Both the position numbers and the translations under genes were made by a program. The notes under the pieces were generated by a model. That model worked only from the letters and a program-made list of their open reading frames with translations. It was not told where the DNA came from and ran no database searches. From contig QWQG01000138.1 of the NCBI GenBank assembly GCA_003670925.1, forward strand, positions 1 to 64,000: DNA of 64,000 nucleotides, in the 5' to 3' direction. The stretch comes from Planctomycetota bacterium (GTDB lineage: Bacteria > Planctomycetota > Planctomycetia > Planctomycetales > Planctomycetaceae). Shown here piece after piece: positions 1-64,000 of the stretch; the first letter of the stretch is position 1; every line of letters starts with the position of its first letter.

Positions 1-1
1 A

Positions 2-286
2 GCTGCGATGTCGGAGTGTCGCTGTCGTCCTGAGACTTTGGTCCTTCCCGCTAAACAGCGTGAGTTGCAACTGGCCCTTGAACGCTCGGAACAACCCTTT
101 GACTATTTGCTATTTGCCAGCATCACGTCCGGCACGACAAACAGCAACGGCGACTATCAGCGCGACTATCTTTTAACGCTGGAGTTGCTTGATATTCATA
201 CGGGTGACTCCCAGAAAGATTCCGCGACGCTGCGAAAAGGCTATCACAAGGGATTCTTTGGCAAGCTGAAGCACTATCACGATTAA
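2..286 (+). CDS. LpoB-like penicillin-binding-protein activator lipoprotein, 3' end only
   Basis: The reading frame is open to the left edge, so only the last 94 or so codons are visible and the lipoprotein signal is outside the window. The visible part has the pattern of the LpoB family core: a strand with DYLLFASITSG, then DYLLTLELLDIHTGDSQ, which matches the family's 'measurement of lipid/variable domain followed by LxLVDxxTG' layout, ending in a short basic tail (KGFFGKLKHYHD). In proteobacteria LpoB is an outer-membrane lipoprotein that stimulates a class A penicillin-binding protein. The next gene, 29 bases downstream on the same strand, is a COG3014 lipoprotein, and these two families are often neighbours, which supports the call. 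The role in a planctomycete wall is inferred. Family assignment is moderately sure because half the protein is missing. Confidence 0.6.
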   Translation, partial: AAMSECRCRPETLVLPAKQRELQLALERSEQPFDYLLFASITSGTTNSNGDYQRDYLLTLELLDIHTGDSQKDSATLRKGYHKGFFGKLKHYHD

Positions 287-315
287 GGCATTTCATTCAG
301 GGCCGTTCGGATCAG

Positions 316-1854
316 ATGACGCACCCTCACCCCCATTCTTTGCCATTGCTTTGGTGGCTCAGGCGTTCTGCCCGAGTTGCGGGAGTATGCGTCGTATGTT
401 TGGGGGTGATTTGTCTTTGTAGCGGCTGTCAAAACTGGCAGAAGTCTCACGAAGCGGCAGTGGTTCAGTTTGGTCGTGGTGACCTCGAGTTATCCCGCAC
501 GGCATTGAAAGAATCACAGGGAAAGCTTCGCTCAGAAAAGAAGATGCTGGAATTGGATGCGGGGGTGCTGGATCTTGCATCCGGCAATGTGATTCAGGCA
601 GAAGCCCGCTTTCGAACCCTGCGCCGCGAGTTGGAGCATCTAGAACAAAAAGATATGAGCGAGCAGGCGTCGTCGATGATGACGGACGCGCGGGCGGTGG
701 CGTATTCTGGACGAGACTTTGAACGCCGCATGATTTTGAATATGGCGTTACTGACAAGTCTCTTGGGTGACGGTCAGGATGCGTTTGCGTATTCGCTCCA
801 AGCCACAGAGGCCGCTGCCAACCGCCGCACAATTCTGACAAACGCCGCACTCAAGGCAGCTGCCTCGAATTCAGTGGCCGAAACCACTCCCGCGTTCCAT
901 GCGATGAACGTGATCACTCCCGCCAGTTACGACGCACAACGACCAGCTGTCAGCCTTGTCGCTTCGCCGCTTGACCAGCCGCTGGCCCTGAGTGCTTATC
1001 TGTCGACGGCGGTGCAGTCCGAGCAGCCGACGCGTTCCGATGAAACTGAGAAATCGCTGCACGAAATTGAGTTCTGGAACCCGGCTTTTCGCCGGCACGA
1101 TCAGGCCTCACCCTCTGGTGAATTTGGAACGCGGTGTCAGCCCGGCAACGGCACGCTGCATGTGATCACGCTTGTCGGCAAAGCGCCTCGTTGGGTTTCA
1201 GAATCGGCCGAACCCACAACAGTCTCGCTCCTTATTGCAGACCGAATCATCAGCGCGACAGCAAAGCATACGCTGCCTCCGACGATAGCATGCGTCCAGA
1301 TTGCCCGTCCGGAACCATGCGGACATACAATCCCGACCGGCAGTGTGCAGTGTCTAGTCGGGCCATACGGAGCGACCGCGGCGGCATCTGCACCGCTGAC
1401 ATTTTCCACGGTTGTCGATTTGAATGAAGTTGCCCGTGCTTCGTACCACGAGCATCGGGACCAAGAAATAGCGCACGCGATCACGCGTCGTGTCGTGAAG
1501 AAAGGCGCAGTTTATGTGCTGAAAGAAGCGCAAAACATTCACCGAAATTCATTTGTTGATCTAGGAATTAATGTGGCGGGCATCGCGTGGGAAGCGATGG
1601 AAAAAGCCGACACTCGCTCATGGCGACTGCTTCCTGCTCGGATTGATATCGCCCGCACAGAACTACCGGCTGGACGTTGGTCGACAACGCTCCAACTTTC
1701 GCAATATGATTCATCGAGCGGACCGCAAACGATCCCCGTCCAAATCGAAAACGGTCGAAACACATACATTGTGTGCTTGATCCCTGAACAGGATTTTGCT
1801 GGCCATATTCTCGTTGGCGGCGCTGACAGTGCGACAATTCCCGTGAGACCGTAG
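316..1854 (+). CDS. COG3014-family lipoprotein with TPR-like N-terminal half
   Basis: 512 residues. A hydrophobic segment at about residues 20-37 ends in LCSGC, a lipobox with Cys38 as the predicted lipid-attachment residue, so the protein should be anchored on the outside of the cytoplasmic membrane or in the outer membrane. Residues 40-175 are helical with TPR-like spacing (GRGDLELSRTALKES, EARFRTLRRELEHL, ERRMILNMALLTSLLGDG). The second half is beta-rich without a recognised motif. This layout fits COG3014, an uncharacterised family found next to LpoB-type lipoproteins, as here. The start at 316 follows the LpoB-like stop by 29 bases, so the two are probably co-transcribed. I infer a cell-envelope role linked to the LpoB-like protein; no enzymatic residue is visible. 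Confidence 0.65.
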   Translation: MTHPHPHSLPLLWWLRRSARVAGVCVVCLGVICLCSGCQNWQKSHEAAVVQFGRGDLELSRTALKESQGKLRSEKKMLELDAGVLDLASGNVIQAEARFRTLRRELEHLEQKDMSEQASSMMTDARAVAYSGRDFERRMILNMALLTSLLGDGQDAFAYSLQATEAAANRRTILTNAALKAAASNSVAETTPAFHAMNVITPASYDAQRPAVSLVASPLDQPLALSAYLSTAVQSEQPTRSDETEKSLHEIEFWNPAFRRHDQASPSGEFGTRCQPGNGTLHVITLVGKAPRWVSESAEPTTVSLLIADRIISATAKHTLPPTIACVQIARPEPCGHTIPTGSVQCLVGPYGATAAASAPLTFSTVVDLNEVARASYHEHRDQEIAHAITRRVVKKGAVYVLKEAQNIHRNSFVDLGINVAGIAWEAMEKADTRSWRLLPARIDIARTELPAGRWSTTLQLSQYDSSSGPQTIPVQIENGRNTYIVCLIPEQDFAGHILVGGADSATIPVRP

Positions 1855-2079
1855 CCAGCCAGATGTTGAGCGGGGCAATATTTTGCAACCAGAGTGACGC
1901 CGCACGCCCGACTGTCATTTTTCAGAAAAACGTTCATCCCGTTCAGATCGGCAATGGACGCGGATGGAAGACGGCCTACAACACGGGAATGACAGTGCCG
2001 CGCGGATGCTTTTTCAGATTTGTTGGTGTCAATCCGCGCCGCTCACCGCATGATTCAGCAGGTCGGAGAGCTAGATTCG

Positions 2080-2946
2080 ATGAGCCATTTTTTTTCGCCA
2101 AAAGCCGTTGCAGCTGCGATGGGTGTCAGCGAATCTTCACTGAAGCGATGGGTCGATAAAGGCTTGATTCAGGCGGAAAAAACGGGCGGTGGACATCGAA
2201 GATTGCAACTAGACTCTGTGTTGCAGTTTGCGCGGGAGGCTGGCAAACCGATTACGCGACCGGAACTGATTGGGCTGCCTGAGGGACTCGGATCCACTGC
2301 GTTATTCGGAGACGGTGCCAGTACTGAATTTGAAAAGGCATTAGCCTCCGGAGATGAAATTACCGCGCGACGCGTTGTCCTTGACTTGTATCTCAACAAC
2401 ACTTCTGTCGCGACGATCTGCGACACGATCATCACGCCTGGGTTTCAGAAAATTGGTAGCATGTGGCATTGTGGGAGCATGGAGATCTACGAAGAACGTC
2501 GCGCCTGTGAAACATGCAGTCGCGTCATCCATGAACTGCGTCGTGCGGTTGGTACCGGAATGATCGGTGGGCCGGAGGCGATGGGGGGGACTTTGGATGG
2601 TGACCCCTATACGCTCGCGTCGTGTATGACAGAATTGGTGCTGCGAGATTGTGGTTGGCGGGCGAACTCATTGGGCAACATGCTGCCTTTCGAGACACTG
2701 CGGAGAGCACTGGAGCGTGATCGGCCGCGGCTGATGTGGCTGAGTGTCACGTCGATTCGCGATGCCGATCGATTCATTGCCAGTTTTAATACGCTCTGTG
2801 AGACGGCGACGTCACATGGGTCCGCGATCGTCGTCGGCGGGCAGGCGTTGACGGCTGACATTCGGCGCCTTCTCCGCTACACCACGTACTGCGATAATTT
2901 TCAACATTTGGAAGCCTTTGGCAAGTCCCTGAATCCCCGGAACTGA
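2080..2946 (+). CDS. MerR-type regulator with degenerate cobalamin-binding domain (CarA/CarH-like)
   Basis: 288 residues from the ATG at 2080, chosen because GGAG lies 11 bases before it; an in-frame TTG at 2020 would add 20 unremarkable residues. Residues 1-70 are a MerR-type winged helix (SPKAVAAAMGVSESSLKRW, then GGGHRR). The rest matches the four-helix bundle plus Rossmann cobalamin domain of CarH/LitR photoreceptors, ending with the SxT and VVGGQAL elements of the B12 fold. Two positions that hold the cobalt in CarH are changed. The W-x9-E-H motif reads W129...E139-R140, and DxHxxG reads D175-P-Y177-T-L-A180. The protein therefore looks unable to bind adenosylcobalamin in the CarH way. 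Ferrochelatase starts 10 bases after its stop, so the two are probably one transcription unit. Function inferred: light-independent or differently gated repressor. Confidence 0.8.
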   Translation: MSHFFSPKAVAAAMGVSESSLKRWVDKGLIQAEKTGGGHRRLQLDSVLQFAREAGKPITRPELIGLPEGLGSTALFGDGASTEFEKALASGDEITARRVVLDLYLNNTSVATICDTIITPGFQKIGSMWHCGSMEIYEERRACETCSRVIHELRRAVGTGMIGGPEAMGGTLDGDPYTLASCMTELVLRDCGWRANSLGNMLPFETLRRALERDRPRLMWLSVTSIRDADRFIASFNTLCETATSHGSAIVVGGQALTADIRRLLRYTTYCDNFQHLEAFGKSLNPRN

Positions 2947-2956
2947 ATGTCTCAAT

Positions 2957-4027
2957 ATGGCCAACTCAGGATTATCGCAATACGATGCGATCTTGTTTCT
3001 GTCGTTCGGCGGTCCCGAAAAACGTGACGACGTGATTCCTTTTTTGGAAAACGTGCTGCGTGGTAAACCGGTGCCGCGCGAACGACTGCTTGAAGTCGCG
3101 GAGCATTATTATCATTTTGGAGGCATCAGTCCGATCAATGAACAGTGTCGCCAACTGATCATAGTCCTCCGGCAGGAATTGGATGCGCACGATATTCGCT
3201 TGCCGATCTACTGGGGTAATCGAAACTGGACTCCTTATCTCAACGACACCCTCATTCAAATGAAACGCGACGGAGTCCGACGCGTATTAACTTACGTCAC
3301 ATCTGGTTTCAGTTGCTACTCAGGCTGTCGTCAGTATCGCGAAAATATTGCTGCGGCGTTGGAGCAGCCTGAGGCGGCTGGAATGCAGATCGACAAGTTG
3401 CGCGTATTCTATAATCATGCCGATTTTATTGCCGTCCTCGCTGAACAAGTTGGAAGTGCCCTCGAAAAATTTCCGGGAGAAGTCCGCGACGCAGTCCATG
3501 TTGCGTTTACAGCGCACAGTATCCCGTTGAGCATGTCAACGACGTCGGACTACGAAAAGCAACTTCGTGAAGCGTGCCGCCTTGTGGCTGAGAGACTTGA
3601 GATCCCGGAGTCCCGCTGGAAACTGGTCTATCAGAGTCGCAGCGGTCGCCCTCAAGATCCTTGGCTGGAACCCGACATTCTGGATCATCTGCGGGAGGCA
3701 AAGGCGAGCGGCATCAATCAGGTATTGATTTCTCCCATCGGATTCTTGTCTGATCACATGGAAGTCCTCTACGACCTTGACGATGAAGCCCGACGATTTT
3801 GCGACGAACATGCGATTCAAATGGTTCGCGCCAGCACCCCAGGCAATCATCCGCAGTTCGTCAGGATGATCCGAAAACTTATCCAAGAACGCATGCACGG
3901 AGCCAAGCGAGAATGTCTCGGCGAATTCCCTGCCAATCACGACGTGTGCCCGCTTGATTGCTGCCCAGCACCGATCTCGGGACGACCGGCTGCAGGGCGA
4001 CCTCCAGCGGCGATTCCCTCCACATAA
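2957..4027 (+). CDS. hemH: Ferrochelatase
   Basis: 356 residues, the usual length for the family. It inserts ferrous iron into the porphyrin ring in the last steps of heme synthesis (protoporphyrin IX, or coproporphyrin III if this is the CpfC type; sequence alone does not settle which). Diagnostic segments are LFLSFGGPE near the N-terminus, YWGNRNWTPYL at about residues 80-90, the FTAHSIP stretch with the catalytic histidine near residue 190, and SPIGFLSDHMEVLYDLD with the conserved glutamate near 270. The last 40 residues carry a cysteine cluster (VCPLDCC) after a linker. Some ferrochelatases hold a [2Fe-2S] cluster near the C-terminus, but I cannot confirm the spacing here. The gene follows the MerR/cobalamin-fold regulator by 10 bases, so control of heme synthesis by that regulator is plausible. 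Confidence 0.93.
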   Translation: MANSGLSQYDAILFLSFGGPEKRDDVIPFLENVLRGKPVPRERLLEVAEHYYHFGGISPINEQCRQLIIVLRQELDAHDIRLPIYWGNRNWTPYLNDTLIQMKRDGVRRVLTYVTSGFSCYSGCRQYRENIAAALEQPEAAGMQIDKLRVFYNHADFIAVLAEQVGSALEKFPGEVRDAVHVAFTAHSIPLSMSTTSDYEKQLREACRLVAERLEIPESRWKLVYQSRSGRPQDPWLEPDILDHLREAKASGINQVLISPIGFLSDHMEVLYDLDDEARRFCDEHAIQMVRASTPGNHPQFVRMIRKLIQERMHGAKRECLGEFPANHDVCPLDCCPAPISGRPAAGRPPAAIPST

Positions 4028-4243
4028 CCCCGACTTAAGAGCAGAAGGACAACGAAAAGAGTCCTTGTTTTCTCGGCTGAGGCACACGGCTGAAATGTCC
4101 ATTTCCAATTGCGGCATTTCGCGAACCCATCGGTTGTCGTGTGTGGGTAAAGGATGTAGACTTTCCAATGATGAGTGGCAGGCGTAAGTAGCAAAATTGC
4201 CAGAGGGGTTACCTTCAGGATCAAGTCTGTCTGTAAAACAAAA

Positions 4244-4327
4244 GCGATCGTGGCGAAATTGGCAGACGCGCATGCTTCAGGAGCATGTGGGGTAACACCC
4301 GTGCTGGTTCAACTCCAGTCGGTCGCA
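4244..4327 (+). tRNA. tRNA-Leu (anticodon CAG)
   Basis: Class II tRNA of 84 bases with a long variable arm. The acceptor strands GCGATCG and CGGTCGC pair fully with one G-T. The anticodon stem CATGC/GCATG encloses the loop TTCAGGA, giving anticodon CAG, which reads CUG. The T-loop is TTCAACT. The discriminator base is A at 4327 and no CCA is encoded. The gene sits alone between hemH and the convergent ABC permease gene. Confidence 0.95.
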
Positions 4328-4368
4328 ATTCAATGAAAATCAGATGACTGCAGTGACTGAGTCTGCAG

Positions 4369-5187
4369 TCAACTACTGGCGCCGCGATAGTGATTCAGGC
4401 TCCATTGGAACACCCCCCGCGACGCCAGCAATGCAACTGCGGCAGCGATAGCGGCGACAATCCCAAACATGCGATCATCGAGCGTGCCGACAATGATCTG
4501 AGCAGGCACTGTGACGACGAGCAAGACGGGAACAATCCACGTGAACCCAAATTGCAGCGCTTCGCCGGTTTCAAATCGAGTGCTGTCAGTTCCATCGTAG
4601 ATGCTCCGAGGGTATTGAGCGAAAATCGTGATATAAAACCAGAAGTCGTAGAGTCCCTGATTCCTCCCGAACCAGATGCTTGTGCAGGCCGTCGTGATCA
4701 TCATCGAATAAAAGAAAGCGACGGCGATCGCAATATAGAAGAGATACAGGGCCACTTGAGTGAGCGAAATGGGCGCCCCGATGTTGATGAGCGACCAGAC
4801 CAGCAGGGCTACGGCTAAGATGATCTGACTAATCATCGCGAGACTCACACGCTCCATCGAAACCAAGAATTGCGAATCGATTGGTTTGGTTAGGGCAAAA
4901 TCTAGTTTACCCGTGCGAATATTCTCACAAAACGCAGCGCAGTTTGGCATAAAGAACGCCTCCACAATGGCGTTGATCAGCATTCCTGTAGCCATGAAGG
5001 CAAAATACTGGTGCTGCGACCATCCTTGGATGTGATCGACTTCCTTGTAGATCACGGTGAATAGAGCAACCCGCGCGAAAAACCAGAAGAGCCGCGTGAC
5101 CACTTGAATCATGAAGTTAGCCGGAAACATCATTTCACGAATGAGCGAGTTTCTGACAAACATCCAGAGGACACCGGCATAAAACAT
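4369..5187 (-). CDS. ABC-2 family transporter permease (DUF990/ABC2_membrane_6 type)
   Basis: 272 residues with about six hydrophobic helices, including stretches near residues 55-75, 115-135, 140-165 and 225-255. The signature features of the DUF990 permeases are present: an N-terminal amphipathic segment, ENIRTGKLDFALTKPIDSQF after the second helix, and FQWSLNHYRGASS at the end, close to the YxxAxS ending seen in this family. Such proteins form the membrane part of ABC exporters and normally have a partner permease and an ATPase in the same operon. Neither is in view here: the gene is followed by the tRNA on the opposite strand and preceded by a divergent gene. The substrate is unknown. It may use an ATPase encoded elsewhere. 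Confidence 0.85.
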   Translation of the reverse strand: MFYAGVLWMFVRNSLIREMMFPANFMIQVVTRLFWFFARVALFTVIYKEVDHIQGWSQHQYFAFMATGMLINAIVEAFFMPNCAAFCENIRTGKLDFALTKPIDSQFLVSMERVSLAMISQIILAVALLVWSLINIGAPISLTQVALYLFYIAIAVAFFYSMMITTACTSIWFGRNQGLYDFWFYITIFAQYPRSIYDGTDSTRFETGEALQFGFTWIVPVLLVVTVPAQIIVGTLDDRMFGIVAAIAAAVALLASRGVFQWSLNHYRGASS

Positions 5188-5524
5188 CAGTCAGACCCAA
5201 CGAAATTCGTGCAACAGCAACGTGAATGCCACAGTGTTCGACAGCGTCGCAACATCAGGGGGCCGGCAGCATATCGGTCTTCATGGCTGGTTACAAATCG
5301 AACGTGAATTCAGGTGAAATCTCAGGACTTCGGTGGAAGTGCGTTCTGCCACCACGACCTCAATTCGGTTCTACTTCTTAAACTTCCCGATTCACTTCAT
5401 CCGGTTCCATGTTCGTCCCCGACTCGAAGCGAATTGATCGTATTTGAAGGAATTCTTTGACATGGAGTGTTATACTACGCTGTCTCATCTGTTTTCTACC
5501 TGACGCTGAATCCCGAGCCGCAAC
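5188..5524. other. Divergent intergenic region
   Basis: About 340 bases between the leftward permease gene and the rightward 1468-residue gene. It must hold both promoters. A TTGACA at 5457 and a TATACT near 5471 are present, but they are only 8 bases apart and so do not form a standard promoter. I see no credible small gene here. Confidence 0.4.
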
Positions 5525-8500
5525 ATGCAATTTCTGTCGACACTTTTCACACGCTTCCGTTTCGCTCTGCTCCTCACCTGTTTTGTGATAACCGACAACG
5601 CACATGCTGCCGATCTGAAACTGCTCTTCATGGGTGACAATGGGCATCATCGGCCGATTGATCTATTTCAGCAACTCGCGCCGGTGCTGGAACAGCGGGG
5701 GATTGAGCTCAAGTACACGGATCGTATGGAAGACCTCACGGCCGCCACGCTGAGTGGCTTCGATGGGCTGGTACTGTATGCGAACATCGACAGGATCGAG
5801 GACGCCCAGGCGACGGCTGTGTTGGATTATGTCGCGGGTGGCAAAGCATTTATCCCGCTGCACTGTGCGACCTTCTGCTGGCGGAACAATGCGGAAATTG
5901 TGAAGCTCATGGGGGGGCAGTTTCAACGGCATGGAGGCCAAGTGTTTGGGACTCAGATTATTGAACCGACTCATCCCATTATGAAAGGCTTCAGTGGTTT
6001 TTCGAGTTGGGACGAAACCTACATTCACCATTTGCACAATGAAGAGAACCGCACCGTTCTAGAATACCGCGTGGAAGGCGAGCAGGCTGAAGGCCAAAAT
6101 CGTGAACCGTGGTCATGGATCAGAACCCATGGCAAAGGCCGAGTTTTCTACACAGCCTGGGGACATGATTTAAGAACATGGACGAACCCGGGTTTTAGTA
6201 ATCTAGTAGAACGCGGTATCCGCTGGGCCTGTGGGCAAGATGTTTCGGCTGTCCCTGCGTTTGCCGATCTGGCCGCGTTTGCTGCGCCCAAGATGACCGC
6301 GCCACGCCAAGATGTCGCTCCGTTTGAATTCATCGAGGTAGGGCCAAAGATCCCGAACTACACTCCCGGTCGCAATTGGGGCGTGCAAGGGGCTCCGAAG
6401 ACAACAATGCAGCTGCCGGTGTCGGTGGAGGAATCGATGAAGCACTATTCCGTTCCCGAAGGTATGGCTCTGCGATTGTACGCCGACGAACGCAACTTCG
6501 ATTCGAAACCCATCGCCATGAATTGGGACGAACGCGGCCGATTGTGGATCTGCGAAACGCTTGACTATCCGAATGAACTGGGCAAAAATCGCGACCGCAT
6601 CCGGATCTGCGAAGATACCGACGGTGACCACGTGGCCGACAAGTTCACAATCTTCGCTGAAGGTCTTTCAATTCCAACGGCGATTATGATTTATCGCGGT
6701 GGTGCCGTTGTGCAAAATGCGACGGAAACGTTGTACTTGAAGGATACCGACGGCGATGATCAGGCTGATCTGAAGACGGTCTTGGTGAGTGGCTGGGGGG
6801 CGGGTGATACGCATGGCGGAGTCAGTAATTTCCGTTATGGGCTGGACAACTGGATCTGGTCGATGCAGGGCTACAACGACAGTGCGCCTGAATTCAATGG
6901 CAAAACGACTCAGTCATTTCGCCAAGGATTTTGGCGATTCAAGTTGTCGCAGGATGATCCGCCAGTTGTCACCGATCTTGAATTCGTAAGATCGACAAAC
7001 AACAACACGTGGGGCCTTGGCATTACAGAAGAAGGCCTGATCTTCGGCTCAACTGCAAATCACAACCCAAGCACCTTTATGCCGATTGCGAATCGTTACT
7101 ACGAAAGAGTACGCGGCTGGGCAGCTCCTGATATCGGCACGATCGCGGACTCATACCTATTCAAAGCTGTTACCGAAAATGTCCGGCAGGTGGACCAGTT
7201 CGGCGGCTACACAGCCGGTGCCGGTCACGCGCTGTATACGGCCCGCACGTTCCCTCAGCAGTGGTGGAATAAAACGGCATTTGTCTGCGAACCGACTGGG
7301 CACCTTGTGGGCACCTTTGTTCTGCGTCGCGACGGAACTGGTTACAAAGCCACAAGTCCGACGAACTTGATTGCGAGTGACGACGAATGGGCGTCGCCGA
7401 TTATGGCGGAAGTGGGCCCCGATGGCGCTGTCTGGATTTTGGACTGGTACAACTTCATCATCCAGCACAATCCCACTCCGCAGGGTTTCATGACCGGCAA
7501 GGGCAATGCCTACGAAAGCGATCTGCGTGACAAGAAACATGGTCGGATCTACCGCCTGTTGCCTACGAGTGGCGAGAAAGACGTCCTGCACGCCTTCAGC
7601 AGCCTCCTGACAGCATCCCATGAGGAATTAGCTGCGACCCTGAAACACTCATCCTTCAACTGGCGTTTGCAGGCTCAGCGTTTGCTGGTTGAAAAGAATG
7701 CGACCGACGTCGTGCCGCAATTGTTGACCATGATTTCAGAGACTTCAGTCGATCAGATTGGACTCAATGTGGGGGTCATTCATGCACTCTGGACACTCAA
7801 CGGGCTGAAATTGGACGACCCGGCGCAAGCCATCGAGGCGGCGGCGGCAGCGTTGTCTCATCCATCCGCCGGGGTGCGGCGGAATGCGGCGGCGGTCCTG
7901 AGCCAATGGAATGCCGGCGCTAAGGCTTTGCTTGCGGCGCATGCGCTCACATCGGACACGGACATCCAGGTGCGTCTGCAGGGAATTCTGTGCCTCGCGG
8001 ATATGGAGCCTTCTGACGAAGCGGGCGAACTTGTGGCAAAGGTTGCTCGTCGCGATAACCTCGACCTGTGGGAAAGCAATGCGGTCACTGCTGCTGCTGC
8101 GATTCATGCGGTTTCCTTCTTAAAGGCATTGGAACAGCCGGGCGAACAGGAGCATGCTCAATTGAGCGCCGGCGCTCTGCAAACCTCGGAGATCGTCGCG
8201 GAACACATTGCCCGAGGGCGTCCGGTAGCGGAAGCCATCCAGTCGTTGTTGACGGGCCTTGAACAGGCGTCGCCGCAGTTGACGGAAGTTGTTGTACGCG
8301 GCCTGATCGCTGGCTGGCCGCGGGAATATCAGATTCAATCAAGCCCAGCGATGGAAGCGTCACTGCTGAAGATGTTGGATCGTGTGCCCGCTTCCTCCAA
8401 AGGTAAGTTGCTGCAACTTGCATCGTTGTGCGGATCGCAGGCATTGGAGTCGTACGCAACGGAGATTGTGACTTCACTTTTGAATGTAGTCAGCGATTCT

Positions 8501-9931
8501 GAGGCTGTGACTCCGGATCGGATTAATGCAGCACGGGAAGCCATTGGATTTCAGGCCGAGAATGCCGAAGTACTGAGCGTTGTCCTAGACATGGTCAATT
8601 TGCAAACGACGCCCGAATTGGCGGTTGGGTTGATTGAGGCGGCCGGGGTCAGTACGGCAGATGCCGTTGGGTCGCAATTAGTGGAACGCACTGCTCAGAT
8701 GACGCCCCAGATGAAAGCGGCCACCATCCGCGTACTGCTTTCTCGTCCCGCCACCACGACTGCGTTGCTCACGGCGATTGCAGCCGGTACGTTGGATATC
8801 GGGGATTTGACGCTTGATCAAAAACAGGCACTGCGCGTCCACCCGAATCAGGCTGTCCGCCAAGTCGCCGAAACTCTGATGGCCGCAGGCGGAGGATTGC
8901 CGGATATCGATCGCGACAAAGTCCTCAAATCGCTGCTGCCAATTTGCGAAGAGTCAGGTGACTTAGTGGTCGGCAAAGCCATGTTTGTCAAGCATTGTTC
9001 ACGATGCCACATGCACGGCACTGAAGGCAAGACCATCGGCCCCAATCTGACCGGCATGGCCGTGCATCCCAAGCACGAATTATTGACTCATATCATTGAT
9101 CCAAGTCGCAGTGTTGAAGGTAATTTTCGGATCTACACTGTCGTCAAAACGGACGGTCTGTTCATCAACGGAATGATGTCGGGCGAATCTCGAACGGCCA
9201 TCACTTTAATCGATGCTGAAGCGAAAGAACACAACATCGCTCGTGAAGATATCGAGAACCTTGTGCGTTCTCGCAAATCTGTCATGCCTGAAGGCTTTGA
9301 GAAGCAGATGACGGCGGAAGAACTATCGAGTCTGCTCCAGTTCCTGACAGACAAAGGCAAGTTTATGCCCGTGTCGCTTGATCGCTATGCCACCGCTATC
9401 AGCACGAAAGGCCTGTTTGATGTCGGTGATGAGGGTCCCGATCGGATGGTGTTCGGCGACTGGGCTCCCAAGATCTTCAAAGGCGTGCCGTTTATTCTGA
9501 CCGATCCACGGGGGATGACGGTGCCTAACATTATCCTCCTGAACGGACCGAATGGCGTTCTGCCACCAACCATGCCCAAGTCTGTGACACTGCCCTGCAA
9601 TTCCGAGGCGAAAGCTATCCACTTGCTCAGCGGGGTTGGCGGCTGGAGTTTCCCGTTTGATACCAACAAGACAGTTTCCATGATCGTCCGACTGCACTAC
9701 AAAGATGGTTCCATTGAGGATCTTGAACTGACCAACGGGGTTCATTTCGCGGACTATATTCGACGTGTCGATGTGCCAGAATCTGAATTTGCCTATGCGC
9801 TCGGTGGCCAGCAGATTCGTCGCATTATCGTGACTCCGAAGAAGCATGATTTGATTGAAACCATCGAACTTGTCAAAGGTCCAGATCGCACGGCACCGAT
9901 TGTGATGGCCGTAACCATCGAGCGGATGTAA
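5525..9931 (+). CDS. ThuA / PVC-type dehydrogenase / HEAT / cytochrome c multidomain exported protein
   Basis: 1468 residues. A signal peptide covers roughly residues 1-28 (hydrophobic run RFALLLTCFVITDNAHA). Residues 30-240 form a ThuA-like domain (KLLFMGDNGHH, FIPLHCATFCW, WSWIRTHGKGRVFYTAWGHD). Residues 310-690 match the planctomycete membrane-bound dehydrogenase beta-propeller domain (TIGR02604): FDSKPIAMNWDERGRLWICE, then DTDGDHVADK and DTDGDDQADLKT repeats. Residues 700-1100 are HEAT-like helical repeats. A heme c site, C1158-S-R-C1161-H1162, starts a PVC-type cytochrome c domain (TIGR02603) with the downstream PxNLTGM, and the last 190 residues are a beta-sandwich. In the family the propeller is thought to oxidise a sugar-like substrate and pass electrons to the heme; the substrate is not known. 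The gene is monocistronic with long flanking spacers. Confidence 0.93.
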   Translation: MQFLSTLFTRFRFALLLTCFVITDNAHAADLKLLFMGDNGHHRPIDLFQQLAPVLEQRGIELKYTDRMEDLTAATLSGFDGLVLYANIDRIEDAQATAVLDYVAGGKAFIPLHCATFCWRNNAEIVKLMGGQFQRHGGQVFGTQIIEPTHPIMKGFSGFSSWDETYIHHLHNEENRTVLEYRVEGEQAEGQNREPWSWIRTHGKGRVFYTAWGHDLRTWTNPGFSNLVERGIRWACGQDVSAVPAFADLAAFAAPKMTAPRQDVAPFEFIEVGPKIPNYTPGRNWGVQGAPKTTMQLPVSVEESMKHYSVPEGMALRLYADERNFDSKPIAMNWDERGRLWICETLDYPNELGKNRDRIRICEDTDGDHVADKFTIFAEGLSIPTAIMIYRGGAVVQNATETLYLKDTDGDDQADLKTVLVSGWGAGDTHGGVSNFRYGLDNWIWSMQGYNDSAPEFNGKTTQSFRQGFWRFKLSQDDPPVVTDLEFVRSTNNNTWGLGITEEGLIFGSTANHNPSTFMPIANRYYERVRGWAAPDIGTIADSYLFKAVTENVRQVDQFGGYTAGAGHALYTARTFPQQWWNKTAFVCEPTGHLVGTFVLRRDGTGYKATSPTNLIASDDEWASPIMAEVGPDGAVWILDWYNFIIQHNPTPQGFMTGKGNAYESDLRDKKHGRIYRLLPTSGEKDVLHAFSSLLTASHEELAATLKHSSFNWRLQAQRLLVEKNATDVVPQLLTMISETSVDQIGLNVGVIHALWTLNGLKLDDPAQAIEAAAAALSHPSAGVRRNAAAVLSQWNAGAKALLAAHALTSDTDIQVRLQGILCLADMEPSDEAGELVAKVARRDNLDLWESNAVTAAAAIHAVSFLKALEQPGEQEHAQLSAGALQTSEIVAEHIARGRPVAEAIQSLLTGLEQASPQLTEVVVRGLIAGWPREYQIQSSPAMEASLLKMLDRVPASSKGKLLQLASLCGSQALESYATEIVTSLLNVVSDSEAVTPDRINAAREAIGFQAENAEVLSVVLDMVNLQTTPELAVGLIEAAGVSTADAVGSQLVERTAQMTPQMKAATIRVLLSRPATTTALLTAIAAGTLDIGDLTLDQKQALRVHPNQAVRQVAETLMAAGGGLPDIDRDKVLKSLLPICEESGDLVVGKAMFVKHCSRCHMHGTEGKTIGPNLTGMAVHPKHELLTHIIDPSRSVEGNFRIYTVVKTDGLFINGMMSGESRTAITLIDAEAKEHNIAREDIENLVRSRKSVMPEGFEKQMTAEELSSLLQFLTDKGKFMPVSLDRYATAISTKGLFDVGDEGPDRMVFGDWAPKIFKGVPFILTDPRGMTVPNIILLNGPNGVLPPTMPKSVTLPCNSEAKAIHLLSGVGGWSFPFDTNKTVSMIVRLHYKDGSIEDLELTNGVHFADYIRRVDVPESEFAYALGGQQIRRIIVTPKKHDLIETIELVKGPDRTAPIVMAVTIERM

Positions 9932-10244
9932 CTCTTTGCGACTGCGACCTGCGGGGACAATTGAGGCTGATCGACGGCAGAATTACACAACTGAAAATGG
10001 TTGCCAAGGGCTTGTTCTCGCGAGAAGGCCCGTACACAGGCGGTGCTCCCAAAGGCTAGTTTCCCCTTGTGATATTGTTCACACTCGCAGATGTGGTTCC
10101 TCCGCAAGCAGCACGAGGTTGGGCCGATGGCTACATCCAGCAAGACCACGCATGAAGTCTGAGTTTCGTGCAGATTGCCAAACACAGGCTGTAACGCGCG
10201 CTACGCGTTTTGCGATCCCCCGCGCAAGCACAAGTGGCCGATAG

Positions 10245-10264
10245 CCGGATTCGCAAGAATTCGG
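10245..10264. repeat. Dispersed 20-base palindromic repeat, copy 1
   Basis: CCGGATTCGCAAGAATTCGG. Its halves CCGGATTC and GAATTCGG are near-perfect inverted repeats. The reverse complement of 33515-33534 differs from it at only two bases, and a third, looser copy lies at 48969-48989. All three copies are outside the credible coding sequence. Confidence 0.6.
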
Positions 10265-10809
10265 AGATGTGCATGATTCATCACGGAATCCAGTCGTCCT
10301 GCATCCCCATCGCGAAGGCGGGCAAGGTTACGGCTAATGGAAAGCCCTGTCCGAGCGCCGTTCGAAGCACGCAGGTCATGACTGCGTCTGCTGCATACGC
10401 CAATGGGATTGGCCGGCTGGGGTGCACCAATGCAGAGCCCCCCAATCGTGACGTGAGATTTTGTTATTACAAAACGCGCTAGCAGAGACTTTCCGCGCCG
10501 TTCAAAGTCCATTCTCCCCAAACGCAAACCCAGCAAGGCGCATAAAAATGCCCTTTGGCAGGTAAGCAATGTGCGGGGACAGAACGATGAAGAGAACTGG
10601 GGAATGCTGCAAAAATCTGGGTCATCTTCTTGCAGCGAGTGTATTCTTCGTTCAACACTTGCTTTACCACACCAAAGGGCGGCTGGGTATGAAATCCAAA
10701 TGCACAAGCTGTGCCATTTTGTTTAAATTTTACTAAGTCATTTGGATATCGATTAAACACAGGGAATTGGCAGAATCTGCTGGAATATAGCGCCCAAACA
10801 AAAATGTCA

Positions 10810-10887
10810 GTTCGGCGCTGAACAGCCGCAGAATGGTTGAAACTTCGGCGCTCAATCCGTATATTCTGGCAAACTTCAGCGCCGAAG
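10810..10887. promoter_or_regulatory. Triple palindromic site array, candidate operators or activator sites
   Basis: Three related motifs: TTCGGCGCTGAA at 10811-10822, TTCGGCGCTCAA at 10844-10855, and TTCAGCGCCGAA at 10875-10886. The third is the exact reverse complement of the first. With flanking bases, copies one and three are 14-base palindromes with a single mismatched pair; the middle copy is weaker. Start-to-start distances are 33 and 31 bases, close to three DNA turns, so bound dimers would sit on one face. The last site ends 36 bases before the GTG start of the sigma-54 activator gene. Autoregulation by its Fis-type DNA-binding domain, or repression by another dimer, is inferred. Confidence 0.55.
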
Positions 10888-10922
10888 CGTGCGCCGACAC
10901 GGTGTTTTACAGGCATTGAACA

Positions 10923-13900
10923 GTGGCATTTTTTCTCACCGGTTCTCAATTGACCAAACGCGACCTGCGTGGGTTGGTCGCCACCCTCACGGGACTGGTG
11001 GTGACATACTGCGTAGCCGTGCTATGGTATGTCGCGACATTTCCAGACGTTGGTCTCCGCTGTTTGCTTCCAGATGCGGAACCATTGCAAGATGGTGGGA
11101 TTGAGATTTCGCAGTGGATAACGCAGTCTGGCGAAAACACGAGCATTGGGCCAAGTGCAGGCGATCGCTTGGTTCGTTTGAATGGTCAGGACATCGGCAC
11201 GTTTCTGGACTTCGTTTCGTCTCTGCAGAGTCTCCGATTTGCCAAGATTCCTCCGGGTGGACAGTTGGCTCCTGGGTCTGATCCTGCAGAACTTAAGGTT
11301 CCGCCCTTAGTGGAAGTGTATAGTCGCGATCCATCGCAACCCCCGGAGCGGCTGGTGGAAATCGTCTATCGAAACACGCATTCGTCGAAACCACAACTTG
11401 AAAACCGCGTCTATGTGTCCGTTCGTCCTATTGCAGTCAGTGAAGTCTCCATCACGATTTTCTGGTTTGCCTGTCAATTGTCGATTCTCGCTGTTGCGTT
11501 GACGTCGTATTGGTATCGCCCTTTTGATCTGGTATCTCAGAATTTCTGCCTGATGTGTTGTGCGTCCATGGGTGCGTTTGTGGCGGGTTTCCATTGGTGG
11601 GTTTTGGCTGGCAATCCGTTGCTCAATATTCCGTTCATTGTTTGTGCTGCATCGCTCCCGGCGCTGGTCTTGAATTTCTTTTTAGTGTTTCCTCGTGAAT
11701 CAGAATTGATTCGGACAAGGCGACTCCTCATCCAGATGGCGGTTTTGGGACCAGTTGTATTTTCCACATTTGTCCTCGTGATTGTGTATTGGAGCAGTTG
11801 GAGTTTGAGTGGCAGTACGACCAGTGGTGACTTGAATGTGTTTCAAAAGCTAGCGGTTTTGACTCAGCTCGTATTTCGTGGTTCTGCGTCCAATTTGGTT
11901 ATTGTGACCCATGCCACAGCGTTGCTACATCTGTTGCGATCGACGGTTTACGCCTCAATCGGTCTTGCCTGCCTCTATTTTCTGCTCATTGTCTGCAAGC
12001 TGATCCATGCTTGGTTTACGATTGAAGTCCCGCGTGAGCGACAGCAGTTGAACATGATCTTGGGGGCTGCTCTGCTTTCCACAATTCCGATTAGCTACAC
12101 GCTTTACCTTGCCTTTTTTCAAAAGATTGAGTTTGCGTTGGGCCGGGCCCAGATCCCCATGTTCATCGCAAGTATGCTGTTCATGGCGGCGTACTCACAC
12201 GGGATGTTTAGGCACCGGCTGATGCTGGCTGAGGATCCAGAAGATAAGGGTCGTCGATACATCGTGATGTCGCTGCTGGTTTCAGGAAGTTTCGCCACAT
12301 TTCTGGCATTTGGGGGGGTGGCGGCGCACTCTTACAGTTTGCCACTCAATTCATCGACCACGCAACAGATCTCATTGTTTCTGATTCTATTGCTGGCTGC
12401 AGGCATTACGCTGTGGGTGCGAGATCGTCTGCAGACGGTGGTGGATCGCACCTTCTTCAGTGAAAAATATCAACTCGACCGCGCCATGCAACAGTTGAAT
12501 CGGTCGGCTGCATACTTGACTGAACCTACCGGGATGGCCGATATCACCCTGAAAACCTGCCAAGACGTGATGGACGCAACTTCTGCCATTATGTTCGTCC
12601 GCGATGGGCAGGGAAGTTTTCGGCTGATCGGTACAAAATCGACATCACATGCTCCCTCGCAATTGAAGCCTGAGCAAATCCCGGTATTCGTGGCTGGTGA
12701 AACAGTGATCCGGAGGATTCCTCAGGCAAACCGTGACATCATGGTTCCGGTGCAGCGTTTGCTTCACGATTTGAAATCGGAATTGTTGTGTGTGATGGAA
12801 GGCGAAGGTGGTGTGCACGGCGTGATCATTCTCGGGCGTCGTCGCTCAGGAGGTGCATACACTGCCGAAGACATTGCGTTCTTGCATGCCATCGCGCAGA
12901 TGAGCGTGCTGGCTTTGCATAGTTCTCGCGCCAATCAGACGATGGCACGGTTGGATGCCGAACTGAAAATGAAGATGGATCGGATTGCTGAACAACAGCG
13001 TCAGATGGCAGTGTTGCGCGCCGAACTGACTTCCCTTCAACGCGATGCCGGACAGGCACCGGTGGTTGCATCTGAACAAGGTTTTGACCGTGAAGGAATT
13101 CGCGGCGGCAGTCCGGCTTTGCTGACAGTGCTGTCACAGGTGAAGAAAGTGGCTCGCAGTCCGTCCACTGTTCTGATTCGTGGCGAAAGCGGTACGGGCA
13201 AGGAACTTTTGGCGCGTGTGATCCATCGTAACAGCGATCGAGCTGCCGGAAATTTAGTCTGCGTCAACTGTGCCGCATTGTCTTCTTCGTTGCTTGAGAG
13301 TGAACTTTTCGGGCACGTCAAAGGCGCGTATACGGGGGCCCACATTGACAAAGCCGGGCGTTTTATGGCGGCCGACAAGGGGACGCTATTTCTGGATGAG
13401 ATCGGTGATATTTCCGCTGAAACCCAAGTTAAATTGCTCCGCGTCCTGCAGGAACGCTGTTTCGAAGCCGTTGGCAGCGACAAGACGGTGCATGTCGATG
13501 TTCGTGTGATTGCAGCGACGAATCGCAACCTAGAAGACATGATCGCACGCGGTCAGTTCCGAGCGGATCTGTTCTATCGTCTGAATGTTGTCTCGCTGAC
13601 ACTGCCTCCGCTGCGAGAACGTCCAGAAGATCTCGCCGAATTGGTGTTCTTCTTCCTCAGCCGGTCAGCTCAAAAGACAAAGAAGCAGATTCGGCAGATC
13701 GATCCGAATGCGTTGGCCGCAATTGAAGCACACGAGTGGCCGGGAAATATTCGCGAGCTGGAAAATGTGATTGAACGGGCGGTTGTCCTAGCCGACAGCG
13801 ACATGATCACGATGACTGATCTTCCGGATGAGTTTCAAACGGGGTACCAACGCAAACCGCAATTTGGCAGATTACAGGGCAAAACGGCAATTGCGACATC

Positions 13901-14105
13901 AACCGTGCGAAGTGTCTCGCGGAGGATTACAGACAGCCATGAATCTTCTGCCAACGGCGGCGAAGGGACATCAACCGACTCTGAAAAACAAGTGCTGCGA
14001 GAAGCACTGCGGATTGCCGCGGGAAATAAAGCTCTGGCGGCTCGCCGCCTGAATCTGCCACGCAGCACATTCTTCAGCAAGTGCCGCAAGTACGGAATCG
14101 AATAG
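10923..14105 (+). CDS. Membrane-bound sigma-54 activator with PDZ-like, GAF, AAA+ and Fis HTH domains
   Basis: 1060 residues with a GTG start. One helix (residues 18-40) leads into an extracytoplasmic segment of about 125 residues with a PDZ-like core (IGPSAGDRLVRLNGQDI). Roughly nine more transmembrane helices follow between residues 170 and 510. Residues 525-665 are a GAF-like sensor, then a coiled coil to about 705. The AAA+ sigma-54 interaction domain has Walker A GESGTGKE near residue 755, the loop GAYTGA near 801 (the usual GAFTGA with F to Y, a tolerated change), Walker B TLFLDEIGD near 823, and RADLFYRLNV. The C-terminus is a Fis-type helix-turn-helix. No response-regulator receiver domain is present. 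I infer direct sensing of an envelope signal that switches sigma-54 promoters. A palindrome array lies just upstream. Confidence 0.88.
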   Translation: MAFFLTGSQLTKRDLRGLVATLTGLVVTYCVAVLWYVATFPDVGLRCLLPDAEPLQDGGIEISQWITQSGENTSIGPSAGDRLVRLNGQDIGTFLDFVSSLQSLRFAKIPPGGQLAPGSDPAELKVPPLVEVYSRDPSQPPERLVEIVYRNTHSSKPQLENRVYVSVRPIAVSEVSITIFWFACQLSILAVALTSYWYRPFDLVSQNFCLMCCASMGAFVAGFHWWVLAGNPLLNIPFIVCAASLPALVLNFFLVFPRESELIRTRRLLIQMAVLGPVVFSTFVLVIVYWSSWSLSGSTTSGDLNVFQKLAVLTQLVFRGSASNLVIVTHATALLHLLRSTVYASIGLACLYFLLIVCKLIHAWFTIEVPRERQQLNMILGAALLSTIPISYTLYLAFFQKIEFALGRAQIPMFIASMLFMAAYSHGMFRHRLMLAEDPEDKGRRYIVMSLLVSGSFATFLAFGGVAAHSYSLPLNSSTTQQISLFLILLLAAGITLWVRDRLQTVVDRTFFSEKYQLDRAMQQLNRSAAYLTEPTGMADITLKTCQDVMDATSAIMFVRDGQGSFRLIGTKSTSHAPSQLKPEQIPVFVAGETVIRRIPQANRDIMVPVQRLLHDLKSELLCVMEGEGGVHGVIILGRRRSGGAYTAEDIAFLHAIAQMSVLALHSSRANQTMARLDAELKMKMDRIAEQQRQMAVLRAELTSLQRDAGQAPVVASEQGFDREGIRGGSPALLTVLSQVKKVARSPSTVLIRGESGTGKELLARVIHRNSDRAAGNLVCVNCAALSSSLLESELFGHVKGAYTGAHIDKAGRFMAADKGTLFLDEIGDISAETQVKLLRVLQERCFEAVGSDKTVHVDVRVIAATNRNLEDMIARGQFRADLFYRLNVVSLTLPPLRERPEDLAELVFFFLSRSAQKTKKQIRQIDPNALAAIEAHEWPGNIRELENVIERAVVLADSDMITMTDLPDEFQTGYQRKPQFGRLQGKTAIATSTVRSVSRRITDSHESSANGGEGTSTDSEKQVLREALRIAAGNKALAARRLNLPRSTFFSKCRKYGIE

Positions 14106-14233
14106 GCGTCATTGTCGAATATTTGACGTAGTTTGGAGACCGTTAGCTGCTGGCTGCGATTTTGTGCGCAGACGAATGATGGGGCGTTGTTAAAACCGAT
14201 GTGGCCCACCACGAGCAGAGAATTGAGAGGAAT

Positions 14234-15634
14234 TCATTGCGGTTTGCGTTTCCGCCCTTTTCCTTGCTGGTCGTCAAACGTGGTTTTATGGCGCAGGATG
14301 TGATGGTAATGCTGCGCAAAACGGTGGGCTTCGTCGCGGACGTACTGCAGCAGACGCAAGCTGTAGGCGTGGCGGCTGAGTCGCAGTGGTTCGGAGTCAC
14401 CCGGCAGATAGATTTCTTCATCCCGTTTGGCGAGTGAGATCGTCGTGGGCGGGGTGATCCTGAGAACCGCGAAGGTTTCCAGCACAGCGTTCAATTGTCC
14501 TTTGCCCCCGTCGATCAGGAGCAAGTCCGGAAATGATTCACCGTCCTGCGACAGTTGGCGAAATCGCCGCGTGATCACTTCACGCATGGAGGCAAAGTCA
14601 TCGACGCCCTCCACGGATTGAATTCGATACCGTTTGTAGCCGGGCTTAAACGGAAGTCCATCGATAAACTGCACGAGGCTAGCAACTGTTGCGCTGCCTT
14701 GCAGATGCGCAATATCTACACCTTCAATGCGGCGTGGCAGTTCCTTAAGCTTCAATACTTTTTTAAGGCCTGCTAATCCTTTTTGGGGATCGACATAAAA
14801 GACTTCTGGCTGTGCATGACTTTCCAAGTCTCCGCGTTGGCTGAGACTTTTCAGGGATTCAATCTCATCGCGGATGCGCGCGGCCTTTTCAAACTTCAAT
14901 TCCTTGGATGCCAGCAGCATGGCGATTTCCAGTTCTTTTAGCAGACTGGCTTTACCACCGTCTAGAAAGACACGCAAGCGGCGGATATCTTCGCGATAGT
15001 CTTCTTTGCTGATGCGCATGTTGCAGGGCGCGGTGCATTGATTGATGCTGGCCAGCAGACATGGTCGAAACCAACGCCAGCGTTCGTCATTCTCAGCGAT
15101 GTCTAAAGTGCAGGTGCGAAACCGAAAAATCCGCTGCAAGACAGCAATCGTGCCGCGCAGTTGCCCAGCATTGGTGAACGGGCCATAGAGTTTGACGCCG
15201 GATATTTCTGGTTGTCGAGTGAATTCAACGCGCGGGAAATCTTCGCGGGTCGTGATCTGCAGATAAGGAAACGTCTTATCGTCTTTTAGCATTGCATTGA
15301 AACGCGGCTGAATGTCCTTGATGAGTCTTGCTTCAATCAGCAGAGCATCGACTTCGCTGTCGGCATCGATATAGTCAATGTCTGCAATTTCGGGGATCAA
15401 CTTCGCCGTCCGGAGGTCGACTTCAGCGGCTTTTGTAAAGTAACTTCCGGCACGGCTGCGAAGGTTGACCGCTTTGCCGACGTAGATGACTCGTCCTTGA
15501 GCGTCTTTCATGAGATACACGCCCGGCGTTGTGGGAAACGTGCGAACTTTCTGATGCGGCTCAAGTGACGCACTGGATGCCGAAGAGCACGCTTGATTAT
15601 CCGGCTGCCGGGCTTCTGTTTCCTCGCCGTCCAT
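14234..15634 (-). CDS. uvrC: Excinuclease ABC subunit C, short form lacking the C-terminal HhH domain
   Basis: 466 residues; UvrC proteins are usually about 600. It makes the dual incisions around DNA lesions in the UvrABC pathway. The N-terminal GIY-YIG nuclease is present (PGVYLMKDAQGRVIYVGKA, residues 37-55), as are the cysteine-containing region (CTLDIA, CLLASINQCTAPC) and the UVR segment (FEKAARIRDEIESL). The C-terminal RNase H-like nuclease also keeps its catalytic elements (GVDIAHLQG, LLLIDGGKGQLN, RDEAHRFA). The protein then ends after about 25 basic residues, with no helix-hairpin-helix pair. The 3' flank continues past a clear stop and I see no HhH sequence in another frame, so this looks like a genuine short form. 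No other repair gene is adjacent. Confidence 0.92.
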   Translation of the reverse strand: MDGEETEARQPDNQACSSASSASLEPHQKVRTFPTTPGVYLMKDAQGRVIYVGKAVNLRSRAGSYFTKAAEVDLRTAKLIPEIADIDYIDADSEVDALLIEARLIKDIQPRFNAMLKDDKTFPYLQITTREDFPRVEFTRQPEISGVKLYGPFTNAGQLRGTIAVLQRIFRFRTCTLDIAENDERWRWFRPCLLASINQCTAPCNMRISKEDYREDIRRLRVFLDGGKASLLKELEIAMLLASKELKFEKAARIRDEIESLKSLSQRGDLESHAQPEVFYVDPQKGLAGLKKVLKLKELPRRIEGVDIAHLQGSATVASLVQFIDGLPFKPGYKRYRIQSVEGVDDFASMREVITRRFRQLSQDGESFPDLLLIDGGKGQLNAVLETFAVLRITPPTTISLAKRDEEIYLPGDSEPLRLSRHAYSLRLLQYVRDEAHRFAQHYHHILRHKTTFDDQQGKGRKRKPQ

Positions 15635-15872
15635 GAGAAATGTTTCGTAGAAAATGGCTGAATAACTCGTTGAATCGTCTCAGATTGCGCAATGTATCCG
15701 TCGTTTCCTGATGTTCCAGCCTCAATTGTGGAACTTGTCAGTTTTCGCATTGGCAAGGCATTGATTTTTCGCGGCTTTTTCGTACGGTCTAGCAGTCGCT
15801 TAGCCGTTTGGACAGGCGGTTTTAGGGTCGCGACAGCTAGGTCTTGACTATTGCTTTTTGAAAGGCTGGGAA

Positions 15873-16151
15873 ATGAAATTGATTCGATCTCTGGGGATGT
15901 TGGTATTGTTAGGCAGCGTGTCTTGGATGTTGGGATGTAGCGCCAAGGAAAATACATCCGGACCAAGCGGTGGTGGGGGCGGTTCGGGCGTAGCAGGCGG
16001 TGCAGTCGTGCCGCACGCACATGAAGGTGAAGCTGCGCACGCACATGAAGGTGACGCACCAAAGGCAGAAGAACCAAAGACTGAAGCTCCGGCTGCTGAC
16101 GCGGAAAAAACGGCAGAGCCAAAGGCTGATGCTGCTCCAAAGAGTGAATAA
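15873..16151 (+). CDS. Small His-rich lipoprotein
   Basis: 92 residues from the ATG at 15873; an upstream in-frame TTG at 15858 is less likely because AAAGGCTGGG sits at ribosome-binding distance from the ATG. A signal segment ends in WMLGC, so the mature protein starts at a lipidated cysteine. It then has a Gly/Ser linker, two tandem copies of an AHAHEG(E/D)A unit, and an Ala/Glu/Lys/Pro-rich tail. There is no folded domain. The HAH pairs could bind Zn, Cu or Ni, but this is inference. It is divergent from uvrC and is followed by a terminator, so it is its own transcription unit. Confidence 0.7.
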   Translation: MKLIRSLGMLVLLGSVSWMLGCSAKENTSGPSGGGGGSGVAGGAVVPHAHEGEAAHAHEGDAPKAEEPKTEAPAADAEKTAEPKADAAPKSE

Positions 16152-16198
16152 GCATTCCGTGTTTATGATGCTTTCTGTGCCACCGCAGATCGACATTC

Positions 16199-16231
16199 AA
16201 GGCAGCCTGTTTAATGCGGGTTGCCTTTTTC
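16199..16231 (+). terminator. Rho-independent terminator after the His-rich lipoprotein gene
   Basis: GGCAGCC (16201-16207) pairs with GGTTGCC (16219-16225) with one G-T pair, extended by AA/TT, and is followed by a run of T from 16226. It lies 48 bases after the lipoprotein stop. Confidence 0.75.
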
Positions 16232-16418
16232 TATGTGTCGACCAGCCGTATTCCTAGGGCATGCTGTCGGGACACTTAATTTCATGGACTGCTGGCAAGC
16301 GTGCCAAGGCTGCGTCATAATCGGAATCATGACGTTGACAGGCACCAAAGCATTTCTGATCCACAATGGCAGATTTACTGAGGCATGCATGGCATTTGCT
16401 GCGCTGGGGTAAAAGAGA

Positions 16419-17063
16419 ATGACAACAAGACCGCGATATCGCTGTGTTCCGCTGTTTGGTCCGCCTGGCGTTGGTAAAGGCACTCAGGGGAAAATCCTGT
16501 CCAATATCCCCGGTTTTTTTCATCTGTCAGTGGGCGACGTATTTCGCTCGATCGATATCGGTTCAGCGAACGGTCGCGAGGTCTATAATCACATTTCGCG
16601 CGGAGAGTTGGTGCCAGATGAACTGACGATTAAGATCTGGCGGAAAGCCCTTGAAGCGTACGTGGCTTTGTCATGGTTTAAGCCGCGCGAAGACCTCTTG
16701 ATTTTGGACGGCATGCCGCGCAACGTTCATCAGGTCGAGATGATTCAGGAACACCTAGAAATCCATCGCGTCATCTATCTAAAGTGTTCTGACGAAGAGG
16801 ACATGATTCACCGAATTCGCCGCCGAGCGATTCGTGAAAATCGAACGGACGATGCGAATGAATCGATCATTCGTCGGCGGTTCGACGTTTACCGAGAGGT
16901 GACGGCACCAGTGCTGCAACAGTACGATCCGGCCATCATCCATGAAGTGGATGCCAATGGATCGCCGTCGGAAGTCGTCCATTCGATTCTGGACTGCCTG
17001 ATCCCGGTTCAGAACGAATTATTTGAAGCCAACCTCCGCGAAGAGGAATCGCGGGGTACCTGA
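16419..17063 (+). CDS. adk: Adenylate kinase
   Basis: 214 residues. It converts ATP and AMP to two ADP in the cytoplasm. The P-loop GPPGVGKGTQG is at residues 14-24, followed by FHLSVGDVFRS and ILDGMPRN, the usual NMP-binding elements. The segment RIRRRAIRENRTDDANESIIRRRF is the arginine-rich LID hinge. The LID itself is short and has no four-cysteine zinc site, so this is the short form. The C-terminus is about 15 residues longer than needed and acidic. The gene converges on rhaB with only 17 bases between the stops. Confidence 0.9.
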   Translation: MTTRPRYRCVPLFGPPGVGKGTQGKILSNIPGFFHLSVGDVFRSIDIGSANGREVYNHISRGELVPDELTIKIWRKALEAYVALSWFKPREDLLILDGMPRNVHQVEMIQEHLEIHRVIYLKCSDEEDMIHRIRRRAIRENRTDDANESIIRRRFDVYREVTAPVLQQYDPAIIHEVDANGSPSEVVHSILDCLIPVQNELFEANLREEESRGT

Positions 17064-17080
17064 AGACTGGATCGCAACTC

Positions 17081-18568
17081 CTAAACTTCGCAGATCCGTT
17101 TGAATCGCTCCCAAGCATCGCTCCAGTCGTCAGCGTTTCGCGGATGAAATTCGGTGATAGATTCTGAACGGCGGACGATGTCGCGGATTTCGCTCAGCGA
17201 CGAAATATCCCCGGCTGACATTGCCTGAACCAACACGTTACCCAAGGCGGTTGCTTCAACGGGACCTGCGATCACAGGAACCCCACAGGCATCGGCGGTG
17301 AACTGATTGAGCAACGCATTCTGCGCTCCTCCCCCGACGACGTGAACCACTTTCACCTGAATGCCCGTGAGTTCTTCTAGGCAAGTGAGTACCATCCGAT
17401 ACTTCAGGGCTAGGCTTTCAAGCGCGCAGCGGACAAACTGTCCTTCGTCTTCCGGAACCGGTTGTCCGACTCGACGGCACTCGACGGCAATGGCTTCCGT
17501 CATGTCTGTGGGACGCAGAAATCCCGGATGATCGGGATCCACAAGCGAGCGAAACGGGGTTGCGCCCGCCGCTTTCCGCGTCAGTTCAGCATAGTCCGCT
17601 TTCAGTCCTCGTTCTTCAAATGCCACCTTACAGCGTTGCACGAGCCACAGGCCCATGATGTTTTTGAGCAGCCGGTAAGTGCCATCGATCCCGCCTTCGT
17701 TCGTGACGTTCAGTTCCATCGCCTTATGCGAAAGGATGGCGTCCCGAACTTCGACGCCCATCAGCGACCAAGTGCCACTGCTGATGTAGGCCCAATCCGG
17801 ATTGCCTGTCTGCGACGTTGGCACCGCCGCCACTGCGGAACCGGTATCATGTGTGGCCGGAGCGATCACTTTCACATCTTTCAGCCCTGTGAATTCCGCG
17901 ACTTCGCGGCGTAATCCGCCAAGCTGCGTGCCCGGCATGATGATTTCCGGAAACATCTCGGTGGGGATTTCAAGTTTCCGTAGCATCTCCACCGCCCAGC
18001 CACGCGTCTTGGCATTCAGCATTTGCGTCGTTGTGGCGTTGGTAAATTCGACGACCCGACTGCCGCTGAGGCACCAGTTGAAAAAGTCCGGAACCATCAG
18101 GAATTTCTTGGCCTGATCGACAAGTTCGGGATCGCGCTCGCACATCGCTAGTAATTGATAGAGGGAATTGATCTGCATAAACTGCAGTCCGGTCTGCGCA
18201 AACATCTCCGCGCGGGGTACACGCTGCAGAGCTTTCGCCAGCATGCCGTCGGTGCGGGAGTCACGATAATTCCACGGCTGGCCGAGAATCTCGTCGTTAC
18301 GATTCAGCAGCACAAAGTCGACGCCCCACGTGTCAACTCCGATGGAAGACACTGACGCTCCGTACTGCGTACTTGCTTCACGCAGGCCGTTCTGGATTTC
18401 GTTCCACAAGCCAATCAGATTCCAACGCAGAGTTCCCCCGAGCCTCACGGGACCGTTGCTGAATCGGTGAATTTCATGCAGTGAAATATGTTGTCCGTCA
18501 AACCGTCCCGCCATGACGCGACCACTTTCTGCGCCCAAATCGACCGCAAGGTACGTTTTTTCTTTCAT
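17081..18568 (-). CDS. rhaB: Rhamnulokinase
   Basis: 495 residues, the normal FGGY-kinase length. It phosphorylates L-rhamnulose to rhamnulose-1-phosphate in rhamnose catabolism. Signature segments are [12 protein letters not shown] at the N-terminus, [38 protein letters not shown], and the C-terminal [15 protein letters not shown] that closes the ATP site. These match RhaB better than other sugar kinases, especially DLGAESGR and GVDTWGVDF. No rhamnose isomerase or aldolase is adjacent. An SPFH-type fragment lies 24 bases upstream on the same strand. Rhamnose is a common component of the sulfated polysaccharides that planctomycetes degrade. Confidence 0.93.
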
Positions 18569-18592
18569 ATGTGCGTTCTTATTCTCGTTGGT

Positions 18593-18829
18593 TCAGGATT
18601 CGCCAGACAGAAGAACGCGAATGATAGCGAACACGCGACTCAGGATGTAGCGGACCGACGTGGTCAAGAACTTACCGAATCGGAGCACCACAATTTCTTC
18701 GCGTGGATTGACAATCACAAATCCGAACAGCAGCACCACGCCGAATATCATGACTGTCACCAGAATCATTTCCAGAAATCCCTCGTTCTGTCTCAATTCA
18801 TTTTCATCAATCGTCTTCAGGGCCCTCAC
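18593..18829 (-). pseudogene. N-terminal fragment of an SPFH (stomatin/HflK-like) protein, or a 78-residue membrane protein
   Basis: 78 residues: a cytoplasmic lead, one strong transmembrane helix (MILVTVMIFGVVLLFGFVIV), then NPREEIVVLRFGKF, which is the typical start of an SPFH/band 7 domain. The frame then leaves the family pattern and stops 24 bases before rhaB. Normal SPFH proteins have about 200 more residues. I read it as a 5' remnant cut off near the rhaB promoter. A short functional membrane protein cannot be excluded. The truncation lies at one side of the large DUF4011 gene region. Confidence 0.45.
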
Positions 18830-19148
18830 CTTTCGTCGTTGAGAATCGTTCCCCTTCGTGTTCAGACAGGACGAACGCTGATGGAGTGCGACCCGAGCGG
18901 CGATTCAGGGCTTAAGACCCAAGTTGCCACGGCGAGGACCACTTGCCGTCGCACCTCTCTCACTTCTGGATTGAGTCCTGATGTGGTAAAGTGACTGTCC
19001 ACTGGCCGCTCACTCTCCAGCACAAAATCGACCGCCAAATCGCGGGTTTCACTGAGAGATTCGGCGAAAGACCCAACAATTCAGATAGCCGTATTTTGTA
19101 AGCTGAACGAAGCGTCGAGCAAGACAACCCCAAGAACGGTTGGAACGA
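18830..19148. other. Intergenic region before the DUF4011 helicase gene
   Basis: About 320 bases, divergent between the SPFH fragment and the helicase gene. I see no gene and no convincing promoter or repeat. Confidence 0.4.
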
Positions 19149-22100
19149 ATGGAACCTGAGAATTCAACGAATTCAGCAAGCCTTGAAGAACTGCTCCATG
19201 ACAAAGTTGAGAAGTGGCGAAGCAAACTGCTCGACATCGGCAACCGGAATCCACTGGTAAGCTGCTCGTTCAATCCGTCTCGTGGAGTCATTGAGATCGT
19301 CACGCCGGACAGTGAACGCGTCTGGCGGAGCCTTGCTGCAGATTCCGAGGCCGGTGCCGATCCCATGCGATTTCCATGGCGTCGTGAGCTTATTCCGCCG
19401 CCTGTCGCAGAAGGCTCGATTCTCGCACCGAAAAAGAATCGTCCGGCAAAAGGCGTGTTGTTTTCAGAGGGTTCCGATCCGGGTTCTGTTTCCCTGTCGT
19501 CCACGCCGACTGCAAATGAACCTGCGAATGAACCAATGACGGTTGTGGACTGGAATCCCTCGCTGGACGAATGTCGGATGTCGCCGCGTCTCAGAGAGAC
19601 TGACCTGCTCACAGAGATGTCGGATCGGGTGATTGAGCGCAGATTAAGAACTGTTGATGGACACGCGCGTCTTGCCATGTCGGAACAGGGTGTTCATGTC
19701 CTGTACATCGCCTTCGGATTTCTGAAGTGGTTTGAATCAAAGGACAGTGAAGATGAGCGACGCAGTCCGCTGATTCTGGTGCCCGTGACGCTGTCGCGGA
19801 AATCGACCAGCGCGCCGTGGGAGCTCACGGAAGCAGAGGATGATGCCATTGACAATCTTTGCCTCAGGCAACGGTTGCGCCAGGACTTTTCGCTGGAATT
19901 GCCGCCCTTACCGGATATCAACGAGCTTGAGGAACCGGGTGCCAGGATAGCTTTTCTGGATTCAGTCCGAACAGCGATCAAGGAGTGCGATCGCTGGGAA
20001 GTGGAAGATCGCGCGGCGATCGGCCTGTTTGCATTTCCCAAAGTCGCTATGTGGAAAGACCTTGGTGACCACACCAAGGCCGTAATCAATCATCCGCTGT
20101 GCCGGTCGATTGGCGGTGACACGACGATCGCCCCCATGGTTTCTTTTGGTCCGGTTGACGAAATTCCCGATGGGGACAGGCTCGATGATGACGTGCCCCC
20201 CGGTGAAGTGAAGGCAATTCTCGACTGTGATTCCAGCCAACTTGAGGCCATCGTTGCGGCTCGCCGAGGTGTCAGTCTGGTTCTCGATGGTCCGCCAGGA
20301 ACCGGCAAGAGTCAAACAATCGCTAACATCATTGCTGATGCCCTGTCCGAGGGCCGTACGATTCTGTTTGTGAGTGAGAAAGTCTCGGCGTTGGGCGTTG
20401 TGAAGCGAAGGCTCGACGAAAAAGGGCTCGGTGATTTTTGCCTGGAATGTCATTCCAGCAAGGCAAATCGTAAATCGGTATTGTTTGAACTGGAATCATG
20501 TCTAGGGCTTCAGGCAGAGGTTTACACTGACGCTCAACCAAAACTGGACGAAGTCAAACAGAGGCGAGATGTTCTGAATGACTACATCCGCAGCGTGCAT
20601 CGTCCACGAATGCCGTTGGGACTTTCCCCTTACGAACTTTATGGGCAGGTAGGGCGATTAACACGTCTGGGATTTGCGACCAAGTCAAGATGCGAGCTGC
20701 CTGACGCTGCCAGTGTCGATCGAACGACGTTTGATTCATGGCTGAGATTGCTTGGCCAGGCCGTTGATTCTGCTGCCGTTATCAAATCACACGACGTCCA
20801 TCCATGGCGAGGCTGCAAGCTGACCTCACGATCACTGTCTCTGGCGGATGATTTGCAGCATCACCTTGCGGTGCTATTCACTGCACTGGAAACGATAGAT
20901 CGCTCTTTGTCACCACTTGTTGCCGAGGATCTTCTCGCGGAATCTCCGACGCCGGCGACACTGAATGACACAATCAGATCGATCGCTGAAAGTTTGACCG
21001 CACCGGAAATTCCGGCAATTTGGTTCGAATCGCCCGCCGAATCAACGGCGGCGATGCTGAGCAAGCTGAACGCTGACGACAATGAACGCCAGTTGCGAAC
21101 TCGCCTGAGCCATTTTGTTGGCGATATCGCTCGACGGTTTCCTGCTTCTTCTGCCGCGGCTCTGTCGACCAATGATAAGGGGTGGACCCTTCGATTCGTA
21201 GACAGACTCCCGGACTCATTGCGCGGGCAGATCCTTGTCGTGAATGACATGATGAGGCGACTCACTGAGTTTTCAGGGACTCTGAATGACACGGAAATCC
21301 GACTGGCAGAGCTAGTCGCACAGCTTCATGTTCCGATCAAATCAGATCTTCCGATCGGATCAATTCCGAGGCTCATTGAACTTGCCGGAAGTATCTGTGA
21401 AAGTGGAACCATGAGGCCTGCGTGGCTGGCAGCTGAAAACTGGACCGAGCTTCATCAGATTGCAGAGATTGGGCGTACGGAATTGCACGAAGCGGAAATG
21501 ATCGCGGCTACGCTGCACGATCGTATCCCGGCGACTCGATTGCAGGATTTGGCAGGTTGTGTTCGGAACGTCGCACAATTGAAGGAAGCCTGGCGATTGA
21601 GCGAATCAAGCTGTCCGACTGGAACGCCCAGAGACCTTGAACAATTTGCGAAATCATGTCGTGCAGCGAATCAAGCGATCAACGATACGCGTGATGCCGT
21701 GAAATCTCTGTGGTCGGCGTTTGGAATGTCGCACTTTGATTCTGTCACTCTCAGCATTGCGAGGCGAGTCCCAGCGTTGACTCCTGCGATAGCCGATGCC
21801 GGAATCGTACATGGTACGTGGGCAGACGCGGGGCTGCGGGTTCGACTGCGAACCGTATGTGAAACGGCTGTGGAAGATCTTGAAGAAGCGAGTTCACTCC
21901 GTGAATTGCTTTCCAGCCGACTCTCGCACCGCGCATTCAAAGATTCGTCGCTGTCTATCACTACCAAAGCGTCGCAATACTCATCTTTCTTCAGGCGATT
22001 GTTTGGCGGGTTTGCAGCGTTCAAGAAAGATGTCGCAGAGCTCTATAAAGACCGGGTTCCGGGAACGGTTGATCTTTTGTCTGATATGGATCGTTTGAAC

Positions 22101-25100
22101 CGGCATCATCGACGCATTGAGGACGTAAAATCTGCCGCAGACGAACATAGACAGCACATGCTGCCAAGTCATGATGCACAGGATGCGGGAGCGTGGCGAC
22201 AGCTGAAGTCAGCGATCGACGCCAATGAAGCCTTCTTCATGGCCGCTGGACCTCAAGGGCTTTCGTCTGGCTCCGCAACTCGTGTAGACCCAGTGGCGAT
22301 TACGTCGTTTGCCACGCAACTGTCGGAGGCGATTAATCGAATTCGCCAGACAACGGATGGCACGCCGCTGGCCGGGCTGTTTGAATCTTTAACGCTCGAT
22401 GAAATGGCGACAAAAGTCGCCGTCTTGCACGACGCGGCGACCGTCTGCCATGAAGCGATTACGAAGGCCGGCAGTCTCTACGATCAGGATCCGCCGTCAA
22501 CAGGTCAACTGTTCAATGATGTCGCTGCAGCAATTCGTCGTGAAGAGCACCTCTGCCGCGTAAGAGATACCTTCGCGGCACATCCTGAATTGATGCCAGT
22601 TGGGGGCACGCCGACGGACCCATCAACCTGGAGACGGATCACCGCAGGTGTTAGCGCAGCGGAACGTTTGAGTCGGCTTGTGCGAAACCCTCAAGCGCTG
22701 CACTCGATTCTCTGCAGCGACAGCGGTATTGACGCTAATGCACTGATCATAGCTATTGACGGAACGAACGCATCATATCACCGCCTGCTTGGCTCAATGC
22801 AGCGATGCGAAGACATGATCTCGCTCTCTCTACCCAACGAGCCTGAGACTGAAAGCAGTCGACGACCGATCTCTGCCATGAAGGCAATCGCGATTTCGGT
22901 GACAGACTCTGTCAGCAACCGATTTCGGCAACTCGAGGACATCATCGGAGTACTGCGGAATGAGTGCGACGCCAACATCAGCCGATTGCCTGAAGACGGC
23001 GATGTAATCGAAAGACTCAACGTGATTCTGGCGGAGTCGGCGGCAGCCTCTCAGCACCTGGCCGCCTTGAGAATCGCCGATCCTCATGGGGACGACAAAC
23101 CGAAGATTCTGTGGCTGGCCGAGTTCGCCGCTGCCGGACGAATTTCGCAATTGGTTCGCACAATAGCGTCAAGTAAAGAACTGCGAGAGCGATGTCGCAA
23201 AATAGTGGCAGATGTCAGGGCGGCCATGTCCGGTGAATTCAAATCGTCGTGGGATTTCCTGAAGTCGTTGTTCGACCTAAAAGCGGACGTTTCATCAGGA
23301 ATCACAATCGCGAACGCCCACGTTGGCCAACTCGCCGCTCATTTGAAAGGCCTGCAGCCACGAGCCTCATCCATGGATGAGTGGTTGAAGTTTTCACGAT
23401 GGCGACGAGATATGCTGGACGGGGGCTTTTTGGCAGTGGTTGACGAGCTGCTGGAAGGGAAGTACGAACCAGAAGAAACCGTTGATGTTGTCTCGATTCG
23501 GTTTTATCGCAAACTCTTCGATCACCTCGCCGCCACGGATCACGCGCTGGCGGAGTTTGACATTGAACAACACGAGCGTGTGCGCGAGCGATTTCGTCAA
23601 CTTGACGAGTGGGAGATTCGTGCAGCATCAACTCGGATCAGGCAGTATCAACTGGGGCGCACTGATCGACCACGCATTGGGACGCTCACGGGTGCGAGCA
23701 GTGAGCTTGGGATTCTGCAGCGTGAAATCGCCAAGAAACGCAAACACATGCCGCTGCGTCGACTGTTTGCGGAAATACCCAGCATTCTGCAGCGACTTAA
23801 ACCGTGCATCATGATGAGTCCCCTGTCGGTCAGTACGTTCCTAGAGAATGATCAGATTCGATTTGACCTCGTGATTTTCGACGAAGCGTCACAGGTGTTT
23901 CCCTGGGATGCAATCGGGGCTATTTACCGCGGCGGCCAAACCATCGTGGCCGGAGATGAGAAGCAGCTGCCTCCGACAAACTTCTTCAGTCGCGCCGATG
24001 CAGAAACGGATGAAGAAGACGACATCGGGGACTTCGAAAGCATTCTGTCGCTGTGCAAGTCGATCAACATGCCAAGTAAACGCCTGCGATGGCACTACCG
24101 TTCGAAGCGAGAACCACTGATCGCGTTTTCCAATCGGCACTTCTACGACGGCGATCTCGTCACCTTTCCGAGCGTGCGGGATGCCTCTGGCGACGCAGTT
24201 CGCTTCGATTATGTTCCCGAGGGCCGATGGGTTGATCGCAAGAACATCAAAGAGGCCGAAAGGGTCGCCGATCTTGTCATCCATCACCTACGGACTCAAC
24301 CGGAAAAATCTCTGGGGGTCATTACATTTAACCAGACTCAGCAGCGTGCCATTGAAGATATTATCTACGACCGACGCAGAAATGATCCTCGAATTGATGC
24401 TGTATTCAGCGTCAGTTTGACAGAGCCGATGTTCATCAAGAATCTGGAAACGGTGCAGGGGGATGAGCGAGATGTGATTCTGCTTTCGATGGCATACGGC
24501 TTCAATGACGCGAACAAGCCTCCTGCTAACTTCGGGCCAATTAACAAGAGCGGCGGAGAACGACGATTAAACGTCGCCGTCACGAGAGCGAAAGAGGAGA
24601 TTATTTTCGTTTCTTCAGTTCGGGCGGCAGATTTGGATTTGAGTCGCTCAACAAGTGAAGGAGCACACTTGCTGAAGGCCTACCTTGAGTATGCAGAAAA
24701 GGGTGTTGATTCCTTGGCGAGAGCGAAGGTAGATTTCGCCAGCGAAGCGGAATCACCGTTCGAAGAGGAGGTCGCAGCGGCACTTCAGCGGCATGGGCTG
24801 GAGCCTGTGCCTCAAGTGGGTTGCGGTGGCTTTCGCATCGACATGGCGCTGAAGCATCCCGATCGTCCCGGCGAATATTGCCTTGGTATCGAATGCGACG
24901 GGGCCACCTATCACTCATCGCAAACAGCCCGTGACCGCGATCGAATTCGACAAAGTATTTTGGAATCTCTTGGCTGGAGAATGGTGCGTGTGTGGTCTAC
25001 GGACTGGGTGCGAGATCCGACCAAACAGGTGAACAGGATTCTGGCGGCTTATGAATTGGCGATGGCTGCCCCAGAGCCGCAGATCAGGGCGAACGATGCG

Positions 25101-25403
25101 ACGGAGGAAGAAGATCTCGATCTCAAACCCACCGTTGTGAAAGTCGGGAGGCCCACTTCACCGACATATTCGTCAATCACAGATGTGCCAAATGACCAGA
25201 TCCTGAAAACAGCCGTATCGGTCGTGCTGCATGCTGGCGCGACAGAATTTGAGGATCTGATCAAGCTGACGGCTAGAGAACTCGGATTCCTGCGTCTCGG
25301 CCCGCGAATTCGCCGCAAACTTGAAGAATCACTCACACGTGAACTGGAAAAAGGTAGTCTTCAACGGATCGGCGACCGGATTTCCGTGCCGCAGCACAAG
25401 TGA
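19149..25403 (+). CDS. Giant DUF4011 / SF1 helicase / PD-(D/E)XK nuclease / DUF3320 protein, candidate defence gene
   Basis: 2084 residues from the ATG at 19149; an in-frame TTG at 19140 would add three. Residues 1-240 match DUF4011 (WRSKLLDIGNRNPLVSC). Helicase motifs follow: Walker A GPPGTGKSQT near residue 381, then a very long helical insert, DEAS near 1578, GDEKQLPP near 1600, LRWHYRS near 1640, ETVQGDERD near 1760 and NVAVTRAKEE near 1807. An endonuclease of the MTES_1575/Vsr-like type comes next (SPFEEEV, FRIDMAL, GIECDGATYHSS, VWSTDW; near 1870-1960), then a C-terminal DUF3320 helical domain (LGPRIRRKLEESL). From memory, at least one member of this family (HheA) has been reported as an antiphage protein; I could not check this. 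The gene stands alone, with an SPFH fragment on one side and a repeat-bearing non-coding stretch on the other. Confidence 0.88.
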   Translation: MEPENSTNSASLEELLHDKVEKWRSKLLDIGNRNPLVSCSFNPSRGVIEIVTPDSERVWRSLAADSEAGADPMRFPWRRELIPPPVAEGSILAPKKNRPAKGVLFSEGSDPGSVSLSSTPTANEPANEPMTVVDWNPSLDECRMSPRLRETDLLTEMSDRVIERRLRTVDGHARLAMSEQGVHVLYIAFGFLKWFESKDSEDERRSPLILVPVTLSRKSTSAPWELTEAEDDAIDNLCLRQRLRQDFSLELPPLPDINELEEPGARIAFLDSVRTAIKECDRWEVEDRAAIGLFAFPKVAMWKDLGDHTKAVINHPLCRSIGGDTTIAPMVSFGPVDEIPDGDRLDDDVPPGEVKAILDCDSSQLEAIVAARRGVSLVLDGPPGTGKSQTIANIIADALSEGRTILFVSEKVSALGVVKRRLDEKGLGDFCLECHSSKANRKSVLFELESCLGLQAEVYTDAQPKLDEVKQRRDVLNDYIRSVHRPRMPLGLSPYELYGQVGRLTRLGFATKSRCELPDAASVDRTTFDSWLRLLGQAVDSAAVIKSHDVHPWRGCKLTSRSLSLADDLQHHLAVLFTALETIDRSLSPLVAEDLLAESPTPATLNDTIRSIAESLTAPEIPAIWFESPAESTAAMLSKLNADDNERQLRTRLSHFVGDIARRFPASSAAALSTNDKGWTLRFVDRLPDSLRGQILVVNDMMRRLTEFSGTLNDTEIRLAELVAQLHVPIKSDLPIGSIPRLIELAGSICESGTMRPAWLAAENWTELHQIAEIGRTELHEAEMIAATLHDRIPATRLQDLAGCVRNVAQLKEAWRLSESSCPTGTPRDLEQFAKSCRAANQAINDTRDAVKSLWSAFGMSHFDSVTLSIARRVPALTPAIADAGIVHGTWADAGLRVRLRTVCETAVEDLEEASSLRELLSSRLSHRAFKDSSLSITTKASQYSSFFRRLFGGFAAFKKDVAELYKDRVPGTVDLLSDMDRLNRHHRRIEDVKSAADEHRQHMLPSHDAQDAGAWRQLKSAIDANEAFFMAAGPQGLSSGSATRVDPVAITSFATQLSEAINRIRQTTDGTPLAGLFESLTLDEMATKVAVLHDAATVCHEAITKAGSLYDQDPPSTGQLFNDVAAAIRREEHLCRVRDTFAAHPELMPVGGTPTDPSTWRRITAGVSAAERLSRLVRNPQALHSILCSDSGIDANALIIAIDGTNASYHRLLGSMQRCEDMISLSLPNEPETESSRRPISAMKAIAISVTDSVSNRFRQLEDIIGVLRNECDANISRLPEDGDVIERLNVILAESAAASQHLAALRIADPHGDDKPKILWLAEFAAAGRISQLVRTIASSKELRERCRKIVADVRAAMSGEFKSSWDFLKSLFDLKADVSSGITIANAHVGQLAAHLKGLQPRASSMDEWLKFSRWRRDMLDGGFLAVVDELLEGKYEPEETVDVVSIRFYRKLFDHLAATDHALAEFDIEQHERVRERFRQLDEWEIRAASTRIRQYQLGRTDRPRIGTLTGASSELGILQREIAKKRKHMPLRRLFAEIPSILQRLKPCIMMSPLSVSTFLENDQIRFDLVIFDEASQVFPWDAIGAIYRGGQTIVAGDEKQLPPTNFFSRADAETDEEDDIGDFESILSLCKSINMPSKRLRWHYRSKREPLIAFSNRHFYDGDLVTFPSVRDASGDAVRFDYVPEGRWVDRKNIKEAERVADLVIHHLRTQPEKSLGVITFNQTQQRAIEDIIYDRRRNDPRIDAVFSVSLTEPMFIKNLETVQGDERDVILLSMAYGFNDANKPPANFGPINKSGGERRLNVAVTRAKEEIIFVSSVRAADLDLSRSTSEGAHLLKAYLEYAEKGVDSLARAKVDFASEAESPFEEEVAAALQRHGLEPVPQVGCGGFRIDMALKHPDRPGEYCLGIECDGATYHSSQTARDRDRIRQSILESLGWRMVRVWSTDWVRDPTKQVNRILAAYELAMAAPEPQIRANDATEEEDLDLKPTVVKVGRPTSPTYSSITDVPNDQILKTAVSVVLHAGATEFEDLIKLTARELGFLRLGPRIRRKLEESLTRELEKGSLQRIGDRISVPQHK

Positions 25404-25920
25404 GCGGAGCCGGAGGGCTAAGACACGGACGGAGCGATGACAAGAAATGCCGTAGCAAATGCCATGGCATTTTATGAAGAGCACATAGGAGAAAGAGCAA
25501 ATAGGAGGTCCGGTCTCTTTGAATTAAGCGGTCTCTTTGAATTGAGTCCTTGCCCTCCTTGGCTCTTCTTGTCTGTCTTTGAATCTGACCCCTTATTGTC
25601 TGTTGAATGTGTTCCACTGAGCTTCGGTCAGTGTGTTCCACTGGGCATCGCCCATGCCGTGCCGCCGGAATTCGTGATGCCGGTAATCTCATTCGCGTAG
25701 TTGGCTGTTGTACCTTGGACATTCATGTCCGAGTCCTCGCTAGAAGACATGGCTGATACGAAACATGCACAATCTACAGGTACAAGCCGTCCTACCAGTA
25801 CAGGCGGTCAGAAACGTCAGGGAGGCAGCCCGCGCGGTGCGAAGGCCATCGCCAAACTGGCGGGCGGGAGTAAGACCATCCGATCGCTGGATGACACGTA
25901 TCAGATCGGATTTCCCGGCA
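25404..25920. repeat. Non-coding stretch with short direct repeats and a hairpin
   Basis: About 500 bases between convergent genes. Visible structure: an 18-base tandem repeat, CGGTCTCTTTGAATTAAG (25511-25528) and the same with one change (25529-25546); two copies of TGTGTTCCACTG (25608-25619 and 25632-25643); and between them a hairpin, CACTGA (25615-25620) with TCAGTG (25628-25633). The open frames here have no protein-like features. It may be a worn mobile-element remnant, but no transposase sequence was recognised. Confidence 0.5.
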
Positions 25921-26469
25921 TTACTCGCATTGACAGCTGTCCTGCCCGCAACAGCAATTGTTGCAAAGAGCATCGGGCATCTGAGCGAAGTAGGAGGGAC
26001 CGTACTTTGATGGGGCGTCAGCCAGTGAATAGGGTTCAAATTCCATCCGGTAGCCGTCGCATGGGCGAGCGAACATATTTCCGAAGCCGCGTGGCCGAAA
26101 CGGTGCTGGGGCGCAGCGTTGTGACTTGGTGAGGGTTGCAGCCCGAGGCCGATACCATGACGTATACCTGTCAAAACGCGTCGAAAAATGATTGAACCCG
26201 TTTCCAGCAGAACCGGGTGCTCCAAGATCCGGATTCGAGCGAATCTGAGCGAATCCATTGAAGGAATGTTCGGGCATGATCGCGTCTCCGGTTCGAACCG
26301 GAGCGAACTTTCGGAGCGAGTACTTGCTCGGAACCAGAGACGGATTAGAACCCTGCGCTGGAGTCACCCCGTCGCTGTAATTCTGTGGAACCGGCGGTTG
26401 AGCAATACAACTCAACTGCCCAATCAGCAGTGCCAAGACAAAAACAGGCACTGGAATGTTGCGTTTCAT
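25921..26469 (-). CDS. Secreted protein with a cysteine-cluster C-terminus, unknown function
   Basis: 182 residues from the ATG at 26469; AGGAT lies eight bases before it, and the longer frame upstream is not protein-like. A signal peptide (MKRNIPVPVFVLALLIGQLS) is followed by a mature chain rich in Tyr, Arg, Pro and Asn (STRFDRYTSWYRPRAATL, RPCDGYRMEFEPYSLADAP). It ends in CNNCCCGQDSCQCE, six cysteines in fourteen residues. I do not recognise a family with certainty. The Cys cluster could bind metal or form disulfides outside the cytoplasm. It is convergent with the DUF4011 gene and divergent from fabH, and no operon partner is seen. Confidence 0.6.
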   Translation of the reverse strand: MKRNIPVPVFVLALLIGQLSCIAQPPVPQNYSDGVTPAQGSNPSLVPSKYSLRKFAPVRTGDAIMPEHSFNGFAQIRSNPDLGAPGSAGNGFNHFSTRFDRYTSWYRPRAATLTKSQRCAPAPFRPRGFGNMFARPCDGYRMEFEPYSLADAPSKYGPSYFAQMPDALCNNCCCGQDSCQCE

Positions 26470-26950
26470 GGCTGTCATCCTGACAAAGTGAATCCTGATG
26501 CAAAGGTAGAACTTGCAGGCGACCTTTCGCCCATTTGTTTTCGGCTGGTGCCAACTTTCTCTCCGCAGGGATTTTGGGGAGGAACTGACCAATCTGGTAT
26601 CCCCGTCCGATTGGTCTTAAATTCCGGGTTGCAACAGCGGGTAACTAGCATCTAAGCAAGAAAACTGAGGGTATTCCAGCAATTTCTGCCACCCTCGACT
26701 TCCACCCGGTCATCAGAGTTTTCGCAATCAGATTGATCCTGTGACGCACTTCACAGGAATTTTTTTGAGGTGCAAATGAGTCCACGGTTTCAATTAGCAG
26801 AGCAAATGAGTAGACTTCTGGTGGAACGAAAACTGGGTAAATAAGGCAGTTTTCAGCCTGTGGGTTCAGGTTTGAAGATTGACTTGGATGAAGCTGCGTA
26901 CCTTTCCGATTCCGTCGCTGGATGTTGTCTAGGGTTTAAAAAGCTATCCG
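26470..26950. other. Divergent intergenic region before fabH
   Basis: About 480 bases holding the promoters of the leftward secreted-protein gene and the rightward fabH. GCAAATGAGT occurs twice (near 26774 and 26803). No gene or structured RNA is apparent. Confidence 0.4.
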
Positions 26951-28084
26951 ATGAATTCGCCCGCGCGTGAAATGGCCGCTGTCACGGTGAATGCCGAAGT
27001 CTCAATTGATGCACGGAAGGTTCGAGACGAATTGCAGCCAACCCTTCCTGAGTGTTCTGGCACCGATCATGGTTTGTCGTTCCGCCGGTCAAAGCGGGTC
27101 CAGAGACTGACAGGTTTCGGAATCCGTTCTATCGGGTCGTACGTGCCTTCGCGCATCGTGACGAACGAAGAGCTGGAATCGCGATATGGATTTGAGCCTG
27201 GGTGGATCGAACGTAGGACGGGCATTAAGCAACGGCGGTTTGCCGCTGAATCAGAATCGACAAGCGATCTTGCTGTGGAAGCCGCTCGACGCGCTATGGC
27301 AGCGGCCAATGTTTCTGCTTCAGACATAGATCTGTTAATTGTCGGGACTTTTACGCCCGACTTCACATGTCCCTCGACTGCCTGTCTAGTGCAGAACAAG
27401 CTTAAGCTTGACGCCCCTGCGATGGACTTGCAGGCCGCGTGTTCCGGATTTATGTATGCCTTGGCCACTGGGGCGCAGTTCATCGCGACTGGGAACTCGC
27501 GCCGCGCACTGATCATCGGTGCCGACGTCAACAGTCGAATTGTGCAGCCGGATGATCAGCGAATCGCACCGTTGTTTGGTGATGGTGCCGGAGCAGTGAT
27601 CCTTGAACCCGGCGATGCCGACCAAGGGCTTGTCTGCTACCAACTCGGAGCGGACGGAGCGGGTGGCTGTCTGCTCGACCGACCTGCTGGTGGGACGACA
27701 TTGCCACTTACTCCTGAACTCGTGGCGGCGGGCGAACATTTCCTGAAGATGGATGGTCGCAATGTATTTAAGTGGGCGATCGAGGCTGTGACGCAATCGA
27801 TTGAGGTGGTGTTGGACAGTGCCGGGGTGACGACTGAAGACGTGAGTCTGTTCGTACTCCATCAGGCCAATATTCGCATCATTGATCATGCGATGAAGGT
27901 ACTCAAGATTCCGCGAAGCAAGGTTTATAATAACCTAGACCGAGTCGGTAACACGTCGGCCGCGTCCATCCCGCTGGCGTTGGACGAAGCCTGCCGTGAG
28001 GGCCGGATTCATCGCGGCGACCTTGTGGTCATGTGCGGCTTTGGAGCAGGCCTGACGTGGGGTACTAGCCTATTTCGCTGGTAG
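26951..28084 (+). CDS. fabH: Beta-ketoacyl-ACP synthase III
   Basis: 377 residues. The thiolase-fold core starts near residue 57 (GFGIRSIGSYVPSRIVTNEE) and contains the catalytic triad: Cys in QAACSGFMYAL, His in LHQANIRI and Asn in DRVGNTSAAS. It condenses acetyl-CoA or another acyl-CoA with malonyl-ACP to start fatty-acid synthesis. Compared with typical FabH of about 320 residues it carries some 55 extra N-terminal residues of low conservation. No good alternative start occurs in that stretch, so either the extension is real or initiation uses a rare codon near residue 45. The gene stands alone and overlaps the convergent BatA-like gene by 15 bases at the 3' ends. Confidence 0.92.
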   Translation: MNSPAREMAAVTVNAEVSIDARKVRDELQPTLPECSGTDHGLSFRRSKRVQRLTGFGIRSIGSYVPSRIVTNEELESRYGFEPGWIERRTGIKQRRFAAESESTSDLAVEAARRAMAAANVSASDIDLLIVGTFTPDFTCPSTACLVQNKLKLDAPAMDLQAACSGFMYALATGAQFIATGNSRRALIIGADVNSRIVQPDDQRIAPLFGDGAGAVILEPGDADQGLVCYQLGADGAGGCLLDRPAGGTTLPLTPELVAAGEHFLKMDGRNVFKWAIEAVTQSIEVVLDSAGVTTEDVSLFVLHQANIRIIDHAMKVLKIPRSKVYNNLDRVGNTSAASIPLALDEACREGRIHRGDLVVMCGFGAGLTWGTSLFRW

Positions 28085-30508
28085 TCCCTGCACGGCTTCT
28101 TCGTCGTAGAAGAAATTGGCCATGAGATGTTCGGAACAAAACAAGAGGATGACCAGTCCCATCAGAACGGGAAAGACTTCAATCCCGAGACGCCCCATTC
28201 GCACCGCGCGTTGCAATTCCAGAGCGTCATGCACGATGGCGACGTTGCTCCCAGCCAACATTGCGTTTAATTGATCGTCGCGAATTTTTTCCAGAGTGCT
28301 TTCTGCATCGCGCATATTCACCGCGAACGCGGCTTCAAACGGACTGCGAGCTTCAAATGGTTTCAGACGATAATGACCAGTGTCCGTGGCATCCGTAAGC
28401 AGCACAGACGATTCTTCGGGCAACATCGATCCGCGTGTCTGTCGCAGACCGGGGCGACGCAACAGGTATTGCTCAAATCGCTGACTGACAGGTACGGGAA
28501 TGACGATGGATTCGCCTGCAATGTAGTTGCGTTTCGTATTGCTGGCCCCTGTCAGATGTTGCAAGATCTTGTCGGTTAGCACCGGAAACGACCAGTTATC
28601 GACGACGAAATTATTCCACTGCATGCCGCCATCCGTCAAATTGTCCATGGCCGAATTAAACATCAGACAACGCCCCTGTCCGACGGTCCGTTCCATGAGT
28701 GCTGGGCGATCTCCTGGCCCCGTGAACCCCAGCAAAGTTGTCGATGTCGGATCGGCATCCACGGCCCAACAGCGATCGAATGCTGCGCGTGACAATTCAA
28801 CGCGAATCGATTCATCCTGTGCAAACTCGCGCGTCAGCGAGTGCTGTTCGGTGACCAATTTGAGTTGCCCCGGTTCTGTATTGAAATTGACAAAACGCAG
28901 CGGCGTGCCAGGCAGCAACTCCTTGGCGGAACTCACCATCCATGCGCCCGGCTGAATTTTATTGGAACCGGCTACAACAAATACACCGCCGCCAGTGTTC
29001 GCAAAATCCCACAAACTTTTCCACAGCCGTTCATCCGGACGCTGGCAATTCACCAACATCACTACATCAAAATTTGACAAAGTTGCCTGCCCGGCCTGCG
29101 CCGTCGTCACACTGGTACATTCGCAGTACTTAATTCCCTGCTGCTCCAGCTGAATGGGTTGCAAAGCATTTCGCAGATAAAGACTTTCCTCGAGGCGATC
29201 GGCAATCAACAAAATACTGGGCTTTGGGCGAACTCCGCAGGTAAAGGCCCGGACGTTATCTTCGGGCAGTGGATCCTCGGAGGTTAGACGTACGATGCCC
29301 TCCATAAATGGTTGCGCCCCAGTAACCCGCAACGTCATCTGAACTTGCGACGCCCCGTTTTCAATCTTTGCGATCTGCGGTGCGCCGACGCGGGTTTCGA
29401 TGCCGTTTTCCAGCAATAACGTTTCGACGGTAGTCAGCGTTGGACCTCCCGGCGTGGAGGACACGGTCATGGTCAGCAACAGGTCGCGCCCCGCAACGCT
29501 AGTTTCTTCCGACAAAGTTAGGTGGGTAATTGCCGCATTGATCGGCTGTGGAACCGCCACGTCCACAAGATAGACCTGCAACCAATTAGCCGCCTTGAGG
29601 GCATCTGAGAGTCCACTCTCATCTGGTTCACGCCATGCGGTTTTTGAAAAATCCGTCAGCACGTAGATTTCGCGTGCGTGCGTATCGGAAGTGCCGCCAG
29701 TCCCTAATCGCTCCTGATCCTGCGTGCGGTCATCGATCTGAAACTGAATCGCGGCTTTCAGGCGACGATTGATGGGTTCCGGAACATTCGTCGTTTCTAA
29801 TGTATCGAGGCGCGACGCGGCGCCGGCGAGATCCGCTTGGAAGACAATATCATCATGGGCATTCAGGCCGGAAATTGCCGCCCGACTTCCGGCCGGAAAA
29901 CGGCCGAGATGTTCGCGAATCACCGTGCGCGCCTGTTCGAGACGTGTCTTGTTTTCAAGGCGATAATTCATGCTCACACTCGTGTCCACCAAAAACACGG
30001 CCGCGATCGGCACGTCTTCTGTCGCTTCGTTCCGCGGTGCAGAAAGTTCTCCGCGCACCCTGAGGCCCCACGGGATGCCCACGGCCAGCAATGCGGCTAG
30101 GGTGCCGAGCACGACACACCATAATCGCAGCTTGCTACGACGATCTTTATCATCACACGCCGCACGTGGCCCAGGGGCGCGATGTGTGAGCCAGAAGTAC
30201 GCCGCGATACTGGTCGCCGCGGTAAGAGTCAGGATCATCCATTCCCACCATCGGAGGCCGTAGCGTGCGGCTGGCAGCGACGGTCTGGCAATCGCCAGCA
30301 CAAGTACGGCAATCAACAACGAGCGCAGGATGAGTAACAACAAATGCCGCAACTGCATCCGCCGCGAATTCGAGACTTTGCGGTTCTTTAATAAACGCAA
30401 CGCTGGAAATTCGAGACGCTTGGGTTTCGCCCGCATGATCATATGCAAGATCACGGGTAACGCCGCTAGGCCAAGACCAAAGAGCAGGCTGGCATTGATC
30501 AACGACAT
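28070..30508 (-). CDS. BatA-like membrane protein with von Willebrand factor A domain
   Basis: 812 residues. The N-terminus is the BatA/aerotolerance-regulator module: a helix at residues 5-25, then MRAKPKRLEFPALRLL and a second helix at 52-75. Further helices lie near 88-107 and 128-148. The VWA domain starts near residue 168 with a MIDAS motif D175-T-S177-V-S179. The extracytoplasmic part continues with a beta-rich region and a ThuA/GATase-like fold (NFDVVMLVNCQRPDERLW, GGGVFVVAGS), and the last helix is near residue 790. Such proteins accompany MoxR ATPases in other genomes and may organise envelope complexes, but no MoxR is here. Its start overlaps the lipase stop by 10 bases, so the two are translationally coupled. 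Confidence 0.85.
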   Translation of the reverse strand: MSLINASLLFGLGLAALPVILHMIMRAKPKRLEFPALRLLKNRKVSNSRRMQLRHLLLLILRSLLIAVLVLAIARPSLPAARYGLRWWEWMILTLTAATSIAAYFWLTHRAPGPRAACDDKDRRSKLRLWCVVLGTLAALLAVGIPWGLRVRGELSAPRNEATEDVPIAAVFLVDTSVSMNYRLENKTRLEQARTVIREHLGRFPAGSRAAISGLNAHDDIVFQADLAGAASRLDTLETTNVPEPINRRLKAAIQFQIDDRTQDQERLGTGGTSDTHAREIYVLTDFSKTAWREPDESGLSDALKAANWLQVYLVDVAVPQPINAAITHLTLSEETSVAGRDLLLTMTVSSTPGGPTLTTVETLLLENGIETRVGAPQIAKIENGASQVQMTLRVTGAQPFMEGIVRLTSEDPLPEDNVRAFTCGVRPKPSILLIADRLEESLYLRNALQPIQLEQQGIKYCECTSVTTAQAGQATLSNFDVVMLVNCQRPDERLWKSLWDFANTGGGVFVVAGSNKIQPGAWMVSSAKELLPGTPLRFVNFNTEPGQLKLVTEQHSLTREFAQDESIRVELSRAAFDRCWAVDADPTSTTLLGFTGPGDRPALMERTVGQGRCLMFNSAMDNLTDGGMQWNNFVVDNWSFPVLTDKILQHLTGASNTKRNYIAGESIVIPVPVSQRFEQYLLRRPGLRQTRGSMLPEESSVLLTDATDTGHYRLKPFEARSPFEAAFAVNMRDAESTLEKIRDDQLNAMLAGSNVAIVHDALELQRAVRMGRLGIEVFPVLMGLVILLFCSEHLMANFFYDEEAVQGLPAK

Positions 30509-31533
30509 GCGGTGGTTTCTCCGACGATCGGAGCGGGATCACGTTCCAGTGAGAAGCGACCGTGCTCCAGAAAACATTTTACCGCCGCGATCGCTGTTTC
30601 GTCGCTTATCAAAAAAGAATGGAGTTTGGGGATGAGCAGATAGTCAGAGGCCCCTGCTAGCCTAGCGCTGGCGACCGTCACTGTCCCGTCATCGTCACCG
30701 GCAAGCAGTGGATTGAAACCTCGCTCGCCACCCTTGCCACCTGCGATGATTCCAAATTCGAAATCCGGTGTCGGAAGCGATCCAATTGTGCCATTTGGAT
30801 CCGTGACCAATTCCTGCCCGGCCGGTCCATAGACGGTTTGGAAAATCAAGTTTCGCTTCAGCATATCCGCCAGTTCCGCACCGCTGTTCGGTGTGCCAAG
30901 CATCACCAGCCTTTCAAGCCGCGGATCACTGTGATCTTTCAGAAAACGACGGACGACCAGCCCGCCCATGCTGTGAACCACAAAACTAATTTTTGAAACG
31001 TCGGTCAGAGATTCAATGAGGGAATGCAGATAGTCAGCCGCCTGTGCCAGCGGCACGCGGGTACTTGGGTATTCAAACGGCACATGCACAAACCCGTCAG
31101 TTGGCATGGCATCAAGTAGGGGTCGCATCGATCTGGATGTGCGACCGATGCCGTGCAGATAAATCACGGCATGCCCGGTATCCGGCTTCAAATTGGTTGC
31201 TGCGCGCAGCTCATTGAGCGTTTTTCGACAGTCTTCGATCGTCCCCGATTGATAGCGCCGGTTGTGTTTGTCGAGCAACCGAAAATGTCCGGTGAATACG
31301 TGCCGCTGAATCCTGTAACCTTGAAAGTAGCAGACATCGCCCCAGAACTGCATCCCTCCCAGAGTTGGGGCCCCCGGCTGCGGTACCTCAGTGTCTGTCA
31401 TTTCCTCATCCTTAACTTCCTCTGCGATTGAATGCGGGCCAGATTCATCGGCCTGACCACGCACAACGCCATTGATGATTCCGACGCTCAACAACATCCA
31501 AAGTCGCTGCATCAGATCACGCCTACTTGTCAT
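30499..31533 (-). CDS. Exported alpha/beta-hydrolase (lipase/acyltransferase type)
   Basis: 344 residues from the ATG at 31533, chosen because GGAG precedes it by about six bases; a longer frame starts at 31572. A signal-like segment follows MTSRRDL (LMQRLWMLLSVGIINGV). The alpha/beta-hydrolase core shows the oxyanion strand AVIYLHGIGRTS, a nucleophile elbow VVHSMGGLV (Ser within HSMGG), GTPNSGAEL typical of lipases related to PGAP1/LipA, an acid near LLAGDDDGTVTV, and a histidine in PKLHSFL. It probably hydrolyses an ester in the envelope or outside; the substrate is unknown. It is upstream of and coupled to the BatA-like gene, an uncommon pairing. Confidence 0.82.
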   Translation of the reverse strand: MTSRRDLMQRLWMLLSVGIINGVVRGQADESGPHSIAEEVKDEEMTDTEVPQPGAPTLGGMQFWGDVCYFQGYRIQRHVFTGHFRLLDKHNRRYQSGTIEDCRKTLNELRAATNLKPDTGHAVIYLHGIGRTSRSMRPLLDAMPTDGFVHVPFEYPSTRVPLAQAADYLHSLIESLTDVSKISFVVHSMGGLVVRRFLKDHSDPRLERLVMLGTPNSGAELADMLKRNLIFQTVYGPAGQELVTDPNGTIGSLPTPDFEFGIIAGGKGGERGFNPLLAGDDDGTVTVASARLAGASDYLLIPKLHSFLISDETAIAAVKCFLEHGRFSLERDPAPIVGETTACR

Positions 31534-32350
31534 GCTGCACTCCGACGTACGAGATGCTTTGCGTTCGGTCAATACAGTATATGGGCTAGACTTTAAACCT
31601 TAAAGGCCGACATTCAGGAGTACGCCTCGAGCAACTCGAAAGCGATTCCTGCGAGAAGCCCGGACGGCCGCTGGCGTGCGGGCAACCTCATTCAGAGCGA
31701 CATTCAGCCGAGCGCCGCGTTAAAAAGCTCATCACGCGGAGCGTTGCCGGCTTACATCGAAACGCCCTTTGCTTCTCGTCGCTGGCATCTTCGCCATAGC
31801 CGCGATCATCACCGTCGTCATCAACAACTGAAAGCGCACACCCGATTTGGCGCGGTGGGCGCTCGCCCATTCGGTACCCCTTCTGAAATCTCAAATCTGA
31901 AATCCCGTAGGCTGGGCCGGCTGGCTGACCGGCAACCACGGGCTCTGCTTTGCCCTCGTTTGTTTTCGATTGGGGCCACTACCGCGGCAGCCCTGACGGG
32001 TCCCAACGCTCCTCCCCCCCGCCGAATTCGCCAAGAGGTCTAATTGGAAGAACAATCCGGACAAGGCGGAATTACTCCGGAGCAGATGGGCCATCAGCAG
32101 CAATATTTGCCGGAGGATAGCGTCTGCTGTCGTCGTCTTTGGAATCCTGTGGCGGGAATCCTGTTTATCCGGCCCTGAAATTCGGCAAATCGGACGATGC
32201 TGGCAAAAACTGATGTACATGTTCGCCGATAACAATCACAGTATTGTGCGAAAACGCAGACGCTGCCCGTCTGCGCTGGGGCTGAAAAAAAATCGGGCTG
32301 ATTCCCGTTTTTAGCGGTCTCAATGAGTTGCATAAAAAGGATGATAGAAC
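31534..32350. other. Intergenic region with leader hairpins
   Basis: About 815 bases between divergent genes. The left 600 bases hold short frames without protein character. The right end carries two hairpins described separately and a good ribosome-binding site (AAGGATGAT) for the gene at 32351. Confidence 0.45.
32255..32315 (+). promoter_or_regulatory. Two consecutive leader hairpins, terminator-like
   Basis: First hairpin: CGCAGACG (32255-32262) and CGTCTGCG (32268-32275), eight perfect pairs around a five-base loop. Second: CGGG (32294-32297) and CCCG (32304-32307), flanked by an A-run at 32285-32292 and a T-run at 32308-32312, which has the shape of a bidirectional rho-independent terminator. 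Both lie within 100 bases upstream of the 32351 start. Either this ends an upstream transcript or it acts as an attenuator in the leader. No classic riboswitch was recognised. Confidence 0.5.
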
Positions 32351-33424
32351 ATGGTGCCAAATCTGTTTGAGCGGCGAATTGCAGCGACGATGGCGGCGTT
32401 TCTGTTGTGGAATGTGGCCGAGACGGCGTTGAGTCAACAGATCAGTGCGCCGCTGGACAGTGGTTTCGCGCGAACCAGTTCGATTGCGATGAGTGTTGAT
32501 GAAATGCTCGGTTCACGCAAGACCCGCGCGCTCACGGAACCTATTCTGGGGCCGGGCTATCCGGCAGTCTGGATTGCTGAGGTGCAGTACAAGCCCGTCC
32601 GTCTGAGGCGGCTGGAAGTTTTGGATCCAAAAACCGGCATCGCGCAGAAGGAATTAGTGCGGTACATGGTCTACCGCATGATTCTGCGAGACCCGACGGA
32701 ATTGGCAGGTGCCGAAACAGCTGAACTCCGCCGCAAGCTGACTGACCCCAATGTTGATCCGGAAAATACGCTGGATCCGAATGTCACGCTGCCCCTGCAG
32801 TTGCCACGTTTTATTTTGAAAACAGAAAATGAAAAAGGGGATGAGGAACATCTTTACGTTGATGAAATCAACTTAAATATTCAAAAGGCCGTCTTCGAGC
32901 GGGAATTTGGGCGTCGCGGGTTGACCATGAAGATGCTCAACAGTGTCGAAGCGATTGCTGAGGTCGGCAAACCAGTGCCGGGCGACGATAAAGATGCTTT
33001 GTCAAAAGCTGTCTATGGTGTTGCTGTCTGGAGAAACGTCGATCCCAAGGCCGATTTTTTCTCAGTCATTATGTCGGGCTTCAGTAACGCCTATCGCATC
33101 TCAACCGATGAAAAAGGAAATCGCATCATCGAGGAGAAAGTCATTGTGCAGCGATTCCGCCGACCAGGGGATGAATTTGATCAGGACGAACAGGAATTTC
33201 GTTTCAAAGATGATTCGGATACCGACGGTGACGGAAAGATCGATGTTCGTTATCCGGACTGGCAGTGGCGTGTCCGCGATGCAAAGCTGAATATTGACCA
33301 TATGGACACGATATTACGCAATGCGAAAGTCAGTTTTGGGGATGCACAAAATACTGCCCCAGATGCTGGAAACGCCCCCGTCCCGGCCCCTGCGGTCCAA
33401 GCGCCTCAAGCTGAAGCACCGTAA
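32351..33424 (+). CDS. Secreted protein of unknown function, planctomycete type
   Basis: 357 residues. A signal peptide (ATMAAFLLWNVAETALS) is cleaved near residue 28. The mature part is a single domain with many charged residues and no catalytic motif I recognise: WIAEVQYKPVRLRRLEV, YMVYRMILRDP, GVAVWRNVDPKADFFSVIMSG. An acidic stretch, DDSDTDGDGKIDVRYP near residues 290-305, resembles an EF-hand/dockerin-like calcium loop. The C-terminal 30 residues are Ala/Pro-rich. The AAGGATGAT before the ATG is a strong ribosome-binding site, so expression may be high. The next gene, 390 bases away, is ribosomal L27 with its own leader. Function unknown. Confidence 0.75.
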   Translation: MVPNLFERRIAATMAAFLLWNVAETALSQQISAPLDSGFARTSSIAMSVDEMLGSRKTRALTEPILGPGYPAVWIAEVQYKPVRLRRLEVLDPKTGIAQKELVRYMVYRMILRDPTELAGAETAELRRKLTDPNVDPENTLDPNVTLPLQLPRFILKTENEKGDEEHLYVDEINLNIQKAVFEREFGRRGLTMKMLNSVEAIAEVGKPVPGDDKDALSKAVYGVAVWRNVDPKADFFSVIMSGFSNAYRISTDEKGNRIIEEKVIVQRFRRPGDEFDQDEQEFRFKDDSDTDGDGKIDVRYPDWQWRVRDAKLNIDHMDTILRNAKVSFGDAQNTAPDAGNAPVPAPAVQAPQAEAP

Positions 33425-33813
33425 GCCGATGGCAATCCGAGGTTTGAGAGATTTGAGGTGGTAACGCAAGTCGTGCGACTGAGGACTCCGCTGGATCTGG
33501 GCCTACGTCCGGCTCCGAATTCTGACGAATCCGGGGCGACAAACCTCCGATGAGTCCCTGAAAAATCAGTGTTTCTCCCACGATCCAAGGCCATTTCTTG
33601 GGGGATTCAGCTTCCCCAGATTGAGGCTTCAAGTGGCTGATCGATTCAACTCTTGAAAATCTCGGGTAAGTCGTCATACTTCTCGATTCTCAAAAAATCT
33701 TGCAGGTGTTGGCGTCCGGTTGTCGGACCCCGCCTTATCCTTAAACACAGCGATTTACGACATTCCAACTTGGGAACGTCGCTTCGCACAGAGAATTATC
33801 GGAGCAAAGTGTC
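33425..33813. other. Intergenic region before rpmA
   Basis: About 390 bases. It contains a copy of the 20-base palindromic repeat and no gene. The usual partner of rpmA, rplU (L21), is not here. Confidence 0.5.
33515..33534. repeat. Dispersed 20-base palindromic repeat, copy 2
   Basis: CCGAATTCTGACGAATCCGG. Its reverse complement matches the copy at 10245-10264 at 18 of 20 positions, differing only at the two central bases. It lies between the 32351 gene and rpmA. Confidence 0.6.
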
Positions 33814-34068
33814 ATGGCACATAAGAAGGGACAAGGTTCCAGCCGTAACGGGCGTGATTCAAACTCGCAGCGTCTGGGAATCAAAAAATTCGGCGGCGAA
33901 GCGGTCATCCCCGGAAACATTCTCGCTCGTCAGTGCGGCACCAAATGGCATCCAGGCCGGAATGTCGGCATGGGCAAAGATTACACGCTATTTGCGCTCA
34001 TCGCTGGCAATGTCCTGTTTGATCGCGGCGGTCGCCGCATGAACATCGTTCCAATCGAAGCCAACTGA
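33814..34068 (+). CDS. rpmA: 50S ribosomal protein L27
   Basis: 84 residues, full length. [20 protein letters not shown] at the N-terminus is the near-invariant L27 sequence that reaches the peptidyl transferase centre. [32 protein letters not shown] and IVPIEAN complete the family pattern. There is no cleavable N-terminal extension of the firmicute kind. The ribosome-binding site is GGAG about ten bases before the ATG. rpmA normally follows rplU (L21), which is absent here; a terminator follows, so rpmA is transcribed alone or from the long leader upstream. Confidence 0.98.
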
Positions 34069-34129
34069 TCAACTTTGTTGCTCGGCATTTGCGAGGCGCA
34101 ACGCGTTTAGCATTGCCCAGCAAATAATT

Positions 34130-34166
34130 AAAAAGGCGGTGGCCTAGCATGGTTCCCGCCTTTTTT
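34130..34166 (+). terminator. Rho-independent terminator after rpmA
   Basis: A run of A, then GGCGG (34135-34139), a 16-base loop, CCGCC (34156-34160), and six T. It lies 62 bases after the rpmA stop. Confidence 0.8.
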
Positions 34167-34227
34167 GCTGCGCGGTACTTTGTCACAATCGTGGTTGGAC
34201 TTTAAACAACGTTTCGGGAGTTGTCAC

Positions 34228-35802
34228 ATGATGCGTTGGCGAACTTTCACTTGCATTCTCTGCCTCATGCCGGTTGTGTTGGTGAGTGCCGCAGACAGGA
34301 TCTCCCGCGCCCAATCTCTCGCAGACGAACCATTGACGCTTCAAGCGCGAACACGCGTCGAAGTTTCAGCGGATGCGGATCGTTGGCACTCAGTCGTAAA
34401 GCCGCTCACATGGACGCCGTCACAAACATGCATCGTCGTCTGCGACATGTGGGACGATCACTGGTGCAAACAGTCAGCGGCGCGCGTGTCGGAGATGGCC
34501 CCAAAGATGAACGAGGTGATTAAGCAGGCTCGCGCTCGGGGAGTATTTATTATCCATTGTCCCAGCGACACAATGGATTTTTATAAAGACTTTCCACAAC
34601 GCAAACTGGCTCAGGCGGCTCCGATCGTCGAAACAAAGATCCCGTTGGAGCGTTGGTGCCATCTCGACAAAACTCGTGAGGGCGACACACTACCGATCGA
34701 TGATTCCGATGGCGGTTGCGACTGTGATTCTCCCGTGAAAAATTATCGCGCGTGGAGCCGTCAGCATCCCGCGCTTGAAATCGCCGAACAAGACGCGATC
34801 ACCGACAGTGGTGAAGCGTTTTATCTCATGAAACAACGGGGCATTCAGAATGTCATTGTGATGGGTGTGCATACGAATATCTGTGTATTGGGACGCCCTT
34901 TTTCTATCCGGCAGATGGTGCGACAGGGCCAGAACGTGGTCCTCATGCGCGACATGACCGATACCATGTACAACCCCGCGTTGGCGCCTTTTGTCTCACA
35001 CTTCACCGGCAATGATCTGATCGCGCAGCATATTGAACAGTACTGGTGTCCGACGATTACCAGTACGGACATCACAAGTGCCGAACCATTTCGCTTTACT
35101 GCTGATTTGCGCAAGCACATCGTGATTGTGACATCGGAGCCTGAGTACAAGACCGAGGTATCGTTGACTCAGTTTGCCAAAGATGAACTCGGTAAAGATT
35201 TCAAGGTGAGTCTGGTGTACGGCGACGCTCAGGACGGCAGCATGCTGCCAGGGCTTGAAGTTTTGAAATCTGCAGATCTTGCTCTGATCAGCGTTCGTCG
35301 CCGAACGCTGCCGCCGGATCAACTCCAGCAGATTCGAGATTTCATCGGTTCTGGAAAACCGGTAATGGGGATTCGCACGGCCAGTCACGCGTTTTGCCTG
35401 CGCGACAAACCGGCACCGGACGGCCGAGTTGACTGGACGGAATTTGATCGCGATGTCATCGGCGGAAGTTATACAAATCATCATGGAGAAGGCCCCAAGA
35501 GCACGATTACCCTCGCTACCAGTGCGGCAGAGCATCCTATTTTGGCGGGCATCAACATGATGGAGTTACAGGGGAAGGGTTCACTCTACAAAGTCAGTCC
35601 ATTGCAAGCGACGGCGACACCGCTGCTGATCGGCTCGATTCCGGACACAGCTGCGGAACCGGTCGCATGGCTCAATCAACGCACAGACGGTGGCACAACG
35701 TTTTATACGTCACTGGGGCATGTTGGGGACTTCGAGCAACCGGCTTTCCGTCGGTTATTGAAAAATGCCTGCAGCTGGCTCGTGAAACAATCAGTGCCGT
35801 GA
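34228..35802 (+). CDS. Exported isochorismatase-like / ThuA-like fusion protein
   Basis: 524 residues from the first ATG of the ATGATG at 34228, which follows GGGAG at good distance; the longer frame from 34165 runs through the rpmA terminator tail. A signal peptide (FTCILCLMPVVLVSAADR) comes first. Residues 60-280 are an isochorismatase/cysteine-hydrolase domain: CIVVCDMWDDHWC with the catalytic Asp, a lysine in the ETKIPLERWC region, and VIVMGVHTNICVLGRP with the nucleophilic Cys after the cis-peptide. Residues 300-520 are a ThuA-like domain (HIVIVTSEPEYKTE, ADLALISVRRRTLPP, PVMGIRTASHAF, TTFYTSLGHVGDF). The fusion suggests linked hydrolysis and sugar-related chemistry outside the cytoplasm; the substrate is unknown. 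The ThuA part resembles the N-terminal domain of the 5525 protein. Confidence 0.88.
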   Translation: MMRWRTFTCILCLMPVVLVSAADRISRAQSLADEPLTLQARTRVEVSADADRWHSVVKPLTWTPSQTCIVVCDMWDDHWCKQSAARVSEMAPKMNEVIKQARARGVFIIHCPSDTMDFYKDFPQRKLAQAAPIVETKIPLERWCHLDKTREGDTLPIDDSDGGCDCDSPVKNYRAWSRQHPALEIAEQDAITDSGEAFYLMKQRGIQNVIVMGVHTNICVLGRPFSIRQMVRQGQNVVLMRDMTDTMYNPALAPFVSHFTGNDLIAQHIEQYWCPTITSTDITSAEPFRFTADLRKHIVIVTSEPEYKTEVSLTQFAKDELGKDFKVSLVYGDAQDGSMLPGLEVLKSADLALISVRRRTLPPDQLQQIRDFIGSGKPVMGIRTASHAFCLRDKPAPDGRVDWTEFDRDVIGGSYTNHHGEGPKSTITLATSAAEHPILAGINMMELQGKGSLYKVSPLQATATPLLIGSIPDTAAEPVAWLNQRTDGGTTFYTSLGHVGDFEQPAFRRLLKNACSWLVKQSVP

Positions 35803-35935
35803 TGCGACAGACTTCGCGTGCCCACATGCATTGTCTCATGGTGGCTCAAGACATCGCAAGTTGCTGTGTGCGGAAGTTAGATTTGATTGGTGATTCAAAT
35901 AAAGTCAGGATAGCTCTTTCATTGTGAGATCAGGC

Positions 35936-36982
35936 ATGAAGCTACTGCAGGCATTGACCCAAACCCCTTCGGTCCCAGGGCGTGAAGATCGGATTCGGAA
36001 GGTGATTCAAGACTATGTGACGAAGCAAAACTTATTCGACGAAATCACGGTCGATGCCATGGGATCGCTGATCGGCGTGCGCAGGCCACGTCCGGAGAAA
36101 GGCAAAGCGTCAAAGAAACCTATTAAAGTCATGCTCGCGGCGCACATGGATCAGATTGGATTCCTCGTCCGCCACATCGACGAAGCTGGTTATTTGCGTC
36201 TGAATCCGGTCGGTGGCTTCGATGCTCGGAATTTGTTTGCGCGCAAAGTGCGTGTCTGCACAACGCAGGGTGATCTGCCGGGCATTATGAACGCCTCCGG
36301 AAAACCGATTCATATTGCGAGCGACGCCGAGAAGAAGAAAATCCCGGAAGTCACGGAATTCTTCGTCGATCTTGGTCTGACTGGCGACCAAGTGCGAAAC
36401 AGTGTTCTGATTGGCGACATGGTTGTTCTCGATGGGCCGTTCGAAGAAGTTGGCAACTCTGTTGTCAGCCAGTGTCTGGACAATCGAGTTGGTTGCTGGG
36501 CCCTGCTTAAAGCGTTGGAAGGCCTCAAGCATCACAACTGCGAAATTTATGCTGTTTGGACCGTGCAGGAAGAAGTCGGTTGCCGTGGCGCGCAGGGGGC
36601 GGCCTATGGTGTGCATCCGGATATCGGTGTTGCGTGTGACACTACGTTGTGCTGCAAGACGCCCGGTGTGCCTGACGAAGATCGCGTGTCCGTGGCTGGT
36701 GACGGTGTCTGCCTGCATGTCATGGATTCATCCATGATTTCGGACATTGGTCTGGTCGCACAATTTGAAGCCGTGGCGAAAGCCAATTCGATCAAGTGCC
36801 AGCGTGCCATTCTTCCGCGCGGCGGTCAGGACGGAGCCATGATTCAACGCAGCCGCAGTGGCGTGAGAACCATCGCACTGGCGTGTCCCGTGAAATACAT
36901 TCACACCGTAACTGAAATGACTCACAAAGACGACCTAGAATCTTATCATACGCTGCTGACTGCTTGGCTGGAGTCGTTGTGA
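35936..36982 (+). CDS. M42 family metallopeptidase (glutamyl aminopeptidase-like)
   Basis: 348 residues from the ATG at 35936; a GTG at 35924 would add four, but M42 proteins start with MKLLxxLTQTPSVPGRE as here. Di-metal ligands are visible: His in MLAAHMDQIGF, Asp in CLDNRVGCW, the Glu pair in VQEEVGCRGAQ (the first is the catalytic base), Asp in ACDTTLCC and the C-terminal His in PVKYIHTVTEM. The family are cytoplasmic tetrahedral-complex aminopeptidases (or endoglucanase-like homologues) that trim short peptides. It has more cysteines than usual around the metal site (CDTTLCCKTPG). It stands alone between the ThuA fusion and the DUF3500 gene. Confidence 0.92.
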   Translation: MKLLQALTQTPSVPGREDRIRKVIQDYVTKQNLFDEITVDAMGSLIGVRRPRPEKGKASKKPIKVMLAAHMDQIGFLVRHIDEAGYLRLNPVGGFDARNLFARKVRVCTTQGDLPGIMNASGKPIHIASDAEKKKIPEVTEFFVDLGLTGDQVRNSVLIGDMVVLDGPFEEVGNSVVSQCLDNRVGCWALLKALEGLKHHNCEIYAVWTVQEEVGCRGAQGAAYGVHPDIGVACDTTLCCKTPGVPDEDRVSVAGDGVCLHVMDSSMISDIGLVAQFEAVAKANSIKCQRAILPRGGQDGAMIQRSRSGVRTIALACPVKYIHTVTEMTHKDDLESYHTLLTAWLESL

Positions 36983-37121
36983 TTTTTTCACGGACGGTAC
37001 ATGGTCTTGCCCGAACTTGCGTCTGGCACAAGAGTTCTCAGATTGAACAGTTCAAAAATTGAACGCAGACCAACGCCCATCATGAATATCCCAAGAAAAT
37101 TTTTCGAGGAAGCGTGGTTTC

Positions 37122-38153
37122 ATGTTCGCATTGCCGCTACACCGCAGAGAGTTTCTCAGACAGTCGGGAGCGTGGGCTCTGGCCGCAACGGGGCTGCCGC
37201 TGGCTTCTGGCGGGTTGCTTGCCACGCCTGACAAGCAGACGCCCGAAACCCTCGTCAAAGTCCTGTATGATTCACTCGCTGAAAAACAGAGGAAGGACGT
37301 CTGTTTCGCGTGGAATCATCTAGACAAGAATCGTGGTCTACTACGAACGCGACTCGAAAACAATTGGAAGATCACCGAACCATCAATCAAGAGCAGTTTC
37401 TACACGTCCGATCAGCAGCATCTGATCCGCGAGATTTTCGACGGCATGATCGATCCCGATTGGCGTGAGCGATGGGACAAGCAGCTCGTAGATGACGTCG
37501 GGGGATTTGGAAACGAACAATCGATCGCAATTTTTGGGACGCCAGGTACCGACCAGTTTGAGTTTGTCCTTGCCAGCCGTCACATGACTCTGCGCTGTGA
37601 CGGCAATAGTGCGGAACACGTCGCCTTTGGTGGTCCGATCTTGTATGCTCACGAGGGCGAAGATCTTTATGAACAGCCGAATCACCCGAGCAACGTCTTC
37701 TGGCATCAGGCACTCGCCGCCAACCAGCTGTACGATATGTTTGACGGCAAGCAGCGCGCGCAGGCTTTAGTAATCGAAGGCATGCCGTCTGAAGAACTGG
37801 TCGGGTTTCGGGGACTGGATGGTAAGTTCGACGGAATTGCCGTCACCCAATTTTCGCCGGATCAGAAGGAGCATCTGCAGTCTGTCTTGCAACTGCTCTT
37901 GGAACCATTTCGGAAATCTGACCAAGAAGAAGTCACTCGTTGCGTGAAAGTCCAAGGCGGCCTTGATGCCTGTCGATTGGCATTCTACAAGGAAGGGGAT
38001 CTCGGCAGCGACGGGCTCTGGGACAATTGGCGGCTTGAAGGCCCCTCCTTCGTTTGGTATTTTCGCGGCAAGCCGCATGTGCATGTTTGGGTGAATGTGG
38101 CCGACACACCAGATATTGAATTGAATTCTTATCAGGACTCCATCGGGGTTTAG
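37122..38153 (+). CDS. DUF3500 protein with twin-arginine signal
   Basis: 343 residues. A twin-arginine signal (HRREFLRQSGAWALAATG) directs export after folding. The DUF3500 domain follows: FAWNHLDKNRGLLRTRLENNW, RHMTLRCDGNSAEHVAFGGP, and at the end GPSFVWYFRGKPHVHVWVNV, the family's best-conserved segment, with two His that may bind metal. Biochemistry of the family is not established. A second DUF3500 gene with a different N-terminus lies at 49043-50080. No operon partner. Confidence 0.85.
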   Translation: MFALPLHRREFLRQSGAWALAATGLPLASGGLLATPDKQTPETLVKVLYDSLAEKQRKDVCFAWNHLDKNRGLLRTRLENNWKITEPSIKSSFYTSDQQHLIREIFDGMIDPDWRERWDKQLVDDVGGFGNEQSIAIFGTPGTDQFEFVLASRHMTLRCDGNSAEHVAFGGPILYAHEGEDLYEQPNHPSNVFWHQALAANQLYDMFDGKQRAQALVIEGMPSEELVGFRGLDGKFDGIAVTQFSPDQKEHLQSVLQLLLEPFRKSDQEEVTRCVKVQGGLDACRLAFYKEGDLGSDGLWDNWRLEGPSFVWYFRGKPHVHVWVNVADTPDIELNSYQDSIGV

Positions 38154-38542
38154 TCAGCTCTCGGCATGGTCTTGCTGTGCCACTGCTGCATGTCGTTCCT
38201 GCATCGCATCGTTTGCACAAAATTCTTGGGTTTTTGAACAGCGTTGACAACGCTGGAAGCAGATCTTCCGCTCAAATCAACAGATCGTTCGGTGGGGGGA
38301 AGGACTCTGGCGCGCCGCCAAATACTCAGAATCCTCAAAAATACGGCATTTTTCTGGGTGAAACTGATCCAGTAACGAAGAATTTCGGGTGAATTCAAAA
38401 AGGACGTCTTCGTTGAGGGCATCGGCTTGGGTATCATCCCACCGCTTCTCGATCCTATTTTCCCGGATTCCATCCGCGTCAATCCTCGACGCACTCCGTG
38501 GTCATAACAATTGCGCGAGGTCGAGCTCCCAGGGTGTTTTTC
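38154..38542. other. Intergenic region before typA
   Basis: About 390 bases with no gene. An AT-rich hairpin (AAAAAT/ATTTTT near 38336-38355) follows the DUF3500 gene and may end its transcript. The typA ribosome-binding site AGGG is at the right end. Confidence 0.4.
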
Positions 38543-40405
38543 ATGTCTGCCGTTGTATCTCTTCCCGTGGTCGATGACCAAGGTGTTCTGCGTCGTACTG
38601 ATATTCGCAATATCGCCATCATTGCACACGTCGACCATGGCAAAACATCGCTTGTGGATTGCCTGATCCGTCAAAGCGGCATGTTTCGTGAAAACCAGAA
38701 GATGGGCACTTGCATTCTGGATTCAAACGATCTGGAACGTGAACGTGGCATCACAATTCTGGCTAAAAATATCGCCATGATGTGGAACGATGTTCGCATC
38801 AATATCATCGACACGCCGGGACACGCGGATTTTGGTGGCGAAGTTGAACGTGTCCTCAAGATGGCGGACGGAGCGTTGCTGGTCGTTGATGCCTTTGAAG
38901 GGCCACGCCCACAAACACGCTTTGTGCTACAGAAAGCATTGCAGTGCGGACTCTCATTGATGGTTGTAATCAACAAAATTGACCGCCCGGACTGCCGACC
39001 GGATGAAGTCCTATCACAAACCTTTGACCTCCTTGTTGAACTTGGGGCAGACGACCGGACCCTCGATTTTCCATACATCTTCACAAGTGCTCGTGAAGGC
39101 TATGCGACGCACGATCCAACCCAGAAGGGTGGCGATGTGAGACCACTCTTGGAACTAGTGCTTGAGAAAATTCCTGGCCCAATTGTGCGTCCGGACGATT
39201 CGCTGCAGCTGATGGTTACGTCGTTGGAATGGTCACGCTATGTCGGGCGTGTGGCGACAGGACGAATTGCTGCTGGACGAATTCGCACCGGACAGCAGAT
39301 CGCTTTGATGCGTGCCGATGGTTCCAAGAAACTGGCAAAAGTGGATCAGATCCAGTTGTATGACAACCTTGGAAGATCTGATGCCGAGGAAGCCTGTGCG
39401 GGTGATATTGTGGCTGTGATCGGCCTGCCCGATCCAGAAATTGGCGACACGATCGCCGACCCACTGACTCCTGTGGCCTTGGAACGCATCGCTGTTGATG
39501 AGCCGACGCTGTCCATGAAGTTCACGATCAATAGTTCACCGCTGGCCGGCCAGCACGGGAAGTTCGTCACCAGCCGCAATCTGCGAGATCGGCTGTTTCG
39601 CGAGCTGAAGTCGAATGTCGCGTTGCGCGTCGAAGAAACTGAAGACAAAGAGTCGTTCATGGTGTCCGGACGTGGTGTGCTGCATCTCGCGGTGCTGATC
39701 GAAACCATGCGTCGCGAAGGGTTTGAGCTATCAGTCGGCAAGCCTGAAGTCATTGTCCGCGAAATCAACGGCAAGAAGTGTGAGCCTTACGAACTGCTGG
39801 AAGTCGATGTACCAAGTGCTGATGTTGGACCGGTGATGGAACTTGTCGGATCGCGACGCGGTCAGGCCAAAACTATGACCACTACGTCCACTGGCATGAC
39901 GCATCTGGAATTCAGTATTCCGGCTCGCGGCCTCATCGGAATGCGTACAAAGATGCTCAACGCGACCCGTGGTGAAGCCATCATGCATCACCGTTTTGAA
40001 GATTATCGTGCGATTGAGGGCGAGATCCCTCATCGGCAGAACGGCGTTTTGATTTCACAGGACAGTGGTCGCACTGTGACATATGCGTTGTTTAAGCTTC
40101 AAGATCGATCTGAACTGTTCTGTCACGGTGGCGAAGACGTGTACGAAGGGATGATTGTCGGCGAAAACGCGCGGGACAACGATATGGTTGTGAACCCCAT
40201 TCGCGAAAAGAAGTTGACCAACAATCGCTCCACCGGTGCGGAAGAAGCTGTCGTGCTGCGTCCAAAACGCGAGCTGACGCTGGAGTCGGCTCTGGAATAC
40301 ATCGAATGGGACGAGTATGTGGAAGTGACCCCGCAGATCATTCGCCTGCGTAAGGTGCTTTTGAAGGAAAATGAACGAAAGCGCCAGCATCGCGGCAAGA
40401 TGTAG
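38543..40405 (+). CDS. typA: Ribosome-associated GTPase TypA/BipA
   Basis: 620 residues from the ATG at 38543, which has AGGG upstream; the longer frame from 38498 is not conserved. It is a translation GTPase of the EF-G fold that binds the ribosome under stress and helps 50S assembly. G1 is AHVDHGKT, switch I contains GITILAKN, G3 is DTPGHADF, G4 is NKIDRP and G5 is FTSAREG. The TypA-specific C-terminus is present (GLIGMRTKMLNATRGEAIM and the domain ending VTPQIIRLRKVLL). The size and domains are as usual for the family. The gene is single and converges on the microprotein operon. Confidence 0.97.
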   Translation: MSAVVSLPVVDDQGVLRRTDIRNIAIIAHVDHGKTSLVDCLIRQSGMFRENQKMGTCILDSNDLERERGITILAKNIAMMWNDVRINIIDTPGHADFGGEVERVLKMADGALLVVDAFEGPRPQTRFVLQKALQCGLSLMVVINKIDRPDCRPDEVLSQTFDLLVELGADDRTLDFPYIFTSAREGYATHDPTQKGGDVRPLLELVLEKIPGPIVRPDDSLQLMVTSLEWSRYVGRVATGRIAAGRIRTGQQIALMRADGSKKLAKVDQIQLYDNLGRSDAEEACAGDIVAVIGLPDPEIGDTIADPLTPVALERIAVDEPTLSMKFTINSSPLAGQHGKFVTSRNLRDRLFRELKSNVALRVEETEDKESFMVSGRGVLHLAVLIETMRREGFELSVGKPEVIVREINGKKCEPYELLEVDVPSADVGPVMELVGSRRGQAKTMTTTSTGMTHLEFSIPARGLIGMRTKMLNATRGEAIMHHRFEDYRAIEGEIPHRQNGVLISQDSGRTVTYALFKLQDRSELFCHGGEDVYEGMIVGENARDNDMVVNPIREKKLTNNRSTGAEEAVVLRPKRELTLESALEYIEWDEYVEVTPQIIRLRKVLLKENERKRQHRGKM

Positions 40406-40596
40406 TTCGTGACGGCTTGAGTTGCAGACATCGTGCCCGAGCAGTAGATCACGTGCGCAGGACAGGAAGCCACAGTCGTTTAACTTGGCCCCACGTGGCG
40501 AAACCCAGCGCCCCCACGCGATGGGCTCACGGTTGAATACGTGAATGCCAACCGTGTGCGTCATTTGGGAAGAAGCATCTTCGCGTATGCTGGCGT

Positions 40597-40722
40597 TCAG
40601 CCTGCAGACCAGCCGTACCCATCTAGGGCCAGAATGAGGAAGACAATCCCCACGATGACAGCTCCGAGCGATACAAACATCAGTCCGTCGTAAATTGTGG
40701 GATCAGAACTTTGTTGTGACAT
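40597..40722 (-). CDS. 41-residue single-pass membrane microprotein
   Basis: Translated directly from the sequence: MSQQSSDPTIYDGLMF, then a hydrophobic helix (SLGAVIVGIVFLILAL), then DGYGWSAG and a TGA stop. It has one predicted membrane helix and no cleavable signal. Its ATG lies inside the 3' end of the preceding coiled-coil gene, overlapping it by 20 bases in another frame, which points to translational coupling. The sensible composition and the tight overlap argue that it is real. Function is unknown; a subunit or modulator of the membrane-anchored coiled-coil proteins encoded just upstream is the natural guess. Confidence 0.7.
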   Translation of the reverse strand: MSQQSSDPTIYDGLMFVSLGAVIVGIVFLILALDGYGWSAG

Positions 40723-41554
40723 TGTCGCCTCGCTCTATAGTGCCGTTGCGGGTTTCTTCGATGACCAATCCCACCGCTTTGTCTGGATAGACGTCAGTGA
40801 TCTGAATCGTGGCAAGGAAGTTTGAATCGCGATAAACGGTCATCTTCAGATTCTTGAAGACACCGTCGTCACTGCCAACGGAGATCTGCACATGTTCGGC
40901 ACTCCGGGATGCGTTCTTCCGCGATTCGACAACCTCGCCCTTGACCAGTTCAATAATTTTGGGAACCGGGCCAATGATCGGATCACGCGGATCGATTTTG
41001 TTGAAACGCAGCAGATCATTCAGATGCGTGATCTCCTTTAGGAACTGCACTTCACGAGTTTCGGCTTCAGCAATTTCTCCTTCCAGTCCCAGACTCTTGT
41101 CTTCTAGACCTCTACGGACGGTAATCGCTTCGTTGTTTTGATCTCGCAACCGTTTAATTTCATCTCGCGCAATGTTGGTTTCGGTGATGCGGGCCTGAGC
41201 CTCTTTCTGGGCCACCAGCAGATCGGCCAGATGCTTGTCTCGCTCTTTTTCAGCATTTGCCAAGTTGCCAATCGCCTGCTTCAGGTTCTGATCTAGCCCG
41301 TTGACTTTGGCCTCAAAGTTGTTGGCTCGCGTCTTTTGGTCTTCCAGATTTTTGGTAAAGTTTGTTGTCAAGAGATCCTTATCTCCCTGCAACTGCTTGA
41401 CCGCATCATTCGCACTAGCCAGTTGTGTCTGAGTCTTGTTTGCCTTATCACGCCAGCCAGCCTGAAACGTAAACACGGCGCCGGCAAAGCACATAAAGCA
41501 CAGACTGAAAACCAGATTGGCTACAATCAAAATTTTGCTGACGATATTATTCAT
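40703..41554 (-). CDS. Membrane-anchored coiled-coil protein
   Basis: 283 residues. One N-terminal helix (ILIVANLVFSLCFMCFAGAV) anchors a long coiled coil (about residues 35-185, rich in Lys, Glu, Asn, Gln and Leu with heptad spacing). A small beta domain at the C-terminus follows: EHVQISVGSDDGVFKNLKMT, VYRDSNFLATIQITDVYPDK, then AVGLVIEETRNG. The plan of anchor, coiled coil and beta domain recalls MreC, but the sequence is not MreC. It is the middle gene of an operon between another coiled-coil protein (147 bases upstream) and a 41-residue membrane protein (overlapping). A periplasmic scaffold role is inferred from topology only. Confidence 0.78.
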   Translation of the reverse strand: MNNIVSKILIVANLVFSLCFMCFAGAVFTFQAGWRDKANKTQTQLASANDAVKQLQGDKDLLTTNFTKNLEDQKTRANNFEAKVNGLDQNLKQAIGNLANAEKERDKHLADLLVAQKEAQARITETNIARDEIKRLRDQNNEAITVRRGLEDKSLGLEGEIAEAETREVQFLKEITHLNDLLRFNKIDPRDPIIGPVPKIIELVKGEVVESRKNASRSAEHVQISVGSDDGVFKNLKMTVYRDSNFLATIQITDVYPDKAVGLVIEETRNGTIERGDNVTTKF

Positions 41555-41701
41555 CGTGCTGCTCCAACGCTTTTCAGGTTCATGAAGTGAACCCGTTCAG
41601 ATGAGTACTCAAAAATGTAAAACAATCATGATCCGGACACATCACATCGATCAGGTCACAGGACAGGTCCTGCCAACCTGGACTGCTGCGTGATGCTTTC
41701 A

Positions 41702-42373
41702 CTATTGCTGCAGTTGCTGCAGGCGTTGATCCAATGCCTGATTTTCCAGTTCAACCCGCAGCAGTTGATCTGTATCGTGACGCAGAATTTCATTTAACCG
41801 AAAGAGATCCGTTCGCGCTTCTTCCAATTCATGTCGCAGTCGCAACACGTCCGTCCGACGAGCCGCAGTTTCTTCACGCACTTCGAGAGTATTCACGGAA
41901 ATTGCTTGGGCTTCATCTGATCGAGCCTGCACTTGGGTCTGCCATTGTTCGGCTTCGGCCTGCAGGATCGCCACTCGGTCGCCAATGGCTTGGACGTCTT
42001 GCTGTTGGGACGCATCAAACTTGACCAATTGTTCAGCGACGCTTGTCTTCAGACTGCCTTTTTCAGTTTTTTGACTTACCATTTGCGTTGCTAGATCTTC
42101 ATGCGACTTCGTGATTGCTTCATAGACTGTCTTATAAGATCCTACTGTGCCGCGCTCCTTTGAATCGGCAGCAACAACTGAGAACCGACGCTTCACCGTC
42201 CACATGGGATTTTCCCCCGTAGACTGCTGAAAGTCGTAGTTCAACATCGCCAGAGTATTCATCTCCGATGTGGCGTCCGGATGTGCAAAGTACACCGACA
42301 ACGCTGCGGCCATGAGGGTGACGGAAACCACCGTGACAAGCACAGTTGACACTTTAAATATTAGGCTTTTCAT
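41702..42373 (-). CDS. Membrane-anchored coiled-coil protein
   Basis: 223 residues from the ATG at 42373 (MKSLIFKVSTVLVTVVSVTL); an in-frame start at 42391 would add six. One N-terminal transmembrane helix is followed by an extracytoplasmic segment (MLNYDFQQSTGENPMW) and, from about residue 95 to the end, a coiled coil (LREETAARRTDVLRLRHELE-like heptads) ending in Gln/Leu repeats. There is no enzymatic motif. It leads an operon with the 283-residue coiled-coil protein and the microprotein. The two coiled coils may pair with each other. Unknown family, probably planctomycete-specific. Confidence 0.75.
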   Translation of the reverse strand: MKSLIFKVSTVLVTVVSVTLMAAALSVYFAHPDATSEMNTLAMLNYDFQQSTGENPMWTVKRRFSVVAADSKERGTVGSYKTVYEAITKSHEDLATQMVSQKTEKGSLKTSVAEQLVKFDASQQQDVQAIGDRVAILQAEAEQWQTQVQARSDEAQAISVNTLEVREETAARRTDVLRLRHELEEARTDLFRLNEILRHDTDQLLRVELENQALDQRLQQLQQ

Positions 42374-42832
42374 GGAGTCCACTTGCGCCAAACGAAAAAC
42401 TCAAAGCCCGGAGCCACTGTCATCTTCGGATCAGACAACCTGTTTTACCGTATCTGACTGTTTGACAAAAACATAGTCAAACACAAAGTCGACTGCGTCC
42501 GCCCATTTCCGCAAACAGGCTTCCGGCGCGCAGGATCATCGCGCATCGAAACCCTTTCTTCTGCAATGTCATATCGGCGCATTGGTGTGTCGCATCTGTT
42601 CACGGTCTGCCCTTCCCGACCGCAATCTTCCAGTGCCAAACCCTGGCGATCGTTAAAGTCCTTACAGTCGGAAACGACACCAGCTCCTATCGTGAAATAA
42701 CTGAACGCATGTACTGTATTCCGCAAAATCAATACACCGTCGTGCTCTAGTTTGCCGAAGATGTCCAAACGTTAATATTTGCGGCATAATCCGTGGAATT
42801 CATTTCGAGACGTTATTTAAGTGAAGAGCTTG
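42374..42832. other. Divergent intergenic region between the coiled-coil operon and glgX
   Basis: About 460 bases that must carry both promoters. I see no credible gene and no clear palindrome. Confidence 0.4.
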
Positions 42833-45034
42833 ATGCAACCTAGAGTCTGGCCAGGACGACCAAGTCCCCTAGGGGCAACGTGGGACGGTGAAGGTGTGAA
42901 CTTTGCCCTATTTTCAGAACATGCCACCCAAGTTGAGTTGTGTCTGTTTGAAAATATCGAGGATCGACAAGAAGCAAGCCGAGTTGTGGTGACAGAACAG
43001 ACGGATCGAATCTGGCATGTGTACCTGCCCGATGTTCGACCTGGTCAACTTTATGGCTATCGTGTACATGGTGCTTTCGATCCGCTCTCTGGTCATCGTT
43101 TTAACTCCCATAAAGTCTTGCTTGATCCGTACGCCAAGGCAATTGGCCGCGGGATTGTCTGGTCCGATGCGATGTTTGGGCATGAAGTCGGGCATGAGGC
43201 CGAAGATCTGCAGATCAATGAGCGTGACAACGCATGGTGTGCGCCGCTGGGTGTCGTGGTCGATTCTCAGTTTAGCTGGGGCGACGATGCCCATCCGCGT
43301 ACGCCATGGCACAAGACGCTGATCTATGAGATGCATGTGAAGGGCTTCACGAAGTTGAATCCACATATGCCCGAGCCGATCCGTGGAACTTACTCTGGAC
43401 TTGCATCTCGGGCGGCGATTGAGCATTTGCAGGAATTGGGTGTCACGGCCGTGGAACTGATGCCCGTGCATTCTCGGGTTGATGATCGCCACCTTGTATC
43501 GCATGGGCTGTGCAACTACTGGGGCTACAACACGCTATCATTTTTTGCCTTGGAAACTCGTTATGCCTCGGCAAGTGATCCTGATGGAGTAATCAACGAG
43601 TTTAAGCGCATGGTGAAGCAGCTCCACGAAGCCGGGATCGAAGTAATTCTGGATGTTGTCTACAACCACACAGGCGAAGGTAACGAACGCGGCCCGACTT
43701 TGTCTCTGCGTGGGATCGACAATGCTTCTTATTACCGGCTGATGCCGCACAATCGCCGTTACTATCAAGACTTTACGGGCTGCGGCAATACGCTCAACAT
43801 GCAGACGCCGCGCGTCCTGCAGTTGATCATGGACAGCTTGAGGTACTGGGTTCAGGAAATGCATGTCGATGGTTTCCGCTTTGACCTCGCCAGCGCGTTG
43901 GCGCGTGAGTTGCATGATGTCGATAAGCTCAGTGCTTTTTTTGACATTATATTGCAGGATCCAATTCTGTCGCAGGTCAAGCTCATTGCGGAACCGTGGG
44001 ACTTAGGCAGCGGCGGCTATCAGGTCGGCAACTTTCCGCATCTGTGGTCGGAATGGAACGGACGTTATCGCGATACAATTCGTCGGTTCTGGGCGGGCGA
44101 CGGTGGATTGATCTCCGAAGTCGCCACGCGACTGACCGGCAACAGTGATCTCTATCAGCATCACGGGCGAAAGCCTTATGCCAGTATCAACTTTGTCACA
44201 GCCCACGACGGATTTTGTCTGCGGGATCTGGTGACTTATCATGAAAAACGCAATCTCGCCAATCTGGAAGAAAACCGCGACGGCGACAACCACAACAATA
44301 ATTGGAACTGCGGCGTCGAAGGTGAAACGACTGATTTGGAAATCCAGAACCTGCGTCTGAAGCAACGTAAGAATCTGCTAGCAACATTGCTGCTGTCTCA
44401 AGGCGTGCCCATGATTCGCAGTGGCGACGAAGTGGAGCAAACTCAGCATGGCAACAACAATCCGTATTGCCAAGACAATGAGATTGGCTGGATCGATTGG
44501 AATCTGAATGCGGAGCAGCAGCAGTTTCTGGAGTTCGCGAAGCAGATGACGACGCTGTGGCACGCGCAACCGGTACTCAAGCGACGTAACTTTTTTCAAG
44601 GGCGGCGGATCCAAGGTGCTGCCGTGAAGGATGTGGCATGGCTGACGCAGGACGGCCAAGAAATCGACGATCATCATTATTGGCACAGCGGCGAACTTCA
44701 CGCGTTGGGGATGCGTCTGAACGGCGAGTCGATACACGAAGTGGACGAACGTGGTCAACCAATCGTCGGTGACACATTATTGGTGCTACTCAATTCGCAG
44801 CCAGGCAGCCTGTCATTCCGACTTCCACACCATGCACCGTCCGAACGCTGGATTCCTTACATGGATACGAGTCTCAGCAGCGTTTCTGTCGAACCGTTGT
44901 CGCATGAGGACGATTATCCGCTGCAGGGTCGCTGTGTCGTCGTGCTCATTCTGCGTTCCGGTTGGCCGTCGCAGCCGACAGAGGCCCACGTTTCACCTCC
45001 GCTGCCATCTGCAGAAATTCATCCGAAAACATAA
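42833..45034 (+). CDS. glgX: Glycogen debranching enzyme (isoamylase type)
   Basis: 733 residues from the ATG at 42833; a GTG at 42821 would add four. It hydrolyses alpha-1,6 branches of phosphorylase-trimmed glycogen. An N-terminal CBM48 domain (GRPSPLGATWDGEGVNFALF) precedes the GH13 barrel. Barrel motifs are DVVYNHTGEG, FRFDLAS with the nucleophile Asp, LIAEPWD with the acid Glu, and FVTAHDGF with the third carboxylate. EENRDGDNHNNNWNCGVEGE is the usual GlgX loop. The last 25 residues are a Pro-rich tail. A pseudouridine synthase gene starts 25 bases after the stop, so they may share a transcript. Confidence 0.95.
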   Translation: MQPRVWPGRPSPLGATWDGEGVNFALFSEHATQVELCLFENIEDRQEASRVVVTEQTDRIWHVYLPDVRPGQLYGYRVHGAFDPLSGHRFNSHKVLLDPYAKAIGRGIVWSDAMFGHEVGHEAEDLQINERDNAWCAPLGVVVDSQFSWGDDAHPRTPWHKTLIYEMHVKGFTKLNPHMPEPIRGTYSGLASRAAIEHLQELGVTAVELMPVHSRVDDRHLVSHGLCNYWGYNTLSFFALETRYASASDPDGVINEFKRMVKQLHEAGIEVILDVVYNHTGEGNERGPTLSLRGIDNASYYRLMPHNRRYYQDFTGCGNTLNMQTPRVLQLIMDSLRYWVQEMHVDGFRFDLASALARELHDVDKLSAFFDIILQDPILSQVKLIAEPWDLGSGGYQVGNFPHLWSEWNGRYRDTIRRFWAGDGGLISEVATRLTGNSDLYQHHGRKPYASINFVTAHDGFCLRDLVTYHEKRNLANLEENRDGDNHNNNWNCGVEGETTDLEIQNLRLKQRKNLLATLLLSQGVPMIRSGDEVEQTQHGNNNPYCQDNEIGWIDWNLNAEQQQFLEFAKQMTTLWHAQPVLKRRNFFQGRRIQGAAVKDVAWLTQDGQEIDDHHYWHSGELHALGMRLNGESIHEVDERGQPIVGDTLLVLLNSQPGSLSFRLPHHAPSERWIPYMDTSLSSVSVEPLSHEDDYPLQGRCVVVLILRSGWPSQPTEAHVSPPLPSAEIHPKT

Positions 45035-45059
45035 ACACCGCACAGATTTGCCGAAATTA

Positions 45060-46016
45060 ATGATACCACAAGCATTTATTGTCACACCTGAAACCGCCGG
45101 CGCGGTGCTGGGCGCGTTGCGCAAACTCGCAGTGGATCTTACGTGGTCTGCGGCGCGGAAGCATCTGACAGGACGTAGGATTACCGTCAACGGAATTCTG
45201 TGTGTCGATGAAGGTCGACGTGTGGCAGCCGGTGATGCGATCGAGGTTCGCACTCAGCCGTTGCCGCCGCCTCCCCGCGATGACGATGTGCAAATTCTAC
45301 ATTTGGATAGTCAGGTGGTTGTCGTCAACAAACCCGCAGGGATGCTTTCGCTGCGTCATCCGGGCGATGTCAAATGGCGACAGGAACGCCGTGACCTGCA
45401 GCCATCGCTTGAGGAGTGCCTTGCCCGCCTGATTACACGTCGTGAAAATCGACGCGACAGCAGCACGGTCGAGTTGCTAGCAGTTCACCGGATCGATCGG
45501 GAAACTAGCGGTGCGCTGGCCTTTGCCCGCACGGAAACAGCTCAGATCCATCTCATCGAACAGTTCGCGACGCACACGTCATTTCGGCGCTATCTTTGTC
45601 TTGTTCCGGGCCAACCGGAGGCACAGACCATTTCGACAACGTTTGTCCGTGACCGAGGCGACGGCGTGCGGGGCAGCAGTTCCGACGGAATCCACGGCAA
45701 GCGGGCTGTCACGCATATTAAACGTCTGCGAATGATCGGAGACTACGCCGAACTTGAGTGTCAGCTTGAGACCGGTCGCACCAATCAAATTCGGATTCAT
45801 CTGGCTGAGCTGGGCCATCCGATCTGCGGCGACGTCAAGTATCGGGGCCGCTTCCAGGAACCGCCGATTATCGACAACAGTCGTGCGCCGCGGCTGGCCC
45901 TGCACGCCGCCGACCTCGGATTCGTGCATCCAACCACAGGCCAAGCGTTGATGTTCAGCGTGCCGCTGCCAGGAGACCTGCAGCGGTTTATCGCAAGGCT
46001 GGAAAAGATCCAGTAG
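45060..46016 (+). CDS. RluA-family RNA pseudouridine synthase with S4 domain
   Basis: 318 residues from the ATG at 45060; the longer frame extends back into glgX and is not protein-like. It isomerises uridine in rRNA or tRNA. An S4 RNA-binding domain occupies residues 15-75 (SAARKHLTGRRITVNGILC). The RluA-type catalytic core follows: VVVNKPAGMLSL, AVHRIDRETSGALAFA with the catalytic Asp, YLCLVPG, GRTNQIRIHLAELGHPICGD, and RLALHAADLGFVHP. The target site cannot be told from the sequence. No clear ribosome-binding site is visible; reading through from glgX 25 bases away is possible. Confidence 0.92.
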   Translation: MIPQAFIVTPETAGAVLGALRKLAVDLTWSAARKHLTGRRITVNGILCVDEGRRVAAGDAIEVRTQPLPPPPRDDDVQILHLDSQVVVVNKPAGMLSLRHPGDVKWRQERRDLQPSLEECLARLITRRENRRDSSTVELLAVHRIDRETSGALAFARTETAQIHLIEQFATHTSFRRYLCLVPGQPEAQTISTTFVRDRGDGVRGSSSDGIHGKRAVTHIKRLRMIGDYAELECQLETGRTNQIRIHLAELGHPICGDVKYRGRFQEPPIIDNSRAPRLALHAADLGFVHPTTGQALMFSVPLPGDLQRFIARLEKIQ

Positions 46017-46174
46017 TTGCAGTGATAAATTTCCGGGGATCACGGCAATTCTCATCATGAATGTGACGACTGGAGATGCTTGTGCCCAATCCGTTTCTGT
46101 ACATCGTCGTATGTCCTGAAAATGAACAACGACAGCACATCAGCTCAGGAGTCCGTCTGATAACCGCGGGTTTT

Positions 46175-46363
46175 GTGAGTGGCAAGGCGCTAGCCGCCGG
46201 TTCCTGCAGATCAATGACCCGCGGCTAGCGGTCTGTTGATTGAGTCCTGTGGATGAGTTTTCGTTTAACGGCAAGCCGCAGGCGACAGTTATTGCTTGCG
46301 CCGACGCCTGCGGCTTGCCGTTAAACGATTAAATCAACAGACCGCTAGCGCCTTGCGGCTCAC
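46175..46363. repeat. Nested inverted-repeat element (MITE-like hairpin)
   Basis: Three concentric pairs of arms. Outer: 46175-46194 with 46344-46363, 17 of 20 pairs. Middle: GCTAGCGGTCTGTTGATT (46224-46241) with its perfect complement at 46332-46349. Inner: 46262-46284 with 46305-46327, 23 perfect pairs around a 20-base loop. The right outer arm covers the stop codon and last base pairs of the M16 peptidase gene at 46360. No open frame spans the element. It could fold as a long cruciform or RNA hairpin and act as a terminator between the convergent genes, or be a non-autonomous mobile element. Confidence 0.75.
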
Positions 46364-47613
46364 GGTCCTGCTGTATCGGGACAGACTCCAAGGTCCTTCA
46401 GCGGCCCGACAGCAACCGTGGTGGTCATGGTGATGGGGAAGCGGTTGAGGACTTCGCGGATATCGTTCAGTGTCAGACTGCGAATCGTCTGAAGGTCAGC
46501 GGCGATGGGACGGTATTCGTGGCGGTACATCCAGTTGCCTCCGAGTGACGATAGTCGTCCCATGGGGCGTTCACCACGGAGCACGATGCGTGATGCAACT
46601 TTGTTGCGGGCCTGTTCCAGTTCATCCGCATGAATGCTGTTCACATTGACTTCATCGAAGACTTTTTTGCAGCGTGCGAGGTTTTCCGCCACATCTTCAG
46701 GAGAACACGCAAGATAGTTCATCCATGCTCCAGCCCCATCGTATTCGCTGTAGCCAAGGTCCGCAGATTCGGCGTGGCCAGGATCAACGAGTTCCCAGAA
46801 CAACCGACTGTTGGAATCGTCACCCACGACAACGGATAACAATTCCGCAGCAAAACGCAGCGGGTTGTCGGATTTTGGACCGGGTCCCATCTGCATGACG
46901 TGCTGCTGCACGCTGCTGTCGCGGACCACGGTGCGGACAGTTGGTTGCGCCATCACTTCCGGTAAGGCTCGGATGGATTCGCCTTTTGGAATACGGCTGC
47001 AATATTTTTCGGCTAGGGCCACAATATCTTCGAAGCGACAATTCCCGGCGACGGCCAGCGTGATATTGCCTGTGTGATACCGACTACGATGATAATTCTG
47101 CATCTGCTCGGCGGTCAGTGCCGTGATGCTGGCGTTGGTTCCAAGAATGCTTTGTCCCAGCGGATGCCCAGCGAAATGCGTCGACATAATATGGTCGTAA
47201 CAGACGAACGAAGGCTGGTCTTCGTACATGCTGATCTCTTCTAGGATGACGTTCTTTTCCATCTCGAAGTCTGCGACGCGGAGCGCGGGCTGCATAAGCG
47301 CTGAGAGCAACTCCATCGCGCGTTCGAGGTATTCCGGCAGTACGGCGGCATAATACATCGTGATTTCTTCACTGGTCGAAGCGTTGTACTTCGCGCCAAT
47401 TTCGTCGAACACACGATTGACGTCATCGGCTGAGAACTTGTCGTCGCCCTTAAACGCCATGTGCTCGAGAAAATGACTGACGCCGGACACGTCCGCCGTT
47501 TCATCACGCGAACCTGCGCGGACAAAAAAACCGGCGGCGACACTATGGACCGAAGAATTTGTCTCGGCGATCAGTGTCAGGCCGTTGGAGAGCGTGGTTT
47601 GTTGAAAGTTCAT
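46360..47613 (-). CDS. M16 zinc metallopeptidase, catalytic subunit
   Basis: 417 residues, the size of one M16B subunit. The inverted zinc motif is intact: HFLEHMAFKG (HxxEH, near residue 47), with the distal Glu in EKNVILEEISMYED near residue 120. The C-terminal half has the usual degenerate repeat (LWNxLV-like RLFWELVDPG, GYSEYDGAGAW). Family members cut peptides in a clamshell formed by two such subunits. The second subunit, which lacks the zinc motif, is encoded 44 bases upstream on the same strand, so an alpha/beta heterodimer like bacterial or mitochondrial processing peptidase is likely. There is no signal peptide. Its 3' end runs into the nested inverted-repeat element. Confidence 0.93.
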   Translation of the reverse strand: MNFQQTTLSNGLTLIAETNSSVHSVAAGFFVRAGSRDETADVSGVSHFLEHMAFKGDDKFSADDVNRVFDEIGAKYNASTSEEITMYYAAVLPEYLERAMELLSALMQPALRVADFEMEKNVILEEISMYEDQPSFVCYDHIMSTHFAGHPLGQSILGTNASITALTAEQMQNYHRSRYHTGNITLAVAGNCRFEDIVALAEKYCSRIPKGESIRALPEVMAQPTVRTVVRDSSVQQHVMQMGPGPKSDNPLRFAAELLSVVVGDDSNSRLFWELVDPGHAESADLGYSEYDGAGAWMNYLACSPEDVAENLARCKKVFDEVNVNSIHADELEQARNKVASRIVLRGERPMGRLSSLGGNWMYRHEYRPIAADLQTIRSLTLNDIREVLNRFPITMTTTVAVGPLKDLGVCPDTAGP

Positions 47614-47657
47614 AGAGGGGAATCAGTTGGAAGTAGTCAGTTAGAAGTAAAGACGTT

Positions 47658-48908
47658 TCAGCTCAGGGACGTGACACAGGCGGAATTCAGCGCGTGGGGG
47701 CCGATTGTGACAAGGACCATCGCTTTTGGGGCGTACTCAATCGTAAAATCGCGCACTTGTGTCGTACTGAGGGCGTTGATCCGGGAGTTAATTTCGTCCA
47801 GTGACACCACGCGACCCAGATGGTACATATCGCGGGCAAGGGAAGACGCTCGGGAAGTTGTTGACTCCTGTTGCATAATCAGCGAACTCTTGGCGCGAGC
47901 CTTGCAGCGTTGAAGTTCGTCTTCGGTAATTCCTTCATGCAATCGCAGAATTTCGGCCACCGTCACATCGAGCGTTTCCTGAGCGCGTTCGGTGCTGGTG
48001 CCGGCATAGGCAAACACGCGGCCTTCGTCCCGCAGTGTGCTGAGTGAAGCGGAAATGGCGTAACACAGGCCGCGGCGTTCACGTACTTCGGTGAACAAGC
48101 GAGAACTCATGCCACCACTCAGGAGACTCACTGACGCCCAAGCTTCAAAATACCGTGCATCCCGGTAGGGCACAGTATTCCATCCCAATCCGATATGCGT
48201 CTGCGCCGAATCATGTTCAATGTGACACGGTGACAGCGGCATTGTGCCTCCGGCGAGATCAGACACCGGCGCTGATTCCCAGCCGCCGAACGCAGTTTCA
48301 GTTGTCTCCCGAATCTGGTCAAAGTTGACGTTCCCGGCAATCCCTAAAATCGCTTCATCAGGACGGATAAACTGCTGGTAGTGGCGGCGCACGTCTTCAT
48401 TCGTGATCGCAGGCAGATCGGTCAGTTCGCCTTCCGACGAATTGCCCCACGGAGCGGCGTAACTGTACTGACGTAGCACTTTCCCCAACCGTTGCCGAGG
48501 TTCGTCTTCCAACGACATCAGACTCTGTTCGACCAGATCCCGTGCCGGTTCGAATTCCTCGTCTGCAAGGTGTGGCTCGGTCACCATGCGTCCGATGAAA
48601 GGCAGCGCATCAATGATCCGATCGGCGGTTGTCGCGGCAGAAAACGTCACATGCGCGTTGCCCACATGGATGCTGCGTTGCAGGCCAAGATTGTCCATTG
48701 CCGCGCTGAGTTCACGCGCGGACAATCCCCCCGCCCCCCGCGTAAACATTTCAGTCAGAATCGCGGCGGTCCCGCAACGGCCATCCGCGTCGCGCACACC
48801 TCCAGCAGGAACCAGCAGCGTCACCGCCGCCGACTGCACGTCCAGCATCGGTTCAACAATGACAAGCAGACCATTAGAAAGACGAAAACTCTGAGGCGAT
48901 TGAAGCAT
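47658..48908 (-). CDS. M16-family peptidase homologue, non-catalytic subunit
   Basis: 416 residues from the ATG at 48908 (MLQSPQSFRLSNGLLVIVEP), which fits the family start; the frame extends back to 49010 but those residues are not family-like. The position of HxxEH reads AAILTEMF, so the zinc site is lost. The C-terminal domain keeps the substrate-binding element LFTEVRERRGLCYAISAS, in which Arg and Tyr are conserved in regulatory or MPP-alpha-like subunits. It should pair with the active subunit encoded just downstream. No obvious ribosome-binding site precedes the ATG, as is common in this group. Confidence 0.9.
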   Translation of the reverse strand: MLQSPQSFRLSNGLLVIVEPMLDVQSAAVTLLVPAGGVRDADGRCGTAAILTEMFTRGAGGLSARELSAAMDNLGLQRSIHVGNAHVTFSAATTADRIIDALPFIGRMVTEPHLADEEFEPARDLVEQSLMSLEDEPRQRLGKVLRQYSYAAPWGNSSEGELTDLPAITNEDVRRHYQQFIRPDEAILGIAGNVNFDQIRETTETAFGGWESAPVSDLAGGTMPLSPCHIEHDSAQTHIGLGWNTVPYRDARYFEAWASVSLLSGGMSSRLFTEVRERRGLCYAISASLSTLRDEGRVFAYAGTSTERAQETLDVTVAEILRLHEGITEDELQRCKARAKSSLIMQQESTTSRASSLARDMYHLGRVVSLDEINSRINALSTTQVRDFTIEYAPKAMVLVTIGPHALNSACVTSLS

Positions 48909-48968
48909 GAAGGGATTCTGACTTTTCGAAAAACTCTCGAAGAGGCCCTGACAAAACCGCTCTTCGTA

Positions 48969-48989
48969 ACGGAATTCGGAAGAATTCAG
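48969..48989. repeat. Dispersed palindromic repeat, loose copy 3
   Basis: The sequence around ACGGAATTC and AGAATTCAG resembles the 20-base palindrome at 10245 and 33515, with one extra base. It lies upstream of the assigned start of the second M16 gene. Confidence 0.35.
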
Positions 48990-49042
48990 CCGCATTTTGA
49001 ATTCTTGCACGTCGAGCTACCGGTTTTGTCAGGCGTTCTTAA

Positions 49043-50080
49043 CTATTTCTTGGCGGGCAGATCAAAGTCGCCACTGATGTTACGCCACATCGCATGCACA
49101 TGGTTGGCTTCGTTCTGAGTGTTATTGTACTCAATAATGAACGATTCACCTTGGACAACGTAATGATGTCGTTGATTCCGTTCCGATTCGCCCCACCAGC
49201 CGATGCGGATGTCGTCCATTCCGGATTTTTCAATCGCCTTCATTCGGTCACGCACGACCTGCACGGGCATCGCAGATACATATTCGGCAATCAGTTCGCG
49301 CAGCAGTGTCTGCTGTTCAGGAGACATGTCGGCGTAACGTAAACCTACGGCTTCCGTCACGACAGGCTGCGCCTCTCCGGCACCACGAATATCGTCTGGT
49401 GCTACAAGGGCAATCCACATCTGCTTTGTTTGAGCTTCTGTGCATGACTTCAAAATATCGCGTGCCAGATCTTCGCGTTTGCCGAGGACCCGCAAACTGC
49501 GTTTTGGCCCGCCATCGATGAGTCCCGGATTGGCCCCGAAGAACTCCGGCGTGCTGCTGACGATGACACCGTCTTGGATCATGAAATTCAGCGACAGGTG
49601 ATGACCTTCAAAACGCCAGCCCCATTTGCCGGTTGGGCTAGGTGTGCCAAAAATTGTGATGTGGTACTTATGAGGATGTCGGCGGTTGCGGCGATACTCT
49701 TCTTCACCTTCTTCAAACAGGTACAACACTTCTTCCAAGCTGCGGACCTGCAAGGTCTTTGCATACCCAGCTGCCGACAAGCCTGTTTTTACGAGTTGGT
49801 CAGCCGCTTGGCGAGGTTCGCCAAATAGATCCCACAGGACCACACCTTTGCGATCGCGGGGGATGAAGTGCCAGTTGAGCCGTTCTGGGTCGTCGTACGA
49901 AAACATCATCTTCTGCTTAAATTCAGCCGGCAGAACTTCCACAAGTTTTGTGGCGGCAGTTGCCATACTCAAGCCCGGGCGTTCACTGCCATCGTCGCCG
50001 CAGGCCAGATTACTCAGCGGCAAGAAAGCCGCTGTCAGCAGGAACAAGGTTGCGGAATTAATGAACCATTTCATAAACAT
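49043..50080 (-). CDS. DUF3500 protein with signal peptide
   Basis: 345 residues; the ATG at 50074 (third codon) is an equally good start. A signal peptide (WFINSATLFLLTAAFLPLS) is followed by the DUF3500 domain: FKQKMMFSYDDPERLNWHFI, FEEGEEEYRRNRRHPHKYHI, FRFEGHHLSLNFMIQDG-like WGWRFEGHHLSLNF, and a C-terminal EYNNTQNEANHVHAMWRN with the HVH pair. It shares the family but little overall sequence with the Tat-exported DUF3500 protein at 37122-38153, and uses the Sec route instead. Function unknown. It precedes neither the HIT nor the M16 genes tightly. Confidence 0.85.
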   Translation of the reverse strand: MFMKWFINSATLFLLTAAFLPLSNLACGDDGSERPGLSMATAATKLVEVLPAEFKQKMMFSYDDPERLNWHFIPRDRKGVVLWDLFGEPRQAADQLVKTGLSAAGYAKTLQVRSLEEVLYLFEEGEEEYRRNRRHPHKYHITIFGTPSPTGKWGWRFEGHHLSLNFMIQDGVIVSSTPEFFGANPGLIDGGPKRSLRVLGKREDLARDILKSCTEAQTKQMWIALVAPDDIRGAGEAQPVVTEAVGLRYADMSPEQQTLLRELIAEYVSAMPVQVVRDRMKAIEKSGMDDIRIGWWGESERNQRHHYVVQGESFIIEYNNTQNEANHVHAMWRNISGDFDLPAKK

Positions 50081-50127
50081 GATCCGTGGGAGTTTGAGGT
50101 GGGAGGATTTGATAATTCAGGTCGCGA

Positions 50128-50825
<698 letters not shown>

Positions 50826-51743
50826 TTGGAAATGTACAGTTTGAACATGTGGATTCGTGTCACGCTGCGTTGCACAATCATCGCGGCTGGAATGATGCGT
50901 GCCTGCTATGCTCAAGAGGACGCCGCGGAGTCTGCGGTCCGGCCTGAGGGTCGCCTTGTGGGCAAGGTGTGGCATACCCGACTGGACTTTGCACAGTCGA
51001 TTCGGTTCATGCAAAGTGTCCGCGAAAAACGCAACATTCCGCAGTTACCTATAATCATGACGGGAGGTGCGGGACGCAGCGGAATGGCGATGCACGCGCT
51101 GCGGAGATCCGGTGCAGTCAGAGTTTCCTAAGAGACTACTGCCGGCATAGCCCTCGATGCTAATTTCGATGTCCACATATTATCGCAATGTGGATGGCCT
51201 TATGAATGTCGCTCGTCGATCCTCGAGCACATTGATTTGCCAAATCGTCAGAGTCTGAAGCTGAATGACAAAGATGCGGCGCATGATTTGGATGCCGATT
51301 TTGATTTGACGGAAGTTCCAACGGAACTCAAACGCGTTTTCTATCAGCGGGTCTTGAATCCGGGCCCCTTGTTTGAGCGTCAGTGGCGAAACCAATCGCG
51401 TGCGCGACGGGAGTCCGTGGGAAACTTCGGATCGCGGTGGAATTGCACAATTGCGACGTTACTGTTCCCAACGTACATTTCGTGGAGTCTGTTCGAAATC
51501 GTGCCATAACTTCTTGGGGCAACTTATGGATCGGCCAGCTTTTTGCAAAACTTCCGGGGCCGGACTGGTATGGCAAAGTCGATCTGTTCCGCTTGCGGCA
51601 GGGTTGCTTGGCGATATCGGGATGGTCGAACATTGAAATGGATCCCGACAACGCAGACCGTCATCGGCGATGCCGAAGCCTCGAATCTGTTGCGACGCAA
51701 GTACTGCGATCCGTGGATTCATCTGGAACCTCTGCATGACTGA
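50826..51743 (+). pseudogene. Decayed gene for a secreted protein, with a stop and two frame changes
   Basis: The first part reads in one frame from a signal-like start (VTLRCTIIAAGMMRACYAQ). It has a stop at 51129-51131, then continues in the same frame through DADFDLTEVPTELKRVFYQR. Near 51400 the sense moves to the next frame (LRIAVELHNCDVTVPNVHFV, then RNRAITSWGNLWIGQLFAKL), and near 51640 it returns to the first frame (ASNLLRRKYCDPWIHLEPLH). The protein-like text in the three pieces is continuous. The final stop overlaps the RidA start by eight bases, so it was once coupled to that gene. I do not recognise the family. Sequencing errors could mimic this. Confidence 0.5.
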
Positions 51744-52086
51744 GATTCAAAGATTTGGAGAATCGGCCCGCTGGTCGGATATTGTCATCTATCGCGGCGA
51801 GGCACGGTGGGTGGAAGTCGCGGACGATGCGTCGGCGGATCTTAGCGGCCAAATCACGCAGGTGCTGACGCAGATCAACGTGACTCTGGAACGGATTGGC
51901 AGCAGCCGCACGGGCCTGCTTCAAGTGTTAATTTTTCTGGCAGATCTGAATGATAGTAAAATCCTAAATGCACTCTGGGACGATTGGGTTCCTTCCGGCC
52001 ATCCCCCGATTCGGGCCTGCGTGGCAGCTGGACTGGCACCGGGATATTTTGTGGAAATGGTGATTTCAGCCGCGGTAGCCGAGTAG
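51736..52086 (+). CDS. RidA/YjgF family protein, YoaB-like
   Basis: 116 residues from the ATG at 51736. The sequence fits the small trimeric Rid fold and is closest to the YoaB branch: ESARWSDIVIYRGEARW at the start, LTQINVTLERIGSSRTGLLQ, VLIFLADLNDSKILNALWDD, then GHPPIRACVAAGLAPGYFVE with the conserved Arg. RidA proteins hydrolyse reactive enamine/imine intermediates; the YoaB branch is less studied. The start lies within the end of the decayed gene, so translation was probably coupled to it; the gene itself is intact. Confidence 0.88.
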   Translation: MTEIQRFGESARWSDIVIYRGEARWVEVADDASADLSGQITQVLTQINVTLERIGSSRTGLLQVLIFLADLNDSKILNALWDDWVPSGHPPIRACVAAGLAPGYFVEMVISAAVAE

Positions 52087-52250
52087 CGTTCACGCATGGC
52101 CTTGCAGATGTTATCCTTTACGCAGCGTGACTGTTATTCTTGGCGGGAGGATATTCTGTTCGGGGCACGTTGTGGCAACACCTTCGAAACGAAGGTCATC
52201 CGTTGGTGTACAGGCGGGACAAGCAAATTCCGGAAAAACGGTGGTGAAGG

Positions 52251-53369
52251 TTGAAGCTTAGAAGACTTGGACGAGCCCATTGCTGGGACATCCCACAGGG
52301 GCAACGCCTCGCGATCTGGCAGCGATTGACGCCTCCGCAGATGTTCGTCGGCTCCTTTGCGCTGCTGATTCTGCTGGGAACTGTCGGCCTGCAACTCCTG
52401 CCGGGCATTTACACTGGCGAACCAATGAGTTGGCTGGATGCCTTGTTCACGTCCACGAGCGCCGTCTGTGTGACTGGATTGATCGTGGAAGACACGGCTC
52501 AGTTTTTTACGCCATGGGGCCAAGGCTTTGTGCTGTTGCTGATTCAACTTGGCGGGCTGGGCATGCTGACCTTTGCCAGTCTGATCCTTGTTGCTCTGGG
52601 GAGGCGTGTGTCACTGCGAGCCGAAGCCAGTGCGATCGTGACGGCTGAGTCGGCTCTGCATTTGGAAGGGCGCAACATGACGCTCGACATTGTGCGTTTT
52701 ACATTTTTGTTCGAGACCATTGGGGCCATCATGTTATATGTGTTGTGGGTGCCAAATTTGGGGTGGAAGGGAGCCGCATGGCCTGCGATTTTTCATGCGG
52801 TGAGTGCCTTCTGCAACGCTGGCTTTTCGACGTTTACTGATTCGCTGATAGGATTTCAACAGAGCCCTGCAAGTCTGATTGTGATCGCCTGCCTCATTCT
52901 CGCTGGCGGAATGGGATTTTTGACGCACACGGAAATGTGGTATGCCTTCGTGTCCTGGAAAAGAAAACGCGCGTTTCGAGTTTCGTTGCAGAGTCGCCTC
53001 GTGATTTTCGTTACGTTGCTCCTGACGCTGGCGGCGACACCGCTGTTCGCCATGTTTGAATGGAATAACTGTCTGGCTGGATTGCCGATAGGCGACAAGT
53101 TGGTCAATTCACTGTTTATGAGTATCACACCACGCACGGCGGGATTCAATGCGATTGACTATGGTCAGGCGACTGACAGCGCCAATCTGCTCACAATGAT
53201 GCTGATGACTGTTGGCGGATCGCCCGGTTCCACTGCTGGCGGGTTCAAAACGACAACGCTCGCAATTCTGGGATTGATGGCTTGGTCCCGACTGCGTGGT
53301 TCAGAATCCACGAACTGCATCGGTCGGTCAATCCCAGAAGAAACGACATCTCCGGTGCGGGACTGCTGA
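52251..53369 (+). pseudogene. Potassium-uptake channel subunit KtrB/TrkH, 3' truncated
   Basis: 372 codons from a TTG at 52251 with the good site GGTGGTGAAGG. Normal KtrB has about 450 residues and four pore loops. Three are visible: TSTSAVCVTGL (P1), HAVSAFCNAGFSTF (P2) and MSITPRTAGFNAIDY (P3). The conserved [15 protein letters not shown] follows. The family sequence continues to [10 protein letters not shown], then turns into unrelated residues and stops. The fourth pore loop and last helices are missing. Directly after the break, in another frame, is the C-terminal domain of the partner KtrA, so one deletion removed the end of ktrB and most of ktrA. The channel is very probably dead. Confidence 0.82.
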
Positions 53370-53614
53370 ATTACGTCAAACTTGGAACTGGCTTTAGTAT
53401 TCAGGAAATGCGTGTTCCCGATTCCTGGGTGGGTAAGACCCTGCGAGAATTGGAATTGCGGCAGCGACTGGGAATCACTGTCGTGGCAATTCACGACATC
53501 CTGACAGACAAGATGGCCGCCTCCAGTAACCCGGATGTGCGGCTGAAAGATTCCGACACGTTACTGGTTGCCGGCAGCGATGAAGACCTTGCACAAGCGG
53601 CGGAGGAAAAATAG
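53345..53614 (+). pseudogene. C-terminal TrkA_C domain remnant of KtrA
   Basis: About 88 residues of the RCK C-terminal (TrkA_C) domain: [40 protein letters not shown], then [20 protein letters not shown]. The NAD-binding Rossmann half of about 130 residues that should precede it is absent, and there is no suitable start at the junction. It begins where ktrB breaks off. Together the two pieces show that ktrB and ktrA were once adjacent and in order on this strand. Confidence 0.75.
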
Positions 53615-53667
53615 ACGGCGACTCGTCGCCGCCTATCTGTCGCCGTGCAAAGATGCGTTCAGTCCTG

Positions 53668-55395
53668 TCACAAACGCAGGTAAATTTTCTGCCGGTGCAG
53701 CCAGTACAGGAAGAGCCAGAACACAAGGAATGTTCCCGTGGCAAGTGTGATCGGAGCGTACCAGTTTGGATCCAGTGCATGCGGGCCGAAAAGGGCCTCA
53801 ATGAGTCCCCTGAAGTGGACATTGATCAGACTTTCTTTAGTCCACCCGCCGACCGTACTCCCCAGCAAATACATGAGGATCGAATTCATACCTACAACCA
53901 CCAGCGGGAACGCCAGAAATTTCAGCGGTGCGATGTCAAAAATCAGATAGAACAATGCCAGCATTCCAATGACGTAGCCGCCGCTGAAGAGCACCCAACT
54001 TGGCGTCCAGATGCGTTTTACGATCGGACACACAGACATGTTGGCTAGAATTCCCAGTCCCAAACAAATTCCCGCAGCCACGATCAGAATTCCAAGCTTC
54101 TTCCATGGGGAATAGCCACCCGCCAGCAGCAACTGTCCGCAGAGCATGCCGAGCAGTGTCGTCCCGATGGATGGTATAAAATTCAACGTGGCATAGCCTC
54201 CGGTATTCGGTGTCCAAGGCACATCGTTGCCTAAAAACACGCGTTGAAGCCAGCCAAGGCTGGCAACGGGCAGCGGTGTCTCTGTAACCGTCTCGGTTGG
54301 AGGTGGAACCGTCGCTGCCGATTCAGCCTCCGATGTGCCACTTGGAGTTGAGTCTGCTGCGGGAGCAAAACGCGCAGGACTATCAGTTGCCAGAGGTTGA
54401 ACGGTATTGGGTGAATTTTCACCGGGGTTCTTTGTTTCGGAGTCCTGCCGCAGTGTCAAAGTGACGGGCTGCCATGCAGAATTCCTGGGAACAGCGGCGC
54501 CTGCAGAGGCTGGAGAATTCGGTTGAGGGGCCGTCCGTAATTTGGGTAACAACCAGCGGTCAAACAAAAATGCGGCGTTGGCGTTCTTGGACCACGCTGC
54601 AAAGCGACCGGGAAAAACTTCGCCATCTTTTACATTCGCGGACACACTTGCATAGTCATAATCTGGAAGCGGCTGATTAAAAAAGAACAGCCCCCAGTAC
54701 CCGACCAGAATTGAAACTAGGGCAACAGCTTGAACCATGGGCTTAAAATTGAGCAGACACCATGCCACGAAATAACCAAGCCCGATCTGGCACAGCACGT
54801 TGGGAAATTCCCACGTCGTATGATCCTTGCCACGCGACTGCAGGAAGACACCAAGCAGCACAAGAGCTACCGACCGAAGCAGCGCATGAAGCGCACGACT
54901 AAGGAACGAATGATCCTGCTGTGATCGCCGTGCGTAGGAGAATGGCATGGCCACTCCGACCATAAACATGAACGCAGGCTGAATCAGATCCCAGCACGAC
55001 ACCTTGTAAATGTCAAATGCACTCTGCCATGCTGAATGCTCAAAGTGCCACGCCACTCTGTTCCATTCCGCATGGTTGTGAACCTGCCAGAGAGGTGCTG
55101 AATCATTGATCTTTGCAAACTGCGCAATCCCGAAACCGGTGGCGGCCAGCAGCAGCATGATGAAACCACGAAACGCATCGAGCGAAACTAAGCGCTCAGG
55201 TACTTGGTTAAGCCGACTGCTGGCTCTCGCTGACCCTAATGGTTTGGGCCGGCCTGTCGCTTTCAAGGCAGCTCCGGCTGGCGTCGAGGCGGCACCCTGA
55301 ATGCCGGGTGCCGAAGCGACTGTGGATGTCCCTGCCTCCTTAGATCCTAGATCCGGGAGAGGCGTTGTTTTCTGGGGTACGGGCTTTCCAACCAT
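53668..55395 (-). CDS. NagX/HGSNAT-like multispanning acyltransferase (COG4299/DUF5009)
   Basis: 575 residues from the ATG at 55395, which has TTGAGG about nine bases upstream; the longer frame from 55497 lacks support. A Pro/Ala-rich cytoplasmic lead is followed by RLVSLDAFRGFIMLLL, the family signature. About ten transmembrane helices follow, with KVSCWDLIQPAFMFMVGVAM and GYFVAWCLLNFKPM. Relatives acetylate glucosamine units across a membrane (human HGSNAT, bacterial NagX). An unusual Thr/Pro/Ser-rich extracytoplasmic insert of about 75 residues (QDSETKNPGENSPNTVQPLA and onward) lies between helices. The C-terminus (FWLFLYWLHRQKIYLRL) is as usual. It runs toward the ktrB/ktrA relic. Confidence 0.85.
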   Translation of the reverse strand: MVGKPVPQKTTPLPDLGSKEAGTSTVASAPGIQGAASTPAGAALKATGRPKPLGSARASSRLNQVPERLVSLDAFRGFIMLLLAATGFGIAQFAKINDSAPLWQVHNHAEWNRVAWHFEHSAWQSAFDIYKVSCWDLIQPAFMFMVGVAMPFSYARRSQQDHSFLSRALHALLRSVALVLLGVFLQSRGKDHTTWEFPNVLCQIGLGYFVAWCLLNFKPMVQAVALVSILVGYWGLFFFNQPLPDYDYASVSANVKDGEVFPGRFAAWSKNANAAFLFDRWLLPKLRTAPQPNSPASAGAAVPRNSAWQPVTLTLRQDSETKNPGENSPNTVQPLATDSPARFAPAADSTPSGTSEAESAATVPPPTETVTETPLPVASLGWLQRVFLGNDVPWTPNTGGYATLNFIPSIGTTLLGMLCGQLLLAGGYSPWKKLGILIVAAGICLGLGILANMSVCPIVKRIWTPSWVLFSGGYVIGMLALFYLIFDIAPLKFLAFPLVVVGMNSILMYLLGSTVGGWTKESLINVHFRGLIEALFGPHALDPNWYAPITLATGTFLVFWLFLYWLHRQKIYLRL

Positions 55396-55846
55396 CGCGA
55401 ACCTCAATTCCGAGTGATATGAGTTTGCTCCAACGCACAATGTGCTGTGTTGCCATGGAGTGTCGCGAATTCGACACATAATGAAAGCCAGAGTCACTGA
55501 TCCGCGATGGTCGGTCAGTTTTTAGGTGGGGGCACTTGGCGTAAAATTCACGTCTGAAGTCTTGTCTGGCACTGTCCGCATGACAACGGTTCAGAATGGA
55601 TTCTCAGCACCACCATAATTGTGGGAGACTAGAAGTTGTTGGAATTCTATGAATTCGGCGACGCGGAACTCTACGAACTGGCAACCAACCCCGGTGAACA
55701 GAGAAAGCTTGTTGCACAGGCACCAGATCGACTAGCCGACCAAGGCCAGCCCACCGATACGTGACGATTTGAGTGTCCAGCGGGACGAATCGCGATGCAC
55801 CGGCAAGCTGACGCCTGCGCCTTGCCTGATCTCGGTTACCGAGAAT
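55396..55846. other. Intergenic region containing a sulfatase relic
   Basis: About 450 bases. Apart from the relic described separately, nothing is recognisable. Confidence 0.45.
55633..55764 (+). pseudogene. C-terminal relic of a sulfatase gene
   Basis: A 43-codon frame bounded by a TAG upstream and a TGA at 55762. It reads KLLEFYEFGDAELYELATNP then GEQRKLVAQAPDRLAD. This is the typical last strand and helix of planctomycete-type arylsulfatases (xKLIExxExGxxELYxLxxDPxExxNL). The rest of the gene is absent. No start codon fits, so it is a remnant. Confidence 0.6.
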
Positions 55847-57001
55847 TTACTTTGCCGCAGCGTCTTTCTTTGGTTCATCAATCCCAAAGGAAAACACGGT
55901 GCGGGATGCGAATGTTTCTCCCGGTTTCAAGATGGTCGTCGGGAAGTTTGGATGATTCACGGAATCCGGATAGTGCTGGGTCTCAAGACACATCGCGCTG
56001 CGATGAGCGTAGATCTTTCCGCCTTTGCCCTTCTGCCCTTTTAGGAAGTTACCTGAGTAAAACTGAATGCCTGGTTCGGTGGTAGAGACACGTAAAATTC
56101 GCCCTGAGACGGGATCAATCAACGCGGCCGCAAGGTTGAGTTTTGTGTCGGCGTCCTTCTCGTTCAGGACAAAGTTATGGTCGTATCCAATCGCCGCTGT
56201 GGCCCCGATTGATTCGATGCGGTCCCCAATTTTTGTGCGTTTGCGAAAATCTAGGTCCGTGCCTTCGACCTGTTCGATCTTGCCCGTCGGGATCATGGTG
56301 TCATCGGTTGGTGTGTACTTGTCAGCATTCAGACGCAGCTGATGGTCCAATACTGTCGCGCTGCCCTCGCCGGCAAGATTGAAATAGCTGTGGTTGGTAA
56401 GGTTCACCGGAGTCGCTTTGTCGGTTGTCGCGGCGTATGCAATGGCGATTGAATTGCCTTCCGATGGAACAAAGTAGTCCACCGTAATCTTCAATTCGCC
56501 AGGATAACCTTCTTCACCATCAGGGCTGCTGTATGTGAACTTAACGCCTTGGCCTTTGGCGTTGGAAAACGGCATGGCAATCCAGACAACCTTGTCGAGG
56601 CTGCGTTCGACTCCGCCATGAAGATGATTGGGGGCATTGTTGATCGCCAGCGTGGATTCCTTACCGTCGAGTGTGAATTTGCCTTTCGCGATACGATTGC
56701 AGACGCGTCCGGTGGTGGTTCCGAAATATTGGTTGTCTTCCGATTCGTAACCGGCGACAGCATCAAACCCCAGCACAACGTCATCGATTTTTCCGTTCTT
56801 GTCTGGCACATCCAATTGCACGAGTGTCGCACCGCGGGTCATGATTTTTGCGGTCAGTCCGTTGCCACTTTTCAATGTGTAAATTTCCACGGCATAGCCA
56901 TCTTTGGTTTTTCCAAAAGGTTCCGCCACGGGGATTTCGCTAAGAGCGGGCGATGCCATCAGTATTACTCCCGTAAACAATAGAGAACAAAACAACTTCA
57001 T
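55847..57001 (-). CDS. galM: Exported aldose 1-epimerase (galactose mutarotase)
   Basis: 384 residues. A signal peptide (FCSLLFTGVILMASPALS) shows export. Catalytic segments are complete: NNAPNHLHGG with the first His, NLTNHSYFNL with the general acid His, IGYDHNFVL, and MCLETQHYPDSVNHP with the base Glu. It interconverts alpha and beta anomers of aldoses, here outside the cytoplasm. No sugar-uptake or catabolic gene lies next to it, but a sulfatase relic and a NagX-like gene nearby fit carbohydrate degradation. Confidence 0.94.
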   Translation of the reverse strand: MKLFCSLLFTGVILMASPALSEIPVAEPFGKTKDGYAVEIYTLKSGNGLTAKIMTRGATLVQLDVPDKNGKIDDVVLGFDAVAGYESEDNQYFGTTTGRVCNRIAKGKFTLDGKESTLAINNAPNHLHGGVERSLDKVVWIAMPFSNAKGQGVKFTYSSPDGEEGYPGELKITVDYFVPSEGNSIAIAYAATTDKATPVNLTNHSYFNLAGEGSATVLDHQLRLNADKYTPTDDTMIPTGKIEQVEGTDLDFRKRTKIGDRIESIGATAAIGYDHNFVLNEKDADTKLNLAAALIDPVSGRILRVSTTEPGIQFYSGNFLKGQKGKGGKIYAHRSAMCLETQHYPDSVNHPNFPTTILKPGETFASRTVFSFGIDEPKKDAAAK

Positions 57002-57109
57002 GGTAACTCACCTTAACTTCAAAGAAACAAACTTGGACCACACCAAACAGGATCGGTAGTGCGCCGCCGATTATCGAGTTCCGTGGCGTCGCAGGCAAGT
57101 GAGTGGGAA

Positions 57110-58468
57110 TCACCCCAATTCAAACAATACGGCTCCGACGACACAGCAGACTGCAAGCGTCGTGGCCATGCTGCATTTCCACCGAAATGTCAGCAAAAAC
57201 GCCAGGACAGCAATCGCGGAGGCCATCCCATTGAGCGTGGTCCAATCCGGGACTTGTAAGCGCAGTCCCGCCGAGTAGGTGGTCGTGACCGTCTTGAACA
57301 TTGTGTGCAGCGCGAACCAAATTGCCAGATTTAAAATGACGCCGACTACGGCCGCCGTGATTGTCGACAGCGCAGCCGTGAGGAGTCGATTGCCGCGGAG
57401 TCGTTCGACCGAAGGTGCGCCCAGAAATATCCAGAAGAAACACGGGACGAAAGTCGTCCAGACAGTGACCAGTGATCCTAAAACTCCAGCGATGATCGGA
57501 CTGAACTGGCCAGGATTACGGTAGGCACCCATGAAGCCCACGAACTGCACAACCATGATCAGTGGCCCCGGGGTTGTTTCTGCCATGCCAAGTCCATCCA
57601 TCATTTCACCAGGCTTTAGCCAGCCGTAGTTTTCCACCGCCTGCTGCCCGATATACACAAGCACCGAATATGCTCCACCGAATGTGACGACGGCCGCTTT
57701 ACTGAAGAAGGCCGCCTCCTGAAACAGCACTGACGACGAGCCCAGCGTCGCATTCAAAAATGCTAACGGCAAAAACCACAGGGGCAGGAACACGCAGCAG
57801 ATCCGCAAACTGCGGAACCACGACGGAGCAATGGAATTTAATTCAACATCAGGATCATGCGTGCCGTCTGACGCAGCGTCTGATGCCTGATGCCCTTTGA
57901 TCACGATAAAACGTGCCGGTGCGATTCTCCCTCCGATAAACCCAATCGTTCCGGCGGCAATCACGAGCACCGGAAACGGCGCGTTGAAAAAGAAGATCGC
58001 GACAAATGAGATCACCGCAATCGCAATCATGGTGTTGTTCTTCAGCACGCGTTTGCTGATCCGGAGCACGGCGTCCATTACGATTGCCATCACGGCGGGT
58101 TTCAGCCCAAAGAAAATCGCCTGTACGATCCCCACGTGTTGGTATTCTGCGTAGAGAACACTCAGCGTGAGGATCGACACCACGCCCGGCAAAATGAACA
58201 GCATGCCGGCCATGAGTCCACCTTTCGTGCGATGCAGCAGCCATCCAATATAGGTCGCCAACTGCTGCGCTTCAGGACCGGGAAGCAGCATGCAGTAGTT
58301 CAACGCATGAAGAAATCGTTCCTCAGAAATCCATTTTTTTTCATCAACTAGAATCCGATGCATTACGGCAATCTGCCCCGCTGGCCCCCCGAAACTCAGC
58401 GCGGCGACGCGACACCAAGTCCAAAATGCTTCCGCGAATGAAACCGTACGTCCGGGTGGTGCTGTCAT
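57110..58468 (-). CDS. chrA: Chromate transporter, two-domain CHR family
   Basis: 452 residues, long-chain form with two homologous halves. The first half has AALSFGGPAGQIAVMH and NYCMLLPGPEAQQLATYIGW; the second repeats these as VVTFGGAYSVLVYIGQQ and GMAETTPGPLIMVVQFVGFM. About ten to twelve transmembrane helices are present. ChrA exports chromate by proton antiport, although many family members have no proven substrate. No ChrB regulator is adjacent. An FHA gene lies 60 bases upstream on the same strand. Confidence 0.93.
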   Translation of the reverse strand: MTAPPGRTVSFAEAFWTWCRVAALSFGGPAGQIAVMHRILVDEKKWISEERFLHALNYCMLLPGPEAQQLATYIGWLLHRTKGGLMAGMLFILPGVVSILTLSVLYAEYQHVGIVQAIFFGLKPAVMAIVMDAVLRISKRVLKNNTMIAIAVISFVAIFFFNAPFPVLVIAAGTIGFIGGRIAPARFIVIKGHQASDAASDGTHDPDVELNSIAPSWFRSLRICCVFLPLWFLPLAFLNATLGSSSVLFQEAAFFSKAAVVTFGGAYSVLVYIGQQAVENYGWLKPGEMMDGLGMAETTPGPLIMVVQFVGFMGAYRNPGQFSPIIAGVLGSLVTVWTTFVPCFFWIFLGAPSVERLRGNRLLTAALSTITAAVVGVILNLAIWFALHTMFKTVTTTYSAGLRLQVPDWTTLNGMASAIAVLAFLLTFRWKCSMATTLAVCCVVGAVLFELG

Positions 58469-58528
58469 TGCTTGATCGTTGTGGTCGCAAGGGGAATGTG
58501 GTCGTTGATGTGCGGTTCATTCTGAAAT

Positions 58529-58903
58529 TCACTGCGGATCAACGGGCTCTCGTGGATTTAAGAGGGGCAGTTCGCGTGTGGTTTTTTCGTGGGTATCAAT
58601 TTCCGGAGCATCAATTTCAACGAAGATTTCCGTGTCTCCCAACAGAATACAATCGCCGGTTTTTAGCCGCACGCGATCAATGTCCTGATTGTTGACAATC
58701 GTCAGGTTTGTGGATTCGTTGTCTATAATTTCAAAGCCACCATTTGCACCAAGGCCGATTTTGGCATGAATTCGACTCAACAGCAGATCGTTGATCGTAA
58801 TGTCGGCTCGATGACTGCGGCCCAAGGTTACAGGCAGATCAAATTCGGAAAGTTCAATATCGCCTTCTGCAAAGACGGCTGATTTTAGGATGAGTCGAGC
58901 CAT
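58529..58903 (-). CDS. FHA-domain protein
   Basis: 124 residues from the ATG at 58903 (MARLILKSAVFAEG); the frame can be extended to 58933 without gain. A single forkhead-associated domain fills residues 5-100, with the phosphothreonine-binding residues in TLGRSHRADITINDLLLSRI and HAKI and the ESTNLTIVNN loop. FHA domains bind phosphothreonine peptides, and planctomycetes have many Ser/Thr kinases, but none is encoded here. The tail is acidic. It is upstream of chrA with 60 bases between. Confidence 0.9.
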   Translation of the reverse strand: MARLILKSAVFAEGDIELSEFDLPVTLGRSHRADITINDLLLSRIHAKIGLGANGGFEIIDNESTNLTIVNNQDIDRVRLKTGDCILLGDTEIFVEIDAPEIDTHEKTTRELPLLNPREPVDPQ

Positions 58904-59289
58904 AGTAGTTCTCGTTCCGGAATTTGCTGTCACATGTCCTCAGGATTTCTCTTGACCATGGATGAGTATTTTGAGCACTCTAACTCCTAACACCACAAAA
59001 GTCCTGCCGTCGCACACTTCACGCAAGCGAGTTTTTCTGTAAACATCGGCAGCTACCACCATCGGGCTCATCGCCACTGCTATTCGGTTGGCACTACAAC
59101 CGCTGCTATCGATAGTGTTGGAAAGTCTAGCGCTCAGATGTCAGCAGTTTTTGCGAGGACAAACTGGAGGGAGGGTAATCCCGAGCTAGGCTTGGCCGGC
59201 ACAGGACACGGTGGGAGATCATTGCAACTTAGGGTTTGATCATTTCCAACGGTCTGATTTGTGCATTACTTAATTAGGAATTTTGGTCC
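58904..59289. other. Divergent intergenic region
   Basis: About 385 bases between the FHA gene and the coiled-coil gene at 59290. I see no gene or repeat. Confidence 0.4.
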
Positions 59290-60435
59290 ATGTCCCGTCG
59301 GTCTTCCAGTTCCAGTCGTCAACGTTCAGGTCGTAATAGCGGTCCGGATGAAACAATGACGACGCCCGTCGGCCCAGTCGCCGAACAGAGTGAAAAACCA
59401 TCGCTGGAATCGTTACTCGCATCTTGCGGCGCACTTCAGTCAGCATTCCCACAAGACAAGGCGGAGGACACGCAGGTCGAAATTTCGCCGCACACATCAA
59501 TCGATTTAGCCACCGCCAGCCTTCAACTGCCAGCGGATTTCACATCGATGCTGAATGCACTGCGGGACGAATTTCGGGCATCGATTGATCAGCTAAAGTC
59601 GGCTCAGGCCGCGGCAGCAGCAAGTCAAGGCGCTGTCCTGAAGACATTAACAGAAATCCTGTTTCAGTCATCTGCATTGAGTAACGGTTCCGGCGGTGGT
59701 CTGGAACAGAAGTTAGCGGAAACAGAAGAGCGAATTCTCAGTGGCATTCGTCAAGTAAATGATGTCACACTTGCTGGTGACAGAAAATCGTCGCTCACAC
59801 CCAGTCATGCCGGACCTTACAGATCGATATCCGTGAAACACAGTCCGAATGGTTCATGGGCGGAAATCCGTAATCAATGCATGCTCGACACCGAATGTGA
59901 CACCAGTCCCGGCACGGCGGTTTCTGAGGAAGTCGCACGCACTCACGTGGAATCAGACCGCGTAGGAACAGCGACGGCGGAACAGGAATACGGTCTGGAA
60001 GTTCCGCGTGCCGTCGACGTCGAGACGCTGAACGAGCAGGAATTGCGAACTGCTTGTTACGATCGTGAGGCATTCATCTCAATCCTGATCGGGCGCTTGC
60101 GGCATCAGCATCAGAAGTCAAGCGCGCATGTTCCTGAAGAACAACTGAAGAGCATGGCAGCGGCGCTGCCGGGCGATCTGGCCGGGCAAGTACTGCAATC
60201 TTTACAGCAACTTGAGGAACTGGCGCGAATCGGCGAACTGGAACTGTCGCTGGAAAGAGCGCGTCTGTCACGGCAGGTTAGCCAACTCGATAATTCGCGG
60301 CGCCTGATTGAACACAACGCCAGACAATTGGGATTTACGCTCGAAGAAAATGGCACGCTGTCGAACCCCGATAAAGTCATCTTGCGTGGCAGCGGTTCCC
60401 GCCGCTGGTTGAGCAAATTAGGATTCGCACAATAG
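59290..60435 (+). CDS. Coiled-coil protein of unknown function
   Basis: 381 residues, cytoplasmic with no signal or membrane segment. The N-terminus is Ser/Arg-rich (SRRSSSSSRQRSGRNSG). Helical stretches at about residues 95-160 and 300-355 (LEELARIGELELSLERARLS, SQLDNSRRLIEHNARQLG) predict coiled coils. In between is a less ordered, acidic region. The end GSGSRRWLSKLGFAQ looks conserved-type. I do not recognise a domain. It stops six bases before the end of the convergent methyltransferase gene. Confidence 0.7.
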   Translation: MSRRSSSSSRQRSGRNSGPDETMTTPVGPVAEQSEKPSLESLLASCGALQSAFPQDKAEDTQVEISPHTSIDLATASLQLPADFTSMLNALRDEFRASIDQLKSAQAAAAASQGAVLKTLTEILFQSSALSNGSGGGLEQKLAETEERILSGIRQVNDVTLAGDRKSSLTPSHAGPYRSISVKHSPNGSWAEIRNQCMLDTECDTSPGTAVSEEVARTHVESDRVGTATAEQEYGLEVPRAVDVETLNEQELRTACYDREAFISILIGRLRHQHQKSSAHVPEEQLKSMAAALPGDLAGQVLQSLQQLEELARIGELELSLERARLSRQVSQLDNSRRLIEHNARQLGFTLEENGTLSNPDKVILRGSGSRRWLSKLGFAQ

Positions 60436-60440
60436 CACGG

Positions 60441-61094
60441 CTATCGGGCCCTGCGTTGCAGGACGTGCAGCCGAAACTGCATGTGGGCCGGAGCCGGGCA
60501 TGGCTGAGCGAATTCATCAAGCGATTCGATGCCCCAGCCATGTTTGATCGCCAGTTCTGGAAAGCGGTGCCCATGGACGCGGCCTGGGTCGCCGATCCAG
60601 ACGACTCCGTGCGCGCTCAGCATGGCATCGAGCGTGCGGAGCAACGGTTCATAACCCGCAGCATCGTACAACACATCGCTGGCGAGAATGAAATCAAACT
60701 GATTTGTCGTCGGCTGCTGCCAGTCGAACACCATCCCGACCATGTCCTTAAAGCCGTTCAAGGCCGCATTCGAAACCGCCAGTTTCACGGCCGACGACGC
60801 ATGGTCCGCAAAAGTGACATCATGCCCCGCGATTGAAGCGGCGATTCCTGCGACACCAATCCCGCACCCAAGTTCCAAGGCCTTCAATCGTGAGGGCCAT
60901 GCGTGGTGCAGAATCAGGGCGGCCGTTTTTGGCGCGGTGGCCCAGAGTGAACCCCAGTAAGGATCCCAGTCCGAAGACCCTGAACGCTCGCACTGAATCG
61001 CTTCTTCGAGCAGTTGATCTTGGCTGGAAGGAAGCTCAATGATGATCTCGTGGCCGGCGATCAACAGTGTTTGGCGAACAAGTTCCAATGTCAT
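60441..61094 (-). CDS. Class I SAM-dependent methyltransferase (Methyltransf_16-like)
   Basis: 217 residues. The SAM motif is LELGCGIGVAGIAAS near residue 70. DPYWGSLWATAP before it and FILASDVLYDAAGYEPLLRT after it are typical of the METTL/FAM86/ETF-beta lysine methyltransferase group. A protein lysine target is therefore likely but not proven. The ATG overlaps the stop of the upstream esterase gene by four bases (ATGA), so the two are translationally coupled. Confidence 0.85.
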   Translation of the reverse strand: MTLELVRQTLLIAGHEIIIELPSSQDQLLEEAIQCERSGSSDWDPYWGSLWATAPKTAALILHHAWPSRLKALELGCGIGVAGIAASIAGHDVTFADHASSAVKLAVSNAALNGFKDMVGMVFDWQQPTTNQFDFILASDVLYDAAGYEPLLRTLDAMLSAHGVVWIGDPGRVHGHRFPELAIKHGWGIESLDEFAQPCPAPAHMQFRLHVLQRRAR

Positions 61095-61924
61095 TCGACT
61101 TTTCTGAGGCTGTTGGCAATATGGCTGAGTGATTTCGCGGCCATGCGATTAAAGTAGTCCCAAGAATGACCTCCCCCCGACGTCTCCAGATCTCGTTCGT
61201 GCAGAATGCCGGAAGACGACAGTTTCATTCCCAACCGCGCGGCGCCGTCGAACCATTCTGCGTCGGCGGGATCACAACAGAAAAATTGATGCCGTGGCCA
61301 TGCGAGCGGCTGCAAGTTGAGTACCACCGATGCTTGGCGCGCGGCTTCCTGATCCGGAAACATCGAATCTAGAGGAATGCCGGAACCGTAAAGCTGATGA
61401 AAATCCACGGCCGGTGCAATCGCTGCCACGACCGGAAATTTTGATGCATGGCGAAACGCCAGTTGCAGTGCGCCCTGACCTCCCATACTCACTCCCAGCA
61501 ACGCGATCCGCGGACTGGCGATGCCGAAATTCCGTTCAATGAAAGGTACGATCGAATTCAACAGCCAGTTTTGGGGCGTCTGCTCCGCCTCAAACTCCAG
61601 ACAGACCACGTCCAGCCACCAACTGCGGCCGCCATCTGGACAGACAGCCACCAGCCCATGCTGTTGAAACAGGCGACTGAAGATCAGGTTTTCATGCAGG
61701 AGGACGCGCCCATGACCGTGCAGAAAAAGGACTGCGGCTTGCGGTGGCGTCTCGGCCTGCGGCACAAAGACATCGACGCGGCGACCGTCAACCGACTCCG
61801 TCCGCCAGCTGTTCAGGATCGATGCATCACTGGCTGCGATCTGCACCGCCGCCTGCTCGGATGGTGTTTCTGTGCTCGGCGATGGCACGCAGCCACGAAA
61901 GATGTCCCGGAGATTATTAAACAT
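61091..61924 (-). CDS. Alpha/beta-hydrolase, esterase D / S-formylglutathione hydrolase-like
   Basis: 277 residues from the ATG at 61924 (MFNNLRDIFRG); an upstream in-frame start at 61954 adds ten. The core shows AVLFLHGHGRVLLHENLIFS, LLGVSMGGQGALQLAFRHA with the nucleophile Ser, PVVAAIAPAVDFHQL, an acid around CCDPADAEWFDG and the His in GGGHSWDYF. This matches esterase D-type hydrolases with broad acyl-ester activity. There is no signal peptide. It is coupled to the methyltransferase gene that follows. Confidence 0.87.
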   Translation of the reverse strand: MFNNLRDIFRGCVPSPSTETPSEQAAVQIAASDASILNSWRTESVDGRRVDVFVPQAETPPQAAVLFLHGHGRVLLHENLIFSRLFQQHGLVAVCPDGGRSWWLDVVCLEFEAEQTPQNWLLNSIVPFIERNFGIASPRIALLGVSMGGQGALQLAFRHASKFPVVAAIAPAVDFHQLYGSGIPLDSMFPDQEAARQASVVLNLQPLAWPRHQFFCCDPADAEWFDGAARLGMKLSSSGILHERDLETSGGGHSWDYFNRMAAKSLSHIANSLRKVE

Positions 61925-62184
61925 AGAGATTTGATGCGATTTTATCAGGCCCAAAATTCGTCAACGCGATGTGCTCGAGCCGCTGGACTGGAAGGTTTCT
62001 GTCGGACGGCGGGTGATGTCGAGTTTCTGCGACTTTGCATTGCTGCCCATCAGTGGCAAAGCCCCACATGAACAGGAGCACGCGTGAAGTCTGACAACTT
62101 CCGCTGACGTTTGCCACGTCACCCCCCCGCCCCGCAACGCTGTGCGAGATTTTTTAAAAAGCGTAAAACAGGTCGCGCTTGCGT

Positions 62185-63393
62185 CTAAGTCCCACCGTTG
62201 GCCACAAAACTGAGGATGCGTGCGGCGTGGCCTTGGCTTTGAGCGTGATGCTGATCACCAATCTTGACTTCCACTATGTGCGGTCCGCGTTTCAAGTCGC
62301 AGGCAAACATGACTGTACGTGGGTAATGCAGCCCCGAACTGTAGCCGTGATAAAGCTCCACGATTTGCCAGTCGCGGCCATCAATCCGGACCAGTAATTG
62401 TCCTGCATCTGGCCCCGCGAGAACGTAGGCCCCAATAGCAGTTCCGTGAAAAGTGATTGACAAGCCTGCACCGGGATGCTCACTCAATAATAATTCCGCG
62501 GCGGAAAATTGCGCTCTTTGACTGCCTGCAATCGACTTCCATTCCGGCAGACCTCGCGTCCAGCCTTCGCCAAGTTTCACAACATCATGCGGCAGCAAAC
62601 TCGCCTCGCTAAAACTAGATGCCAGCAACGGAGCAATTTCAGAACGGACAATTTCGACGGACTTCGCAGCGGCAGTGTTCCAGCCGGCGGTCAGTAAACC
62701 GGTCACAAGATCTGCCGCAAGTTGATTGCCAATCGGGCCGGGATGTGTGCCGCCGTATTCATCCCATGTCAATGTCCCCGCTGTAATTCGCTCCGCAACT
62801 TCCCCTGGGAGGTTGACACTGCTGATCTGGTAGTGCTTCGCGATAGTTTCATGTTGCGCCACACTCAGTTGCATCGCACCCGCCTGAGATGTTGCCAACA
62901 TCTCCGGATTCACAAATTGGATCATCACGACATCCGCCTGAGGGTTATGGCGACTGAGTTGCCGTACAATCCCCTCCATCCCGCGAATGCAATCGTCGGC
63001 CGCATGATGGGCGTCTTGATCGTCGTTGACTGCGAATTCCACTAGCAATAAATCGACTGGACCTTTACTAAGAACATCGCGCTCAAGTCTAAATGCTCCC
63101 GTGTGAGAACATGTGGAAGCGATGCCCGCATTTGTGAAAGTGAATTTCGTTTCCGGAAATCGCGCGGTCAACCACGCTTCCACGCGCGGTCGATACCCAG
63201 CCATTTCCGTGATTGAACCGCCCAGAAACGCCACGTGTCCGGTCTGATCATGCTCAAATTTATGAAGACAGTTGAGTAGATTACCGCGCAGATGCACATT
63301 CCCCGATTCGATGACGGCTGTGGGAACAACTTCCTCCGCCACAATGACGGCGAACAATGCCCCAATGATTCCAATGGGTAAAACACAATGCAC
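62185..63393 (-). CDS. Exported SGNH/GDSL hydrolase
   Basis: 402 residues. A signal segment (CVLPIGIIGALFAVIVAEE) precedes the SGNH domain: block I FLGGSITEMAGYR with the nucleophile Ser, block II NAGIASTCSHTG, block III VEFAVNDDQDAHH, and block V WDEYGGTHPGPIGN with the catalytic His. The last 140 residues form a beta domain (GLSITFHGTAIGAYVLAGPD, VRIDGRDWQIV) like those attached to carbohydrate esterases. It probably deacylates polysaccharides outside the cell. An 18-base inverted repeat lies in its promoter region. Confidence 0.88.
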   Translation of the reverse strand: MHCVLPIGIIGALFAVIVAEEVVPTAVIESGNVHLRGNLLNCLHKFEHDQTGHVAFLGGSITEMAGYRPRVEAWLTARFPETKFTFTNAGIASTCSHTGAFRLERDVLSKGPVDLLLVEFAVNDDQDAHHAADDCIRGMEGIVRQLSRHNPQADVVMIQFVNPEMLATSQAGAMQLSVAQHETIAKHYQISSVNLPGEVAERITAGTLTWDEYGGTHPGPIGNQLAADLVTGLLTAGWNTAAAKSVEIVRSEIAPLLASSFSEASLLPHDVVKLGEGWTRGLPEWKSIAGSQRAQFSAAELLLSEHPGAGLSITFHGTAIGAYVLAGPDAGQLLVRIDGRDWQIVELYHGYSSGLHYPRTVMFACDLKRGPHIVEVKIGDQHHAQSQGHAARILSFVANGGT

Positions 63394-63429
63394 CAGACTT
63401 CTCCCGAAATAGAGTTCCCACGTTTACTA

Positions 63430-63507
63430 GTTCGACTGTCCCAGATTGGTAGACACCTTTGTCAACGCGATTCCATACTCCTAGGAGTGAATCTGGGACA
63501 GTCGAAC
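63430..63507. repeat. Perfect 18-base inverted repeat with 42-base spacer
   Basis: GTTCGACTGTCCCAGATT at 63430-63447 and its exact reverse complement at 63490-63507. It is 37 bases upstream of the SGNH gene start and would form a long stem-loop in the leader RNA of that gene. The element may be mobile or repeated in the genome. Confidence 0.75.
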
Positions 63508-63676
63508 GAGAGAAAACGCCACATTCGGCAGGGTACACGCAGTCTAGGAAATTGGCGAGTTCTACAGTTGATCAATCCGATGTCTCTGTCAAAACTACGG
63601 CGCGAACGCTAGCATCGCAAGAGGTTTGAATTCGTGCCAGTCTGAAGGCCGGCATTGTCGCAGAGGTCGCTCAGTT

Positions 63677-64000
63677 ATGCTCAGTATCACGCAGCGCGTT
63701 CGAGACGTTCAGGTGCGTCAACAAAGGCAGTGGCTGTGGCGATGTGTTTCAGCCGGATTGCTGGCCGGTGGTGCCATCGGAACCTCAGCGGCTGTGATCC
63801 GAATTTTCACGCAGGGAGCCTTCTCGTGGATGTGGGTTGTTGCCGCTGTATTCGTACCGGTTGTCACCGCCGCCTGCATGGCGATGGCAAGATGCACGAC
63901 CATGCAGTTGGCCGCTTGGACCATCGACAACCGCTGCGGACTCAAAGATCGGACGCAGACTGCGTTGCAGTTTCTCGCGTCAAAAGCCGACGATTCTGCA
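63677..64000 (+). CDS. Membrane protein, 5' part only (DUF4175-like)
   Basis: The ATG at 63677 opens a frame that runs out of the window after 108 codons. The protein starts with a basic amphipathic lead (ITQRVRDVQVRQQRQWLWR), then two transmembrane helices (VSAGLLAGGAIGTSAAVI and WMWVVAAVFVPVVTAACMAM). It continues AAWTIDNRCGLKDRTQTALQ, which recalls the 'RxxGLxDRLxTAL' stretch after the helices of DUF4175-type proteins. Full identity needs the next segment. Confidence 0.7.
   Translation, partial: MLSITQRVRDVQVRQQRQWLWRCVSAGLLAGGAIGTSAAVIRIFTQGAFSWMWVVAAVFVPVVTAACMAMARCTTMQLAAWTIDNRCGLKDRTQTALQFLASKADDSA

Follow-up and report, generated by a model that had tools for sequence, protein, structure and literature searches.

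A planctomycete CarH/LitR-like regulator with both cobalt-ligand histidines replaced, encoded next to ferrochelatase

B12 photoreceptors are defined by histidine–cobalt chemistry. A gene encoding the fold of such a receptor with both ligand histidines exchanged, lying directly upstream of hemH in a planctomycete contig, raises the question of what the protein senses and which genes it controls. A preliminary description of this DNA had suggested that the regulator may sense something else, perhaps heme or a porphyrin, in view of the neighbouring ferrochelatase gene. We examined the locus within the window (the whole 64,000-nucleotide stretch analysed) and its homologues in other genomes. The residue swaps proved to be shared by 91 proteins in which the pocket is otherwise intact and which still lie beside the same kind of genes. 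Nature may here have moved away from, or around, His-on B12 chemistry step by step. The analysis also predicts a stress regulon and its operator in planctomycetes.

The regulator and its rebuilt pocket

The regulator gene and its parts are as follows.

2080–2946, plus strand: CarH-like regulator, 288 aa (domain matches, alignment, structure model)
2092–2238, plus strand: DNA-binding domain, MerR/BldC-type winged helix, residues 5–53 (PF00376 and PF12728)
2311–2550, plus strand: four-helix B12-binding_2 module, residues 78–157 (PF02607; helices in the model)
2572–2943, plus strand: Rossmann B12-binding module, residues 165–288 (weak PF02310 match; strand/helix alternation in the model)
2464–2466, plus strand: W129 codon, the CarH adenosyl-cap tryptophan, kept (invariant in 91/91)
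2497–2499, plus strand: R140 codon, in place of CarH H142 (alignment)
2608–2610, plus strand: Y177 codon, in place of the cobalt-ligand H177 of DxHxxG (alignment)

The architecture of a MerR helix–turn–helix (HTH), helix bundle and Rossmann fold is present. Pfam matches cover MerR/HTH_17 and B12-binding_2 (E 2e-8), with a weak B12-binding match (E 6e-5, under the Pfam cut-off). An AlphaFold model (mean pLDDT 93, pTM 0.90) has as its top PDB fold matches the B12 domain of CtMerR (8JBS/8JBT, TM 0.81–0.85 on target) and then Thermus CarH, which bears out the earlier statement that the MerR and B12 folds are kept. The HTH matches the BldC subfamily model (E 3.5e-6), and BldC structures 6amk and 6ama appear in the profile search.

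Alignment with Thermus CarH (TtCarH) sets W129, H130, E139, R140 and Y177 opposite W131, H132, E141, H142 and H177, with no substitute histidine at either ligand position; the reported replacement of both histidines is thus confirmed. Within the W-x9-EH motif, W129 and E139 are present and the histidine is R140. Within the B12 motif D/ExHx2G...SxT/V...GG, residues D175, S222, T224, G253 and G254 and the x41 spacing are kept and the histidine is Y177. The CarH NCBIfam equivalog model scores 43.5 against a cut-off of 400. On its sequence, canonical His-on cobalt coordination is impossible in this protein. H130, beside the tryptophan, corresponds to the TtCarH light-state ligand H132, but this position varies freely among the family, which makes a conserved role as replacement ligand unlikely.

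The closest characterized relative is CtMerR of Chloracidobacterium thermophilum (PDB 8JBS/8JBT; PMC11796333), the best match in both sequence (E 1e-30) and fold (TM 0.85 on target). The two proteins share an HTH of the SESS-KRW / GGHRR type and the GxxW and GxxxP signature, whereas CtMerR has E-H and the cobalt ligand His204 with AdoCbl bound, and the present regulator has E-R and Tyr177. With CarH (class I LitR) of Thermus and Myxococcus it shares the two-part B12 module, the Trp and Glu of W-x9-EH and the S-x-T/GG residues, and Thermus carH also lies beside a photolyase gene, as do some homologues of the regulator. It differs from CarH in lacking both ligand histidines, in having a BldC-type rather than an R-x-WERRY recognition helix, and in its 9-bp CGTTCA repeats.

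Records labelled Planctomycetaceae, Planctomyces or Fuerstiella supply the nearest homologues, and in a sample search 160 of the 249 genomes from the class contained a family member. Among aligned homologues, 91 have the E-R/D-x-Y state, 21 E-H/D-x-Y, 4 E-H/D-x-H (Thermus CarH, CtMerR, a Rhizobium plasmid protein and one planctomycete) and 10 other states. As R140 and Y177 are common to 91 homologues, the pattern is far above chance and no peculiarity of this single gene; it is a genuine and old feature with a wide distribution among planctomycetes. Nine positions (R140, Y177, G126, W129, E139, G199, P203, G253 and G254) are 100% invariant in the 91 E-R/D-x-Y proteins, against a module mean of 59%. 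CarH pocket positions account for 10 of the 17 most conserved module columns (hypergeometric P 4e-11; P 4e-9 without the two swapped positions). The E-R/D-x-Y family also retains the GG pair and the x41 spacing between the classical motif and S-x-T. Judged from the aligned residues, the published light-response signature (GxxW, EH, GxxH, GxxxP; PMC11796333) is retained apart from the two histidines.

On a quick maximum-likelihood tree built with the two trait columns left out, the states are strongly clustered (3 changes for E-R/Y versus a shuffled mean of 24.6). The tree suggests that Tyr took the place of H177 earlier than Arg took that of H142, and that family f11 has seen some reversals or separate changes. 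Long outgroup branches make the deep rooting uncertain, as well as the positions of TtCarH and the Rhizobium protein. The EH/Y proteins would thus be ready-made intermediates.

A candidate operator and a predicted stress regulon

Two features precede the regulator gene.

1931–1945, plus strand: candidate operator CGTTCA-TCC-CGTTCA, a 9-bp direct repeat (exact motif match), 134 bases before the regulator ATG
1955–1982, plus strand: putative promoter TGGACG-N16-TACAAC, 9 bases downstream of the operator (weak match)

In 95 regions upstream of regulator genes, CGTTCA-N3-CGTTCA was found exactly in 27, with at most one mismatch in 47 and with at most two in 63, versus 0, 0.3 and 3.75 (exact, one and two mismatches) in the shuffled-sequence control. 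Upstream of the homologues the repeats show a strong preference for a gap of 3 (period 9), and the extended operator reads about AAAWTCGTTCAAAWCGTTCA. BldC of Streptomyces, which has a related winged helix and lacks a sensor domain, recognizes 9-bp head-to-tail direct repeats that are AT-rich with a C, each protomer binding one repeat (PMC5859096). Domain match and repeat motif together predict BldC-like DNA binding here, and the site is a very strong candidate for the operator of the regulator family. The same site precedes many EH/Y homologues, so DNA recognition was apparently conserved while the pocket changed. L035 and L042, the two orthologues nearest to this regulator, have boxes similar to the putative promoter; a consensus promoter scan missed the boxes at 1955–1982. 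As a separate observation, the f11 genomes (L169, L190 and L191) carry two paralogues ~13–15 kb apart, one of which has Ala or Ser at the Tyr177 position and is without a good operator copy upstream.

The 5.78 Mb genome holds four exact copies of the operator. Besides the regulator's own site, copies are found ahead of a small-ORF/NmrA-DUF2867 unit, ~40 bases upstream of a fasciclin gene and within a coding region, the last presumably by chance. Copies with at most one mismatch show a modest excess (74 versus 54 for the control). Exact sites total 20 across 18 genomes, versus 5 for the reversed control pattern, and in other genus members they lie by NmrA (G004, G005), fasciclin (G004) and PQQ-propeller genes (G007, G008, G011). 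The NmrA/DUF2867 and fasciclin genes preceded by exact copies here adjoin the regulator itself in other genera. At least one of furan-fatty-acid-type, photolyase, fasciclin, NmrA or DCC1 genes neighbours the regulator at 45 of 80 loci. The furan-fatty-acid-type genes (FAD oxidoreductase, DUF1365, CMAS) are present at 25, usually divergently, followed by fasciclin at 12, photolyase at 9, NmrA at 8 and DCC1 at 6.

By family and order alone, the furan-fatty-acid-type genes are putative Ufa enzymes. In Rhodobacter, where a DUF1365 protein and partner proteins, a desaturase and a methylase, are the furan-fatty-acid enzymes, UfaM, UfaD and UfaO (DUF1365) make furan fatty acid, which accumulates more when chrR is lost (PMC7380195), and light-induced LitR-controlled genes of Pseudomonas include photolyase and UfaM, with an FAD oxidoreductase in the same cluster (PMC9758184). 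These parallels, together with the neighbouring and operator-bearing genes, lead us to call the protein a photo-oxidative stress regulator, and they suggest that it controls light and oxidative-damage genes. The gene context thus points in the direction of light or photo-oxidative stress. The UfaD/UfaO/UfaM-like operon of this genome itself (L155, contig 86 of G000) has no operator within two mismatches and carries a single CGTTCA half-site upstream; the full operator is present in some relatives.

A search of plasmids with the regulator protein recovered one distant homologue, from Rhizobium, with E-H and His. Its gene is unannotated and divergent to a fasciclin gene (L226, 4935–5777 and 3765–4763), and the fasciclin link may therefore extend beyond planctomycetes.

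Linkage to ferrochelatase

The gene downstream of the regulator is the following.

2957–4027, plus strand: hemH, ferrochelatase (PF00762, E 3e-82, residues 10–312; NCBIfam equivalog above cut-off)

A HemH family match over the full length identifies its product as a ferrochelatase. Its start lies 10 bases past the regulator stop, as described previously. This gap is characteristic of the regulator's own clade (three genomes) and makes co-transcription likely there; regulator and hemH are probably co-transcribed in this genome, and ferrochelatase is probably among the regulator's targets. In many other genomes 160–210 bases separate the two genes, and no good operator was found before hemH at such gaps. 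An operator dedicated to hemH was rejected on this ground, nine separated genes yielding one weak two-mismatch case (L047).

Directly downstream hemH genes were found in 13 genus genomes; the genus genomes without one are G004, G015 and G012, the last having a regulator homologue only 40% identical. Among near relatives, L045, L049 and L052 have hemH downstream and L050 does not. In L104 the gene is upstream of the regulator, divergent and on the other strand (1593–2612); this genome is on a separate branch and its association is perhaps independent. Overall, hemH is downstream of about 15 homologues and divergent at one more, versus 91 with the Arg/Tyr pair. From this distribution, the linkage is best seen as a capture by one lineage, gained once or a few times. 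The linkage noted earlier is thus conserved, but within one subclade (the 13 genus members) to which it is also confined, and it does not explain the loss of the histidines. Light-induced carotenogenesis in Myxococcus has an action spectrum that protoporphyrin IX matches (PMC8156234), so draining of porphyrin under light would be a sensible role for the captured hemH.

Two further features of this region may be recorded. The C-terminus of the ferrochelatase (3911–3985) has a Cys-rich tail, C-x-G...NHDVCPxDCCPAP, common to the ferrochelatases of this group and possibly an iron–sulfur site as in some other bacterial ferrochelatases. The sole tRNA gene in the window, tRNA-Leu (anticodon CAG), lies just downstream at 4244–4327.

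What the pocket may hold

The reading we favour, although it stands at about even likelihood, is of an autoregulated CarH/LitR-like regulator of photo-oxidative stress, with a B12-type pocket of non-histidine chemistry and an operon that includes hemH. Its BldC-type domain would bind CGTTCA-N3-CGTTCA before its own gene, just upstream of the weak possible promoter, where it could either repress or activate. It would act from the same repeats at stress genes, here NmrA/DUF2867 and fasciclin and in relatives furan-fatty-acid-type, photolyase and PQQ-propeller genes. The sensor would respond to light or singlet oxygen with a B12 pocket in which Tyr177 and Arg140 have taken the place of the two histidines. 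In this genus hemH would have been taken into the operon as its second gene, and ferrochelatase would rise with the same switch, draining photosensitizing porphyrin under light.

The least certain step is the ligand, most likely an (adenosyl)corrinoid held without a histidine–cobalt bond. We read a ligand as still bound because the adenosyl cap and nucleotide-tail motif are kept, and the invariance of AdoCbl-contacting residues speaks no less for a ligand of the corrinoid type than for heme. The genome encodes a PduO-type cobalamin adenosyltransferase; AdoCbl may thus be available, and the idea that the organism is unable to make it was discarded. Such a corrinoid would rank first, cofactor-free control by a partner second, and heme or porphyrin third. 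Counting against the favoured reading, the known CarH photochemistry would not work without the two histidines, the Ufa-like operon here has no operator within two mismatches, and separated hemH genes lack a good one. The exact genomic copy within a coding region and the modest excess of one-mismatch copies also weigh against it. More generally, and more tentatively, the family may be a planctomycete-wide group of sensors whose CarH pocket has been rebuilt around the invariant Tyr/Arg pair, either as a corrinoid photoreceptor with tyrosine or no axial protein ligand or as a heme/porphyrin sensor that arose from a B12 photoreceptor; in either form it would govern defence against photo-oxidative damage, with ferrochelatase added in one subclade.

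Somewhat unlikely, though the best of the alternatives, is a B12-independent regulator with a cofactor-free pocket, switched by a partner protein and keeping its pocket residues for folding or oligomerization. Class II LitR and CarA indicate that CarH relatives can abandon B12, each by losing other parts (PMC9758184, PMC9304148), and both cobalt-related histidines are gone here. Class II LitR of Pseudomonas (PplR/PmlR), held to be B12-independent and adjoining photolyase, FAD oxidoreductase and UfaM genes, runs a similar gene set through a short LOV protein, and the present regulator is likewise LitR-like. However, class II LitR has only the helix-bundle half recognizable and uses TGTACA-N12-TGTACA sites, whereas in our protein the Rossmann half is present and conserved. 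CarA of Myxococcus xanthus, a CarH paralogue working without B12 (PMC9304148), has the His motif but is missing the Trp and the residues that flank it; the regulator family shows the reverse, with W129, E139, P203 and GG invariant. A BLUF or LOV partner was also sought in the genome and set aside, neither a BLUF domain nor a canonical LOV motif at zero mismatches being found, although a divergent LOV protein is possible.

The regulator is best seen as a novel variant within the CarH/LitR group, falling outside CarH (class I LitR), class II LitR and CarA by the strict definitions tested; a single literature query on planctomycetes, CarH and cobalamin together gave no paper.

Sensing of heme or a porphyrin, possible but unsupported, is a doubtful explanation. 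Tyr177 would ligate heme iron, as tyrosine does in other proteins, or the pocket would hold a porphyrin, and porphyrin load would feed back on hemH and the photo-defence genes. The SCHIC domains of the PpaA/AppA type are B12-fold domains defined by heme binding. In favour of such a sensor are the adjacency of hemH here and in about 15 relatives, the Myxococcus action spectrum (PMC8156234) and the frequent conservation of C143 (86/91) and C271 (79/91). It is opposed by the much wider spread of the Arg/Tyr pair than of the hemH linkage, by the persistence of the B12 nucleotide-tail motif (S-x-T, GG) and adenosyl cap (W129, E139), and by the separated hemH genes without a good operator.

Least probable is a redox or singlet-oxygen sensor acting without a tetrapyrrole through Cys143 (and Cys271) or Tyr177, for while the neighbouring genes fit singlet-oxygen defence and each cysteine is present in only 2 of 21 EH/Y proteins, against the frequencies given above for E-R/Y proteins, EH/Y relatives without these cysteines have the same operator and some of the same neighbours. 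An obligate C143–C271 disulfide was rejected, and this sensor reading is itself weakened, as the two cysteines are not strictly coupled and several natural members have one or neither.
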